NCBI GenBank assembly: GCA_023053575.1
Contig: JAKZAP010000020.1
Location: 19,959,998-20,023,997, forward strand
DNA length: 64,000 nucleotides
Source: Branchinecta lynchi
Taxonomy: Eukaryota; Arthropoda; Branchiopoda; Anostraca; Branchinectidae
Direction: 5' to 3'
The notes beneath the pieces were generated by a model. The model searched no databases. It was given only the letters and a program-made list of their open reading frames with translations, and was not told the DNA's origin. A program made the position numbers and the translations under genes. Each line of letters starts with the position of its first letter. Within the stretch, counting starts at the first letter, position 1. Of the stretch, positions 1-64,000 are shown piece by piece.

Positions 1-234
1 CCTTCGGGTGCTTTCGGGGCCGCTTTTTCGGCTATCTCTGCCACTTTGGCGGACATGGTCTGGTGAGATCTATACACAACGAACTTGATGCTCAAGCACC
101 TTTTTTGTTGTTTGTGTTTTTCTCTCTTATTTTGTTATTGTTTAATATGTTGTTGTTGTTGTTTTTTTGTATGTTTTTGAGTGGCCCTAGTTGGTCCTTA
201 GTTCAATGAAATAAATAAATAAATAAATAATTAA
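1..234 (+). mobile_element. 3' end of a LINE with an (AAAT)n tail
   Basis: An open frame enters from the window edge and stops at TGA (64-66). It is followed by a T-rich untranslated stretch and then by AAATAAATAAAT repeats at about 210-230. The segment just before the tail (CCCTAGTTGG... then AAATAAAT) is matched in reverse orientation near 43490-43560, so it is a dispersed 3' end rather than a unique gene. The LINE clade cannot be told from so short a piece. Confidence 0.45.
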
Positions 235-239
235 CAAAT

Positions 240-836
240 TAACGAGTCTCTTAACTATTACAATAAAATAAAAGAGAACAATTGAAGAATTTTATTTTTA
301 CTTACCGCTCTATCCTCGAAGTTCACCTCCAGGTCTACGCCGATCCCTCACAATCACGAATTTTCAACAAAAAACTATAAAAAAAAACAAAAAAAAAACT
401 CAAGCCTAGCATCCAGGGATTTCGCGCTACCCTCATTAATGATCTTACCTATTTCAAAACAAAAATATACACAGAGCTTGGGAACCTTAGAACTTACCAC
501 TCGTTCTGGTCGACTTATAACATTTTGATAGGGGGGAGGGAGGATTTGGGAGTGGAGAGGATGAGATACCATGGCTGAATCGAAGTCATTGCTTAGGTCC
601 TTTCTGCGCTCCTGCAGTGTCTTTAGGTTAAAGTGTTTTAAAAGGTATGAGTAGGGAAGCTTCGGTCCACTATGAATGTATTCTTTCTAGTTTAATTTTT
701 ATCTGCAGAAATATCAGAAAGTAAAAACTTTAATTTGGTAAAAAGAAAAATTTAATTTAAATTTAATTATTAAATTTTAATTTTAATTTAAGCTAGTAAT
801 TTGGAAAAAATCTAATTAGGCATTCTCTCCTTGTAG
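240..836. other. No gene recognised; presumed upstream or intronic DNA
   Basis: AT-rich sequence with no convincing exon. The 3' edge is a good splice acceptor (pyrimidine-rich tract then TTGTAG at 831-836), so at least the right end is likely the intron between an unseen 5' exon and the exon at 837-910. Confidence 0.4.
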
Positions 837-847
837 ACTCGAGTGAG

Positions 848-3631
848 ATGGAGCAGGGAGCTGAAAACGCGGAAGATTTAGAAGCCCCTGTCCTGGAACC
901 GGAAGGCCAGGTAAGATGCAATTTATCTCAGAATAGAAGTATGAAGTTGTACGAAAAAGTATCATGCAGTACTAACTGATGCTACTACATGGTTCTACTT
1001 CAAGGCTACCGTGTTACTGCATACTACTATATGCTATTATTAGCAAGACCGGATGTAGTAAGACAGGTATGCTACTAAGGTAAGGTAAGGTACAATTTTA
1101 ATGGCGAAAATAAATAAACCTGGTTACTAGATACTGCTACTTAAGATTGGGCCAGTCTGAGGCACATTAAATGATAGTATTCTTTGCTATTACATAATAT
1201 TACATATAACTTTTTATTACTACCATTCTACTACTCAGGCTACAGATTTTTCATCGGGTAGTTGCACCCAGTCTTGCTAATAGTAGCATGCAGTAGTATG
1301 AGTAACACGGTAGCCATGAAGTAGAAGCATGTAGTAGCATCGGTTAGTACTGCATACTACTTTTTCATACAACTTCATACTACTATTTTGAGATTCTATA
1401 AGTAGTGAACTGATAGACAAAAAAGCTCCTCAGCCGGGACTTGAACCCAGGACCCTCTGCTTACAAGGCAATCACTCTACCACTTAGCTACCGAGGGGCT
1501 TGTGAACAGAGTTCGCAAGCCACTATAATACTCTGGTAGAAGCCGGCCATAGGAACAGTGATTCCGCCCGAAGGCAAATTGGTCTAACCAGTTCACATCC
1601 CCATGTCACGGAAATTATTAATATATTTGGCACTTTACACAAGGGACTTCTACCGTGATGCTACTGGATACCACTGCTGAAGATTGGACCAGTCTGAGAC
1701 GCATTGAATGATAGTATTGTTTACTATTACATAGTATTACGTGCAACTTTTTCGTACAACCATCATACAACTACGCAGGCTACAAATTTTTCATCGGGCA
1801 GAGATGGGTGAATCCGAATCCATGATTCGTACTTTTGTCCGGGTTCGAATTTGGATTTGTAGTTTCCGTTTCCCGTTTATTACGATGTGCTTGGAAATCC
1901 GATTTGTTCGTATCTAACACCAACCAATCCCAGCAATCTGTCACGTTGTTTCATTCCCAGATGAGTGTAAACTAGATATTCCTTCAGCGCAAGCTGACTG
2001 CGAATCATATTTGACGGTGCAAAACGGATACTTTAGCTGTATTTTGATGTAGCTGACATGTCCAGTAAATTAGGGTTCAAAAGTGTAAGAATTAGTAAGA
2101 GGAAAAAAAAAAATCCTACACTATCCTTAACAGAGAAATATGGGTGAAATTGGATTTTTCTGGTGATGACTCAGTTTTGCACCGTCAAATATAGTGTGAT
2201 ACTACCGTCCAGGAACTAGCGAGCGCTAGAGCGTCCCTGCTGCATAAACCGGTTTATGCGACTGTGGACATGGAAGCCCTCTGAGCTCTGTACTTCTTCG
2301 TGTAAAGACAAAGTCACAGTAGATACAGTTGCCTTCCAGTATTCGAACGTAGGCTACGTGACTTCTTGGAAACTCAGCTGCCTTGAGGCCCCCTTGGTTT
2401 TGATGAGGAAGACGGAGAAACTTACATACGGGTAGTTGTAACCAATGAGCTCATCAGACGCGCCATACACATACAGGAAGCTCGGAATCTTGGCAGTTGA
2501 CGAAACGATTAGGAACGTAGTAACAATAATAATAAGTACGACGGGTCCTTTAACATTATCAATTGCCTTTTAGCTAAATTCTACAGATCCATTTGTCCCC
2601 GAAAGTGGTGGTCCTCCGGATGTGTAAAGATTGAAACTCTGTCTATATGACGTAAAAATTGTGTCGTTTAAATCCATTGGCGCTTTTCCAAAATTCCGTT
2701 TACCCACCTAGATACACTGTAAAAACCATATAAGATTCAAGTTAACTGCAGTATTTGCTACTCAGGTTCAGATTCAGGTTCTTTAATTTCAAAAATACTT
2801 TGTGACAATATATTTTGATCACTGGGGTCCGGCCGGGATACGAGCTCGTTAGCTCGGCCCCATTTTGTCGGATTCATCTTGTCTCTATTTGGTATTAATA
2901 TTATCTGCGTCAAGTTAAGGAAAATCCGAGTAGCAAATACTGCAGTTAACTTTAATCTTTATATGGAACAACTTTTTACAGTGTAGTAAGACCTGTTCCT
3001 CGTTACAAGATTGCTTATTGAATGAATGAAAGTTATTACCCATTTCTAAGAAAAAAGTCACAAGTGGAGTATGAAAAAAGGAAGGAAAAAAGGACTATAC
3101 AACAGACAACACAGAGGTCTCTATATGCCTTGCGTGGTTGTCACATCGAAAACATTTAGAGAGTGACTTTTGGCCCAAAACAGAGAGTGAAATTTTATTT
3201 TCCTGAAAAAAAAAACGTAAAATGGTCCCTTTTGGTCGGAATCGCCTCTGCAAAAATGACACATCGTAATGTGTTGTCATAAAAAAAAATTGAAATAGTC
3301 ACTTCTAGTCGGAATCCCTGCTGCAAAGATGACACATTTGGACGTCTTATGAAATAGAGTGATTTTTACGTCCTACGTAGGACAGGAGTGACAAAAACAA
3401 AATAGAGTGACAATTCACACTATCGTGCGACATGTGGCAACACTGATGCCTCGTTCCTTCCAGGTCGAGTCTAACGAGGATACTGGATCTGTGCTGGTCG
3501 CTAACTCGACTATTATAAACCCCGATGGTTCTATGGCCGTTATGCTTGAGGGTAGCGACTCTTATACCATCATACCCGCAGATTCGTACCGGTACGCCGA
3601 GGATGGATCCTTGCAGATATTGCAGGACTAA
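848..3631 (+). CDS. Small two-coding-exon gene, 76 aa, function unknown
   Basis: Predicted join of 848-910 and 3464-3631. The first coding exon follows an acceptor ending at 836, starts with ATG at 848 and ends in a consensus donor (CAG|GTAAGA, 910/911). The second follows TTCCTTCCAG (acceptor ends 3463) and stops at TAA 3629-3631. Both junctions are phase 0, which supports the join. The product is very acidic at its N terminus (many Glu, Asp) and ends in a serine/tyrosine-containing segment with two short similar turns (NPDGSM and AEDGSL). No signal peptide, membrane segment or known domain is visible, and I do not recognise the family. The intron is filled with MITEs and a tRNA-like sequence. 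It could also be an alternative short form of a larger gene. Confidence 0.5.
918..1805. repeat. Cluster of MITE copies (CCCGATGAAAAAT termini), partly inverted
   Basis: A copy at 918-1258 ends in TTTTTCATCGGG. It is followed by an inverted half copy (about 1262-1395), then the tRNA-like segment, then a further right half (about 1640-1800) with the same end. A more complete copy lies at 58509-58803, opening with CCCGATGAAAAAT. The arms share ACTACTACATG-type runs. It lies inside the intron of the 76-aa gene. Confidence 0.65.
1427..1497 (-). tRNA. tRNA-Thr(TGT)-like sequence, probably a pseudogene or tRNA-derived repeat
   Basis: The minus strand has an A box (TAGCTAAGTGG), a TGT anticodon in a CTTGTAA loop, a B box (GGTTCAAGTCC) and a T stem of CTGGG with CCCGG. 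The acceptor pairs except the outermost C/A, and the anticodon stem has an A/A mismatch at its base. Six T residues follow directly, as in a Pol III terminator. The two mismatches and the position between MITE fragments argue for a tRNA-derived relic, but activity is not excluded. Confidence 0.5.
1950..2200 (+). repeat. Degraded snap-back repeat (family D) fragment
   Basis: It begins GATATTCCTTCAGCGCAAGC and ends TTTTGCACCGTCAAAT, the two ends of the family seen complete at 29991-30225. The central arms are replaced by unrelated sequence. Confidence 0.5.
2715..2983. mobile_element. MITE with CACTGTAAAAA inverted ends and TA target duplication (family E)
   Basis: CACTGTAAAAA at the left and TTTTTACAGTG at the right are flanked by TA on both sides (2713-2714, 2984-2985), as for Tc1/mariner-type elements. 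The subterminal GTTAACTGCAGTATTTGCTA is repeated inverted at the right. Other copies are at 6795, 36233 and 40642. Confidence 0.75.
3136..3441. mobile_element. MITE with GGTTGCCACA-type inverted ends (family C)
   Basis: The left end GGTTGTCACATCG and right end CATGTGGCAAC are inverted partners. Inside are TTTAGAGAGTGAC, two GTGACT-linked blocks and GTCCTACGTAGGAC. Other copies are at 5716, 35459 and 55998. This copy ends 22 bp before the splice acceptor of the exon at 3464. Confidence 0.7.
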
Positions 3632-4840
3632 AAGGGATATTTGGTTTTGTACATAGTAAAGTAAGTGTGGTGACCATAGAATGTATGAGGGGTAATCTAG
3701 CTTTGCGTACTTGCATAAAAATTGTATACCTCCCTTTAAAGCAACTAATGCTGCAAACGTCGAGAATACAAGAATACAAGACTGTCATATAACCCTGGTG
3801 GTTCACCACTACGTAACTGGTAGGAATGGTTCAATGTTTATATTATTTTTTTAAACTAAAGAAGAATGAATGAAATATCAACTAAATAACGATATTACAA
3901 ATGCAAAATTGTTTCAGGTTTGAATATGGAATAGTTTCTCAAGACGAACCGGAAATTCGTAGTCATCCGGATTCGGAATCCGAATATTTACATCAGCTTC
4001 TGCAGTGCTCTGTTTCTTACCGGTGGCCTAATTGGGCCTCATACTTTCTATTTTATCCCCGGAAAAGGAATTGTGTTAAATTGTGGCTGTCGGTGAGGTG
4101 GGCGAAATGCTTAAACACAAATAACCAGTGATGCACCGTATCGTGATATTGCCTTTTTTTTTGCTACCTTCTTTCCGTTTACCAGATCTCTGCAACTGAA
4201 AAAGGGTGCAGAAGAATGAATGAATTTTTACAAGTAAACCCTTCCGACTAACCGTAGCAAGTCTGCCAGTCCCCCTCGATAGGGCGTGTCTGTGCTTTGA
4301 ATCAGTATATCTTTTCATTTTGTGTTAAGTGCTACATGAAGTCTTATAAACCAGGAACAGTAGGCTGCAGTACAGTTATGCGATGTAAATGATGTCAACC
4401 TATATGTAACCTACTTCCGCGGCAAACCACAACTTCCTTTGAACATAATTTGCACGAACTTAGCAGGCAGACAGAAGTAAAGGTTCTTCTTGGGAAAGCT
4501 GGGATGCTAAATCCTAAGCGGACATATCGTTTCGTTTATTCACCAATTAACTAGCAGATATCCTCTATTACTATAGTTGTTGCTTTAAGTTGACCACCTC
4601 CAGGCCCGAAACTCGCATATCTTGTATAGATGCCATGGGAAGGGAAGAACGATGTGAAGTCCGTTTTTTAGAGGTAGTTCTGATGTTAGTGTTTTCATTT
4701 TAATTTGTTTTCTACTAAATTGTACAGAAGATATGATACTGGTGTTAGTGATGATTGTAACAAGATTCAGCGATGGTAGTAACTTTCTGCTCGTTTCCAC
4801 TTTCTGAAGGGCTATAGCACTCAAAACTGCGCCGAGTTGT
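3632..4840. other. 3' untranslated and intergenic DNA, no further gene seen
   Basis: Directly after the stop at 3631 this should include the 3' UTR of the small gene. I see no canonical AATAAA within the first 250 bp. The remainder has no convincing exon, RNA or repeat that I could match within the window. Confidence 0.35.
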
Positions 4841-4842
4841 AA

Positions 4843-5455
4843 AAGTCGCGTTTTTTGTCTCCGATCTACCCATGCCTTGTTCATTTTCCCGTTTTTGGCG
4901 CCAAGCCCTTAAGGCCCATTCAAAACGGGTTTTAGCTAATACTCGATACCAGCCAGTTCCGGAAATCGCTCTGAGGCCGAGAATCAGCTGGGTTTCTGCC
5001 GTTCGCAATTGATCTTGGTGCCAGTTTCGGATACCAGCTAGTCTCGCACCCAAGTTAAAGTCAGTTCAACTTTCGAGGGTACTAGCCAATCAGATTACTT
5101 TGGGGAATGTTGAGGAATATTCTGATTGGCTAGTTTCGAACCAAGCCCAATAGATAAAATCACATCCACTCCTTGCTGTCTTGAAAACCGAAAGTGAATT
5201 TAGGTCATTGTTCTTCGGTCTGACGTAGTTCAGCATTAGCCAATCGGAACATACCTGAGAATTCCCCTAAGTAATGTGATTGGCTAGAATCCTGAAAAGT
5301 TGAACTGATTTCAACTTGGGTGCGAGACTAGCTGGTACCCGAAACTGGCACCAGTATCGATTGCGAACGGCAGAAACCCAGCTAATTCTCGGTCTCAGAC
5401 CGATTTCCGGAACTGGCTGGTACCGAGTATTAGTTAAAACCGTTTGTGAATGGAC
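4843..5455. repeat. Foldback element with about 200-bp inverted arms
   Basis: The segment around 4918-5070 (TTTTAGCTAATACTCG, AGCCAGTTCCGGAAATCG, CAACTTGGGTGCGAG in reverse) recurs inverted at about 5285-5450. The loop itself holds a second inverted pair (TAGCCAATCAGATTAC and its partner GTAATGTGATTGGCTA). The left flank at 4843 shows AGTCGCGTTTTTT, the terminus used by the Harbinger-like MITEs. Confidence 0.65.
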
Positions 5456-5715
5456 CTTTACTCCTCACTGCGCTTTTGGTCGTTTTCTTTATCTTAAGTC
5501 GCATTTCCAGCGAGATAAGGTGGGGTGATCCTCCTGTAGAGTCTCGCTGGTTGGCGGCTTGATTGTTGTTGTTGCATCGGCTCACTGGCACTCCAGAGGA
5601 GCCGACATTCCTTGGTTGGCAGATGTTGTCACATCCGCTCGCTGGCATCCAATTGTAGTCGACATTCAGCATTCTTCCAGTCATAGCCGTCCAAGACCTC
5701 TCTCCTTCCTGCCAC

Positions 5716-6018
5716 GGTCGCCACATCAAAAATATTTAGAGAGTGACTTTTCGCCCAAAACAGAGAGTGAATTGGGAGTGAAATTTATTTTCATGAAATG
5801 TTCACTTTTGGTCGGAATCACATCTGTAGAAATGATCTTAATTTTACTTTTTATGAAAAAAACTTGAAATAGTCAGTTCTGGTCTGAATCCCTGCTGCAA
5901 AAATTACACATTTGGTCATTTTTGAAATAGAGTGAGTTATATGTAGGATACTACGTAGGACAAGAGTGACAAAAATAAAATAGAATGACAATTCAGACTA
6001 TCGTGCGACATTGGCAAG
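5716..6018. mobile_element. Family C MITE copy
   Basis: It starts GGTCGCCACATC and ends CGTGCGACATTGGCAAG, with the same internal order as the copy at 3136-3441, including TTTAGAGAGTGAC near the left and GTGACAATTCA near the right. Confidence 0.65.
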
Positions 6019-6299
6019 CCTGCTTCCTGCCCAGGCCTGCGGAGAAGAGATTAGTTGCGTTTTTGTTTGCCTTGGACTTTGACCTTAGTAGTTGGCCGTT
6101 TTCCTTATAAGGCGTTTTTTCAGTCCTTAGCCCTTAGACTTTGGCCTTGGGGTTTGTAACACCAAAACGCCTTCTAAGCCACTCCCAAGTAGCTTTGGCA
6201 AAAGCTTTAGTCACTGACCCATGTTTGAAACAAATTAAAATTGCATTCAACCCTTTTTTCCAAGGAATCTGACATTTGAAACGGTCCAACTTTTGTGGG

Positions 6300-6560
6300 C
6301 TCTCCTGTACAACATAGAACACAAAATCAAAAGTGATTTTCAGAAAAATCCGCTGATTTTCAGAAAAACCAACTGTTTTTTACAAAAAATCGACCAATTT
6401 TCAGAAAATCCGGCTATTTTCAGGAAAAAATCAACTGTTTTGACGAAAAATCGCGATTTTTACAGACTGGCCGACAGCATTGGGGGGGGGGGGGGGCGTC
6501 CCCCCCCCCCAGTCGTGACGCCCCAGATAATGAGCAGACTGCAAATAGGGGGTCAATTGG
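6300..6560. repeat. Degenerate TTTTCAGAAAAATC repeats and a G-run/C-run hairpin
   Basis: About seven imperfect units of a motif like TTTTCAGAAAAATC run from 6340 to 6470. They are followed by a long G run, CGTC and a C run (about 6481-6511), which can fold back. No coding gene is supported. Confidence 0.5.
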
Positions 6561-6794
6561 GGTTCCTGTAACATAATTATACACTGTTTTGGTCTAATTA
6601 ATCTTCTGAATTTAAAAGGACAACATTCAGAATTAGTAGTATCTTGTTCTTTTCCTTTTTTCTACTTTTGCAACCCAAAAAGCCAGGAAATAGCCAAGTG
6701 GGACCAAGCTCTAATGGGAGTCGTGAGCTCTTCAGAAAGAACCATAGCACAACGTTGCAGCAACCTGCAGCAGTGAGAAGGGTTTAGACGGCTT

Positions 6795-6964
6795 CACTAT
6801 AAAAAGTATCTCCGAATAAGGATTAAAGTTAACTGCAGTATTTGCTACTGAGATTATTCTTATCTCTACGGAGGTAAGATTAATACGAAATAAAGATAAG
6901 ATGAATCCCAGTAGCAAATACTGCAGTTAACTTTAATCCTTACTCAGAAATACTTTTTACAGTA
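6795..6964. mobile_element. Family E MITE copy
   Basis: CACTATAAAAAGTA and TACTTTTTACAGTA form the ends. TTAACTGCAGTATTTGCTA occurs inverted on both sides of a short AGATAAGAT-containing centre. Confidence 0.7.
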
Positions 6965-7377
6965 TAGGGACAGCAGAAAGTAGACGAAGCCACCTTTTAA
7001 GCTAAGGTAGTTGGGCCGTAAGAAGCGCGAACCGCGGGAAACAGATCGTGGTCTGGGATTTGTGAATGAACTGTAGTTTTGTACAAATATTTTTGCCCGA
7101 AAATAAACCTTGTACAAGTGTTGCTACTTTGTCCTCGCCCCGCACGCCCCCTTGTAAAGCACAGGTCACGGTAGTTGTAGTTTACATTCCAGCATTCAAA
7201 CATCAGTTAATTCTTTTGAAACTGATCGATTCTCGTAGATTGCAAACCCGTCCTGGATGTTTTCAGCCACGCGCGACTCTCTTGGTTTTGATGAGAAATG
7301 CGGAAGAACTTGCATAACCGGTATCTCTGACCAGTGAGCTCAGAAATTAGGCGCCGAAGTGGTCACACTAGATCCAA

Positions 7378-9761
7378 GGGTTCGTTCCCGAAAGTTACTA
7401 AATAGTTACTTTTCAGTCACTTTCACCGTTCCAGCTTGTCGAAAAGTTACTGGGAGCACAAGGAAGAGCGTACTTCGAAGTAACTTTTTGTAAAGATAGT
7501 ACCCGACCGTCTTTAGCTAACTTTCACTTTCCAAGAGCTGTCTTGAGAAGTGAACTCGGGGCAGCAAAGTGAGACATTACTAAAGTAAACAGGAGATTAT
7601 TGTGTGATTTTCAGCTGTACTTGGCCTTTAGCTTCTCATCAAATATGAATTGCTGATTAACCCAAACAAAAAAAATTCTATAGTCAACAAAACAAATTCT
7701 AGTCAACCTCGTTGACGTTTTACCGGTCGGTCTAATGACTTGATTGGCTGTGGAAGGAATTCAAATGCCTGTAATTCAGATGGTAATTTTGCACAATAAT
7801 TTATTAAATTTCAAATGAAACTTTAATAATAATATATTTTAAATTTCTCAGAGTTATTTAGAGGCGAAACCACTTTCTGTTGCTTTGTATTATTATTATT
7901 GTTATTATTACTGTATATAGGCTACTGTAGGGGAAGAAGCTAGACATTTATTTAATGAACCTTGTTAACCACCTTTGACGTCATTCGGTTCTAGATTCTA
8001 GAATCTTGGGCGTTCCGTTCCTGCATGATAAGGACCAAACATTGTGCTAAAAAATTTGCACGGGAATAAGAAAGACTGTTGCGATTCCGGCTAGGAAACA
8101 ATTACATAAGAGAATAAGGATTAGCGACCAAAAAGACACAACCGAAATAGACACAAAGAATTAACGGGCATAGTCAGTGTCACGGCTCCATTTACAAGCC
8201 TGCTGCATTACCTCCTCTTCTCCTTCACTTGAAGAATCTGTTTCAAAATAATTATCAAGCCTGTGCAGCAAAAACAAATAATGTTGTTCTGTTCATCCTT
8301 CCCATGCAGCCCCATCTCTTTTTGGGATCGCAAAACGTAAGTGGAGGGATACCTATGACATCACAAAAGTTGTCCGTCTGTACGCACTATAACTCTCGAA
8401 GGGAATGAGATATTTTGATGAAACTTGGTGTGAGGATTGTTTGGGTCAAGAGTAAGGTCAAGTTCGTAGATGGGCTATGTAGCCCTACATTTAGGGGTCG
8501 GGGAGGGGGTATAATTTAAGGGGCAAATGAAATATTTTTAAACATATAATGTGATAGTCGATTATGGGGTAAGAAGCCATGCTGAACACGATGCTGAAAA
8601 TAATTTTGTCATCGGACAAGTACTTAACGCCCGGAATCCCGCCAAAACCGGAAAGTTTGTTAAAAGTAAAAGTTATATTTGAAGTTGATTAGATGTTCGA
8701 TTTAGGGATAAGAAGACATGCTGAACATGATGGTGAAACACATTTGTTCGCCGAACAAGTAGTTAGCCCGGAATCCGGCCAAAACCGGAAAGTCTGTTAA
8801 AAGTAAAAGTTTTATTTGAAGTTAATTAGATTTTCGATTTAGGGATAAGAAGACATGCTGAACACGGTGGTGAAAATCATTTTCTCGCCGGGCAAGTAGT
8901 TCGCCCGGAATTCGGCCAAAACCGGAAAGTTTGTTAAAAGTAAAAGTTATATTTGAAGTTGATTAGATGTTCGATTTAGGGCTAAGAAGACATGCTGAAC
9001 ATGATGGTGAAACACATTTGTTCGCCGGACAAGTAAGTAGCCCGGAATCCGGCCTAAACCGGAAAGTCTGTTAAAAGTAAAAGTTTTATTTGAAGTTGAT
9101 TATATTTTCGATTTAGGGATAAGAAGACATGCTGAACACGGTGGTGAAAACCATTTTCTCGCCGGGCAAGTAGTTCGCCCGGAATTCGGCCAAAACCGGA
9201 AAGTTTGTTCAAAGTAAAAGTTTTATTTGAAGTTGATTAGATGTTCGATTAAGGGGTAAGAAGACACGCTGAACCCTTATGTGAACAGTATTTTCTACCT
9301 GGACAACTTGTTCGGCCGGAATCAGGCCAAACCGGAAAATTTGTTAAAAGCAAAAGTTTTATTTTAAGTTGATTAGATGACAGATTTAGGGGTAAGAAGA
9401 CACGCTGAATCTGTATATGACAATCTTTTCTTTTTACCTGGACATATAGTTCGTTTGGAATCCGGTTGAAACCGGATTTTTTTTAAGTTAAATTTTTACT
9501 TGAAGTTGATTAGATGTTCTTTATACGGATAAAGAGATACGCTGAATTCATTTCTGAACTTTTTTTTCTGGACAAGTATGGTAGTTCGTTCACAATTGTC
9601 TGGATCAAATATTAGATTTTTGGGATCCCATCGAAACCTTTGGTCTTGTTGCATTCGATATCTCGTCCCGTAGAAACTCCGACCGTTCCAGGTAGTAGTT
9701 AATTTGTGACGTCACACGTAGCTACTCTGAAGTAACTACGGAGAGGAGCTGGAACGAACCC
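7378..9761. mobile_element. 2.4-kb non-coding element with GGGTTCGTTCC inverted ends and CAA target duplication
   Basis: GGGTTCGTTCC (7378) and GGAACGAACCC (ends 9761) are inverted, and CAA flanks both sides (7375-7377, 9762-9764). The empty target, GATCCAAGAAAAGG, survives in a related duplicated segment near 10349-10362, so the boundaries are well supported. Subterminal blocks repeat GTTCCA and AAGTAACT. A family A element is inserted inside at 8318-9659. No transposase ORF is present. Confidence 0.7.
8318..9659 (+). repeat. Family A repeat (GGGATCCC-bounded, 137-bp units), + orientation
   Basis: It opens TTTTTGGGATCGCAAAACG, runs through the conserved leader (ACTCTCGAAGGGAATGAGAT), then about six tandem units near 137 bp containing GACATGCTGAACA and the CCGGGC/GCCCGG hairpin. 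It closes with TTTTTGGGATCCCATCG and GGTCTTGTT. It has no coding capacity. Confidence 0.8.
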
Positions 9762-9764
9762 CAA

Positions 9765-10900
9765 GAAAAGGCAGCTTTTTTAGTTACATTTTAAAAGAAA
9801 AGTACAAGATACACCTAATTCTGAATTGTGTTGTTTTAAATTCAGGAGATCATTTAGAACGAAACAGCATTTCTGATTATGTTCCAGGAAATATACTGTT
9901 ATTTTTTAGTGCTGTTGACTGTAAAAGTAATATAAATAAATTGAAAAAAAGGAAAAAGACTAAAAACAAACATATGTGTTTTTTGGCAGAAAACAAAACA
10001 GTAGATGTGACTGATGGTATTTCTACACCTAGAACCACCCACCTTACATCTAGAACCTTTCTTTCCAAATGTTTAAAACAGACTCATGATAGTTTACACT
10101 AAACTGAATTGTTGCAAAACTGGTCCAGTTTCGATTTTAAACCCCACATTGCAGTCTGCTCATTATCCCCAAGCTGCCCCAAAGCCATCAACCATCACGT
10201 CCCCTGAGGATTTCCAGAACCCCATCGGCTACCGACCCAATCTGTGCAGATTTGTACCCATTTTCAGCCGAGAATCTGCGCAGATTGTCAAATCGGTAGG
10301 ACCAAGCTTTTTTTTTGCGTAGAATCAGGCACCGAAGGGGTCACACTAGATCCAAGAAAAGGCTTTTTTAGTTGCTCAATGAATAACAAAAAAAATGACA
10401 AGATACACCTAGTTCATAATGTTGTTGTTCTCGATTCAGCAGACCAGTTAGAATGAAACAGCATCTCTGACTGTGTCACGGGAAAATAGATTGGTATTTT
10501 TTAGTGCTGTTGACTAGAAAAACAATGTAAAGAGTATGTTCTCACTTGAGAAAAAACAAAAAAGACGTCAAACAGATGCTTCTTTATTATTTTTTTTTTG
10601 TTATTGAACACAAAAAATAGACAAGAAATAGATGTGACTGATGGCATTTTGACATCTAGATAGTCTCTTTCCCCCAAATAACTTAGGTTAATCCTGGGAT
10701 ATCGAAAACAAAGTCATGATAGTTCACTCTAGCCCAACATAATTAAAACTGAATTGTTGCAAATTTCATAACCCTAACTGCAGTTAACTCATTACCCCCA
10801 AAGCCATCAAACGTCACGTCTCCTAAGGATTTTCAGAATCCTCCCGACGATCGCACCAATGGGCGTCAACTCATTACCCCCAAAGCCATCAAACGTCACG
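9765..10900 (+). repeat. Two tandem copies of a roughly 570-bp segment
   Basis: Blocks such as AAGATACACCTA, TTTTTTAGTGCTGTTGACT, TAGATGTGACTGATGG and AACTGAATTGTTGCAAA occur in the same order at about 9768-10150 and again at about 10360-10770. The copies have diverged. The boundary between them carries the empty target site of the element at 7378-9761. Confidence 0.65.
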
Positions 10901-11020
10901 TCTCCTAAGGATTTTCAGAATCCTCCCGACGATCGCACCAATGGGCGTCAACTCATTACCCTCAAAACCATCAAACGTCACGTCTCCAAGGATTTTCAGA
11001 ATGCTCCCGGCGATCGCACC
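10786..11020 (+). repeat. 82-bp tandem repeat, three copies
   Basis: Units begin AACTCATTACC at 10786, 10868 and 10950, exactly 82 bp apart, and contain CCATCAAACGTCACGTCTCC and GACGATCGCACCAATG. The third copy is the most diverged. A single older copy is recognisable near 10150-10245. Confidence 0.85.
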
Positions 11021-11226
11021 AATGCCTTGAACAGAAAATCAGGGTCAGGTCCTCGGGACTTGAAGTCCTGTCGTATTTTCTGCACCATCGTCAGTTCCTT
11101 ATGGAAAAGTTGAAATATTTTAGACTTGGTGATTTAGGTGGAGAAAATCCGGCCGGAAAACTTGATCGTGTTTTCGCATTTAAATGTGCGCATATCCACC
11201 TCGAAAAGAGCCAAACCGGCAATTGT

Positions 11227-12251
11227 AACAAGACCAAAGGTGTCGATGAGATCCCAAAAATCTAATATTTGATTCAGACAATTGGGTCTTGTCATCGCCA
11301 ATTCCAGTCTTCGCCAGGCTAATAATCAGAGAAAACCAAGGTCAGATATACTTCTATAAGCCATATCTATTTCGACGACCCTGACCAAGACTTCCTGCTT
11401 TACTTCTGCCAAGTTTCCGGTTTCTCCCGAATTCCGAGCGAACTACTAGTCGAGCAAAAAAAGAAAATTCAGAGACGAATCCAGTGTATCTCCTTATCCC
11501 TATAAAGAACATCTAATCAACTTTAAATAAAACTTTGACTTACAAAAAATTCCGATTACAACCGGATTCCGGATTAATTGTATGTCCGGGTAAAAAACGA
11601 TCGTCATATACAGACTCAGCCTCTCTTCTTACCCCTTAATCTGTCATCTAATCAAACTTTTGCTTTTAACAAATTTCCCGGTTTTGGTCGGATTCCGGGA
11701 GAACTAGTTGTTCGGCGAGAAAATGGTTTTCACCATCGTGCTCAGCATGTCTTTTTACCCCTAACATTTAATCAACTTCAAATGAAACTTACTTTTAACC
11801 AGCTTTCCGGTTTTTGCCGGATTCCGGGCGAACTAATTTCTCGGAGAGAAAATGGTGTTCAGTATGTCTTCTTACCCCTAAACAAAACATTTAGTCAACT
11901 TCAAAATAAAACTTTTACTTTTAACCAACTTTCCGGTTTTTGCGGATTCCGGACGAACTGCTTGTCCGGCGAGAAAATGGTTTTCACTATCGTGCTCAGA
12001 ATGCCTTCTTACTCCATAATCGACTATAACACTAGCTGTTTAAAAATATTTTGTTTGTCCCTTACTTTGAACCCCCTCCCCAACCCATAAATGTAAGCTA
12101 CAGAGTCCATCTACGAACTTGACCCAATGAATCCTCACACACAGTTTCATCATAATATCTCATTCCCTTCGAGAGTTATCGTGCTTACAGACAGACGGAC
12201 ATTTTTGCGATGTCATAGATATCCCTCCACTTACGTTTTGGGATCCCAAAA
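11227..12251 (-). repeat. Family A repeat, - orientation
   Basis: The left edge AACAAGACC is the reverse of the family's GGTCTTGTT end, and the right edge is the GGGATCCCAAAA end. Between them lie four or more diverged 137-bp units and the ATCTCATTCCCTTCGAGAGT leader. Confidence 0.8.
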
Positions 12252-12865
12252 CGAGAGTAGGGTAGATAGAAATGCCACAGGATTTTCAAAATCGTCGAAA
12301 TGAGGGACGTAAAGTAAAACAGTATCTGTTTCTCGGATCCTCTGAAAGTGAACCTGCAGGTCCGGTCTAGAAAGAACTGTCCACACAAGTTTCTGTTGCA
12401 AAAATCGTTTATTCAATTTAAATACCGTTTCATTAAAAGAAAAAGCTTAATATGCTCAACCTAGGGACGTGTACCCAAATAGCGACATCAGCTGCCTACA
12501 GCCAACGGACCATGATGAGTTGCTCATATGGTGCATTTTACACTCTGCGCAAAATTCCAGCGTACTTTTCAAATCCCACCGTATTTACTTCGTTTTTGCT
12601 GCTGTAAATTCTTCCTAGCGCAAACACGATCGTAAAATACCCACGTATTTCAAACGCCATGTGATTTTCGCAAAGTGCAAACCCAGCAATGGTTATTCAG
12701 GAGGCCCTTCCACCAGAATGGTTTCTCGGCCATCTTCTTACCCTTATAAGTTCATTAGGCTGTCGGTAGATGGCGCGCCACTACGACAACAAGCAGACGG
12801 TAACTCTGGGCGCTGTAGATTAGAAATTAATATCTGATCGAAGCAAATGGACTTCCGCGAACGAA
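12252..12865. other. No gene recognised
   Basis: Unassigned sequence between a family A repeat and a MITE. I see no splice-bounded exon, tRNA or tandem structure. Confidence 0.35.
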
Positions 12866-13152
12866 ATACGCCCCTCATAAAATCCAATGACGAATTGCCG
12901 CCAGATGCGACGAAGAAACAATAATAATGTCACGTGAGACATTGACATAAGTTATCTGAAGGGGAAATCAGCGATTGAGGCAGAGGCGTTTCAAACAGTT
13001 TTAAACATGGCTAAGCCTACGAGGAATTGAAAATAGCCAAACAAACCTGGGTAAACGTACACCAAGGAGTAACGTGTCATTGTTTATTTATTGCTAGCGC
13101 ATCTAGCGGCCAAAAACTGACTAATTTGGAAGGAGTTTTATGAAGGGCGTAT
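12866..13152. mobile_element. MITE with ATACGCCCCTCATAAAA inverted ends (family N)
   Basis: ATACGCCCCTCATAAAA at the left pairs with TTTTATGAAGGGCGTAT at the right. A diverged copy lies at 40139-40600 in the opposite orientation, sharing GACGAATTGCCGCCAGATGC and AACAGTTTTAAACATGGC in reverse. Confidence 0.7.
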
Positions 13153-13424
13153 TCTACATGACGAAAAATGTCCCTTTCAGTGATTGCGACTAAAACTTGT
13201 CGGAATATTGGAAGCTAATCTTCAAAGATTGTTAGTTGAGACGCGGATACTTGTTTTCTTAAATAGATAACATATTTGACTTGATTAAAAAAAAATCGAA
13301 CGAGCGTAGCGAGTCCCTGCCTCCGCCCCTCACGTCTCAATATAACGCTTATCAAAACATCCCGACGAAATTTAGTCGAGACAACTTTTTCCCGTGCCAT
13401 ACAGCTTGAAGAATAGGTATTAAG

Positions 13425-13947
13425 CACTGTCCAAATAGGTGTAATAAGCTGAATAGCTCTATACGCGATGTTTACGGATTAATACACACACCTGTTCAAA
13501 TAGGAACTCAATAGGTTCCTAACGATACAGCGTTCGGAATCGCCACGCTGATACAACTTACCGAGCTTCTAAAGGTCAGAAAAAGTGTTCTTAAGTACAC
13601 GAATACAATTTGACGCCCTTTATATTGTAAAAAGCTATGAAATTAACGGATGGACAGTCATTGGTCTTCGGACTAACAATAAGCAGTCGTAATAGAACAA
13701 AACGTGTTCTCTTGAAGAAAAGTTTTTTCTTCAGCTCCCAACAAAGCATAACTTTTGTCCTTCCCGTGGCAACGCTGGCGACGCTGCTCCTTCCCACGGC
13801 CTGCTGGAGGAACCAACCAAGCGATCTGATTGGCTCTACATAAGGGAAAATAGAGCCTGGCTCTATTCTCCTTATTACAGCGCGCCACGAAGAAAAGAGG
13901 AATCTGTAATAAGCTTTATACACCTCACAACACCTATTTGGTCAGTA
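13425..13947. mobile_element. MITE with CCAAATAGGTGT inverted ends
   Basis: CTGTCCAAATAGGTGT at the left and ACACCTATTTGGTCAG at the right are inverted, with AATAAGCT next to both ends. No transposase is encoded. Confidence 0.6.
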
Positions 13948-14107
13948 CTTTAGTCGCGTGTTTTGCCAAGAGAGCTCAAATGCCTCTCTTCTTAAGTCCT
14001 CTGGTAGCGTTCCAGCGACTTATTCTTAGTTACGATCGTTACTATCCTTGTTATTATTGCCGTTCCAGAGCCCGCCGTAATAAGTAAATTGGCTCCTCCC
14101 ACTCATT

Positions 14108-14521
14108 AGTCGCGTTTTTTGCAATCGCTTGGAACGAAAGTTGCCGTTTTTTGCGATCGACTGTCGACTGGAGGTCCAGTCGATCCGTTTTTTGTCGCTT
14201 GACTGGAGATCGACTGGGAACAAAGTCAACAGTCAATCCGATGCACCTTTCTCTTGGAGGTCCAGTCAAACTTGGTGCCAAATTTTGAAAACTCAAACAT
14301 GTGGACCCAAAAACGTACATTTACACCTCAGGAAGCGCCAGTACTGCAGCAGTTTCAGAGACTGCCGAGGGAAGAGTTGTGGGGATGGACTGATTTATGG
14401 ACTGATTTAGACCGTTTTTTGAAGGCTTGTTCTCGCTCCCCTATCAAGCGACAAAAAACGGTCAACTGGATGAACCCGGGAACAAGTCCCAATCGCCAGT
14501 CGAGCTGTAAAAAACGCGACT
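14108..14521. mobile_element. Harbinger-like MITE (AGTCGCGTTTTTT ends, ATT target duplication)
   Basis: AGTCGCGTTTTTTG and the inverted AAAAAACGCGACT are flanked by ATT on both sides (14105-14107, 14522-14524). GCGATCGACTG and GACTGGAG blocks repeat in the interior. The 3-bp duplication is typical of PIF/Harbinger-type elements. Confidence 0.7.
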
Positions 14522-14937
14522 ATTATTTTCGTCCTACGATTGTCATGATCGTTACAATTTACTCATGATGGTCGTCGCGAGCATCATAAGTGATAACAGA
14601 GAGTTTTCGGAAACTTGCGTGAGACCTAAATACCGTACGCTAAAGTTGTAGCTCACGCTAAAGTCATGATGCTGATGACAAATAAGGTGAAAATTTATCG
14701 TCCGAAAAAGTGGACTCAGAGCGAAAAACTCTATCTTTAGCGTCACATACTTGGACTGTTAAGCGTGAAATTTGAAAAATGCCACACTGTAGAGTTTTGT
14801 TTTTGATTGGATTGGAAAGAATAAAGTAAGTAAAGTGTACACACCGTACAAGGGTGTTTCTTTTCCATGTAATTGGCTGTTCCTCTTCTTGACATGTTGG
14901 CGTTCCGAAAACTGAAGTTTCCGATACATACCACCAG

Positions 14938-15187
14938 AGCCTCGTTTTTGTTGCATGCTGCAGGTCCGCTTCTCGGCCGATTTTGCACTGCAGCGCTTCC
15001 GAGGAAGACGGCAGCGCTTCTCGAGAATCACGGACTTGCTCCCCGACCAAGCCCGTGCTTCCCTGCAAGATGCTGCAGCGTTGCCGCTTCAACCAAGAAG
15101 AAAGCGAATCCAAAAACGCATATTATGCAAAAGCAAAGAAGTGCTGCAGCAGCGATGCGGCAGCGCTATTGCAACAAAAACGAGGCT
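14938..15187. mobile_element. 250-bp MITE (AGCCTCGTTTTTGTTGCA ends, CAG target duplication)
   Basis: AGCCTCGTTTTTGTTGCA and its inverted partner TGCAACAAAAACGAGGCT end at 15187. CAG flanks both sides (14935-14937, 15188-15190). The interior repeats GCTGCAG and GCAGCGCT. Confidence 0.75.
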
Positions 15188-15379
15188 CAGGTGTCAGCTG
15201 AGGTGCTAACGTGAGCAACAGGCCTAATTTCCGAAAACTCTAACTTCCATAAGAGCGATGACGTATGTTCGCGTTGTTATTATTTTCGTTCTAGAGAGCG
15301 TGACAACTACCACAATACGGCACTCGCCCCTCCCCTTATCATCGTAACTTGTAATAAGTTCACTGGAACGCTACCTCTG

Positions 15380-16449
15380 TTCTTTCAGCTAATTTGACCG
15401 TTTTCGGCAGAGACGCCGTTCTCCTGGGCAATGTCCAGTCAACTCACTTCGAAGGTTCCAGTCTCTTTTGGAGCAGGAAGAACAAAGGGCTTGGTACAAA
15501 ACGGTCAAAAGAGCAGGTGGGAGTAAGCGCATGGTGCAAAACAAGGGAAAATGAACCGAGGCCTTGGTATACAGGTGAAAAAACGCCATTATTGCCTCTG
15601 ATGTGAAGAAGGCCCTAATTTGAACCCACTCGTACTACAACTTATCTGGATCAACCGGAGAAAAAAACAACTTTCCAGAAGCTGTACTGCCACTAGGAAT
15701 CTGCTGCAAAACTGAATCATAAAAATGAAGCCCCTCTCATCAACACGCTTACGTAACCCCGTGCTGTTAGGCTAGGGGTAAATTCCTCTGAATGTTTTTT
15801 AAGGACCCCTCTCGCACTATTGACTCTTCAACTTCAAGTATTTAAAATATTTGAATACTTTAAAACTGTGCTATGCTTTCAACAAATAACCCACGGTTTT
15901 GGCTGTTTTAAGCCTTTTCGGAGACCCAGTTGGCTTGTGGCGGAAACAGGGAAACAATTTACATGACCCGTTTTCCTGATGGAAAAACTTCTCGCCGAAA
16001 ACCGCCGACAGCGTGGTAGCAGAACACGGCGAGTGAGAAAACCAGCGTGGTTTTGTTAGAGGGGTTAGAATGTACCGTACGAATTGGGGTCTCCGGATTT
16101 AGAAATGCATGGAGTGATTCTGGAAGTGGGTTGCGTTAGTATTATAGGTAAGACAGGTCCTTTAAGCATTCTATTGGCTTCTCCGAGTCGAAGTGCAAGG
16201 CAAACCGTATCCCGAGGCCGCCATTGCCTAACCCGCCTCAGTAGAGACATACTTAGCTGGTCGTTATGTAACTTAAGACGGTGCAAAATTCAACTTTCGG
16301 CGAATTCAAGCTGTTCAGCAAAGTTTTATTTTGTTTTTGTTTTGCCAAAGACTGCACCCTCCAAAGTTAAATAACCGTCCGAACTACTAGACCTCTTCTG
16401 CATTAGAATTATCTCGAATTCAAACTTAACAACTCAAAAAGCACATATT
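15380..16449. other. Region downstream of the Rabex-5-like gene, no second gene seen
   Basis: On the minus strand this is the 3' flank of the gene ending at 16450. AATAAA (16330-16325 on -), about 120 nt past the stop, is a candidate polyadenylation signal. Near 16120-16180 the motif GGGTTGCGTTAGTATTATAGG followed by a GGTCCTTTAA block is shared with 55765-55800 and, inverted, with 63220-63265, so part of this stretch is an unresolved dispersed repeat. Confidence 0.4.
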
Positions 16450-18084
16450 TCAAATCAAGCTTCCAAATTCGTCTTTTACAATGCCCGAGGGAGCTTGAGC
16501 CTCGCAAGAAATAACGGGAATCATTTTCCCACCGACAAAAAATGCCTCGTCGAACTCGCTCAGGACTGAGGGTTGTGGTCCCACAAGCGTTGGGATCAAA
16601 GGTGGGGGGAGATTCTCGAACGACGGCGAGTCATCCACGGAATCTTCCGGCTTTGAAGCGCGAAGATTGAGAGGATATTCCCGCAGAACTTTCTCAACCT
16701 GCCCGGTTATATCAGCCTGAAAGTCTATCAACTCCTTTTCGATTTCGTCTGCCTTCGCTGCCACCTCCAAGTTCTTTCTCTGCAACTCTTCCAGTGTTTT
16801 CAAATTAGTCGCCATAACCTGCAGCCCTTCTGGTTCGTAGCGACCGTTTTGCAAAGCGCTCAGCGGAAATAGTTCACCAGACATGTACGACTTGAATTGG
16901 TCCTCGCTAAGGTCTAGGTCTTTTCCGCACATTTTCTCAATAAACTCAATCGTGATTCTTAGGTTTGTGAAGTAGTACCCACTCTCCCCGGACTCAGAGC
17001 GGGATGGATTGGCAAAGTGGGTGATATAGGTCACGTTCGACCAGAGACGTGGTGGATTGGCGCGCAGGACTACGTAGATTAACGTTGGGAGGAAATCATC
17101 CGCGGCAACGGCGGAATCGTTTTGATTTTCGGAAGACTCTTTCAACATCTTGAAAACAAGTTGGCTGGTGCGCACTATAAGTTGAAGTTTGTCCTGTGGT
17201 ACCCGCTTAGCATCGATTTCGATCAAGTTCGAAATCGCCATTTCAAGCAATTTCTTCACTTCTTCAGACTTCTCATTAATACTACAATCAAGCATATCCG
17301 GTGTAATCCAGTTCATCTGCCGTATTCGGTGCTGAAGCAGCAAATCCTTATCTTCTTCCAGTGAAAATCCGTTGTAGGTCAGTTTCCGGTAAAGACGGGT
17401 GCAGAGGTATCTCTCTATATAATCCAGCAGTACCTCTATGTCATCCGGACCGACACTTTGAAAAGCCTGATGTTTCTCAGCTTTCTCTTTGAAACTCTGA
17501 TAGATTTCTTTGAACAAATTCGATAGCTCTTCACCATCCAAGTGCTCGTCTACCAGAGTGTGCTCGATTCTGTCAAAAGCCTTCCGCGCGAACGCCGCTG
17601 TTTCAATATCAACTTGGGAGTTCTGCCGTTTCAGAAAGCGACTGAAATCTTGCATCATTCTATGAGTTTCCGGGCTGAGAGATCGATGTCCGTCCTTCGA
17701 CGGACTTTTCCGGAAGAGCTTCGATGCGCCGGATTTGCTCGACATGGAAGCGCTCGACAATTTTCGACGCTCGTCGATCCGCGGTAGAGTCTGAAGGTTA
17801 GACTTAGCCGTTTGGAGTGTAGTCTTTACACTCTCCCCAACGTCGGTAACTGATCGGGACACTTTGCTTTTTGTTTTTTCAAGGAAATCGAGAGGCCGAG
17901 CCCGCGATTTCGTTGCCACGCCAGTATCCCGGAAGCACTTGGAGCAGTATCCGTCCCAGAGTACGTTTCCGTAGAAACCACACGCGTTTTTGCACAGAAG
18001 GTCTGTTTCACTAACATGAAAACGCGCCGGCGCTTCTGAACGGCGGGAATGACTGCTCTTCGGTCGAACTTTGACGAATGACAT
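16450..18084 (-). CDS. RABGEF1: Rabex-5/RABGEF1-like Rab5 guanine nucleotide exchange factor, 544 aa
   Basis: Established family role: Rabex-5 catalyses GDP/GTP exchange on Rab5 at early endosomes, in complex with rabaptin-5, and binds ubiquitin. Seen here: an A20-type zinc finger with Cys 31, 35, 47 and 50; a helical-bundle region at about 155-235; a VPS9 domain at about 240-390 with the family motifs DDFLPTLIYV (329-338, catalytic Asp 330) and GYYFTNL (369-375); and a C-terminal helical/coiled region at about 425-470, where the family binds rabaptin, followed by a proline-rich PPPLIPTL. The ubiquitin-binding MIU helix that follows the zinc finger in vertebrate Rabex-5 is not recognisable. 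The start is supported by an in-frame TAG six bases upstream. The whole coding region lies in one exon, with an acceptor (TTTCTTTCAG ending at 18220) placing an intron in the 5' UTR. Length is close to the usual 490-540 aa. Confidence 0.9.
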   Translation of the reverse strand: MSFVKVRPKSSHSRRSEAPARFHVSETDLLCKNACGFYGNVLWDGYCSKCFRDTGVATKSRARPLDFLEKTKSKVSRSVTDVGESVKTTLQTAKSNLQTLPRIDERRKLSSASMSSKSGASKLFRKSPSKDGHRSLSPETHRMMQDFSRFLKRQNSQVDIETAAFARKAFDRIEHTLVDEHLDGEELSNLFKEIYQSFKEKAEKHQAFQSVGPDDIEVLLDYIERYLCTRLYRKLTYNGFSLEEDKDLLLQHRIRQMNWITPDMLDCSINEKSEEVKKLLEMAISNLIEIDAKRVPQDKLQLIVRTSQLVFKMLKESSENQNDSAVAADDFLPTLIYVVLRANPPRLWSNVTYITHFANPSRSESGESGYYFTNLRITIEFIEKMCGKDLDLSEDQFKSYMSGELFPLSALQNGRYEPEGLQVMATNLKTLEELQRKNLEVAAKADEIEKELIDFQADITGQVEKVLREYPLNLRASKPEDSVDDSPSFENLPPPLIPTLVGPQPSVLSEFDEAFFVGGKMIPVISCEAQAPSGIVKDEFGSLI

Positions 18085-18219
18085 TCTCTAGAAGTCTTCT
18101 TCTTCTTCCAGTAGCGCTTCTTGAAAGGTGGAAGAAACAAACAAAGGCGTGTGATTCCGTCGTATCTCAAGTGCCTTCAGATATTCTGGAACGTTGACGA
18201 ATGCTGCCGAGCGATGAAA
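18085..18219 (-). other. RABGEF1: 5' UTR exon portion of the Rabex-5-like gene
   Basis: On the minus strand a strong acceptor (TATTTTTCTTTCAG) ends at 18220, and 135 nt of leader lead to the ATG at 18084. An upstream non-coding exon is therefore expected, but I could not place it. Confidence 0.55.
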
Positions 18220-18456
18220 CTGAAAGAAAAATATCATGTAGTGGAGAACACGTCTAACCTAACCGCGTGAAGGATATCCTGTTGTCTTTTAGAAGCTGGA
18301 TTTTAAAAACAAGGAGACATGTCTCCCATAACGCAACTTACGAGCGTAATCAACGGGTTTCGGACTTTATTTACCACGGGTGTTGGCTCGAAAACAATCT
18401 CAGTTGCTGATGGGCATTTCCGAAAATTAGGATGCTACTTGAATGAACGTTCTAAC

Positions 18457-20005
18457 TTTTTGGGATCCCAAAACGTAAGTGGAGGGATACATATGACATC
18501 GCAAAAGTTGTCCGTCCTTCCGTCTGTAAGCACGATAAATCTCGAAGGGAATGAGATATTTTGATGAAACTTGGTGTGGGATTCGTTGGGTCAAGAGTAA
18601 GTTCGAGTTCGTAGATGGGCTTTGCAGCCCTATATTTAGGGGTGGGGGAGGTTTAGATTAAGGGGCAAGCAAAATATTTTTAAACAGCTAATGAGACAGT
18701 CAATTATGGGGTAAGAAGACATGCTGAACACGATGGTGAAAACCATTTTCTCGCGGGACGAGTTTTCTTTGAAGTTGATTGGATGTTCGATATAGGGGTA
18801 AGAAGACATGCTGAACACGATGGTGAAAACCATTTTCTCGCCGGGCAAGTAGTTCGCCCGGAATACGGCAAAAACCGGAAAACTGTTAAAAGTAGGCTAT
18901 TTGTAGTTGATTAGATATCTGATTTAAGGGTAAGAAGAGAGGCTGAACCCGTGTATGACAATCATTTTTTACCCGGACATATAGTTCGATCGGAATCCGG
19001 CTGGAACCGGAAAATTTGTTATAAGTTAAATTTTAATCTGAAGTTGGCTAGATGTCCGGTTTAGGGGTAGGAAGACATGCTGAACACGATGGTGAAAACC
19101 ATTTTCTCGCCGGGCAAGTAGTTCGCCCGGAATCCAGACAAAACCGAAAAATTGTTATAATTATTTGTAGTTGATTAGACATCCGATTTAGGGGTAAGAC
19201 GAGATGCTGAATCCGTGTATGACAATCATTTTTACCCGGACATATAGTTCACCCGGAATCCGGCTGGAACCGAAAAACCTATTATAAGTTAAACTTTAAT
19301 TTGATGTTGATTAGATGTTCGATATAGGGGAAAGAAGATACGCTGAGTTCGTTTTTTAGCTTTTTTTTGCCGTACAGGTAGTTTCAGAATTCGGCCGAAA
19401 CCGGGAAATTGGCAGAAGTAAGACAGGAAGTTTTTGTCAAAACAGATATGACTTATAGCGGTAAACACAAATATGCTGAATCCATACCTGAACTTTGGTT
19501 TTCTCAGATGATTAGCTTTTTGGCCTTAATCTGTTTCTATATTTTAATAGTAAAAATGTTCAAGGACTCTGGCGAAGACTGGATCTGGCGAAGACAAGAC
19601 CCAATTGTCTTGATCAAATACTGAATTTTTGGGATCCCATCGAAACCTTTGGTCTTTTATTCAAACAATGTTTGCAACGGATACGTCAGCTATGATTTTT
19701 CATCAGCGATATTTCGGCCCTTCTTGGCAAGGGTCCTCGTCAGGCTGTCAATCTTCTGGTTCAACTTCGGGGAAGGAAACAAACCTGTAATAAATCATTG
19801 TTATAAATCATAAAAGATTTATTACAGGTTTGTTTCCTTCCCCGAAGTTGAACCAGAAGATTGACAGCCTGACGAGGACCCTTGCCAAGAAGGGCCGAAA
19901 TATCGCTGATGAAAAATCCTAGCTGACGTATCCGTTGCAAACATTGTTTGAATAAATGTTTCAAAGTCAGCTTGGGCTCAAAGAATATTTACCTTTGGTC
20001 TTGTT
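18457..20005 (+). repeat. Family A repeat with a nested snap-back element
   Basis: It starts TTTTTGGGATCCCAAAACG, has leader and tandem units, and ends GGTCTTGTT at 20005. Its right end is split by a family D element (19657-19990) that duplicated 12 bp of it. Two units here carry the G-C form of the hairpin (CCGGGC/GCCCGG). Confidence 0.8.
19657..19990 (-). mobile_element. Snap-back (family D) element with 12-bp target duplication
   Basis: ACCTTTGGTCTT occurs at 19645-19656 and again at 19991-20002. The element between is mostly one long hairpin: arms of about 140 bp contain GCCCTTCTTGGCAAGGGTCC and its inverse. One side has an extra 35-bp tail (CAAAGTCAGCTTGGGCTC...), so the ends are not symmetrical. 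There are no ORFs. Confidence 0.8.
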
Positions 20006-20028
20006 GTTCACGGAAGAAGTTAGTAGCC

Positions 20029-20951
20029 TAAATCCGGTTTCACATTGACGCGTCGTTGTGATGCGCTGCGCATGCGTTTATCTTGCGCTGTATAGGTTGC
20101 GTAGTGTATCTTTCACACCTGCGCGATAAGCTCGCTGGATGTGTATTTACGTTTTCTTTTCTCGCTTTCTTATGCTGAATTCTCGTTTGATCATTACTAA
20201 GTTTTCCCTCATCGTTGGTGGGTTTTCTCCAGTTTGTCTTCAAAACTTCCATTTTTTACTGAAAATCTGATGCGTATGCGTCGACGAAACGCAAGAATAA
20301 AACTTGGTTATATTCTTGCGTTGCGTTTTATTTGTCTCTTCTTCTTTACAGTGTGGCATCGGATCGGAGTTGTCCACATTGTCTTTTCACGTCTGGGCGA
20401 TTTCGCCTAGCCTACTTATACACACTCAAATAGGTCTGCAGTCCTCAGAAAGGATATGATTGCCTTGAAGATTGAGGATCGGCTGAAGGGGAGAGTGATC
20501 TGCTCCGTATGGATTCGGTTGAAGGATTGAGATGAAACTTCTTGAACAGGAGACAGCTTGGGATCTATGGATGTTCGGATGTATTTGTTGATGGGAACAC
20601 TGGAAGAGTACATGCTCCAATGTTTCGTTCATTGTTTTACAGAATCTGCAGAGAGGTAAGGTCGGGGATGGCCGTCGATCGTGGGGATCTTGAAGGCGAA
20701 GGCTGAGTGGTTCAGCCCTGTTGCTCCTGCTCGTATCCGATGGTAGAGTCTGCTTTCAGTTTTTCCTCGGAATGGGGAAAACTTTGGATGAGGCTTGGAT
20801 GCTAGAGTGCACTGGGAGCGTATGGGTAGAACGTCTTGCAGGGGTGTTGGGTGGTTTCGTAGTTGTCTCTGCGTTGCGTCACCGCAAGCGCGACGCAGAG
20901 GTTGTGTAGCCCAGTGCGAAAGCCTCAACGAGTCAGTGTGAAAGCGGCTTA
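20029..20951. mobile_element. Composite with GGTTTCACA-type inverted ends enclosing LINE debris
   Basis: TAAATCCGGTTTCACATTGAC at the left is inverted relative to GTCAGTGTGAAAGCGGCTTA at the right, with GCGTC/GACGC blocks nearby. The interior holds the LINE fragment listed at 20410-20930. Confidence 0.5.
20410..20930 (-). pseudogene. LINE ORF2 C-terminal fragment with CCHC-like knuckle, frameshifted
   Basis: On the minus strand one frame reads RIRAGATGLNHSAF, resembling the conserved region after the RT domain of Jockey-type LINEs. After a frameshift it continues PLCRFCKT then NETLEHVLFQC, a C-x2-C...H-x4-C zinc knuckle of the kind near the C terminus of such ORF2 proteins. The fragment lacks RT catalytic motifs and is dead. 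Confidence 0.6.
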
Positions 20952-22229
20952 AGGCTACTTCGAGTGAATGACCCGGGGTCTGAGGCTGTGTAATTCATTA
21001 CACGCCTGTCCTAGGATTTGCACTGGCTTTAAGATAAAGACGTATTCTCGCCGTTCCCGAGGACTCCACTTGAGGAGTCCCCGCGTTTTTGGATGTCCAT
21101 GGGACTCACTCCCCGTATTCTCGCGAGTCCCCACGGACGGGGAATGCTCTGATTATCATCACCATCATCGAAAAGGACTCCCATTTAGATTCGGAGGGGA
21201 ATCAATTTTTGGGATCCCAAAACGTAAGTGGAGGGATACCTATGACATCGCAAAAGTAGTCCGTCCGTCCGTCTGTAAGCACGATAACTCTCGAAGGGAA
21301 TGAGATATTTTGATGAAACTTGGTATGAGAACTGTTTGGGTCAAGGGTAAGGTCAAGTTCGTAGATGGGCTCTGTAGCCCTATATTTGGGGGTGGGGGAG
21401 GGGGTTCAATTTAAGGGACAAACAAAATATTTTCAAACAGCTAATGTGATAGTCGATTATGGGGTAAGAAGACATGCTGAGCACGATGGTGACAATCATT
21501 TTCTCGCCGGACAAGTAGTTCGTCCGGAATCCGGCAAAAACCGGAAAGTTTGTTAAAAGTAAAAGTTTCATTTGAAGTTGATTAAATGTTTGATTTAGGG
21601 GTAAGAAGACATGCTGAGCACGATGGTCAAAACCATTTTCTCGCTGGACGAGTAGTTCGTCCGGAATCCGGCCAAAACCGGAAAGTTGGTTAAAAGTAAC
21701 AGTTTCATTTGAAGTTGATTAAATGTTTGATTTATGGGTAAGAAGACATGCTGAACCCGATGGTGAAAACCATTTTCTCGCCGGACAACTAGTTCGCCTG
21801 TAATCCGGCCAAAACCGGAAAATATGTTAAAAGTAAAAGCTTTATCTGAAGTTGATTAGATGATATATTTAGGGGTAAGAAGAGACGCTGAGCCTGTATA
21901 TAATGATCATTTTTTACCCGGACATATAATTAGTCCGGAATCCGGTTGTACCCGCATTTTTTTTCAGTCAAAATTTTATTTAAAGTTGATTATATTTCTT
22001 TATAGGGATAAGGAGATACGCTGGCTTCGTTTCTGAATTTTTCTTTTTTTTGCTGGACTAGTAGTTCGCTCGGAATTCGGGCGAAATCGCAAATTTGGCA
22101 GTACAGGGTTCGTGCGCTTGCTCTTCCACGTTTCTCCCTGACTTCCCTGACCTTTTTTGGTGATTTTCCCTGACCTTTTCCATCAGTTTTCCAACACCTT
22201 TCGATTACCTCAGTGAACAAATTAACTCA

Positions 22230-22800
22230 TTTAGTGAAAAAACAAGAGTTGGAAGCTCATATGGCACTTGCAAGGGTGGGTCAGTGGATTAAAGTATGAA
22301 CTCGTAAATTCGTGGGTTTTTTGTGATCATATGTATGCAAAATCCTTGAGATAAGAACGGTCGTGGGTCCTTGGAAATCACGAGAATGTATTGTTCGTAA
22401 AATCTATTTTATTTATGCAGTTGGCCGTGATGATGCGCACTTTAAGGGCGCTAGAAATACATCTGTAATGAACACTCCTGAAGCACAAATGATGATAAGC
22501 TCTTTGGAATCAAGAAAATGTATATTTTGCTCAAAATTATTGTTTGTACTTCAAGAAACTCAGTTGTAAGCAAAACCCGTGAGGCAAAAATGATCACGGG
22601 CCCTTGGGGATCATGAATATCTTTCGTTCGGTTAACGTATTTTTTTACTTCTCCGTTAAGAAATGCACTTTAAGGGTGCTAAAAATTAGTTTAACACCTT
22701 TGAGTTAAATGTAAACTTTGCTTAAAAGCATTTTCTGTACTTTGTGCTTAGAATTAGTACTTTAAGGTTAGGATTAGTACTTTTACGGGATGGTTGGATC
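22230..22800. other. AT-rich interior with two diverged direct repeats, no gene seen
   Basis: GCACTTTAAGGGCGCTA near 22437 recurs as GCACTTTAAGGGTGCTA near 22665, with related sequence after each (ATGTATATTTTGC and ATGTAAACTTTGC). No exon or RNA gene is supported. Confidence 0.4.
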
Positions 22801-24190
22801 TGAGAAGTGACAATTTCTGATCCAATCTTGTCAAGTTTCTAATGTTCAAGCCAAGTTCCATCACCCTAGAACATCTGGAATTACCTTAGTTCGCGATCAC
22901 CGAAATTCCGGACCCCCACCCACCAACTCTCCTCACAGTGCCCGAACCCGGTCCGATTTTGTCACTGATGTATATAGTTCTTGTCGCTGTTCTTCCCACC
23001 AAGTTTCATCCCAATCGCTCCACTCTAAGCGTGTCACAAGATCCCCCCCTCCCCCACATTCATCGGATCCGGTCCAGACTTAAAATGGGACATCCGAGAC
23101 ATGAGATCTTCCTAAATATCATGTTTCGTTAAGATCCGACAACTCGTTCAAGAGTTATACGTACATCAAGATTCCAGATTTCCCCTCCCTCCACTCCCCC
23201 ATGATGGTTGGGTCGGAGAACTGATTATTTCTAAACAATCCCGTCAAGTCTCTAATGTCCAAGCCAAGTTTCATCGTCCTAGCACATCTGGAAATACCCT
23301 AGATCGCGGTAGCTCAATTTCCGGATCCCCCTCCCCCCTCTAACTCCCCCCACAGTGACCAAATTTGATCCGGTTCTATCATAGAGTATCTAGTTCTTGT
23401 GCTTGTCCTTCCCACCAAGTTTCATCCCAATCGCTCGACTCTAAGCGTGTCACAAGATTTCCGGCCCCTCCCCCACATTCATCGGATGCGGCTTTAAATG
23501 GGTCATTCGAGGCACGAGCTCTTTCCAAACATCAAGTTTCGTTAAGATCCGATCATCCGTTCCAATGTTATACATTCCTCAAGATTCCGGATTCCCCCTC
23601 CTTCCACTCCCCCACGGTGGTCGGATGGGGAAGTTGACTATTCCCAGGTTAATCTGGTCGGATCCCTGACTTGCCTGTCAAGTTTCATAGTCCCGGCCCA
23701 CCTGGAAGTAACTTAACTCCGAATCATCGGAATTCCGGAAACCCCCTCCAACCCCCGCACAGTGCACGAATCATGTCCGGCTCTGTCAATGATGTACCTA
23801 GGGCTTGTGCTTGTTCCTCCCACTAAGTTTCATCCCGATCGCTCCACTCTAAGCGTGTCACATGATTTCCGGCCAGACCCCCTTCTACTCCCCCCCACAT
23901 TCATCGTATTCGGTCCGCACTTGAAATAGTACGTATGAGATACGAGACCTCTCCCCATATCAAGTCACTAAGATCAGATGACCCGTTCGAAAGTTGTGCA
24001 TGTCTCTAAATTGCGGATTCCGGCTTCCCTCCCTCCCCCACGATGGTCGGATCGAGCAAGTGACTGTTTCCAAGTTAGTTTGGACGGGTCCCTAATACGC
24101 CTGCCAAGTTTCATCGTCCTAGCACATCTGGAAGTACCCTAACTCGCAAACACCGGACTGACCGACCAACAGACAGACCGACGGAAAAGT
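22800..24190 (+). repeat. Tandem repeat of about 415 bp, three units and a partial
   Basis: The landmark CAAGTT(T/C)CATC...ACATCTGG or its variant recurs at about 22851, 23264, 23678 and 24103. Other landmarks (TCCCACCAAGTTTCATCCC, CTCTAAGCGTGTCACA, CCCCCACATTCATCG) keep the same spacing. A lone piece lies at 33965-34130. Confidence 0.8.
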
Positions 24191-24387
24191 GGTCGGATTA
24201 TGGCACTTGGTCGGAAGACAAGTGCCATAAAAACTGAACAAAACATCCATCAGCTTCGTAAAGCCGTTCAAACTGTACGAGAAATTAACAATGCGATTCC
24301 TCATTCCACAAACTGGGACGGCTCAAAGAACAGAGTTATCAACTCATAAACTTTGGACAGAGAACCTACGAAAAAGAAAATTCCAGT

Positions 24388-25806
24388 AAAACAAGACCAA
24401 AGGTTTCGATGGGATCCCAAAAATTCAATATCTGATCCAGACAACTGGGTCTTGTCTTAGCCAGATCCAGTCTTCGCCAGACTCCTTGAACATTTTTACA
24501 ATTAAAATTCAGAAACAGATTAAGGCCAAATAGCTAATCACCTGAGAAAACCAAGTTCAGATTTGGATTCAGCATGTGTGTTTACCCCTATAAGTCATAT
24601 CTGTTTTGACGAAAACTTCCTGCCACTTCTGCCAATATCCCGGTTCCGGCCGAACTCCAGAACTACTTGTCCGGCGAAAAAAGAAAGCTCAAAGACGAAA
24701 TCAGGGTATCTTCTTTCCCCAGTAATGAACATCTAATCAACTTCAAATAGAAATTTAGCTTATAACAAATTTTCCGATTCCAGCCGGATTCCGGTCGAAC
24801 TATATGTCCGGGTAAAATACGATTGTCACACAGGGACTCAGCATCTCTTCTTACCCCTAAATCGCTTATCTAATCAACTAGAAATAAAACTTTGACTTCC
24901 AACAGTTTTCCGGTTTTGGCCGGATTCCGGACGAACTACATGTCCGGGTAGAAACTTGTTTTCACATAAGTGTTCAGCATGTCTTCTTGCCCTAAATCGA
25001 ACATCCAATCAACTCCAAATTAAACTTTTAATTTTGACAAACTTTCCGGTTTGGGCCGGATTCCGGTCGAAATACTTGTCCGTCGAGAAAATAGTTTTCA
25101 CCATCGTCTTCAGCATGTCTCCCTACCTCTAAATCGAACATTTAATCAACTTCAAATAAAACTTTTACTTTCAACAAACTTTCCGGTTTGGGCCGGATTC
25201 CGGGCGAAATACTTGTCCATCGAGAAAATAGTTTTCACCATCGTCTTCAGCATGTCTTCCTTCCCCTAAATCGAACATCTAATCAATTTCAAATAAAACT
25301 TTTACTTTCAACAAACTTTCCGGTTTGGGCCGGATTCCGGGCGAAATACTTGTCCGTCGAGAAAATAATTTTCACCATCGTCTTCAGCATGTCATCCTAC
25401 CCATAAATCGAACATCTAATCAACTTCAAATAAAACTTTTACTTTCAACAAACTTTCCGGTTTTGGCCGGATTCCGGGCGAACTACTTGTCCGATGACAA
25501 AATGGTTTTCACCATCGTGTTCAGCATGTCTTCTTACCCCATAATCGACTATCACATTAGCTGTTTCAAAATATTTTGTTTGTGCCTTAATTTCAATCCC
25601 CTCCCCCACCCCTAAATGTAGAGCTACAAAGCCCATCTACGAACTTGACTGGTCCGACGACCCAACGAACCTTCTCACCAAGTTTCATCAAAATATCTCA
25701 TTCCCTTCGAGAGTTATCGTGCTTACAGACGGACGGACGGACGGACAGACGGACAACTTTTGCGATGTCATAGGTATCCCTCCACTTACGTTTTGGGATC
25801 CCAAAA
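24388..25806 (-). repeat. Family A repeat, - orientation, with exact 137-bp units
   Basis: Left edge AACAAGACCAAAGG and right edge GGGATCCCAAAA. At least three neighbouring units repeat at exactly 137-bp intervals (GGGCCGGATTCCGG at about 25053, 25190 and 25327). Short ORFs across the units are by-products of the repetition. Confidence 0.85.
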
Positions 25807-26360
25807 AAACTTGATGCATAAGTATAGCTGAACTTTTCCATTAATTTCCCTGACCTTCTGCAACTTTTCACGATTTTCCCTGACTTTTCCCTGACCAAAA
25901 AAAAATTCCCTGACTTTTCCCTGATTTCCAGAGCCGCACGAACCCTGGCAGTAGTAAAGCAGGAAGTTTCGGTCAATATCGTCAAAATAGATATGGCTTA
26001 TAGAGGTAAAGATAGGTAGATAGAACATCTGAACTCGGTTTTCTCTGATGATTAGCCTGGCGAAGACAAGACCGAATTGTCTGGATCAAATCTTAGATTT
26101 TTGGGATCCCATCAACACCTTTGATCTTGTTCCTGGTGTTGGTGCAATGTAAAATTAATTAAAAAAGAATCAGAATAAACAAAACCAAAAATAAAGTGGA
26201 TCTAGACTAATTTCTTCAACAGCATATTTTTTTCCCAACAAAATCCATTTTGGAAGCATTCCCCATGTTCTCGCTGTTTCTGTCCGCGTGGAGTGACTCC
26301 CTCTATTCTCGCCGTTCCCTTTGATTCCCCGAGGAGTCTTCTGGGAACGGCGAGAATTCG

Positions 26361-28060
26361 CCTTAAGTGCGCACACAGTCCGGTAAGATACCGCACGCGA
26401 AAACGCGCATGCGAAATCCGCGTCACTATGCCCGACAGGTTTTTCAGATGAAACTAAATTCGGACAGGAAACTTGGCGCCATATTTGAAAAACCCACTGC
26501 TTAGCCTACAGTCAGATGATGCTGATTGATTACCGAATGTTTGCAAATTCTCTGATCATTAAAAAATGTCTATTTTATACTGTTTATGTAAAATACAGGA
26601 GGTGTAGCCTATGTAACTTTGAACAGCTCTGAGGAGTATCAAAGAAAAATGCAATTAAGGACCTGCTTTGGTTGACCAGTATTTTCCTTTTATTGCAGCA
26701 AGTGTATGAAAAGTCGCTGTTCAGCTGTAAAAATAATTGGACCTCCTGTAGAGAGCCTAGTAAACCTTTAAGTTTGCCTACGTAGTAGCTTGCATTCAGC
26801 AGACACTTGCAGCCAAGATCTTTCTCTAACAAACATGGTTTTGCAGCTGACATTAAATAGGTCGTACAAACAACTGAAATGTCAAACACAGCTTATAATT
26901 TTCAATTCCCGGAGCACAATTTCGCATGGGTTTAAAATTCGCTCCGGGAATAGTAGAATGTTTCTAATCAAATCGGAATGAAACTATCGGACCGAATCCG
27001 CATGCGATGCGTCAAAATTCCGGAGCGGAGAAGGAAATTAGCACCGGACTGCGAAATTCGGACTGTGTGGTCTGTGTGTGTACGCTACTTAAAGGACACC
27101 TCTTGCCTATTCTGACTTTTATAATATACTTAGCTCCGATATGGAATTATAAGCTTCTAAAATCCCCACCTTTTTCCATTCCTTCGTTTCGTAACTACGA
27201 ATTTTTCGCGCTTTTTCGGCCTTTCCGAGTTTTCCCGTGATCCAACGAAAAGTTGGCCGGAGTCTTCAACGTCCGCTGACAACTCTTGCAAATATATGGA
27301 TGTGATAATCTTCTGTTTCTCACTTCTTTTATTTGCTTAGTTTTCCCACTTTTTGACCAAGACACGTTCAGTTTTCAAATGTTTTGCGCCCAGCCGCCGC
27401 GTCGGAGAGCAGGAAGGCTTGATGTAGTCGACAAGCGCTAACAAGAGAATCGCTAGTTTTAGGTGGAAAGTAATGGTACTTCAAAAACTATGTTTTCTGA
27501 TTCATTTCATAGGGAAAAGATAATTTCTAGTAAGAGTTGTGCTTTAAGTGTGAAGCCGGGAAGAATGCCATCGTGACGAATTGTGCTTGACGTTGACGAC
27601 GAAGGCAAAGAGAATATACAATAAAACAGGTGAGCGAGGTAAGACGAAATTTGTAGGGCAGAAGTGATATGGACATGCTATCGCTTGAAGAACGACTTGG
27701 ATAGGTGGATGTTTGGAAATCAGATTGTGGAGGCATGGATCCAACTTCTGACACGAGCCGCTTACTTGCCGATCAATCAACGTCTTCAACGAAACACTTG
27801 ACGACCGCATTGGATATAAAAAATAATAAACTCACAATTTTCGTAGAATTTTAGAGGCCTGCACTTGTTTGTTTTTTTGCTTTCAATAAACAATATTAAT
27901 GTCTTTATACTGGCTTGTTCTGCGAAACACGGACTTCTTAGTTCCCCCAAACAAATGGAAGTGCAGCAGGCCATTTCTTAACTCCTTGGCAGAACCTGTT
28001 TCTTCCAAAGATTGAAAAATTGTATTATGTATGTGTATCTGATATGTTTTCTTTTCTTTT
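26361..28060. other. Mostly unassigned; possible home of the missing 3' exons of the OB-fold gene
   Basis: No exon could be fixed with matching phase and splice sites. Short inverted copies of CGGAGC(A/G)AATTT occur near 26910-26950. Since the OB-fold gene on - leaves this region open after its donor at 29147, any remaining exons should lie here or further left. Confidence 0.3.
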
Positions 28061-28064
28061 GCAT

Positions 28065-29099
28065 TTTTCGGATCCGGAAACGTAAGTGGATACCTATGAC
28101 ATCGCAATAGTTATCCGTCTGTCCGTCCGTCTCTGCGCGCTATAACTCTCGAAGGGAATGAGATATTTTGATGAAACTTGGTGTGAGGATTCAAGTCAAG
28201 GGTAAGTTCAAGTTCGTAGATGGGCTCTGTAGCCCTACATTTAGGGGTGGGGGAGGGGTTCAAATTAAGGGACAAACAAAATGTTTTTAAACAGCTAATC
28301 TGATAGTCCAGTATGGGGTAAGAAGGCATGCTGAGCACGACAGTGAAAACCATCTTCTCGCCGGACAAGTAGTTCGTCCGGAATCCGGCAAAAACTGGAA
28401 AGTTGGTTCAAAGTAAAAGTTTTATTTTGACGTTGATTAAATGGTCGATTTTGTGGTAAGAAGGCATCCCGAACACAATGGTGACAACCATTTTCTTGCC
28501 CAACAAGTAGTTCGACCGGAATCCGGCGAAAACCAGAAAGTTTGTTAAAAGTAAAAGTTTCATTTGAAGTTGATTAAATGTTCGATTTAGGGGTAAAAAG
28601 ACATGCTGAGCACGATGGTGAAAACATTTTCTCGCGGGACGAGTATTTCGCCCGCAATCCGGCCAAAACCGGAAAGTTTGTTAAAAGAAAAAGTTTGATT
28701 AATGACAGATTAAGGGGTAAGAAGAGAGGCTGAGTCTGTTTATGACAATCATTTTTTACCCGGACATATAATTAGTCCGGAATCCGGTTGTAACCGGATT
28801 TATTTTTTTTAAGTCAAACTTTTAGTCAAAGTTGATGTCCTTTATAGGGATTTGACCCTCGATTTGTTTCTGAATTTTCTGTTTTTGCTGGACTAGTAGT
28901 TTGCTCGGAATTCGGTAGAAACCGGAAACTTGGCAGAAGTAAAGCAGTAAGTCTCGGTCAGTATCGTCAAAATAGATATGGCTTATAGAGGTATATCTGA
29001 ACTTGGTTTTCTCGGATGATTAGCCTGGCGAAGACAAGACCCTATTGTCTGAATCAAATATTAGATTTTTGGGATCCCATCGAAACCTTTGATCTTATT
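28065..29099 (+). repeat. Family A repeat, + orientation
   Basis: The left end is altered (TTTTTCGGATCCGGAAACG). The leader, about five tandem units and the right end GGGATCCCATCG...GATCTTATT are present. The first unit has the A-T hairpin form (CCGGAC/GTCCGG). Confidence 0.8.
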
Positions 29100-29147
29100 G
29101 AAAATGGCTGGTCATAAGTAAATTATTTACATATGGTACTTACTTAC

Positions 29148-29441
29148 CAGTATAAGAACAAATGATCTCTTCTTCAAATCTAGGCAGGCCTCACCAAAAA
29201 CAAGTATCGCTTCCTCACGTTTTGGTATAGCCTTGCAGATCCGAAAATCACAGAAGAGTTTAAATGGTCCTCCTGCTTCACCGACACTTGAAAGAATCCC
29301 TGTATTCTTCACCGGGTCGTACACAGATAGGGTAGCCAGCAACCTCACTTTTCGATTGGTCCAACTGTCGAGGTTAGTAAGTGAGCAAAGTTCCTCTAAA
29401 GTAAATGCCACATATGGATTCCCAGACAACACACTGCTCAT
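29148..29441 (-). CDS. First coding exon of an OB-fold protein, TEN1/RPA3-like (partial)
   Basis: The exon runs from ATG 29441 to a consensus donor (CTG|GTAAGT, last coding base 29148), 98 codons, phase 0. The segment at residues 31-90 alternates as an OB-fold barrel would: KVRLLATLSVYDPVKNTGIL, then FKLFCDFRICKAIP, then EEAILVFGEACLDL. The order and spacing resemble TEN1, the small subunit of the telomere CST complex (compare its GRLCLYDM and LYIVLGEL segments), and less so RPA3. The remaining C-terminal exon was not found. The ATG lies 41 bp after the COX16 stop on the same strand, with AATAAA between, so the two genes overlap at transcript ends, are dicistronic, or share upstream exons by alternative splicing. 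Identity is inferred, not proven. Confidence 0.5.
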
Positions 29442-29481
29442 AAAGGTGACTAGTTTATTGGCTAAAGTAGGCTACAGTTCA

Positions 29482-29628
29482 CTATTCACTGTCGGGTAAA
29501 GGCATTCCAATTTTTCTCATGTAAGAATCACCCAGTTTCTCTCCTTTTTTCAGATGTTCTTGAGTGACAGGATTCTCTGGTTCCCAAGGGCGAGGGCCAC
29601 GCTTATTCTCCCAGGTGTCTATATTAGT
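29482..29628 (-). CDS. COX16: COX16 terminal coding exon
   Basis: 147 nt after acceptor TTTTTTCTAG, phase 0, with the conserved RGPRPWEPEN motif. TAG stop at 29484-29482. AATAAA at 29459-29454 is the likely polyadenylation signal, 12 nt before the ATG of the next gene. Confidence 0.9.
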   Translation of the reverse strand, partial: TNIDTWENKRGPRPWEPENPVTQEHLKKGEKLGDSYMRKIGMPLPDSE

Positions 29629-32600
29629 CTAGAAAAAAAAAGAACTTAGCATTAATACACAGACCTTTCCGAAAAATACATTTTCGTTACTTTACTTTGT
29701 CCTTCCTTACTTCCCCCCTTGCCCTCATAATAGAGTTACCATTCGTAATTTTCGTGTTCCAGATATATCTGAGAAATTTTAATGCTACATAGGAAGCTGT
29801 CGTGAGCCTACTCCCAGCCTACTCCCGGTCCGGTTTCCACCACACCTCCCCCTTACCCCCCTGTTTGTGTGCTACAGTTTTGTATGTACAATTATTTTTA
29901 ATATTTTCTTTCCTTTCTTTTTTTTTATTTTACTCCGCTTGTTTATCCTCTGGAATTTGTGGGTAATAAATAAACTATTAGATATTCCTTCAGCCAAAGC
30001 TGACTGCGAATCACATTTGATGGTACAAAACGGATAAGTTAGCTACACTTTATTAGAGCTATAGTTCAGCACTTCTTGGTAAGGGTCCTCTTCAGGTTCA
30101 AGCCCCTCAAGCTGGAAAATGAACTTGTGGAAAAACAATTAAAGATTCCTCCTTAAGTATACCAAGAAGGGTCGAAATATAGCTCTAATAAAATGTAGCT
30201 GACTTATGCGTTTTGCACCGTCAAATAAACTATTATTATTATTATAGCTTTAATCTTCACGTTCACTTTGATCAATACCTACAAGACTAAACTCAAGGGA
30301 TTCAAACGATTTGTAAGACAATAGATTTACCAGCCCTTCCACCCACTTCCTCAGTTCTTAGATTCCTCAAAAACTGAAACATTGAATACAAAATGTATGG
30401 ATGAACGTCAATGATTAAAAAAAAAATCTATTGGCCATAACATAAGCCAGAAGTAGCACCAAGAGAAACTAGATAAGTAAAAGTATTTCTTCAGCCCAGT
30501 CACATTTGATTATACAAAACACGTTTCTAGTATGTATTTATAGAAATATCTGTTTTGTATAAATAAATCGTAATGTCGTATCCAGTCAGTAAAAAAAATA
30601 TTTGCGCGAAGGTCCGCAATTTATGTTAGAAACAGTAGATTTTTCATAGATATTAGTTGCGTTTTTGCTGATGCCATGGTATCTGTTGCCACAGTAACTG
30701 GATCTGCAATTGGTCGTTTTTGCAGTTATCGTGGTATCTGATATACGGTGCTCTGCAAAAACGACTATTGCCAAAATTGCACTTTTCGAAGTCATACCAA
30801 AAGAAAAACAGATATCCAGTTATATTACTAAGTGCTAAACTCCTTTCTCAGCGATCTGACAAAGTTTGATGAAAGTCAGATGACGTCTCAGATACCACGA
30901 CCAGTTACCACGGTCAGACCGTAGTATCTGAATATCTGATACCACGATAACTGGCCAGATACCACGCCAACTGCAAAAACGACTTTAGACCGTGGTATCA
31001 GATACCATGGATCAGCAAAAATGCAACTATTGTCGATTCTTATATATACTAGATTTTCCTTTTTCTGCAAAAACAATCAGTAGAAATGACCAGCCAGTCT
31101 GTAAATACCTTGGATCCCACAAACATTTTGCTAGTGACACCTCTGGGTGCATTAATGTAACTGAAACAAATTGTTTTAGTTTTGGCCTATTTGTGTCAAT
31201 CATCTTCTAGGAAACAGAATCTCCTTTCAGATCCAATCTTCAAAAAAATTATCAGCAGAAGAAATTTTTTGAAGTATCACACTATCCTGCTTAATTTCAC
31301 TAACCTGCTTAATTTTCTCGTACTCTGATTCTAGTGTGACTTCACCAGGAGCTTTCATATGAACTCCTCGCTTCTCAGCTTGTTCAGGGGTAACAAAACT
31401 TCTACGGGAGACATCATACCTAAGGAACTTGATTATTAGATGGGTGACAAACCAAAACTTAAGAGCCTACAATATCTTCTATGACAGAGAACTGAGCAAA
31501 TAGTTTACTCTATATCAGCCCTAGCTATATGCTATGCTGTCTGGTGATTATAATGGGGTGGGACTCAAGTCAGCAGATGGAGTATGCATTCCAAGAAATA
31601 TGTGTGGAAGGAAAGAAAAGATCAGAGTATCAACCACAAATCCATGATTTTCGAATAGCTATAGCAAACATTGTAACTGTGGTTGGCCTAAAGCAAAAAT
31701 CCAGATATGCAGATATACCTCTATAGGCCTATCCCCCATAGAGGCATGTACTGGCTCTACCAAAATTACTTTTAGTACTAAGCCAAACACTGGGTATATC
31801 CTACCGATCCGCAAGTCACAACTACGTCAGCGGTGGCATCCTAAAAGTGTACACAGTTAGGGTTTGAAAAACAGAGCACAATAGTAGTTTTCCCATAGGT
31901 GTTAAGCACCATGCTCATATACATATTGTGGCATGCCCAAACGTTGGGGGCAGCATGCCCAAAAAGTGAGGATTTGTGTATGACTGTGTTAGAGTATCCA
32001 GCATTTGCCCATTTGGCATAGAGTATCCAGCATTACGCATAGGATACACCAAACGCTAGACATGCAGGAGAAGTATGCATATGTGAATGTTTGTTGACTC
32101 TGGACTTCACCATTTTCATGCAGTTGCTGTGACTAAAGTCAACTATGAGTTGGCTAAAGTAGGTAATTAAGGGCTTCTGAAAACACCCAAAAAGGTATTT
32201 TGGATCTTCATTCTACGATTCAGCCGAAAACTCCACAATTCACATTTAATTTAACTTATCAGAATTTCCCGGCCGGGTTTCCTGCAATTTCATCATCAAG
32301 TTGACAACATTTTAACTTTTCCACATGGAAGTGATGATGGTGCCAGAAATTTGGGCAGGAATTCCAGACTTTGGGCAACCAATCCTGATCATGTGTTTAA
32401 GGCATAAGGTTAAGATGAGGTAATCTTGTTTGGAAAGAAAATATGTTTAACTAGAAATACTGAAGTAATTTTTATTTACCCAATATGTTAACCATTCAAT
32501 TAGCTTCACTCTAGTATGTTTGTCATATTTTTTGGTTCCTTTTTAAGCCGGATAGATTATTCTTAAGGAAAGACCTCTCTGAGAATCTGAAATCTTGTCT

Positions 32601-32871
32601 GAGGTTGGATATCCTTCCTGTAGTGGAGAAGCAGGAACACAGAACTGGTTTTGAAAGAGATGCAAATTGGAGTGTAGCCAAGTCAAACCAATGGGAATCC
32701 AGGTTGTCACAGCTAGATTACTAGAATAACCTTGTCAACACCCTCCAGAAGTGACACATACCTGATCTGAGTGAATTCCTTAAGACCAAACGAACCCCCA
32801 ACGATGAGTGTCAAGAAAGGAATGCCAAACCTAACAGATTTTTTCCTGAAAAACCCTCCTACTGATTTCAT
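29482..32871 (-). CDS. COX16: COX16, cytochrome c oxidase assembly factor, 123 aa, three coding exons
   Basis: Established role: a small mitochondrial inner-membrane protein needed for cytochrome c oxidase (COX2/copper-site) assembly. Predicted join on -: 32871-32762, 31419-31305, 29628-29482. Exon 1 has a short basic N terminus and one membrane segment ending in the family signature LIVGGSFGLKEFTQIR. Exon 2 continues Y-D and contains LESEYEKIK. Exon 3 has WENKRGPRPWEP, matching the family's WKNIRGPRPWED. Junctions are AG|G (phase 2, donor GTATGT) and CAG|ACT (phase 0, donor GTTAGT), so the frame is continuous. The chosen Met (32871) gives the family length at the N terminus; the open frame extends 38 codons upstream, without homology. 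The human protein is 106 aa, so this one has a slightly longer tail. Confidence 0.93.
29991..30225 (+). mobile_element. Snap-back (family D) element with 10-bp target duplication
   Basis: TAAACTATTA occurs at 29981-29990 and 30226-30235. The element starts GATATTCCTTCAGCC and ends GCACCGTCAAA. Inverted arms include CAGCTACA(C/T)TTTATTAGAGC and its inverse. It sits in COX16 intron 2, next to a TAATAAATAAAC run that may be a LINE tail. Confidence 0.75.
30655..31028. mobile_element. Harbinger-like MITE (AGTTGCGTTTTTGC ends, ATT target duplication) in COX16 intron 2
   Basis: AGTTGCGTTTTTGCTGATG and the inverted CATGGATCAGCAAAAATGCAACT are flanked by ATT (30652-30654, 31029-31031). Inside, GATACCA-type blocks (CGTGGTATCTGATA) repeat in both orientations. 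Confidence 0.75.
31305..31419 (-). CDS. COX16: COX16 coding exon 2
   Basis: 115 nt after acceptor TTCCTTAG. It completes the Arg codon and encodes the hydrophilic middle with EKRGVHMKAPGEV. The donor AAGCAG|GTTAGT is followed by a second AATTAAGCAGGAT sequence, a possible minor alternative. Confidence 0.88.
31430..32755. other. COX16 intron 1, no nested gene seen
   Basis: Contains short local repeats (GCATGCCCAAA near 31934 and 31952; GAGTATCCAGCATT near 31991 and 32026) and a piece like TTTTCCACATGGAAGTGATG near 32318 that recurs in 33480-33700. No exon-like signals in coding register. Confidence 0.45.
32762..32871 (-). CDS. COX16: COX16 coding exon 1
   Basis: 110 nt: start codon, basic lead, transmembrane segment and GSFGLKEFTQI. 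It ends in phase 2 at AG|GTATGT. Confidence 0.9.
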
Positions 32872-33204
32872 TGCGTCACCATCATCGCAAATTTCCCTTC
32901 TTCTTCTTCTAAGCAGTGTTCCAAAGTGTTCGGAGATATTAGATATCGACAACAATAATAACAATATATTGACATATCGGATCAAATATCGATATCGAGC
33001 TTCCCATCACATGAACACATTGAGGCCCAAACTGCCATCTAGGATCTTGTGTGACAACTACTGAAATAGCAAGACATTAAGATGACAGCAGAATGACAGA
33101 TACATACGTCATCGCATGGAGAATTCCCCATATTCTAGCTTCAGCGCTTCCAAGCGGACTACTTTCTGTAAATCCCCCTACCATCAGCACTGGCGTCAGA
33201 TATA

Positions 33205-34130
33205 GTAACAAGACCAAAGGTGACGATGGGATCCCAAAAATGTAATATATAATCTAGACAGATAAATATTTTTACTTGTAATATTTAGAAAGAGATCAAA
33301 TTTGATAGTTGGGGATGAAACAGGATGGATACTTCAAAACTAGTTGTATTTTACAGATTGCTGCGCTTATCAGATGAGAAGTTTGACATACTGGTAAATT
33401 AGGGCTTCACTGGATAAGTTGTTGAATGTCTGGTGTGATTTGTCTGTGGTTCTTATACAGTTTTTGTTTATTCGTTGATCGACTACCATCGTCACTTCCA
33501 TGTGGAAGGGCTGAGATGTTTCAAGTAATGAAAGTGCACGTGATTTTGATAGTCTGAACACATACGACCGAGAGCAACGGGACTGAAATTCTTGTCTGGA
33601 TTTTTCTCACCATCATCACTTCCGTAAGGAAAAGTTGAAATTTTGTCAGCTTTTCCAATATGGAAATGGTGGTGGGGAAAATCTCGGCGGCAATATGCCG
33701 TCTGCAGATAGGTAGTTCGCACCAGAGCAAAATAACACAAGGGAGTATCGCCAACACTTGAAAATAGTGATACGCAATTGAACAGATTTTTGCTACTATC
33801 GTCACTCCTAAACGGAAAAGCTGGGATTTTTTCAATTTATGATGAAAGTTCTGAAGATCAGGCCTTTCTGGAGAGGAGACTACCCAATGCGAACAGTCTG
33901 TCAAGGGTCCGACGTACCCGGTTTCGAATTCCTGTTCGGATTTTCGCTTCATTGTCCCTTGCATACGAAAAAGATCTAAAGTTTCATTAAGATCCGATCA
34001 CCCTTCCAAAATTTGGATATTCCCCAAGATTCCGGATTCCCCTCGCTCCACTCCCACCATGATGGTCAAATCGGAGAAAAGACTGTTCTTAAGTTAAAAT
34101 TGTCGAGTCCCTGAGATGCCTGCCAAGTTC
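33205..34130. repeat. Family A end fragment and degraded relatives
   Basis: 33209-33255 is an isolated A terminus (AACAAGACCAAAGG...GGGATCCC). From 33480 to 33900 a motif like TCACTTCC(A/G)TA(T/A)GGAAAAG recurs about four times in both orientations. 33965-34130 matches the 415-bp tandem repeat of 22800-24190. I see no gene. Confidence 0.5.
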
Positions 34131-35154
34131 CACGAAAAGTTCAGAATCGAATTCACCGTATCTCCATATCCGTACAAAGAGCGTCTAATCAACTTCAAGT
34201 AAAACTTTAACTTATAAAAAAAATCCGGTTTAACTTCAAATAAAACTTTTACTTTTAACAAACTTTCCGGTTTTGTCCAAATCACGGGCGAACTACTTGT
34301 CCGGCGATAAAATGGTTTTCACGATCGTGTTCAGCATGTCTTCCTACCCCTGAATCGAACATCTAATCAACTTCAAATAAAACTTTTACTTTTAACAGAC
34401 TTTCCGGTCTTGGCCGGATTCCCGGCTAACTACTTGTCCGGTGAAAAATGATTTTCACAGTCGTGTTCAGCATGTGTTCTTACCCATAATTCAACCATTT
34501 AATCAACTTCAAATAAAACTTTTACTTTTAACAGACTTTCCGATTTTGGCCGGATTCCGGGCTAACTACTTGTCCGGTGAAAAAATGGCTTTCACAGTCG
34601 TGTTCAGCATGTGTTCTTACCCATAACTGGACTATTTAATCAACTTCAAATAAAATCTTTACTTATAACAGACTTTCCGGTTTCGGCCGGATTCCGGGCT
34701 AACTACTTGTCCGGTGAAAGAATGGTTTTCACAATCGTGTTCAGCATGTCTTTTTTCCCATAAGCCGAACATTTAATGAACTTCAAATAAAACTTTAACT
34801 TTTAACAAACTTTCCGGTTTTGGTCGGATTCCGGACGAACTACTTTACAAAATGGTTTTCAGCATCGTGTTAAGCATGTCTTCTTACCCCATAATCGACT
34901 ATCACATTATCTGTTTAAAAATATTTCATTTGCCCCTGAATTTAAACCCCCTCCCCCACCCCTAAATGTAGGGCTACAGAGCCCATCTACGAACCCGACC
35001 TTACTCTTGACCCATAGAATCCTCACACCAAGTTTCATCAAAATATCTCATTCCCTTCAAGAGTTATGGTGCGCACAGACGGACAGACGGACGGACGGAC
35101 ATCTTTTGCGATGTCATAGGTATCCCGCCACTTACTTTTTGGGATCCCAAAAAC
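34131..35154 (-). repeat. Family A repeat, - orientation
   Basis: Five or more 137-bp units, then the leader in reverse (ATCTCATTCCCTTCAAGAGT) and the GGGATCCCAAAA end. The left end is missing its normal terminus and is fused to 415-bp-repeat sequence at about 34130. Confidence 0.8.
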
Positions 35155-35458
35155 AGGTACACAGATTGATCAGTAGATAATCTGCAATCTGCGTCCCAGG
35201 TAATGGAGATTTTGTATATGTTTCAGTAGCAGAAAGTGGTTACCCACTACCGTAGGAATTCGACTTTTTGATATGTCTGCATGAGTGTAAATGAGACAAT
35301 GGGGGATTAACAGAAACTAGTCCACCTGAAGCGCTGGACTGCAATTAGGCCAATGCTACATGAGCAACAGGGGACGAGTACTGTTACGACGGACTTACGA
35401 TTGCTAGTGGATGACTAAATATCAGCTACCGCTGTACGCTCCAGCTCAAAACAGGCAG

Positions 35459-35927
35459 CGTTGCCACATATCGCACGATAATGTTGATTAGTCACTCTGT
35501 TTTGTTTTTGTCACAATTGTCCTAAGTAGGCATAAAAATCAATGTATTTCAGAAAATGACCAAATGTGTCATTTTTGCAGCAGGGATTCCAACCAGAAGT
35601 GACTATTTCAAGTTTTTTTTCATGAAAGTAAAATTAAGATGTGTCAAATATTCTTTGAGCCCAAGCTGACTTTGAAACATTTATTCAAACAATGTTTACA
35701 ACGAATACGTCAGCTATGATTTTTCATCAGCGATATTTCGGCCCTTCTTGTCAAGGGTCCTGACGAGGACCCTTGACAAGAAGGGCCGAAATATCGCTGA
35801 TGAAAAATCATAGCTGACGTATCCGTTGTAAACATTGTTTGAATAAATAAGATGTGTCATTTTTACAGAGGCGATTCCGACCACTTGGGCCAAAATTCAC
35901 TCTCTAAATATTTTTGATTTGGCAACC
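35459..35927. mobile_element. Family C MITE interrupted by a snap-back element
   Basis: Ends CGTTGCCACAT and GATTTGGCAACC. The internal order matches other copies in reverse. Interrupted at 35647-35848. Confidence 0.7.
35647..35848 (+). mobile_element. Snap-back (family D) element with 11-bp target duplication
   Basis: AAGATGTGTCA flanks the insert on both sides (35636-35646, 35849-35859) and is single in uninterrupted family C copies. The element begins AATATTCTTTGAGCCCAAGC and ends GTTTGAATAAAT. The two arms meet almost without a loop at GGGTCCTGACGAGGACCC. Confidence 0.85.
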
Positions 35928-36232
35928 CTGAAAACAGGGCGAATAACACACTAATAAATAGTGTTATGTAAATAGTGTTAAATATGTATATTCAAACAAT
36001 AAAAGAACTTGGACTAAACTAGCCTATCTAAGTATGTGTTATAGTACTGTTACATGATAGAAGGCTTTCGCCCCTACATGTATTTATATTAGGACTGTTT
36101 GGTCAATGGGCTTGTTTAGGACAGGTTGTGGCTCCGAATGTACATTGCTCATGGGGTTAACTTCTGGCAAACAAACAAATCGCTATGGCATGTCCTCTTA
36201 GAGCCTTTGGACCACTGAGTTATTATCAGTTA

Positions 36233-36564
36233 CACTGAAAAAAAAAAAAAATATTGCAGTATTTGCTATTGGGATTAATCTTGTCTCTATAAAAATAATC
36301 TTATCTCTAATTCGGATTAATCCTTTCTCAGTAGAGATGAGATCAATCGCAGTAGCAAATACTGCAGTTAACTTTAATCCTTACACTGTAAAAAGTTTGT
36401 CCGAATAAGGATGTAGTATTTACTATTGGGATTAGTCTTATCTATTTGGATACAATTAATCCGAATTAGGGATAATCTTATCTCAGTAAAAACAAGATTA
36501 ATCCCAGTAGCGAGTACTACAAGATTGGTTTTTACAGTGTACTCGGAGAAACTTTTTACAGTGT
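36233..36564. mobile_element. Two overlapping family E MITE copies
   Basis: CACTG termini occur at 36233 and 36384, and TTTTTACAGTGTA ends occur twice near 36530-36565. GATTAATC and GTAGCAAATACT blocks are inverted within. Confidence 0.6.
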
Positions 36565-36574
36565 ACGATTCACT

Positions 36575-37165
36575 TTTGTTCCAGCGTTCGGTGTGATACA
36601 AAAATTAACTCCTCCCTATCATTTTCATTCCACCTGAGTTATGATCGTTACTATTTACTGATGATGGTGATGAGCATCTGAGGTGATAACGACTATGAGC
36701 ATGTCCCACCCTCGTAACAATAGTAACTATTGGATACTATTTCCGTTCCATCCTCACGAAAAGTTATTATGCTGACCGTTCCAACCTTCTCGGAATAGTA
36801 ACTATTTGCTTACCATGCGATGGAGCGTGGTAGGCGTAGTCACCACGCATCTCTGTAACGTGATTGGTCGGATTCGCCCGTGGCATGATATCCCGCTGGA
36901 AAATAGAAAGATCATTCCAGCCTTGACGGCAAAAAGCCAGAACTTGTGACGTCATGCGTAGTAACTACGGTAAGTAGGTTGGAACACGCTCTATATGTTC
37001 AGCAGGAGTTCCCGTCAGAATGGTGACGTCTATTTTACTATTCTACGTTCTACTTTAACATTATACTATTTATGTTCCAGAGAGGGCAGTAACTACCAAA
37101 ATAAAGAGCCAGCTCCTCCTCTACCATCAGAACTTAGGGTAACCTCTTTGGAACGAAACCTTGGA
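36575..37165. repeat. GTTCCA-ended repeat related to the element at 7378
   Basis: Contains GTTCCA...GTAACTA blocks (36726-36800) and TTGTGACGTCATGCGTAGTAACTACGG, close to the right end of the 7378-9761 element. It ends TTTGGAACGAAACC. Boundaries are approximate. Confidence 0.45.
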
Positions 37166-37193
37166 TCGGGAGTCGGTCCATATTCCATACCAT

Positions 37194-37461
37194 AGTTGCG
37201 TTTTTGATCGAAGTTTGAAGTTACCTTCAACCTCAAAGGTCTCTGCTTAAATACATTTTTGGTCGCCGGTCACAGTTCCTTCGTCCTTCAGACTCTGACC
37301 GTCAAACTTCGTGCGCTAGCAAGTTCGAAGTTTGCTTGAATCGTCGAAGAAACGTCGACCTGGCAAGGATCGCAAACGGTGAACTTCGACGGTGTTCAAA
37401 AACGGAAATTAAGTAACCGGCTAAGCGAACGGGGAACAAAACTTCGATCAAAAACGCAACC
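37194..37461. mobile_element. Harbinger-like MITE (AGTTGCGTTTTTGATCG ends)
   Basis: AGTTGCGTTTTTGATCGAAG at the left is inverted relative to CTTCGATCAAAAACGCAAC at the right. The interior is shared at high similarity with the copy at 58965-59238 (CTGACCGTCAAACTTCGTGC, GTCGAAGAAACGTCGACC). Confidence 0.75.
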
Positions 37462-37499
37462 TATACTAGTCGGTACTTCAACCTGTGCTTCCGCGTTCA

Positions 37500-38130
37500 C
37501 ATTCGATTACTTTAGTCGGTCCCCACTAGAGGCATTTTTCCGTGCTCCCACAAACAGTTTGTGGGTCGATTGTGGCTCGAAAAGAGTGTTTCCGCGGTGT
37601 TCTGTGCGGCCCACAACTGTGTTTTGGCGACCAAGAAGATTCTTGTGGCTCGCTTTGTGGCTCGAATTCGACAAACAACTGGCGAGGTTGTTGTCGATTT
37701 TGTGGCTCGATTCTGGCGGGAAATTCAAAGCAGCAAAATAGTGTCTAAACAATAAAGTTAACTACTTTTTCAAGCATATAGACTTAAAACTGAGGATCCC
37801 TTTTGCGCATAATGGTAAGGAAATAAGCCTGGAGTTCTATTTATTGAGATTTTACATGAATTTTATTTTTATTTTCAGATATTTGAAATTACTCAAAAAA
37901 ATAGACAAAATGGCGTTTCCGCGAGTTTCAACTTGTGGCTCGACTATGTGGCCCACAATCGTGTTTCCGCGACAAACACTCAGAAGTGTGTGGCCCACAG
38001 CTGTGTCGTGGAAAAACACCTTAGAAGTATGGCAGCAAATGGTTAACTGTAGTGAGCGAACTTGCCGTATGTCTAAAGATATTAAGTCGCAACATTCTCC
38101 ATTACGCAATTCCTAACTACAAAGTACTCA
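37500..38130. repeat. GTGTTTCCGCG / GTGGCCCACAA repeat-rich region
   Basis: GTGGGTCG, TGTGGCTCG, GCGGCCCACAA and GTGTTTCCGCG recur six or more times at 37555-37720 and 37910-38015. AATAAA at 38138-38133 on - lies just right of it and probably serves the Wnt gene. No independent gene is supported. Confidence 0.4.
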
Positions 38131-38165
38131 AGTTTATTTTGAGAGAGACAACATTCACTATACAC

Positions 38166-38367
38166 TTAATTACAAATATAGATATCTTTTCTGACAGTGC
38201 ACTTCTCACATTTTACTTTACAACACCACTCAAAGCGACAATTGCACTTGACTTCCTCCATCTTGACTATGGTCCTGTACCCCCTCCCACAACATAGTAA
38301 CAGACATCCGTCCGTCCCCACGCTGGTACGGTTGCACTCGCGCCCACGGGTCCCGGGTAACTCCAAG
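38166..38367 (-). CDS. Wnt16: Wnt16-like terminal exon
   Basis: 202 nt after acceptor TTTTTTTTTCTAG. It completes a Ser codon and encodes the C-terminal cysteine-rich domain (RECNRTS, TDGC, LLCCGRGY, CNC, WCC, C-x2-C, C), ending TAA at 38168-38166. Confidence 0.94.
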
Positions 38368-41300
38368 CTAGAAAAAAAAACAGAAAAGATTAGCCATGGC
38401 TCTTTAATCTTTACCCCCCATCCCCCCCTACTGGTAAAAAAGCGACGCACAGAGACCTCACGGTAAGAAATTATATTGGTGCCAAGGGACTTATGGACAA
38501 CGCCTAATTCCGGCAGGTATCTCTGAATTTCGACGATATTTCTACTGAATGATTGGAAGTTGAAAACGGAATAAAACGCAATGTCCGAATCCATGGTAAC
38601 TACAAATCCTCTTGAGGCACCTTCAGAACCAACATTAACAGAGAGCAAGACAAGTGTACTGACGTAGATTGTTGTAACTCTTAGACCCCTGAACAAACGC
38701 CCACCTGCCGACTTGCCAACTCCCAGAACAGCGAGCCCGCGGACATGAGTCATAGCAGTGTGACCGCGACCTGGCCAGCTCACGGTGTTCGCGGACTTAC
38801 CGACTTCAAGAATAGCAAGTAGACCCTGTTTATCGATGACCGGTGCAATATTGGCAAGTGCGCAGCTGTGCTATTGCCGAGGCTATTGCCTTATTGAGGA
38901 GAGGTAAAATGTATATATAAGTATTTCCACGTTTAACGATGAGATTCTGATCAGATCATCAGACGACTAATGTACAGATGGTAGCATTTGCCATATTGTT
39001 AAAGTGAAGATTATCTATGGATTATATGTCAACTTGGAATCGAGTGAGTTATAAGTATATTGATTAATAAAGTACATTGTAACCCTAGTTTGTTCAACTC
39101 TACATGCTCTAGCTAGGAGATAGAGACCCCAAAGAGCCTCCTCTCCGCTACGAACCGATTATACTCTTCTTCTCTTTTACCGTATTACACAAGGCAGCAG
39201 AAGACCATCCAGCGAGAAAACCAACCATAAGCGGAGAAACAGATCCATCAGGGTTCTATTCGCTCGGAAGTGCAATATGCCGTATCCAGGAATTTCTTTC
39301 GGGGGGGGGGGGGGGGGTGCACGCGGGTCGGACCAAAAGTACAAAAAGTCATAGCTCAGGGATTAAATCCTATAAAAATGATTATTTTTGTATGTCTCAG
39401 GTGAAGGGTTCGAACCCCCTAACCCCCTGGATACGTGAGGTCGGGAACCAATACCGTCCTTCTCCTCGCTTGTCTTGAAGTATCCAAATTAGCGAGCTCC
39501 CGACCGACCATTCAGATTGCTACAGGACACTTCGGTCTAAGGGGGTTGTGTTCAGGGGCGTCGCAAGTGTATTTTCGTTGGGGAGTGCAGAGCAAAAAAT
39601 TTACCGAAAGTTTTCAAAAAATTTACCAAATCCTAGAAACTGAGAATTCGAGCTTTAAATTAATTTAAATTATTCGTCAGAAAGGATTTCGTACGGACAC
39701 TAACACGAAAGGGCATCATGAAAGATGATTAACCAGCTACTACGCTTCGTTTTTGCAAAGTTCAATTGAAAATATATTGTCGGGCACGATTGCAATAACA
39801 GCTTCTACTTATTCTACTCAAGACACAATTAAATCGAGCGCCGCTACATTTTAAAATTTGCTTCTCATGCAAATTCTATCTTTTGCCGTCGAATAAACAT
39901 CAAGATCCTAAGAATTTCTAGAAACCGGATGGAGTGACGTTACGGCGGCAGCAGCTACTGTAAGGCTAGTTAATCCTTCCCATGATCACATAAACTGAGC
40001 GCCAGAGTCGAGATTTTTCCTGCCGAATTTAACTACTTCCATCCAGATTCTAGCTTTTAATGAGTCTCAAATCCCAGTTTTAAAACAGGCTTAAATCACG
40101 CGCACGTTCAAGTTCACTTTTATTTGTACGCTAAATCAATACGCCCTTCATAAACTTCCTTCCGGATTAGTTCTTTTTTTGCCGTTAGATGCGCTAGTAT
40201 AAAGCAAACAACGGCACGTTACTTCTTCGTCTACGTTTATAGGTTTGTTTCGCTACTTTCAATTTCTTGTACGTTTGCCTCCTAGGCCTGGCTATGTTTA
40301 AAACTGTTAAAAATTCAGCTGTCTCTATCTGTGCTATACCGAACCCTATTATGTCGAACTCCATCCCGGGGGTCAAATCTGGCTTCCGACTTCAGTGCTG
40401 ACGCTGATTGCCTTCTCCACGGGGTTGGTTCGCAACCCGGTAAGAACCGAAAGCCTAATCGCTCATTCCCCCATCAGATAACTTATACCAAGATCTAACG
40501 TGTGATTGTTATTGTTTCTCCAGAGCATCTGGCGGCAATTCGTCATTGGACTTAATGAAAATCCAACGACGATGACGGAACGCCTTTCCACAAAATAGAG
40601 AATATTACAAAAAGCGCCGCAGGCGGAATTTTCAAAAGATACACTGTAAAAGGTTCTCCGATTAAGGATTAAAGTTAAGTGCAGTATTTGCTACTGGGAT
40701 TAATCTCTACTGAGATAAGATTAATCCAAATTAGAGATAACATTATCTTTTTAGAGACAAGATTAATCCAAGTAGCAAATACTACAAGATTAATTTTTCA
40801 GTGTGTATGATTATAGCGTATTTTTGGGATTCAAAATAAAAATTAAGGACTTCTGATGAAGTCATATATCAGTCCATTTGTCTGCGATACGATCTCTTCG
40901 GGTTTCGAGGGTCGTAGTATACTACCGAATAATTACTGAATCCTGGCAATTATACACGACAAATTACCGAATCCCAGTTATTATACCGAATAAGTTTAGA
41001 ACAACAGTCTATTCGGGATTCTGTATTACTACCGAATAGGTTTGGTATCGAAAATCTACCGTATAATATTCGTATCCGGTATTATTTCGTCGAAACTGGA
41101 ACTAGAGTCGGGATTCATCGTAACTACCGAATACTGAAAATTATACCGAGTAAATTGCCGATTCCCAATCATGATACCGGATAATATTGGACCGATAGCC
41201 TATTCGGGATTCTGTGTAACTACCGAACCTCCATAAATATACCGAATAGTTCTGGCATCGAGAAAGTACCAAATAATTCCAGTAAACTCGCTCACCGAGT

Positions 41301-44300
41301 TCGTGATAACTACCGAATCCTGTCAATTATACCGAATCCCGATCATATACCGAATAAATTTGTACCAATAGCTTATTTTGGATTCTGTATAACTACCGAA
41401 TCCCGTAAATATACGAATAGTTCTCGTATCGAAAAAATACCGAAATATTTTAGTAAAATGTTTGGCCTTTGTACTGCAAGTCCGCCACCCTCCCCCCCCC
41501 CCTTGCGACGTGTTTCTTACTTTTGGACAAGTTGTTCGATTAGTTTTGTTATACAGAGTCGATGCAGGATGTACAGCCCCTGAGGCAGAAACAGTTTCGC
41601 CCCCCCCCCCCTCGAATTATCTTCGTAATAGGGCTTCAGTCTGATTAACCCAACACTTCCGTAAACACACTAAATTTAAAGTTGTAAATTTTTAATTACT
41701 ACACGAACAAACCAACAAAACTTAAATGTTTCGTCGTTTCGGGGCCCCTAAAAGATGAGGGTCTAACACGCAGGTATGTCAGTGCGCCTACAGCGAAACG
41801 TGCTTGCTCACAATCAAGGCCGTATCCAGGGGGGGGGGCTAGGGGGTTGACCCCCCCCCCCTCCGAAACATACAAAATAGTCATTTTTATAGGCTTTTCC
41901 CTCTGATCTGTGTGTCTTTTGTACTTTTTTGTCCGACCAGCAGGCAACCCCCCCCCCCCCCGAAAGGCACCACCCCCCCGAAATAAATTCCTGGATACGG
42001 GCCTGCTCACCATACTTTTCAAATCCTGTCAGGACAAGTGAAATTTACCTTTGTTCTGCCTCGCAGTAGTCAGGAGAGTCGCTGACATAGAGCAAGTCCT
42101 TTTTCGTTGGCTTCCTGACTCCCTCCCCCACCGGTTTCCACTTCTTTCTTTTTGAAAGTTTAACTTTCGTAGCTCCTTCGTAGCGCTCCATCAGCGCCTT
42201 GGCTACGTTATGGAGCGCTTGGAGCTTTCGCCAGCAGACTCGGACAGTACATGAGCCAGAAACGCCGTGGCATTTGCAGACTAGACGGACCTGCTTCTGC
42301 AGTGCCTAGAAAACGAAGAAACCAATCTTTAGGTGCGTTTTTGCAGATACCATGGTATCTGTTACCACGGTAACTGAATCTGCAATTATTCGTTTTTGCA
42401 GTTACTATGGTATCAATCAATCAATCAAGTTTAATCCCAATAGCTAAAAGCTAGAAAAGGAATACAAATTTGCTAAATACACAGACACACAAGAAACAAA
42501 TTAACTAATACACTTACAAGAAATTACCAGAAAGAAACGATGGAATGAAACTACTTAAAAATTGGGTAGAAGAATTAGCGGAATATGGGGAAAACTTATT
42601 GCCAGTATTCCTCTCGGACCGACGCACGGAAGACGGGAGGGGAGGGGGGAATAGATGGGTCATCTGGGTCCGTGTATCTGACACACGGTTGCTCTGCAAA
42701 AACGACTATTGCCAAAATTGCACTTTTCAAAGTCATCCCAAAAGAAAAACTGATATCCAATGACATCACTAAGTGCGAAACTTCTTTCTCACCAATTTGA
42801 CAAAATTTGACGAAATTGAGATGACTTTTCAGATACCACGACCAATTACCACGGCCGGACCGTAGTATAAAAATATCAGATACCACGATAACTGCAAAAA
42901 CACCTTTTGACCGTGGTATCGGATACCATCTATAACTGCAAAAACGACTTTAGATCGTGGTATCAGATACCATAGTATCTGCGAAAACGCAACTTTTGAT
43001 TTCCTTCCTTCCATGTCTTTAATTTGCCTCTGTTTAGTAGTTACAACTTTCCACTGAATAGATTCAGCATTCAGTTGAGTTTATTATACCATGGGAAACC
43101 ACATAGTCCCCCGGTAGTAAGTACTTCGGAATAGTATACAAATCAAATATTCGGTCTATGAGGACAACGTTAGTTGAAAATGTATGTAAAGCGATGCGAC
43201 GCGGTTACGGCCGCTCGGTAAAATATAAGCACAGTGTCAACCGGTTTGTTCTAGCCCGTCTGTTTAATGCAGTAATTACACCTTACGTACTTTATGTTCC
43301 GCCACTTTGGGAATTTAAAAAAATAACAGACCAAAGAAAAATATGCACCGCGTACTACAAGTACGTAAATTTTTGCTTGGCGTCCCTCTCCGAAGTCCAA
43401 AGACGGAGTTATCAGCCAAATACAGAATAGTAAACCCCAGCGAAAGAATACATACAACTGAAACAAGGCTCGAGCAAGAACTTTAAATGCTTATTTATTT
43501 ATTTATTTGAATCTAATGCCGTCCAACTAGGGACAGTATACTAAACAAAACAACACTTAACAAACTTACACTTTACACACTAAGTTGGGTCAAACCCACA
43601 ATATACCAACTAATATTTCGGCCCTTCTTGGCAAGGGTCCTCTTCTGGCTCAAAACCGCTCAAGTTGTTTCCCACAGGTTCATTTTTCCAACTTGAGCGG
43701 TTTTGAGCCTGAAGAGGACCCTTGCCAAGAAGGGCCGAAATATAGCTCCAATAAAATTCAGCTGACGTATCCGTTTTGCACCATCAAATAGCAACTCCCC
43801 CCATTTCAGCCAAATGGGAAGAGATAGCCGCATGTGCAGCGCAGAGAGAACAGCCAAGAGAGGGTTCTGGGACTCGAAAGTTCTATTCTGGAGCGAAAAA
43901 CAAGCTGATCTACGGATTTCACAGAAAGATGGGAGACCTTCACCAACAAACATTGCCGAGGCACTACAATCCCAGGGAAAACCATGCAAACACCGGAGGG
44001 AGCTATCGTACAGAACACGAAAAGAACTACCGTGCCGTGAACTACTAGTGCGTGTATTCATTTTCTATAGTTTCTTTTCTTTTCTTTTTCTTTATGTAGG
44101 CTACTCCGCTTTTTCCCTTTTGTAAGCGGGCAAACCAAATATATATATATATATAACATAGTAGTCCGCAAAGAGTGAAGTTCGGCCGCACTCGTCACGT
44201 GGAGTCTGCGCAGTGAAAAAGGCGAATTTTTTGAAATTCCTCTTTTGTTTTGTTTTTGACTGGGGGATTTCATGTTTCTAGTCAGTACATATCGATCGAT

Positions 44301-47300
44301 CAATTAAATTTAATTCCAAATAGCTTAAAGCTAGAAGAGGTGAATAAAATATTTACGAATACACAAAATCGACAACAAATTAAGGTCCCCTTGAAAACGA
44401 AAACGGGACCCACCTGGCTACACAAAATCGACAACAAATTAAGGACCCCTTGAAAACGAAAACGGGACCCACCTGGCTAACGGAAAACAGGACCCTTTGC
44501 AAACGAAAACGGTACCTACCTTCTTAATGCGGACAATGGACAGAATTTTTGAAAGATGGACCCGTAAATTCATAAAGTTCAAGGAAATACAACGGTGGTA
44601 CCGGATCCGCTATACAGCGGTTGGGTTCAAAAGGCATGTCTTGGCCTCTAGCTTTCGACAAAGTTAGTTGAGAAGCGGGAATTCCTTCTGGTAGATTTGG
44701 TGTCGACAAATATGTAGGGACTCGCCGCACAGAGAAGGTAGGGTTGGGGGCAAGGCCGTATCCAGGGGGGGGGGGGGGGGGTTAGGGGGTTGAACCCCTC
44801 CCCCCAAACATACAGAAATAACGATTTGTATAGGCTTTTCCCTCTAATCTATGTGTTTTTTGTACTTTTTTGTCCGACCAGCAGGCAACCCCTCCCCCCC
44901 CCCCCGAAACGCAAACCCCCCCCCCCCCCCCCCGAAACGCACCCCCCCCCCCCGAAATAAATTCCTGGATACGGGCCTGGATGGGGGTTAAACTTCAAAC
45001 GACAAGTGCTGGACGCTAGCTCTAACTTCCGACAAAGTTCAGTGAGGTCCAGCAACTCAAAAGGAGATATTAGGAGATTTTCTATAAAATTACGGGTCCA
45101 TCTTTCAAAAATTCTGTCCATTGTCCGTATTAAGAAGGTAGGTCCCATTTTCGTTTGCAGGGGTCCTGTTTTCGGTTAGCCAGATGGGCCTCGTTTTCGT
45201 TTTCAAGGGGTCCTGTTTTCGTTCGCCTTAGAAATTAGTAAGGGTCTATCTAACCTGTGCGGTTTTTACGGAAAATGTGGACCTTATGCCGGATTGATGA
45301 ATATGACATTACATTTTGGAAAGCTCCGTAGAACTCTTGCCTGGGGCCAAAAAGGATGTTTTTTGCTTGTAAAATGAACCAGATAGCCTACAGTGTGTGA
45401 AGTAAATTGGAGTTGTATAGCCTATGTCAGAGAGAACTATCCGAAGTATGCAGCCAAGCTTTCGTTTCATCAAACCATGTTTCTGCTTTCGAGTGCAAAG
45501 CTCCGTTCTAGCAGGCAAGCAGATAGGCCCCTACTATATAGCAGGCAAGCAGACGTCCCTACTGAAAGTCAGTTCGTCGTTCACTTGCATAAAACTTCGT
45601 ATACTAAACACAGCAAAAAAAAAGATATTGTTTTCTCGATGTATGCAGACCGCATCTTAGCTATACTAGAAACTTTCTAACCCGTAAGTTTGTCTCACTT
45701 TGAATGTCCCGAGCATAGTGGGCGGCGCTACGACTAATGCCCGTACATGGAAAGCATATGTGTTAGCGCTACTCCCTTCACTGTCAGAAGTTTCATAACA
45801 GATAGCGTATAAACCTTCAAGAATAACACCTTTTCACATAGAAATAAAGTGTTATGACCGGTTAAGTTTACACTATTTCGTACCTAGATCTCTAACTCTT
45901 TCAGTTGCTATCCGGCGCTTGTCGCGAGAAGATGTATTTGCATTTCATTCCATTGTGCCGTGACGTAATAAGCAGAGTCTAAACCTGCGGTGTGCACGCA
46001 GTGCTAATCTGAATATTGTATTTGCAATATTTTGCTTGGATAAATCACTAGGCCCTGTGCGTTAACGTGCACTGTTCAGTGCCGCGCAGGAAAGGCAGGT
46101 GGGCTGACCTCGCACAGGTTGGATTGGAATCCACTCGGATGCTCTCGTGAGGCTCAGCCCTCACGTAAAGATAAGTTTTTTGCTGTTTATCTTTTCTGGT
46201 AATCATGTCTTTCAACCAGTTTGATCTCGCTCTTGCAAAGTTCAAGGACTATCCGCTCTGGCCAGTAAGAATCGTCAAACCTGGTAAAGATACACGTGGC
46301 AAGCCAGTCTATATGGTTTTCTGCTATGGATCACATGAGGAATTCCGCCTCGTTGAAGCAAATATCCAAGCCTACGATCCTACCGCGGATAATTCATCTG
46401 CTCCTGCTACAAAAAAAGCTTTTGAAGAGCTTGCTACTGCGCCTGATATTTACAAGAGACTGTCCAAAACATACCTTGCGCTCAAAGGCAATGATAAAGG
46501 CAAAGCTAAAGGCTCAACACCCATATCATCTAGCAGCATTAGCCCGATTCATCAGCAACTTGTAGCAACTCAAGCGGAACTGGATAAAACCAAAAATGAT
46601 TTGATGGACAGTATAACTCAAAAAGTTACGGAAAAACTGGCTAGCTCAAACTCACTTAAGGAATCAACTGAGCTTATTGTGAGTCAAATTTATGACGCCG
46701 TTACGCTTGAATTTAATCCCAAGTTTCAACTAATCGAGAAATCGTTAAAGGGGCTGAGTAATGAATTTGAGCACTTGGAGGAAAAACTGAACAGGCTGGA
46801 AACTAAATTGGACGGTTATGAACAAGAGTCATTACTAGATAGTCTTGTGTTTCACGGTGTAAGGCAACAAACTGGAGTTGACACTCGTTCTGCTGTGTTG
46901 TCGATTGTAAATCAGAAGATGTCGTTGCCTGAAGTAAATACAACGGAGATCATGAATGTCTATAGACTCAGACTGAATAATGCTGCTACTGACTCAACTC
47001 AGTCTGCTCCAAGGGTCGCTCCAGTTATTGTGAAGTTTGCGAGCAAAGACATAGCTAAGAAAGTATTCAAGGCCAAAGCCAAACTGGCCTCTAGTGGAAT
47101 TTTCGTTGCGGAGTCTCTGACCAAGCAACGAAGAGACATCCTGAATGCGGCTAAGGACAAATTCGGTCAGAAGAATGCTTGGTCTGATCAAGGGCAAATC
47201 TTAGCAAAGCCTAGAGATGAGACTGTGATTAGAAAGATACGGTCGCTCGCGGACTGTATCTAGGTTGATTTTTTTTTTTTTTTTATGGTTAAGTTGTTCT

Positions 47301-50300
47301 TCTTTTCGGTTGTTTGTTTATCTTTTGTTCTCTTCTTTCTCTTTCATTTTCTTTTTTTCTCCGTGACCACGGGTCACCAATTCTTCCGTTATTTCTTCTT
47401 CTATTTTTTTCCTTTAGTATTATTTTCCTCCGAAATTTGTTTGATTCTTTTTCATTTCGAAAAAGAAACATTCCTTTTTTGTTGCTAAAGTTATGTTGTT
47501 TTTTTGATGGTTCTGGGTGAATTACGACGGTTTAGCCTTGAAAGTTATTTGTCGAGAGGAGTGGCCCGAGATGATGATTGCCCAGTAATAGATTTGAAGC
47601 CTATGAGAAATAGTACATTTATCCGATCGCCGCAAGATTTCCTGTCACCTCTGAGTGACCCGTGTCTTCGTCTTGCTTCATGGAATGTGCACATTACGTC
47701 GAGTTATCAGGATATTCTTCAGCTACTAGATGATTTTTCGTCGGAGTTTGATATAATTGGTATTTGCGAATCGTTCTTAAGCACAGACCATTCTCTTTCG
47801 CTTTATTCATTTCCAGGGTACAACGTCCATGTGAAGAACCGAGTTTCAATGAGCCGTGGTGGGATTGCATTGTTGGTTAAGGAGGGAATTGGGTATGGTG
47901 TACGGGATGATCTAAGTATTTGGAAAGAAGGTAAGGTAGAAATTTTTTCAATAGAGGTTGAGTTAAATGGTAAGAAAAATATAATTAGTATGGTGTATAA
48001 GCCGCCCAGTGCACACTTGGATGATTTTATTGAAGGGTTTAATGAGCTGCTTGCTAAAATACCACCTGAGTGTAGCCATAATGTGATGGGGGATTTCAAT
48101 TTTAATCTCCTTGATTTGTCTGGAACGAATGGTGATTTTTTGAATTTTAGGATTTCGAGTGATTTGTATCCCCTCGTGGGCGTACCAACGAGAATTACCT
48201 CACAAAGTGAAACATTGATAGACAATATCTTTGTTAAATCGAGTGATCTTCACAGGAGCTTTGCTGATGTGATAGTTTGCCCTGGATCTGACCATCTTCC
48301 ATTAATAGCTACAATTAATCACCCTGTGAAAAAACTGCGAAAGAAGAAGGTCGTTACTAGACTGATGAAAAAAGAAAATCTCCAAAAATTTGCCGAAGAG
48401 ATTAGTATTATTGATTGGAGCCCTGTTTTTGCAGAAAAAGAATGCCCTTCAAGGGCATTAGATAGCCTTATGTCAGCCATATTGCCTATTTATGAAAAAG
48501 CATGCCCTCTAAAGGCTGTAAAATCCAAAAAACTTATTCCACGAAAGCCATGGATGTCGATGGAAATAATTGATGAAATAGAACTGAGAAACAGGCTATA
48601 TGAGAGATATTTAGATAATCGGAGTGATGAATCATTTGACCTATTTAAAACACAGAGGAATTTAGTAAACAAACTTCGAAGAAATGCAATTTCTGATTTT
48701 TATAATCGTAAATTTGAGGATAACAAAGGGGATATGAAAGAAACGTGGAGGACAATAAATGACCTTGTTAGTGACAAAGGAGACAAGAGGAATGAAGAAG
48801 TGTGTTTAAGCGGTTGTGATCGTAATGATAAAAGTGCAATTGTAAATAAATTTGGTCAGTTTTTCTCGAATATTGGTCCTGAAGTGCAAGATAGTGTGTA
48901 TGACAAGTATCAAGAAATGCAGAGTAGCAATATTCCTGATGAAAGAGGTGAATCTCTAGAAATGAATTTTAATTTGTGTACCAGTGATGAAGTTTGTAAA
49001 ATTGTGAAGTCGCTAAAGTCTAATTCAGCTGGAGTGGATGGCTTATCTCTTCGAGGGCTTAAAGCGATTTTCGGTTACATACTACCCTGTCTGTTTTTTA
49101 TTATTAATCTTTCTCTAGAAAAGGGTAAGTTCCCTGAACAGCTTAAAGTCGCGAAGGTCATACCCCTCCACAAGGGTGGCTGCAAAAGAGACATTGAAAA
49201 CTGGCGACCGATATCGATATTACCTCTTTTTTCAAAGATATTAGAAAAAGTCGTCCATAAACGCCTATATGACTTTCTCCAGGTGAATGAGTTATTAAGT
49301 GAAACACAATTTGGTTTCCGAAAGGGACACTCTACAACTCATGCCTTGCAGCATCTGGTGGAATGCGTTAGTGGTGCGTTGGATAAAGGGTACTTACCGA
49401 TGTCAATTTTCATTGATATAAGGAAGGCATTCGATACTGTAGATTTCAAGATTTTGCTCAACCGACTCAAGTGTCTGGGAATTCGTGGCACTTCTTTACA
49501 GTGGTTTGAAAGTTATCTGCTTGGAAGATCCCTGCGTGTAGTACTCAATGATGTGACTTCATCTTCTTATCAACTCAAATGTGGAGTACCGCAAGGTTCA
49601 GTCTTAGGTCCCTTGCTTTATCTTGTGTATGTAGATGGAGTGCGCTTTCATCTTCAAGACGTCTGTGTTACAACCTTTGCTGATGACACAGCTTTGACAG
49701 TGTGTGCTAAATCGATCGAAGAGCTTGTGTTGAAAGCAAATGATGCGTTAAGAAGGCTGGAGGTTTTTATGAACCTTAGCTTGCTGTGTGTCAACGTTAA
49801 AAAGACTTTTCTAATGACTTTCTGCAGAGTAGGCATGCCAGTTGATGCAAGTGGTCTAGTTACGTTATCCAGGAAGCCTGTCCAACAAGTTCATATAGTG
49901 CGGTACTTAGGATTTTTCATAGATTCAAACCTTTCATGGAAGCATCACAGTGATATTATTTCTGCAAAAATTGCCCGAGGAGTTGGAATGCTGCGTAGAC
50001 TGAAGCATTATTTACCAAAGCGGATTCTCCTAATGATTTATCACTCAATTGTTTACCCATATATTTCATATGGCTGTCTGATCTGGAGCAGCAATTTTTA
50101 CAGTAATTTCAAAAGAGTCCAGATTCTTCAGAACAAGGCCGTGAGGATCATAGGCAAGTATGTCAAGGATTTGAATGATACAAGTGCTTGTTTTAAGTCT
50201 TTAAATTTGCTCAACGTGGGTCAACTACGGGATTATCAAGCGGCAGTTTTCGTTTTCCAGTGCGTGCATAATCTAGTCCCAAGTGTTTTCCGTGGTACTT

Positions 50301-53300
50301 ACCGTGCAAACAGTGAGATTCATGAATATGATACAAGAAATAGTGAAGATTTGGTGATTGAGCTTAAGAGTAGCACAAGATCAGGATTTCAGCAGTTTCT
50401 TGGAACTGCAGTCTGGAATTCTTTACCAGTGAGCATCAGGGCGGCTGAGCATCTTTTAGAGTTTAAGAGAAAATTAAAAGAATATTTAATAAAAGATGGT
50501 TGAGAAATGTATTTATTTGTTAGGGGTAGGGGGTGGAAGGTAGGTAGGGTGGTCTGGCTGGTTGGGAGGAACGGTTGGTTGGGGGTGGTAGGGAGGAATT
50601 GGTGGATGGGTGGTAGGAAGGGAGTAGGGTTGTTGGGAGGTATATGTTTATTTTGGAGGTGATAATGTGAAGGAGTTTGGTCTTTTTTCTTTTTTTTTGG
50701 GGGGGGGTCTGTTCTTTTCTTCTTTTTTTTCTTTTTTTTATTAGTTATTTATTATGTTGTTGTTGGTGTTTTTAGGAAATGGTTAACCTTTACTACTGCA
50801 CGCCAGCAAAAACGTAGGTTTTTCCATTAGTGCAGTAGATGTAAATATAGAAGAGTTAAACTGTGTTTATTAATAAAATAAGTATCCTATCCTATCCTAA
50901 CAACACCTTCAATTGGTAAAAATACTAACGGGAACGAAAGAAACATAACAGATAACATCCCAAAGTGTTATCTGTTGAAACCGCGCATCCTTCTGTTGTC
51001 ATTATGTAACTTCTGACAGTGTAGTATTTTTACCTATTGAAGGTGTTGTTGGAGATCTAGGCACGAAATAGTATAAACTTAATTGGTCATAACACTTTAT
51101 TCCTAAGAGAAAAGGTGTTATTCTTGAAAGTGTTATGCGCAATCTGTTATAAAACTTCTGACAGTGTAGTGTTATTTTGCTCTGGTACATAGACCCACAA
51201 TCGAATAGCAGCGACACTAGCACCACTAGCGAGAGAGAACGTCCCTACTGAAACTCAGTTAGTCGTTCACCAGCGCTGGCTCATAAAACTTCATATCCTA
51301 AACACAGCAAATTTTCTAACCCGTAAGTTTGTCTCATTTTGAATGTCCCGAGCGTAGTGGGCGGCGCTACGACTAATGCCCGTTTCTGATACATGGAAAG
51401 CATAGGTCTTAGCGCTACTACCTGCTGTTATTTTGCTCTGGTGCAAACCTGGTCCACCTGGTCCACCACATGAACTTTCAGCACATAATTTTGGGACAGA
51501 CGAGTTATATTCCAGAAGTTTGAAGAGAGAAGCTGATTACTGATTGGTCCTTACCTTTCTCCCAGCTTCATTGTTGTGGAGGTCTACAGTGACGTCATAA
51601 TCGCGTTTATCATCCGCTTTGTGGTCAATCGCTAATTTGCTGAGTTTCTGTCCTGCAGCGAGATCCTGGAACAAAAAGACAATGAACCTCGTTAGCTTCT
51701 TGACGACAGAAAATCGCAAGCTTCTTGTCTTGACGACGAATATACTAAGTGGGCCTGAATTTGCTGTAAGCATTTACAGGACCCGTCCTTGTTCGTTCCA
51801 TCGCCACTTTCATTTCCGAGAAAAGAAGAAAATGCACAACGAAAAACGCTTTTTTCAAAAAAAAAAAAATGATATTTCAATCATGTTTTCTTTTCTTTCG
51901 ACGAAACAGACTCAATCACCTGTCTGACCGAAGGAGACACCACAAACCATCAAATATCATTTTCTTTCCAGGTGCCAGGAGTTTTCGCACTTGAGGGGTT
52001 CCTTATTTTCTGGGAATGGTGGGCAACTTCTTGGTATCTTACGCTCTACTTCACCAAGAGTGATTGTTTCTTTTGGTAATTTATGATATCGCAAAATGTC
52101 CGTCTGTCTGTGAGCACGATAACTCTCGAAGGGAATGACATATTTTGATGAAACTTGGTGCGAGGATCCATTCGATCAAGGGAAAGGTCAAGTTCATGGA
52201 TGGGCTCTGTAGCCCTACATTTAGGGGTGGGGGAAGGGGTTCAAATTAAGGGACAAACAAAATATTTTTTAAACAGCTCTGATAGTCGATTATGGGGTAA
52301 AAAGGCATGCTGAGCACGACAGTGAAAACCATTTTCTCGCCAGACAAGTAGTTAATCCGGAATCCGGCAAAAAAAGGAAAGTTGGTTAAAAGTAAAAGTT
52401 TTATTTGAAGTTGATTAAATGTTCGGTTTAGGGGTAAGAAGACATACGATGGTGAAAACCACTTTCTCGCTGGACAACTATTTCGCCCGGAATCCGACCA
52501 AAACTGGAAAATTTGTTATAAGCAAAAGTTTCATTAGAAGACATAAATAGGAGTAAGAAAAGAGGCTGAGTCTGTCTATGGCGATCATTTTTTACCCGGA
52601 CATATAGTTAGTCCGGAATCCGGTTGTAACCGGCATTTTTTTTTAAGTCAAAGTTTTTTTTGAAGTTGATTAGATGTTCTTTATAGGGATAAGGAGATAC
52701 GCCTGATTCGTTTCTGAATTTTCTGTTTTTGCTGGACTTGCAGTTCGCTCGGAATTCGGGCGAAAGCGGAAACTAGGCAGAAGTAAAGCAGAAAGTCTCG
52801 GTCAGTATCGTCAAAATAGATATGGCTTATAGAGGTATATCTGAACTTGGTTTTCTCTGATGATGAGCCTGGCGAAGACTGGATCTTGCGAAGACTGGAT
52901 CTGGCGAAGATAAGGCCCATTTGTCTCAATCAAATATTAGATTTTTGGGATCCCATCGACATCTTTGGTCTTGTTTAATTTGTTCTTTTGTTTGGTTTCC
53001 TATGAGTTGTTTATTTATCCTGTATATGGCCTTTAGGTTTTTCAATACAGATATATATATATATACTTACACAAGGCCGTATCCAGGGAGGGGGGGGGGT
53101 TAGGGTGTTGACCCCCCCCCCCCGAAACACACAAAAATAGTCATTTTTACAGGCTTTTCCCTCTAATATATTTCTTTTTTTGTACTTTTTTGTCCGACCC
53201 GAAGGCACCCCCCCCCCCGAACAAAATTCCTGGATACGGGCATGTACTTACATCAGAACATCCTCCCCACTCCCAGCCTTTTGTGGGTAAAAGTCGTGCA

Positions 53301-56300
53301 CGGGGGTCACACCCGCAGTCGTTCACTTCTCCGCGCGCGCAAGCACGCGTCACGGCGCTCGCTAGTCCGGCAGACGTCACAGATTGCACGTATGCTCGTT
53401 CTCGACTTTCTGCAAAATAAACGGTGTCAAGATACGAACCTATTCATTTCTGAATATATCTGTTCCATGAAGAACAAATAATCCAATAGACCCTCCGTCT
53501 TTGGTCCCATGAAGCGACTATAAGAGTATTCTCGCCGTTCCCCGAGGACTCCTTTTGAGGAATCCCTGCATTTTTGTTTGTCCCAGGGACTCATTCCCCG
53601 TATTCTCGCGAGTCGAACGGGAATGCTTCGATTATGATTACCATCATCAAAAAGGACTCCCTTTCAGATTCTGAGGGGAATTAGATTTTGCTGGTGTTGT
53701 GCAGTGTAAAATTAATTAAAAACAATCAGAACAAAGAAAACCAAAAATAAAGCGGATACACACTAATTTCATCAACTGCATATCTTTTGTTGGAACAAAA
53801 TCCATTTTGTAAGCATTCCCCGTGTTCTCACTGTTTTCCATTCGTTGAGTCCGCGTGGAGTGACTCCATCTATTCTCGCCGTTTCCCCTGATTCCCCGAG
53901 GAGTCCTCGGGAAACGGCGAAAAAATACGCCTTAAGCCACGTTTACACGGAGGGTATTTACCCGTACTCCGCGGGTATTTTTCTCCGCAACAGCAAGAAA
54001 TTCCCGGGTATTCTCGACTTCAATTTCGCGAACTTTTTACACGGGTATTTGTTTGTCGAACGGTATTCTTTGACGTCAGCAACAACAAAATTGGAATTTC
54101 GAGCAATAATTTTGACGATGTCAGCAGTATAGAAAGGGGGTTCCCACCCCACCCAACCCCCCAATAAAATAAACCCCTAATTACATGAAATTTACCAATT
54201 TTAACATGTATTATATCAAATTAACTCCATATAAGAAGTGACCCAAATTGACACATGTTGGTAGAGAAATATCCGGGAGGCTAGTGGGAGGCTCACATTT
54301 GTTCCATTATTAAACAAGCCAGTGCGTCTCTGTCTCTCCTAAAACTGTTTTCCAAATTTTCGTGCCCTAAATCACATGTTCTCCGCCTTTACGTTACTTT
54401 CATTCGTCCGCTACTTGAGTATGCTTGTCCGGTTTGGCACTTTGGCCTGACAGTAGATCAGTCTGATAGGCTTGAAACTATTCAGAAGAGAGCTTTGAGA
54501 ATCATCTACCGCCAGGGCAAAGTGCCTTATATCCTCCTCCTCAAAGAATTCCGCCTCCCTACTTTAGCAGCCCGACGTCTTACTCTTTGTACTGGTTTCG
54601 GGAACAGTCTGCGTTCCCACTCATGTTTTGAGCACCTGTTTCCTACCCCATATTGCCCGCCAAAACCTCGACTACCTCGAGCTGTAGCACAAAAAGTTCC
54701 GGTTCTTAACCCTGTTTGTACAAGAACCGATCGCTACAGAAAGAGCTTTGTACCATCTTTTGTTGAAGTTTTGAACAATTGATTAACTATTTCCCTTTAA
54801 TGTTTTAATTGTCTAGGGTTTTATTCTGTTTGATCATTTTTTGACTATTGCTTTATTATGTACAACCGCCTTATTAAATGTTTTGTAATTATGATGTACC
54901 TGACGAAAACGACAAGTTCGGCAATCCAATGCTGTGAAAGTCTCGTTTTACAATAAAGTATCAGTATCAGTATCAGTATCCTGAGCTTTAAAACCTTGGA
55001 ATCTATTGGCTCGACTCTCCCTTGAAAAATACCTGGGTACCGCGTGAACGCTTTCCCCTCTCGTCTCCGTGGAAAAATACCCGCCGTGTAAATGATCCTT
55101 TATGGATACCCCTATATAACTGAGCGGAGCTAGAGGTACTTGCTGTGAGGTTTGAGTTGATACCCGTCTACTTAGATGTGACGTCACAATGGTAGACAAC
55201 CAATCGGCAGTAAAGGACGACTCAGACGGCGACCGTATTCTTCTGCCGGGTTCTACTGCGCTACAGCTGTTTGTAGAGGTAGAAAGGTAAAGGTAGCTCC
55301 TCGGCTCGTTTGCATCGGGTAGGGTATCAGAACATGGTCCTATTACAGAGATGGGGAGACGGAGGTTCTTTTCATTATTTGTTCCTGATGAGACCAATCT
55401 CCTTCAGTAATAAATGTGCTTCTGTAACGAACAGGTTGCAATTTATTTCGGGGGGGGGGGGTGTCTTTCGGGGGGGGGGTTGCCTGCTGGTCGGACAAGA
55501 AAAGTACACAAAACACATAAATCAGATGGAAAAGTTTGTAAAAATGATTATTTGTGTATGTTTGGGGGGGGGGGGTCAACCCCTTAGCCCCCCCCCCCGA
55601 TACGGCCTTGGACAGAGCCTATCAGAAGAGCTCTTCCCCACTTCTCTCCAGTGCGTTTTTTTTCAAGATCATTTAAATTTTTAATTGTCTCAAGCAGAGC
55701 ACGAAGAGCACAACCTATAGCGGGGTCTCTACTGGCAATCGTAAGCTGTCGGAAGACATCTTGTTAGTATTATAGGTACGACGGGTTCTTTAGGGAAGGA
55801 AGCGATTGCCGTAAACCATGCTAGTGTGATGGTTTTAATATTTCTTTTTGTTTGCATTCATGTTTGCATGATATTTATCATGTGTCAGCCTCACCTGAAC
55901 CAAGAATCAGCACCGGCACAATAGAAGTTATTGATAACTCGTGTTCAGTTGAGGCTATACAAACCATTTATTGGCAGAATAACAGCGGTGTTAGTTAGGG
56001 TTGCCACACTTGCCACATGTCGCGTGAATTGTCACGCTTCCTGTTTGGCACTCTTGTCTATAACATAAAGTTCACTCTATTTCAGAAAACGTCAAGATGT
56101 GTCATGTTTGCAGCAGGGATTCTGACAAGAAGTGACTATTTCACGTTTTTCGTAAACAAAAAATTAAGATGTGTCATTTTTTTAGCGGAATTCCGATCAA
56201 AAGTGACTATTTCACGTTTTTTATGAAATAAAATTTCACTAAAAATTCACTCTCTGTTTTGGCCAAACGTCACTCACCATATTCTTTTGATGTGGCAACC

Positions 56301-57576
56301 CCGGTGTACCAGACTGAATAATAAACATCAACCGTTTTCTCTACACCGTATTCACACACCTCGCTTCTAGACAAGCGTTGTCACACCTAAGCCGTATTCT
56401 CGTCGTTCCCCGAGGACTCCTCGGGGAATCGAAGGGAACGGCGAGAATACAGGGAGTCGCTCAACGCGGACTCCGCGTAAAGAAACAGCGAGAGCACGGG
56501 GAATGCTTCCAAAATGGATTTTGTTCGAAAAAAGATATACAGTTGACGAAATTAGTCTAGATCCACTTTATTTAAGGTTTTGTTTATTCGGATTGTTTTT
56601 AGTTAATTTTATATTGCACCAACACCAGCAAAATTTGATTCCCCTCTGAATCTGAAAGGGAGTCCTGTTTTAATATGGAGATGATAATCGGAGCATTCCC
56701 CGTCCTTGGGGACTCGCGAGAATACGGGGAGTGAGTCCCCGGGACAAACAAGAACGCGGGGACTCCTCAAGTGGAGTCCTTGGGGAACGGCGAGAATATG
56801 ACTCTAATGGAGGGCCTTCGTTAACATTAGCCTATAGGTGGAGACACTGACACTCAAGCAAGGCAAGATAGTTATCCTACAACCGACTTTTACATTTTGG
56901 GATCCCAAAACGTAAGTGGAGGGATACCTATGACATCGGAAAAGTTGTCCGTCCGTCTGTTAGCACGATAACTCTCGAAGAGGTTGAGATATTTTGTTCA
57001 AATTTGGCACGATGATTCTTTGGGTCAAATTACAGGTCAAGTTCGTAGATGGGTCCTTTAGTCCTATCTTTAGAGGCAGAGGAGGGGTTTGGAATTTACG
57101 GTAAAACATGTATGTTTTATAAGCTAATAAGATATTCATTGAGGGGGTAAGGAGGTCCGCTGAATCCATATCTGAACTGTTTTCTTGCTGGACAAATGGT
57201 TCATGACGAATTCGGGTGAAACTGGAAATTTGGTTGAAGCTCAAAGTTGTTTCTGAAATCGATTAGAGATTCGGTATCGGGACAAGGAGACATGCTGAAT
57301 ACATTTTTGAACTTTATTTCAACAGTAAAAACATTCAAGGAATCTGACGAAGACTGAATGGCGAAGACACCACCCAATCGTTTGAATCCAATGTTAAATT
57401 TTTCGGATCCCATCGAAATCATTGGTCTTGTTCTGTAATGCGATAGTCGGGGACTTACTTATTCTTAGTGCTTTCGAAAACCTTCCCGTTCCTGGGATAG
57501 TCGTGCAGTTCCATCGTCGAGTTTTGAACTGGGACTGACACTCGGTGATAGCTTCTCTGGCTCCCATGACCATTGC
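38166..57576 (-). CDS. Wnt16: Wnt16-like secreted signalling protein, five 3' coding exons (N terminus missing)
   Basis: Established role: Wnts are secreted, lipid-modified ligands for Frizzled receptors. Predicted join on -: 57576-57459, 53409-53252, 51665-51555, 42305-42049, 38367-38166, giving 281 residues. Each intron is GT/AG and phases agree (1, 0, 0, 2). Family landmarks in order: ECQSQF and RRWNC; SAGLASAVTRAC; GWEWGGCSDD; LHNNEAGRK; CKCHGVSGSC with the acylated Ser present; LLYVSDSPDYC; GTRGRECNRTS; CCGRGY; C-x-C...WCC...C-x2-C and a final Cys. NEAGR, the GRECNRTS block and LLYV favour Wnt16 over other subfamilies. Oddities: the usual HWCC is EWCC, and the fourth-exon linker is lysine/arginine-rich. 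AATAAA lies 28 nt past the stop (38138-38133). Introns are 3.9, 1.6, 9.2 and 3.7 kb and packed with repeats, including an antisense LINE. The signal-peptide exon was not found; a weak candidate near 60330-60430 fails on splice phase. Confidence 0.93.
39280..39435. mobile_element. G-run MITE (CGTATCCAGG ends), diverged copy
   Basis: GCCGTATCCAGGAATTTC followed by a run of about 18 G, and an end of CCCCCTGGATACG. The GTCGGAC(C/A)AAAA and TATAAAAATGA blocks place it in the family at 41818, 44754, 53075 and 55436. Confidence 0.75.
39436..40641. repeat. Unassigned intronic DNA with a diverged family N MITE (about 40139-40600)
   Basis: From 40139 (ATACGCCCTTCATAAA) to about 40600 the sequence is a reverse, diverged copy of 12866-13152, with an insertion near 40320-40450. 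39436-40138 contains nothing I can name. Confidence 0.45.
40642..40803. mobile_element. Family E MITE copy
   Basis: CACTGTAAAAGG and TTTTTCAGTG ends, with TA at the left. CAGTATTTGCTACTGGGATTA and its inverse lie around an AGATAAGATTAATC core. Confidence 0.7.
40915..41460 (+). repeat. Satellite-like tandem repeat of about 85-100 bp
   Basis: TAACTACCGAA recurs at about 41121, 41217, 41306 and 41390, with ATTATACCGAAT(A/C) and GGATTCTGT(A/G)TAAC between. Earlier, less regular units start at 40915. It lies in the last Wnt intron. Confidence 0.75.
41818..42003. mobile_element. G-run/C-run MITE next to a Wnt exon
   Basis: GGCCGTATCCAGGGGG and CCTGGATACGGGCC are inverted ends. Inside are GGTTGACCCCCC, TATAGGCTTTTCCCTCT, TTTTTTGTCCGACCAGCAGG and further C runs. 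It ends 45 bp from the donor of the exon at 42049-42305. Confidence 0.8.
42049..42305 (-). CDS. Wnt16: Wnt16-like internal exon with the acylation-site motif
   Basis: 257 nt after acceptor TTCGTTTTCTAG. It begins in phase 0, encodes CKCHGVSGSCTVRVCW (lipid attachment loop), a basic linker KLSKRKKWK and DLLYVSDSPDYCE, and ends AG|GTAAAT in phase 2. MITEs sit 25 bp before and 45 bp after it. Confidence 0.94.
42331..42994. mobile_element. Harbinger-like MITE (TTT target duplication) carrying a LINE tail
   Basis: AGGTGCGTTTTTGCAGATACC and the inverted GTATCTGCGAAAACGCAACT are flanked by TTT (42328-42330, 42995-42997). A reversed (GATT)n-tailed 3' end (ATCAATCAATCAATCAAG, 42415-42432) is inserted inside. 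The element starts 25 bp upstream of the Wnt exon acceptor. Confidence 0.75.
43158..43430 (+). pseudogene. Possible LINE reverse-transcriptase C-terminal remnant
   Basis: The frame contains RLFNAVITPYVLY and PPLWEFKK, which resembles the thumb-side segment after the RT catalytic motifs of LINE ORF2 proteins (compare LxxxIxPxxLYG...W). No catalytic motif is present and the frame ends after 90 codons. The match is short and the call tentative. Confidence 0.35.
43485..43560 (-). mobile_element. LINE 3' end, (AAAT)n tail, - orientation
   Basis: TTATTTATTTATTTGAATC followed by CCGTCCAACTAGGGAC is the reverse of the 3' end seen at 180-234. Confidence 0.5.
43600..43790 (+). mobile_element. Snap-back (family D) copy
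   Basis: Inverted arms ATTTCGGCCCTTCTTGGCAA and TTGCCAAGAAGGGCCGAAAT surround CAACTTGAGCGGTTTTGAGCC and its inverse. It ends GCACCATCAAAT. The 5' end is incomplete. Confidence 0.65.
44297..45232. mobile_element. Foldback element with GAAAACGAAAACGGGACC arms, enclosing a G-run MITE
   Basis: Left arm units at 44385-44545 (two 65-bp tandem copies of ACACAAAATCGACAACAAATT...GGGACCCACCTGGCTA, then AATGGACAGAATTTTTGAAA) are inverted at 45075-45230. A (GATT)n-tailed LINE end lies at the left (44297), and a full G-run MITE sits at 44754-44977. Confidence 0.7.
44754..44977. mobile_element. G-run/C-run MITE copy
   Basis: GGCCGTATCCAGG then an 18-base G run. Three long C runs lead to CCTGGATACGGGCC. 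It sits inside the foldback element listed at 44297-45232. Confidence 0.8.
46205..47263 (+). CDS. LINE ORF1 protein with N-terminal PWWP-like domain, 352 aa
   Basis: Residues 6-58 read as a PWWP domain: FDLALAKFKDYPLWPVRI holds the Y-P-x-W-P signature (16-20), then a strand V-Y-M-V-F, then YGSHEEFRLV matching the F-G-T-H-E-x-A-F-L loop of HDGF/LEDGF-type PWWPs, and NIQAYD at the end of the barrel. A helical stretch follows at 66-90, as in HDGF-type domains. Next come a Ser/Lys linker, a heptad-like coiled coil at about 115-208, an RRM-like region at about 209-285 and a basic C-terminal region at 290-350 (IFVAESLTKQRRDIL, AWSDQGQILAKP) typical of L1-type ORF1 proteins. Family knowledge: such ORF1 proteins trimerise and bind element RNA; PWWPs read methylated H3K36 with DNA. 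Two cage positions are aromatic (F13, W19) and a third is C40. A chromatin-targeting role is inference. Confidence 0.85.
   Translation: MSFNQFDLALAKFKDYPLWPVRIVKPGKDTRGKPVYMVFCYGSHEEFRLVEANIQAYDPTADNSSAPATKKAFEELATAPDIYKRLSKTYLALKGNDKGKAKGSTPISSSSISPIHQQLVATQAELDKTKNDLMDSITQKVTEKLASSNSLKESTELIVSQIYDAVTLEFNPKFQLIEKSLKGLSNEFEHLEEKLNRLETKLDGYEQESLLDSLVFHGVRQQTGVDTRSAVLSIVNQKMSLPEVNTTEIMNVYRLRLNNAATDSTQSAPRVAPVIVKFASKDIAKKVFKAKAKLASSGIFVAESLTKQRRDILNAAKDKFGQKNAWSDQGQILAKPRDETVIRKIRSLADCI
47264..47503 (+). other. T-rich spacer between LINE ORF1 and ORF2
   Basis: 240 bp, dominated by T and TTC runs, including 16 T near 47269-47284. The two ORFs neither overlap nor abut, so ORF2 translation must use reinitiation or internal entry. 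Confidence 0.7.
47504..50503 (+). CDS. LINE ORF2: AP-like endonuclease plus reverse transcriptase, 999 aa
   Basis: It nicks target DNA and reverse-transcribes the element RNA there. Endonuclease landmarks: ASWNVH (Asn 61), GICES (Glu 89), VYKPP (164-168), GDFNFN (196-201) and the terminal SDH (262-264). RT landmarks: KVIPLHKGG (551-559), NWRPISILP, QFGFRKGHSTTHAL, motif A FIDIRKAFD (Asp 638), motif B GVPQGSVLGPL (694-704) and motif C FADDT (725-729). The C-terminal part has YPYISYGCLIW, the late YDTRNS and a final WNSLP...FKRKLKEYL, as in the CR1/L2/Jockey group. No stop or frameshift and no missing catalytic residue is seen. The start could be either of the two first Met codons. Confidence 0.93.
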   Translation: MMVLGELRRFSLESYLSRGVARDDDCPVIDLKPMRNSTFIRSPQDFLSPLSDPCLRLASWNVHITSSYQDILQLLDDFSSEFDIIGICESFLSTDHSLSLYSFPGYNVHVKNRVSMSRGGIALLVKEGIGYGVRDDLSIWKEGKVEIFSIEVELNGKKNIISMVYKPPSAHLDDFIEGFNELLAKIPPECSHNVMGDFNFNLLDLSGTNGDFLNFRISSDLYPLVGVPTRITSQSETLIDNIFVKSSDLHRSFADVIVCPGSDHLPLIATINHPVKKLRKKKVVTRLMKKENLQKFAEEISIIDWSPVFAEKECPSRALDSLMSAILPIYEKACPLKAVKSKKLIPRKPWMSMEIIDEIELRNRLYERYLDNRSDESFDLFKTQRNLVNKLRRNAISDFYNRKFEDNKGDMKETWRTINDLVSDKGDKRNEEVCLSGCDRNDKSAIVNKFGQFFSNIGPEVQDSVYDKYQEMQSSNIPDERGESLEMNFNLCTSDEVCKIVKSLKSNSAGVDGLSLRGLKAIFGYILPCLFFIINLSLEKGKFPEQLKVAKVIPLHKGGCKRDIENWRPISILPLFSKILEKVVHKRLYDFLQVNELLSETQFGFRKGHSTTHALQHLVECVSGALDKGYLPMSIFIDIRKAFDTVDFKILLNRLKCLGIRGTSLQWFESYLLGRSLRVVLNDVTSSSYQLKCGVPQGSVLGPLLYLVYVDGVRFHLQDVCVTTFADDTALTVCAKSIEELVLKANDALRRLEVFMNLSLLCVNVKKTFLMTFCRVGMPVDASGLVTLSRKPVQQVHIVRYLGFFIDSNLSWKHHSDIISAKIARGVGMLRRLKHYLPKRILLMIYHSIVYPYISYGCLIWSSNFYSNFKRVQILQNKAVRIIGKYVKDLNDTSACFKSLNLLNVGQLRDYQAAVFVFQCVHNLVPSVFRGTYRANSEIHEYDTRNSEDLVIELKSSTRSGFQQFLGTAVWNSLPVSIRAAEHLLEFKRKLKEYLIKDG
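51555..51665 (-). CDS. Wnt16: Wnt16-like internal exon
   Basis: 111 nt, phase 0 at both ends, after acceptor TTTTTGTTCCAG, donor AAG|GTAAGG. It ends in the diagnostic LHNNEAGRK. The upstream half is divergent from typical Wnts. Confidence 0.92.
52045..52978 (+). repeat. Family A repeat, left end lost
   Basis: It begins inside the leader (TATGATATCGCAAAATGTCCG) without the GGGATCCC start. It has about four 137-bp units and ends GGGATCCCATCG...GGTCTTGTT at 52976. It lies in the Wnt intron between 51665 and 53252. Confidence 0.8.
53075..53241. mobile_element. G-run/C-run MITE abutting a Wnt splice donor
   Basis: GGCCGTATCCAGGGAGGGGG at the left and CCTGGATACGGGC at the right, with the usual interior. 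On the Wnt strand the element starts 10 bp after the exon ending at 53252. An (AT)n run precedes it. Confidence 0.8.
53252..53409 (-). CDS. Wnt16: Wnt16-like internal exon
   Basis: 158 nt after acceptor TTATTTTGCAG. It completes a Lys codon and encodes SRERAYVQSVTSAG, VTRACARGEV, CGCD and GWEWGGCSD. The donor is GAT|GTAAGT. A G-run MITE starts 10 bp into the following intron. Confidence 0.93.
53526..53929. mobile_element. Family L MITE (GTATTCTCGCCGTT ends), intact copy
   Basis: GTATTCTCGCCGTTCCCCG at the left; CCCCGAGGAGTCCTCGGGAA then ACGGCGA at the right. TAAAATTAATTAAAAACAATC marks the centre. It shows the uninterrupted form of the element split at 21042-26360. Confidence 0.75.
53934..55099. 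mobile_element. Element with GTTTACACGG inverted ends enclosing LINE sequence
   Basis: CACGTTTACACGGAGGGTAT and AAAAATACCCGCCGTGTAAA are inverted ends. GGGTATTTTTC and GGAAAAATACC blocks sit next to them. The interior includes the LINE fragment at 54285-54985. Confidence 0.5.
54285..54782 (+). pseudogene. LINE ORF2 3' fragment with (AGTATC)n tail
   Basis: One frame is open over 165 codons up to TGA (54780-54782): WEAHICSIIKQASA, FIRPLLEYACPVWH, then QSDRLETIQKRALRII and ARRLTLC, the conserved C-terminal region of CR1/RTE-like ORF2 proteins. The upstream RT domain is missing, so it is 5'-truncated. About 200 bp of 3' UTR leads to CAGTATCAGTATCAGTATC at 54957-54981. Confidence 0.75.
55436..55618. 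mobile_element. G-run/C-run MITE, left terminus lost
   Basis: AATTTATTTCGGGGG, GGTTGCCTGCTGGTCGGAC, GTCAACCCC and CCCCCGATACGGCC follow the family order in reverse. The outermost CCAGG part of the left end is missing. Confidence 0.7.
55998..56302. mobile_element. Family C MITE copy
   Basis: GGGTTGCCACACTTGCC and GATGTGGCAACCCC ends. Interior blocks include GATGTGTCAT, GCAGCAGGGATTC, AAGTGACTATTTCA and TTCACTCTCTGTTTTGGCC. Confidence 0.75.
56394..56799. mobile_element. Family L MITE, intact copy, opposite orientation
   Basis: GTATTCTCGTCGTTCCCCG and GGGGAACGGCGAGAATAT ends. The centre carries TTAGTTAATTTTATATTGCACC and CACCAACACCAGCAAAATTTG, the reverse of the site where family A is inserted in the copy at 21042. 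Confidence 0.75.
56897..57432 (+). repeat. Short, diverged family A repeat
   Basis: GGGATCCCAAAACGTAAG at the left; a leader, only about two degenerate units; GGATCCCATCG...GGTCTTGTT at the right. It ends 26 bp from the donor of the Wnt exon at 57459-57576. Confidence 0.75.
57459..57576 (-). CDS. Wnt16: Wnt16-like internal exon (first one visible)
   Basis: 118 nt between acceptor ACTATTTTAG and donor AATAA|GTAAGT. It encodes GAREAITECQSQF and RRWNCTT, an N-C-T glycosylation sequon. It begins in phase 0 and leaves one base. Confidence 0.9.
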
Positions 57577-57653
57577 CTAAAATAGTTCGTTCATACACTA
57601 CTAAGAATTAGACTGAATAAGTCGATTCATTTAAAGGTAAAATAGGAGATACC

Positions 57654-58022
57654 TTGGCATACCTTGCTATGCCACGAAATAAGGAGACGGTCCCCCAAAA
57701 ATACGATGCAGCCTCACTAGCGAAGAAACGCCGATTGTCCTGGTTCGGCCACGTGAGCAGAAGAGAAGACTCCACCCTGGCGAAGAAAGCTCTGCTCGCC
57801 ACCCCGATACCCGGTTGGAAGAAACTCCGGGGAGGTCAGCGTAAAACGTGGCTGAGCACCCTCAAGGAAGACCTCGAGCCCATCGGAGGCTTCCGCCGGC
57901 ATGGGAGGAGATGGGATCCCTACTGGCTTCAAATCTCGATGCCATTCACAGAAGACCGAGATTCATGGCATACCTTGGTTCAGCTGTTGTCGCCAGGGAG
58001 AGCTGCACAGCTTGCGTCCTGA
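57654..58022 (+). pseudogene. LINE ORF2 C-terminal fragment with (ACAAGTA)n tail
   Basis: The frame reads KKRRLSWFGHVSRR, ALLATPIPG, RGGQRKTWLSTLKEDL and a final DRDSWHTLV, the characteristic end of many LINE ORF2 proteins (RxxWxGHVxRM...GxxRxGRPxxxW). Only the last 120 or so codons remain; there is no RT. Tandem ACAAGTA/ACAAGTAA follows at 58023-58050, probably its tail. Confidence 0.65.
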
Positions 58023-58299
58023 CACAAGTACAAGTAAGTACAAGTAAAGGTAAAATAAAGGCTTTGCTCGCAGCCCGGCAATCTCTTCGCTCATACTCAT
58101 ACCCTAAATAGGACATAAGTTAGCGGCCACTTCTGAATCCCAGTATAAGCGTGGATATATAATTCTTAGAACTAGTGGGAAGGCGCTACTGTACTCTCCG
58201 GGAAATAATGCGGAAGGCTTGATCGAGCTTTTTCCTGCGCACCCAGAAATCAGAGAATAGCCTTGTTAGACTGGCAGCTGATCCACTGTTCACGTCACT

Positions 58300-58440
58300 A
58301 CCAGTAGTTGCTAGTCTTATGGATTAGTTTAGCATTAGGGGCGTCTGTGTATTGTTTTGTTTGTTTTGAGTAGTGTGTGGTTTCTTTTTCTGGTTTATGG
58401 CGTAAGCTGAAATAAAATTGATTGATTGATTGATTGATAA
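58300..58440 (+). mobile_element. LINE or SINE 3' end with (GATT)n tail
   Basis: T-rich sequence then GGCGTAAGCTGAAATAAAATTGATTGATTGATTGATTG. The same kind of tail occurs inverted at 42415, 44297 and 61763. Confidence 0.5.
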
Positions 58441-58508
58441 GAGCCAGATAAGAGCTGCTGTCGACTCCCCAAAATCGGGCTATCCGACAAATTTATGAGA
58501 CAGAGAAA

Positions 58509-58803
58509 CCCGATGAAAAATGTATTTCAAAATAGTAGTATGGAGCTGTACGAATAAGTAGCATGCAATACTAATGATGCTACTACATGCTTCTACTTCA
58601 AGGTTACCGTGTTACTGCATACTACTATATGCCACTATTAGCAAGACTGGATGCTACTATGGCAAGACAGGATACTACTGGATACTACTACATAAGACTG
58701 GACCAGTCTGAGGCACATTAAATGATAGTATTCTTTGCTATTACATAGTATTACATGCAACGTTTTCGTACTACTACCATACTACTACGCAGGCTACAAA
58801 TTT
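58509..58803. mobile_element. MITE with CCCGATGAAAAAT ends, most complete copy
   Basis: It starts CCCGATGAAAAATG and ends GGCTACAAATTT. Interior ATGCTACTACATGCTTCTAC and GACCAGTCTGAGGCACATTA match the cluster at 918-1805. Confidence 0.65.
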
Positions 58804-58964
58804 CCTTCGCTCTCTTCAGCCTTTCACACGATACTTTATTATTTTACTGGTAGTAAATAATAACTATTGACATATAGCCTACATTTTGTATGATTTAATC
58901 AACGATACACGGACTCTTACTGGAGTCGAGAGCGAAGTTCGAAGGCAATACACTTGATGACTAT

Positions 58965-59238
58965 AGTTGCGTTTGAAGTTACCTTTAACCTCAAAGGTAA
59001 ATACCGTTTTTGGTCGCCGGTCACAGTTCCTTCGTCCTTCAAACTCTGACCGTCAAACTTCGTGCGCTAGCAAGTTCGAAGTTTGCTTGAATCGTCGAAG
59101 AAACGTCGACCTGGCAAGGATCGCCGGAGTCGTAAAAACACTAATTAAGCAAACGGTGAACTTCGACGGCGTTCAAAAACGGAAATTAAGCAACCGGCTA
59201 AGCGAACGGCGAACAAAACTTCGATCAAAAACGCAACT
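58965..59238. mobile_element. Harbinger-like MITE with TAT target duplication
   Basis: AGTTGCGTTT... and the inverted CTTCGATCAAAAACGCAACT are flanked by TAT (58962-58964, 59239-59241). An unoccupied copy of the target (GATGACTATCTCTCC) lies in the neighbouring tandem repeat near 59418. Confidence 0.85.
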
Positions 59239-59620
59239 TATCTCTCCCTTCCGATGCAGAATCTCCGGGTACCTGCGGAAGAACGGAAAAAACGGTGTCA
59301 CAGCTGCGCTGACTCGGGATTTCAGTCATTGAGTTTGATTCGTTACGGACACGTTTGCTCCTTCTTCCTGGGAATCACTGGCGTGTTTTGGACTTAGTCA
59401 TATAGAGTATACCTTTGATGACTATCTCTCCTTGCCGATGCAAAGTCTCCGGCCTCTCCGAGTAGCTAGCGGAAGAAAGCAGAAGTGGTGTCACAGCTGC
59501 TACCAAAGATCGCGGTGATTGACACAGGATTTGAGTCGTTGAGTTTGAGTCGTACGGATACGCTTACTCCTTCTTCCTGAGGATCACTGGCGTGTTTAGA
59601 CTTAGTCATATAGAGTATCT
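59239..59620 (+). repeat. Two tandem copies of a roughly 190-bp unit
   Basis: ACTATCTCTCC(C/T)T, GTGTCACAGCTGC, TACGGA(C/T)ACG, CTCCTTCTTCCTG and GACTTAGTCATATAGAGTAT recur in order at 59236-59410 and 59428-59617. The first copy received the MITE at 58965. No gene function is evident. Confidence 0.75.
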
Positions 59621-59631
59621 CAACCTTTCAG

Positions 59632-59749
59632 GTTTGCCGGAAGACATATCCATCGTATACGGAAATAGAGTGAGGTTTCAGCCTTTATTTGACCCGAAGC
59701 GACTCTACAAGAGCATTGGCACCTTTGTCGCTGGACAATGCAATTTAAG
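59632..59749 (+). CDS. Candidate internal exon of an unidentified gene
   Basis: 118 nt between acceptor CAACCTTTCAG and donor TTTAAG|GTAATT, with one frame open throughout (2 + 38 codons + 2). It reads LPEDISIVYGNRVRF then FDPKRLYKSIGTFVAG. The composition is protein-like but I recognise no family. A possible partner is 61497-61596 on +, which follows CTCATTTCAG, keeps phase and ends in TAG. That join is speculative. Confidence 0.35.
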
Positions 59750-60975
59750 GTAATTTTAAGTTAAAGCACAATGGACACTTTTACTGCTTTACTTTGTACT
59801 AAATGCTTCACAAATAAACATTTCTGACTTCCTTTAGAAGGCGCTACGAAAATCGACCGTTTTCTTGTTGTCCCTTGTCTTTACCTCTCTGGCATTTCGG
59901 CGATCCAAGTTTTAGGAGCTGGGATATCGTGGCAGGAAATTCAAAAACCCCCAGCAATGCTCGATAGAAAAGGATACATTTGAGATGTCACTAAAGTCAA
60001 GCCGCAGATGCAGTTTACCTGATTGTTCTAGTGTTTCATCTGTAGTTCCAGTGCTTAAAGTGCCTATTAAAAGTTTTTCTTTGTGGAATAGTGTTGTGAA
60101 CCTTGATTAGCTTGCTTTATAAAATGTACCAGAATATGCAATAAGCTTATAAAAAATAACATAGCTACAAAAATCATTAAAAAACAAATAACCTATTCAA
60201 ATCTGAATGATACAAGCTGATTTATGCATAAAATAAAGATCTACTAAGTACTACAAGAAAAATCACTTTTATCTTTGTCCAAGCTAGTAAATTGAGCATG
60301 TACTGGCCCAAAAAATTACGCTTTGAAATATCACAGAGAGGAAACTGTTGAAAAAGCTGCTGATCTAGGGGCATTGTTCCTAGGTTGTTACAGAGTGGGA
60401 TTGGGGTAGTTTGATGTGCCCATTGAACTTTAAGGGTCATTACCGCTTTCTAGCAGCTGGTGCGTGTGTAGGACCGTTCACGCTTCGTGTTGTAACATGA
60501 ATAAAAATACTTCGCCTTGTAAGCTTTATCCTCCTCTTCCGTTCAACTTGATAATCCAAGTTGTACGCCCACGTATGCCCAGAATAACCACACGGAGCCT
60601 GAAGCCTGACAATGAATCCCAAAAGAACCTAACCTTTGATGACTTTAGGACACTGAACATCCCGAAATGTGAAATTTTAGATCAGCCTCGACCGGTTTTG
60701 TGCAAATTCAGTATAATATCTGTTGCTGTGTCTGCTGGACCAATGTAGATTTCTCGATTTAGTTTTGAGACTACAAGGATTGCTGTAATCGTTGCAGATG
60801 AGGTAAAAGCTTGTAGTTGTCAAAACGCAATTGGCTGTACAGTTTAGAATGACTGACTTTCCATTCAAAGAGCTCATTCAGTTTCAATTATATTACAAAT
60901 ATCTCTCCTTATCCGTTTCTCTCTTTCTTCGTTGACAGTCAGGTGATGGAAACGCACGCTGTGATTGGTCACATA
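59750..60975. other. No gene confirmed
   Basis: An open stretch on + at about 60546-60747 (RITTRSLKPDNESQ, FRTLNIPKCEILDQ) looks somewhat protein-like but has only a weak acceptor. On -, 60330-60440 faintly resembles a Wnt N-terminal exon but its donor leaves the wrong phase. Neither is annotated as a gene. Confidence 0.3.
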
Positions 60976-60979
60976 TAAC

Positions 60980-61350
60980 TTTTAACACGAAAGAAATAGA
61001 AAACCGTGATTTTCGGGATTTTTTCTTGATCAGCTAATTATCCCTCTAGGATGATGTGCGAGGGATAAATATAAATTCGGATATTTCGGTTGCACTTCCG
61101 GCAAACCGTCCTCAGTGAAAAACAAAACAAAACTAAATCATAAAATCCACCACAATCACAACAGGAGAACGATGCGGAACCAACCGACAATAAGACGAGA
61201 TGTAACTAAAAAACCAGAAGAAAACGGTGCGGATGCAGATAAAAATAAAATAACGAAAGATAAAATGTGTGTGTTAAAAAACCCCGAAAATCACGGTTTT
61301 CCATTTCTTTCGTAATGAATGGTCAGCTTGGCTTCAAACCTTATACTTTT
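60980..61350. repeat. Inverted-repeat element with TTTTAACAC termini
   Basis: ACTTTTAACACGAAAGAAAT...AACCGTGATTTTCGGG at 60977-61020 is inverted at about 61270-61315 (CCCCGAAAATCACGGTTTTC, ATTTCTTTCG). Another ACTTTTAACAC follows at 61347. An apparent open frame between the arms is not supported as a gene. Confidence 0.55.
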
Positions 61351-61762
61351 AACACACAAAATAAAAACCCGTTTCTATTAATTTTTACTACAACAAGCCT
61401 GGCGGGATGAAAGTTTTACCACAGATATTCGAGGATAACAAGTATAATTCAGGAATTCTGCGCCTGTAAGCTTGAATGGTCCTTGTCTCATTTCAGTAGC
61501 GTTGTCGGGCTCTTGGGCGTCCAGAGCTGTGTGTTGTTAGGCTTCAGTGATGGACAACCCTTTATTTCCTTTGACCTTATGTTCGCTATATTTTAGTTTC
61601 CTGACTAATTCTAGGATAGCGGGCACCTATGGTATCTCACTCCAGGAGTCTTAACTTCGCCTGCCACTCAGACAACCTCACAGTAACTCGAAGCTTATCC
61701 AGTACAATATTGTCCAAATACTAATATAATATATATTTATATATTATTGCTTCATAACTTCT

Positions 61763-62300
61763 ATCAATCAATCAATTTTATTTCAACCCTAATAGCACTA
61801 GGCTAACACGGGCGGGAATTGGAAAAAACAAACACTCACTAACAATACAAATAAAACACAAACTGACACACAATAAATAAGAAACTAATATAAGTCAAGT
61901 ACAGTTAAAATGTTTAGTGAAATACGAACGAATGAATTTAGGTATCTTTCTGAAGATTTCGTAGGCGGGGGAACAAGCTTGGGTTTTGGATCGTTCTTGC
62001 TTCGCGTGTTAGGTCTATGAGAGGGTGTAACGAAGCTCGGTAGGGTTGTCCTGCGATGTCGGGAATTCAAAATTTAGTTTCCTGGTTTCTTTCAGACAGT
62101 TTTTCGATGTCAAGGATTTGAATGCTTTCGTTGCAGGATGTGTAATTGTGGCAAAGTATTGTTCTGCAGGCTCTCTTCTGCAGCCTAAACTAACTTCTCT
62201 CTTGTCGGGTATTGGGGATTTGGTCGTACTACCGGAAATTAGCCGGATTCGTTCGTTCCGGTGATAGTGCAAAATGTCGTTACTCGCATTACCTTCAAAA
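61763..62300 (-). pseudogene. Degraded LINE 3' end, - orientation, (GATT)n tail
   Basis: On - the sequence ends in GAAATAAAATTGATTGATTGA (61783-61763). Upstream the frame contains RPNTRSKNDPKPKLVPP, like the N-T-R-S segment near the C terminus of several LINE ORF2 proteins. Further upstream the reading frame changes and homology fades. Confidence 0.5.
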
Positions 62301-63550
62301 TTCCAGGCGACTGACCACAGAGATTCAGCTTCTTCTGAGTGTGATGACTGATGATCTGCGGACAAATTTCGTAGAGGTTCGTTTGATTCACTACCGGCGA
62401 CGATATTTCCCTGTAACAAAAGTACTGGATTCAGTTTATAGAATATGTAAGTCAGGAACGCTTTATATTTGTAATTGTCCGATATTACGATATCATATTT
62501 ATAATATTTGTCGGAAGGAAAATGTACGGTGTATTCAAGTCTTGTACCAGGAGTAACTACGGGTTTGTCCAGGGGAGGGGGGTGGGTCTGAAATCTACTG
62601 AAATCTAGCCTCAACTCAAGCTACTTTCATGAAAAGGACCCTTCCCACCCTGACCATAGGGCACAAACTGCCGTTACAGGTTTTGCCCCCCCCCCCCATC
62701 CAATATCCCTGGTGGATGGTTTGTAGTTTTATTACTTGAGTACGAGTGAAACATCATTTGATAGCTCACCCTCATAGCTCACTCACGACCTCCGCACAAA
62801 TTAGAGAACAATTTTTTGGAATTTTAAGGAGGGGGGCAAATACGCAGAAATTATGGAATAATTTTCTAGAGCTTTAGGGGCGGGCGAGTTTTAGGACCCC
62901 CGCACCCCTGGTGGGTGTTGCTTAATTTTATTAGTTGGGGACGAGTAATATATCATATTTGATGATGCAAAACGGATAAGTCAGCTACATTTTATTAGAG
63001 CTCATTTGATAGCTCAAAAATTAAGGAATAATTTTCTTGAATTTTTAGGAAATAATTTTAGCACGTCACCAGGTCTTGGTGTCGGGATTGAGGTCGTCTA
63101 AAACTCAAGAAATTATGGTGACCAACAACAGAGTGTGGGTTTGCAAGAAGCAAAGCTGAAGACTGGATTGAGATCAAAACTTTACCGGTGCTTACGTTCA
63201 AGAGACTGCGTCACACCCTAAAACCCTTAAAGGACCCGTCGTACCTATAGTACCAACGCAACCTACTTCCGAATTGCAGTCATTAATTCTTAAACCTGAA
63301 AACCTAAATTTCATAAATAAATAAATTTCATTTTTAAATTCTAAACCCGGTAACGAAACCAGACTGATCTTTGCACTTGCCACGATTTTCCAAGCGCACT
63401 ATGCTCCCAGTTCGCGTGTCACCCTACTCATGCATAAAACCGTAATCTCAATCTTGCCGACTTTTTCCTAGTAGTCAATGGGTCTGGGAAAAGGCTTAAA
63501 ACAGCTAAAGTCGTGGGTAATTTTCTAAAAGCAGAGCTTAGCTTGACATT
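62301..63550. other. No gene recognised; repeat debris
   Basis: Holds a small family D piece (GCAAAACGGATAAGTCAGC at about 62971), two related blocks with AATAATTTTCT(A/T)GA (62850, 63028), and at 63225-63265 the inverted TAGTACCAACGCAACC / GGACCCGTCGTACC motif shared with 16120 and 55765. Confidence 0.35.
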
Positions 63551-64000
63551 AGTTGCGTTTTTGATCGCCTGTGTAAGTTCCCCTTTGAGTTCGCCGTTGC
63601 AGCTTAATTTCCGTTTTTACACTCAGTTCGCCTGACGCCTTCGCTGTTTCAAGACGTAGGTGAATACAAACGGAAAATAAGCATCCAGGCACCTCATTCA
63701 TAAAATCGCCTAAATAAGTCAGTAAAGGGTAGTTGGATTTGACAGTGAAAAGGCCATTCCTGTAGTAAAAACATGCAAGTTGTAATCATCCATTTGCAAA
63801 CACACTGTCCAGGACTTTCAATTTTTGGGGGTTAATTTATTCATGACAGGCGAACTCGGACCGAGAACTGCGTCTGCGACACAGTTCGCCGTTTCACTCG
63901 CAGGTATTGTAGAACCGAGAACTGACACGGTCTCCGTGTCAGCAAAAACGACAATTAAGCAAACTGCGAACTCGGAAGGTGATCGAAAACGAGAAATAAG
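63551..64000. mobile_element. Harbinger-like element running off the window
   Basis: ATT then AGTTGCGTTTTTGATCGCC opens at 63551. GCTTAATTTCCGTTTTT and the inverted AAAAACGACAATTAAGC lie near the two sides. The far terminus would be expected just past base 64000. Confidence 0.6.

Follow-up and report, generated by a model that had tools for sequence, protein, structure and literature searches.

How LINEs without a sequence-specific endonuclease choose their chromatin is, to our knowledge, an open question. A LINE in the genome of the anostracan Branchinecta lynchi gives this question a concrete form, as its ORF1 was predicted to begin with a PWWP chromatin-reader domain of the HDGF/LEDGF type, through which the element might tether its RNP to transcribed chromatin. 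We analysed the LINE and its surroundings in a 64,000-nt stretch of contig JAKZAP010000020.1, referred to as the window herein, together with the relatives of its ORF1 protein.

The LINE occupies 45897..50896 on the + strand (~5,000 bp, with ends uncertain by at most 5 bp), and both of its ORFs are open. A 5' UTR of ~308 bp, from the left junction to the ORF1 ATG (45897..46204), precedes ORF1 (352 aa; 46205..47263, +), a T-rich inter-ORF spacer (243 bp, 58% T; 47264..47506), ORF2 (998 aa; 47507..50503, +), an AATAAA polyadenylation signal (50872..50877) and a short tandem (TATCC)n 3' tail without poly(A) (50883..50896). CTAAC is present at both ends (45892..45896 and 50897..50901) and represents at most a 5-bp target-site duplication, which may be a chance overlap with the 3' tail. 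ORF2 encodes an APE-type endonuclease (Pfam Exo_endo_phos, 35.1 bits) and a reverse transcriptase (RVT_1, 122.1 bits), contains the catalytic motifs GDFN, SDH and FADD, and matches L1 ORF2p at 1.3e-18; none of the three Pfam families listed for it is an RNase H. Blastn of the LINE against the 64,000-nt window revealed no terminal repeat within the element. With an APE endonuclease and a reverse transcriptase in ORF2 and no LTRs, the element is an APE-type non-LTR retrotransposon. The window holds a single copy by blastn, the only other match being a 51-bp stretch at 117–166 (84%), in the element's T-rich 3' region. The short-repeat tail and the C-terminus of ORF2 suggest that it may belong to the Jockey superfamily (L2/CR1 lineage). 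In two relatives of ORF1, P0025 and P0026, the translation continues beyond the end of ORF1 in an F-rich read-through, the last stretch of which is similar in both, and this suggests a T-rich inter-ORF spacer there, as in the window.

We found that the ORF1 translation contains both predicted PWWP motifs at their predicted places, Y16-P17-L18-W19-P20 and Y41-G42-S43-H44-E45-x-F47. The Pfam PWWP model matched residues 7–69 at 27.6 bits (E = 4.3e-6; HMMER), exceeding the PF00855 gathering score of 25.6 bits; when relatives were scored singly, P0010 was above this cut-off (35.5) and P0016 and P0023 were just below it (25.2 and 25.1). A phmmer search of the PDB with ORF1 returned solely HDGF-related PWWPs and Drosophila LD23804p, which we take to be JASPer, with HDGFL2 as the top match (4.2e-6). 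Searching the PDB with the family profile returned HDGF (7.6e-13), LEDGF (2.5e-11), LD23804p (1.8e-8) and NSD3 (0.005). AlphaFold2, run on a 14-sequence alignment, modelled residues 1–90 with a pLDDT of 71–89 per ten-residue block as barrel strands plus C-terminal helices, the PWWP fold, and HDGF and HRP-2 PWWPs ranked top when the model was compared using Foldseek and VIA-align. The domain with its C-terminal helices covers residues 4–90 (46214..46474, +). A core-motif pattern occurred once in the six-frame window and in none of 30 mononucleotide shuffles, a weak control with a pattern written post hoc. We rejected a chance PWWP match, given the score above the Pfam cut-off, the profile matches in the PDB and the predicted fold.

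The remainder of ORF1 also conformed to the original prediction. AlphaFold2 placed long helices at residues 114–146 and 152–209 (46544..46831, +), presumably a coiled coil, and residues 204–352 (46814..47260, +), an RRM and C-terminal domain (CTD), superpose on human L1 ORF1p. A presumed coiled coil followed by an RRM and a CTD identifies the protein as a Type II (L1-like) ORF1. Human LINE-1 ORF1p likewise has long helices, then an RRM and a CTD in the same order, but its N terminus is described as positively charged rather than as a folded reader (PMC5940361), and a targeting idea has been taken up for this charged N terminus as well (PMC5940361). Relaxase_C, DUF1664, Med4 and other Pfam families also matched the coiled-coil stretch, but below cut-off in the window's protein, and these matches were taken as coiled-coil noise. 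Baculo_FP_2nd matched four of 16 family members at E ≤ 1 (best 3.3e-5), and was set aside because it stayed under its cut-off of 24 in both proteins scored singly (P0016, 23.9; the window part, 13.4).

A single copy in the window is also what a chance host fusion, or a functionless passenger domain, would leave. Relatives of ORF1 were sought in 5.8 billion proteins using a search that finds only proteins sharing exact five-residue words, and 26 were found besides the window's own. The PWWP region was present, whole or in part, in 18 of these, and the eight without it could be counted in favour of such a fusion. However, seven of the eight are partial (118–274 aa; P0008, P0011, P0013, P0018, P0024, P0025 and P0026) and the other is a mixed gene model, while all relatives of at least 320 aa carry the PWWP (13/13). 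A PWWP-free sister ORF1 was also sought from P0010 residues 100–348, so that the search words were not drawn from the PWWP. The 12 proteins returned comprised seven full-length ORF1s, each with a PWWP, and five that were partial or mixed; they represented only the same family, fragments and a mixed Artemia gene model. The PWWP profile matched 16 of 16 members at E ≤ 1, these rows having been picked for holding the region, and nine of 14 at E ≤ 0.01, where three lacked the region and two more missed the threshold.

The only named host among the relatives is Artemia franciscana (P0019, P0020 and P0027). P0019 and P0020 are 33–35% identical to the window's ORF1 over the aligned part. P0019 carries the public name 'PC4 and SFRS1-interacting protein-like', so that an ORF1 belonging to this LINE family bears a LEDGF annotation. 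P0027 is a gene model that combines ORF1 pieces with a mitochondrial-carrier and a MYND domain, and is either a mis-annotation or an exonised LINE piece. Scans of viral contigs and genome contigs gave no confirmed relative, and phage records gave no match.

To compare conservation along ORF1, we used 12 near-full-length members (66 pairs; 38–81% identical to the window's), leaving out seven truncated or decayed rows of the 19-row alignment (P0005, P0007, P0017 and P0019–P0022). Mean pairwise identity was highest in the barrel (residues 4–57; 53.5%), followed by the RRM/CTD (48.0%), the coiled coil (40.0%), the PWWP helices (38.6%) and the linker (18.3%), with 11 of 54 columns invariant in the barrel versus 17 of 148 in the RRM/CTD. 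Barrel and helices combined (residues 4–90) reached 47.6%, no higher than the RRM/CTD. Among the eight most divergent members, identity was 49.5% in the barrel, 47.9% in the RRM/CTD and 52.8% in the CTD part alone. The idea that no region of ORF1 is better conserved than the barrel was thereby weakened, as it leads among the 12 members but falls behind the CTD part among the eight. At the protein level, the conservation of the PWWP appears close to that of the RNA-binding half of ORF1, which would not be expected of a passenger domain.

Trees of residues 1–95 and of residues 113–352 mostly agree. Both group P0001 with P0002 and P0003 with P0004, then P0006, and both place P0009, P0010 and P0023 on one side, apart from P0012, P0014, P0015 and P0016. 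They conflict over P0014, whose partner is P0012 in the tree of the PWWP part (88/85) but P0015 in that of the rest (92/92); the placement of P0010 and P0016 differs as well. The PWWP thus appears to have been inherited together with ORF1 across divergences exceeding one change per site. The relatives with a PWWP, its conservation and the agreement of the trees led us to reject a one-copy host fusion, and a chance fusion or functionless passenger, already disfavoured, is highly improbable. Rather than being confined to one copy, the arrangement appears to define a LINE family whose ORF1 is of the PWWP type. Computation shows the PWWP and its fold, its inheritance along with the other parts of ORF1 and its conservation in the family. 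The core of the original prediction holds, in that an L1-type ORF1 is joined in one open frame to a PWWP of the HDGF/LEDGF type, and the fusion is stable in a LINE family by sequence, fold and relatives. Neither outcome named beforehand as refuting the prediction occurred: the domain was recovered by HMMER and in the AlphaFold2 model, and no relative of at least 320 aa lacks the segment.

Whether this PWWP could read a histone mark depends on its pocket. In LEDGF the pocket is formed by M15, Y18, W21 and F44, with H48 and E49 adjoining (PMC3663649), and in HDGF2 by Y18, W21 and F44 (PMC3119473). In the window's protein the first three LEDGF positions are F13, Y16 and W19 (46241..46261, +), and the Cys suspected at the third cage position, C40 (46322..46324, +), is real and aligns with LEDGF F44. 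Among rows with letters at each position, the M15 position is F in 17/18 and L in 1/18, the Y18 position is Y in 16/18 and F in 2/18, W21 (W19 here) and H48 (H44 here) are W and H, respectively, in 18/18, and the F44 position is C in 15/18, with W, Y and A once each. A complete LEDGF-type cage is therefore not present. Some human PWWPs, such as that of MBD5 and the N-terminal one of NSD1, also lack a full cage (PMC3119473), so C40 bears on reading and not on PWWP membership. In most members the number of pocket aromatics is kept and their arrangement altered; the pocket appears to be remodelled around F13, Y16 and W19, with Cys at the F44 position, and F13 may take the part of LEDGF F44. The domain resembles those of the HDGF-related proteins (HDGF, HDGFL2/HRP-2, HDGFL3, LEDGF/PSIP1 and LD23804p) in PWWP sequence, fold, C-terminal helices and the kept Y18, W21 and H48. 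It differs from them in the changes of M15 to Phe and F44 to Cys, and in that the remainder of the protein is a retrotransposon ORF1p. In Artemia, P0019 and P0020, both truncated models, have W or Y and not C at the F44 position; P0019 has an aromatic at both the M15 and F44 positions, and P0020 at the F44 position only.

The LEDGF F44A mutant lost all nucleosome binding, for which its authors suspected misfolding (PMC3663649), leaving methyl reading by the window copy uncertain, and the conserved cage Cys is the main reason for caution about the targeting idea. In JASPer, the Y23A and W26A substitutions together abolish binding to H3K36me3 (PMC6877644), and by the Y-P-x-W spacing these residues would correspond to Y16 and W19. 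The PWWP could instead be mainly an extra nucleic-acid-binding or chaperone module of ORF1p that has lost histone-mark reading. The predominance of Cys at the F44 position, with Ala in one further row, would fit such a module, as would the HRP3 PWWP, a close fold match solved with TA-rich DNA (6iiq, 6iit), and the binding of JASPer to free DNA (PMC6877644). Yet Lys or Arg at the LEDGF DNA-contact positions (K12, 11/18; K14, 13/18; K70, 11/19; K71, 8/19) is less conserved than F13, Y16, W19 and H44, the reverse of what is expected of a pure DNA binder, although W19 may be kept for folding alone; we consider this explanation unlikely. The LEDGF PWWP has a very weak affinity for the methylated peptide by itself (17 mM) and relies on DNA contacts in addition (PMC3663649).

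The original prediction had also noted that the location of the LINE in a Wnt intron would fit such tethering to transcribed chromatin. The location was borne out: Wnt exon open frames are found on the - strand at 53150–53443 (Pfam wnt, 55.8 bits), 51540–51773 (17.5 bits, below the 20.3 cut-off, continuing the profile between the other two) and 42048–42305 (95.4 bits), and the LINE occupies the intron between the exon frames at 51.5 kb and 42.3 kb. As the Wnt gene is on the - strand, the LINE is antisense to it. The insertion lies in a palindromic repeat, which it breaks at 45896/45897 and which the right flank resumes (45776–45896 versus 51169–51048, 88.5% inverted match). The arms of the foldback repeat extend over 45553–45896 and 51048–51423 (81–89% inverted match), and a further short piece matching the repeat is present at 33715–33757. 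We rejected this insertion as evidence of targeting, as it is one case, inside a palindromic repeat. Elsewhere in the window, a 545-aa open frame at 16453–18087 on the - strand contains an A20 zinc finger and a VPS9 domain, presumably resembling Rabex-5/RABGEF1.

We favour, with a probability of roughly 0.63, the reading that this is an intact-looking LINE whose ORF1p oligomers display PWWPs and hold the RNP on chromatin; both the oligomers and the tethering are what we infer from the domains. ORF1p would presumably oligomerise through its coiled coil, as is known for L1, and its RRM and CTD would coat the element RNA, as in L1 ORF1p. Each PWWP would combine weak nucleosomal-DNA contacts with a methyl-lysine-type pocket, and an oligomer displaying several of them could bind nucleosomes multivalently, with avidity adding to weak single contacts. 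The RNP would in this way be held on chromatin before ORF2p nicks the target. In the fly, the JASPer PWWP targets H3K36me3 at active genes (PMC6877644). We would put at somewhat less than even odds the more specific proposal that a LINE lineage captured an HDGF/LEDGF-type PWWP as a tether of its own, by which multivalent RNPs would reach the methylated nucleosomes of active genes, its cage having been retuned by an aromatic gained at M15, an aromatic lost at F44 and a conserved Cys, perhaps with preference for another mark. The PWWP of JASPer also recruits a host complex to active genes and to telomeric non-LTR elements, whose transcription is sustained by the JASPer partner JIL-1 (PMC6877644). 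The ORF1p PWWP could likewise serve host interaction rather than integration-site choice, for instance through nuclear retention, by shielding the element's chromatin against silencing or by competing with PWWP proteins of the host; nothing found here points to this directly, and it seems to us rather improbable. Tethering to chromatin is the reading that we retain, and the targeting idea, although putative, may be sound.

The closest known arrangement is that of the Type IIC ORF1s of L2 and CR1 LINEs, in which a PHD finger is joined to an L1-like Tnp22 part (Metcalfe and Casane 2014, PMC4120745); their authors suggested a general targeting role for the ORF1 PHD (PMC4120745). As here, the LINE is of the APE-RT kind with two ORFs, and its L1-like ORF1 goes together with a chromatin-reader-type domain, but the reader is a PHD finger and not a PWWP. 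PWWP is not named in the domain Table 1 of PMC4120745, which covers subgroups of 448 elements, and the word does not occur in its text. A literature search of open-licence PMC papers found no PWWP-ORF1 in the titles and abstract starts among the matches listed; deposited elements, such as those of Repbase, may yet include one with a PWWP that was never named. PMC3978060 was rejected as a prior case of a PWWP in a retroelement, as the gene in question belongs to the host and was hit by a DNA transposon. A search for Artemia and LINEs in open-licence PMC papers gave only one unrelated paper. What is known, then, is the combination of a reader with ORF1, in the form of the PHD finger, and what appears to be new is the PWWP as the reader.

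Lentiviral integration assisted by LEDGF makes use of the PWWP of a host protein, and chromoviruses have a chromodomain on their integrase. In both, as proposed here, a mobile element is placed by a methyl-histone reader, whereas in this family the PWWP is encoded in the LINE's own RNA-packaging protein. The family would thus parallel LEDGF-guided retroviral integration in nature, with a single polypeptide containing both the tether and its cargo, and it indicates that the N terminus of ORF1 is able to acquire readers besides the PHD finger. Since the mechanism of PWWP domains is understood in host proteins, a PWWP in ORF1p makes the chromatin choice of a LINE directly testable.
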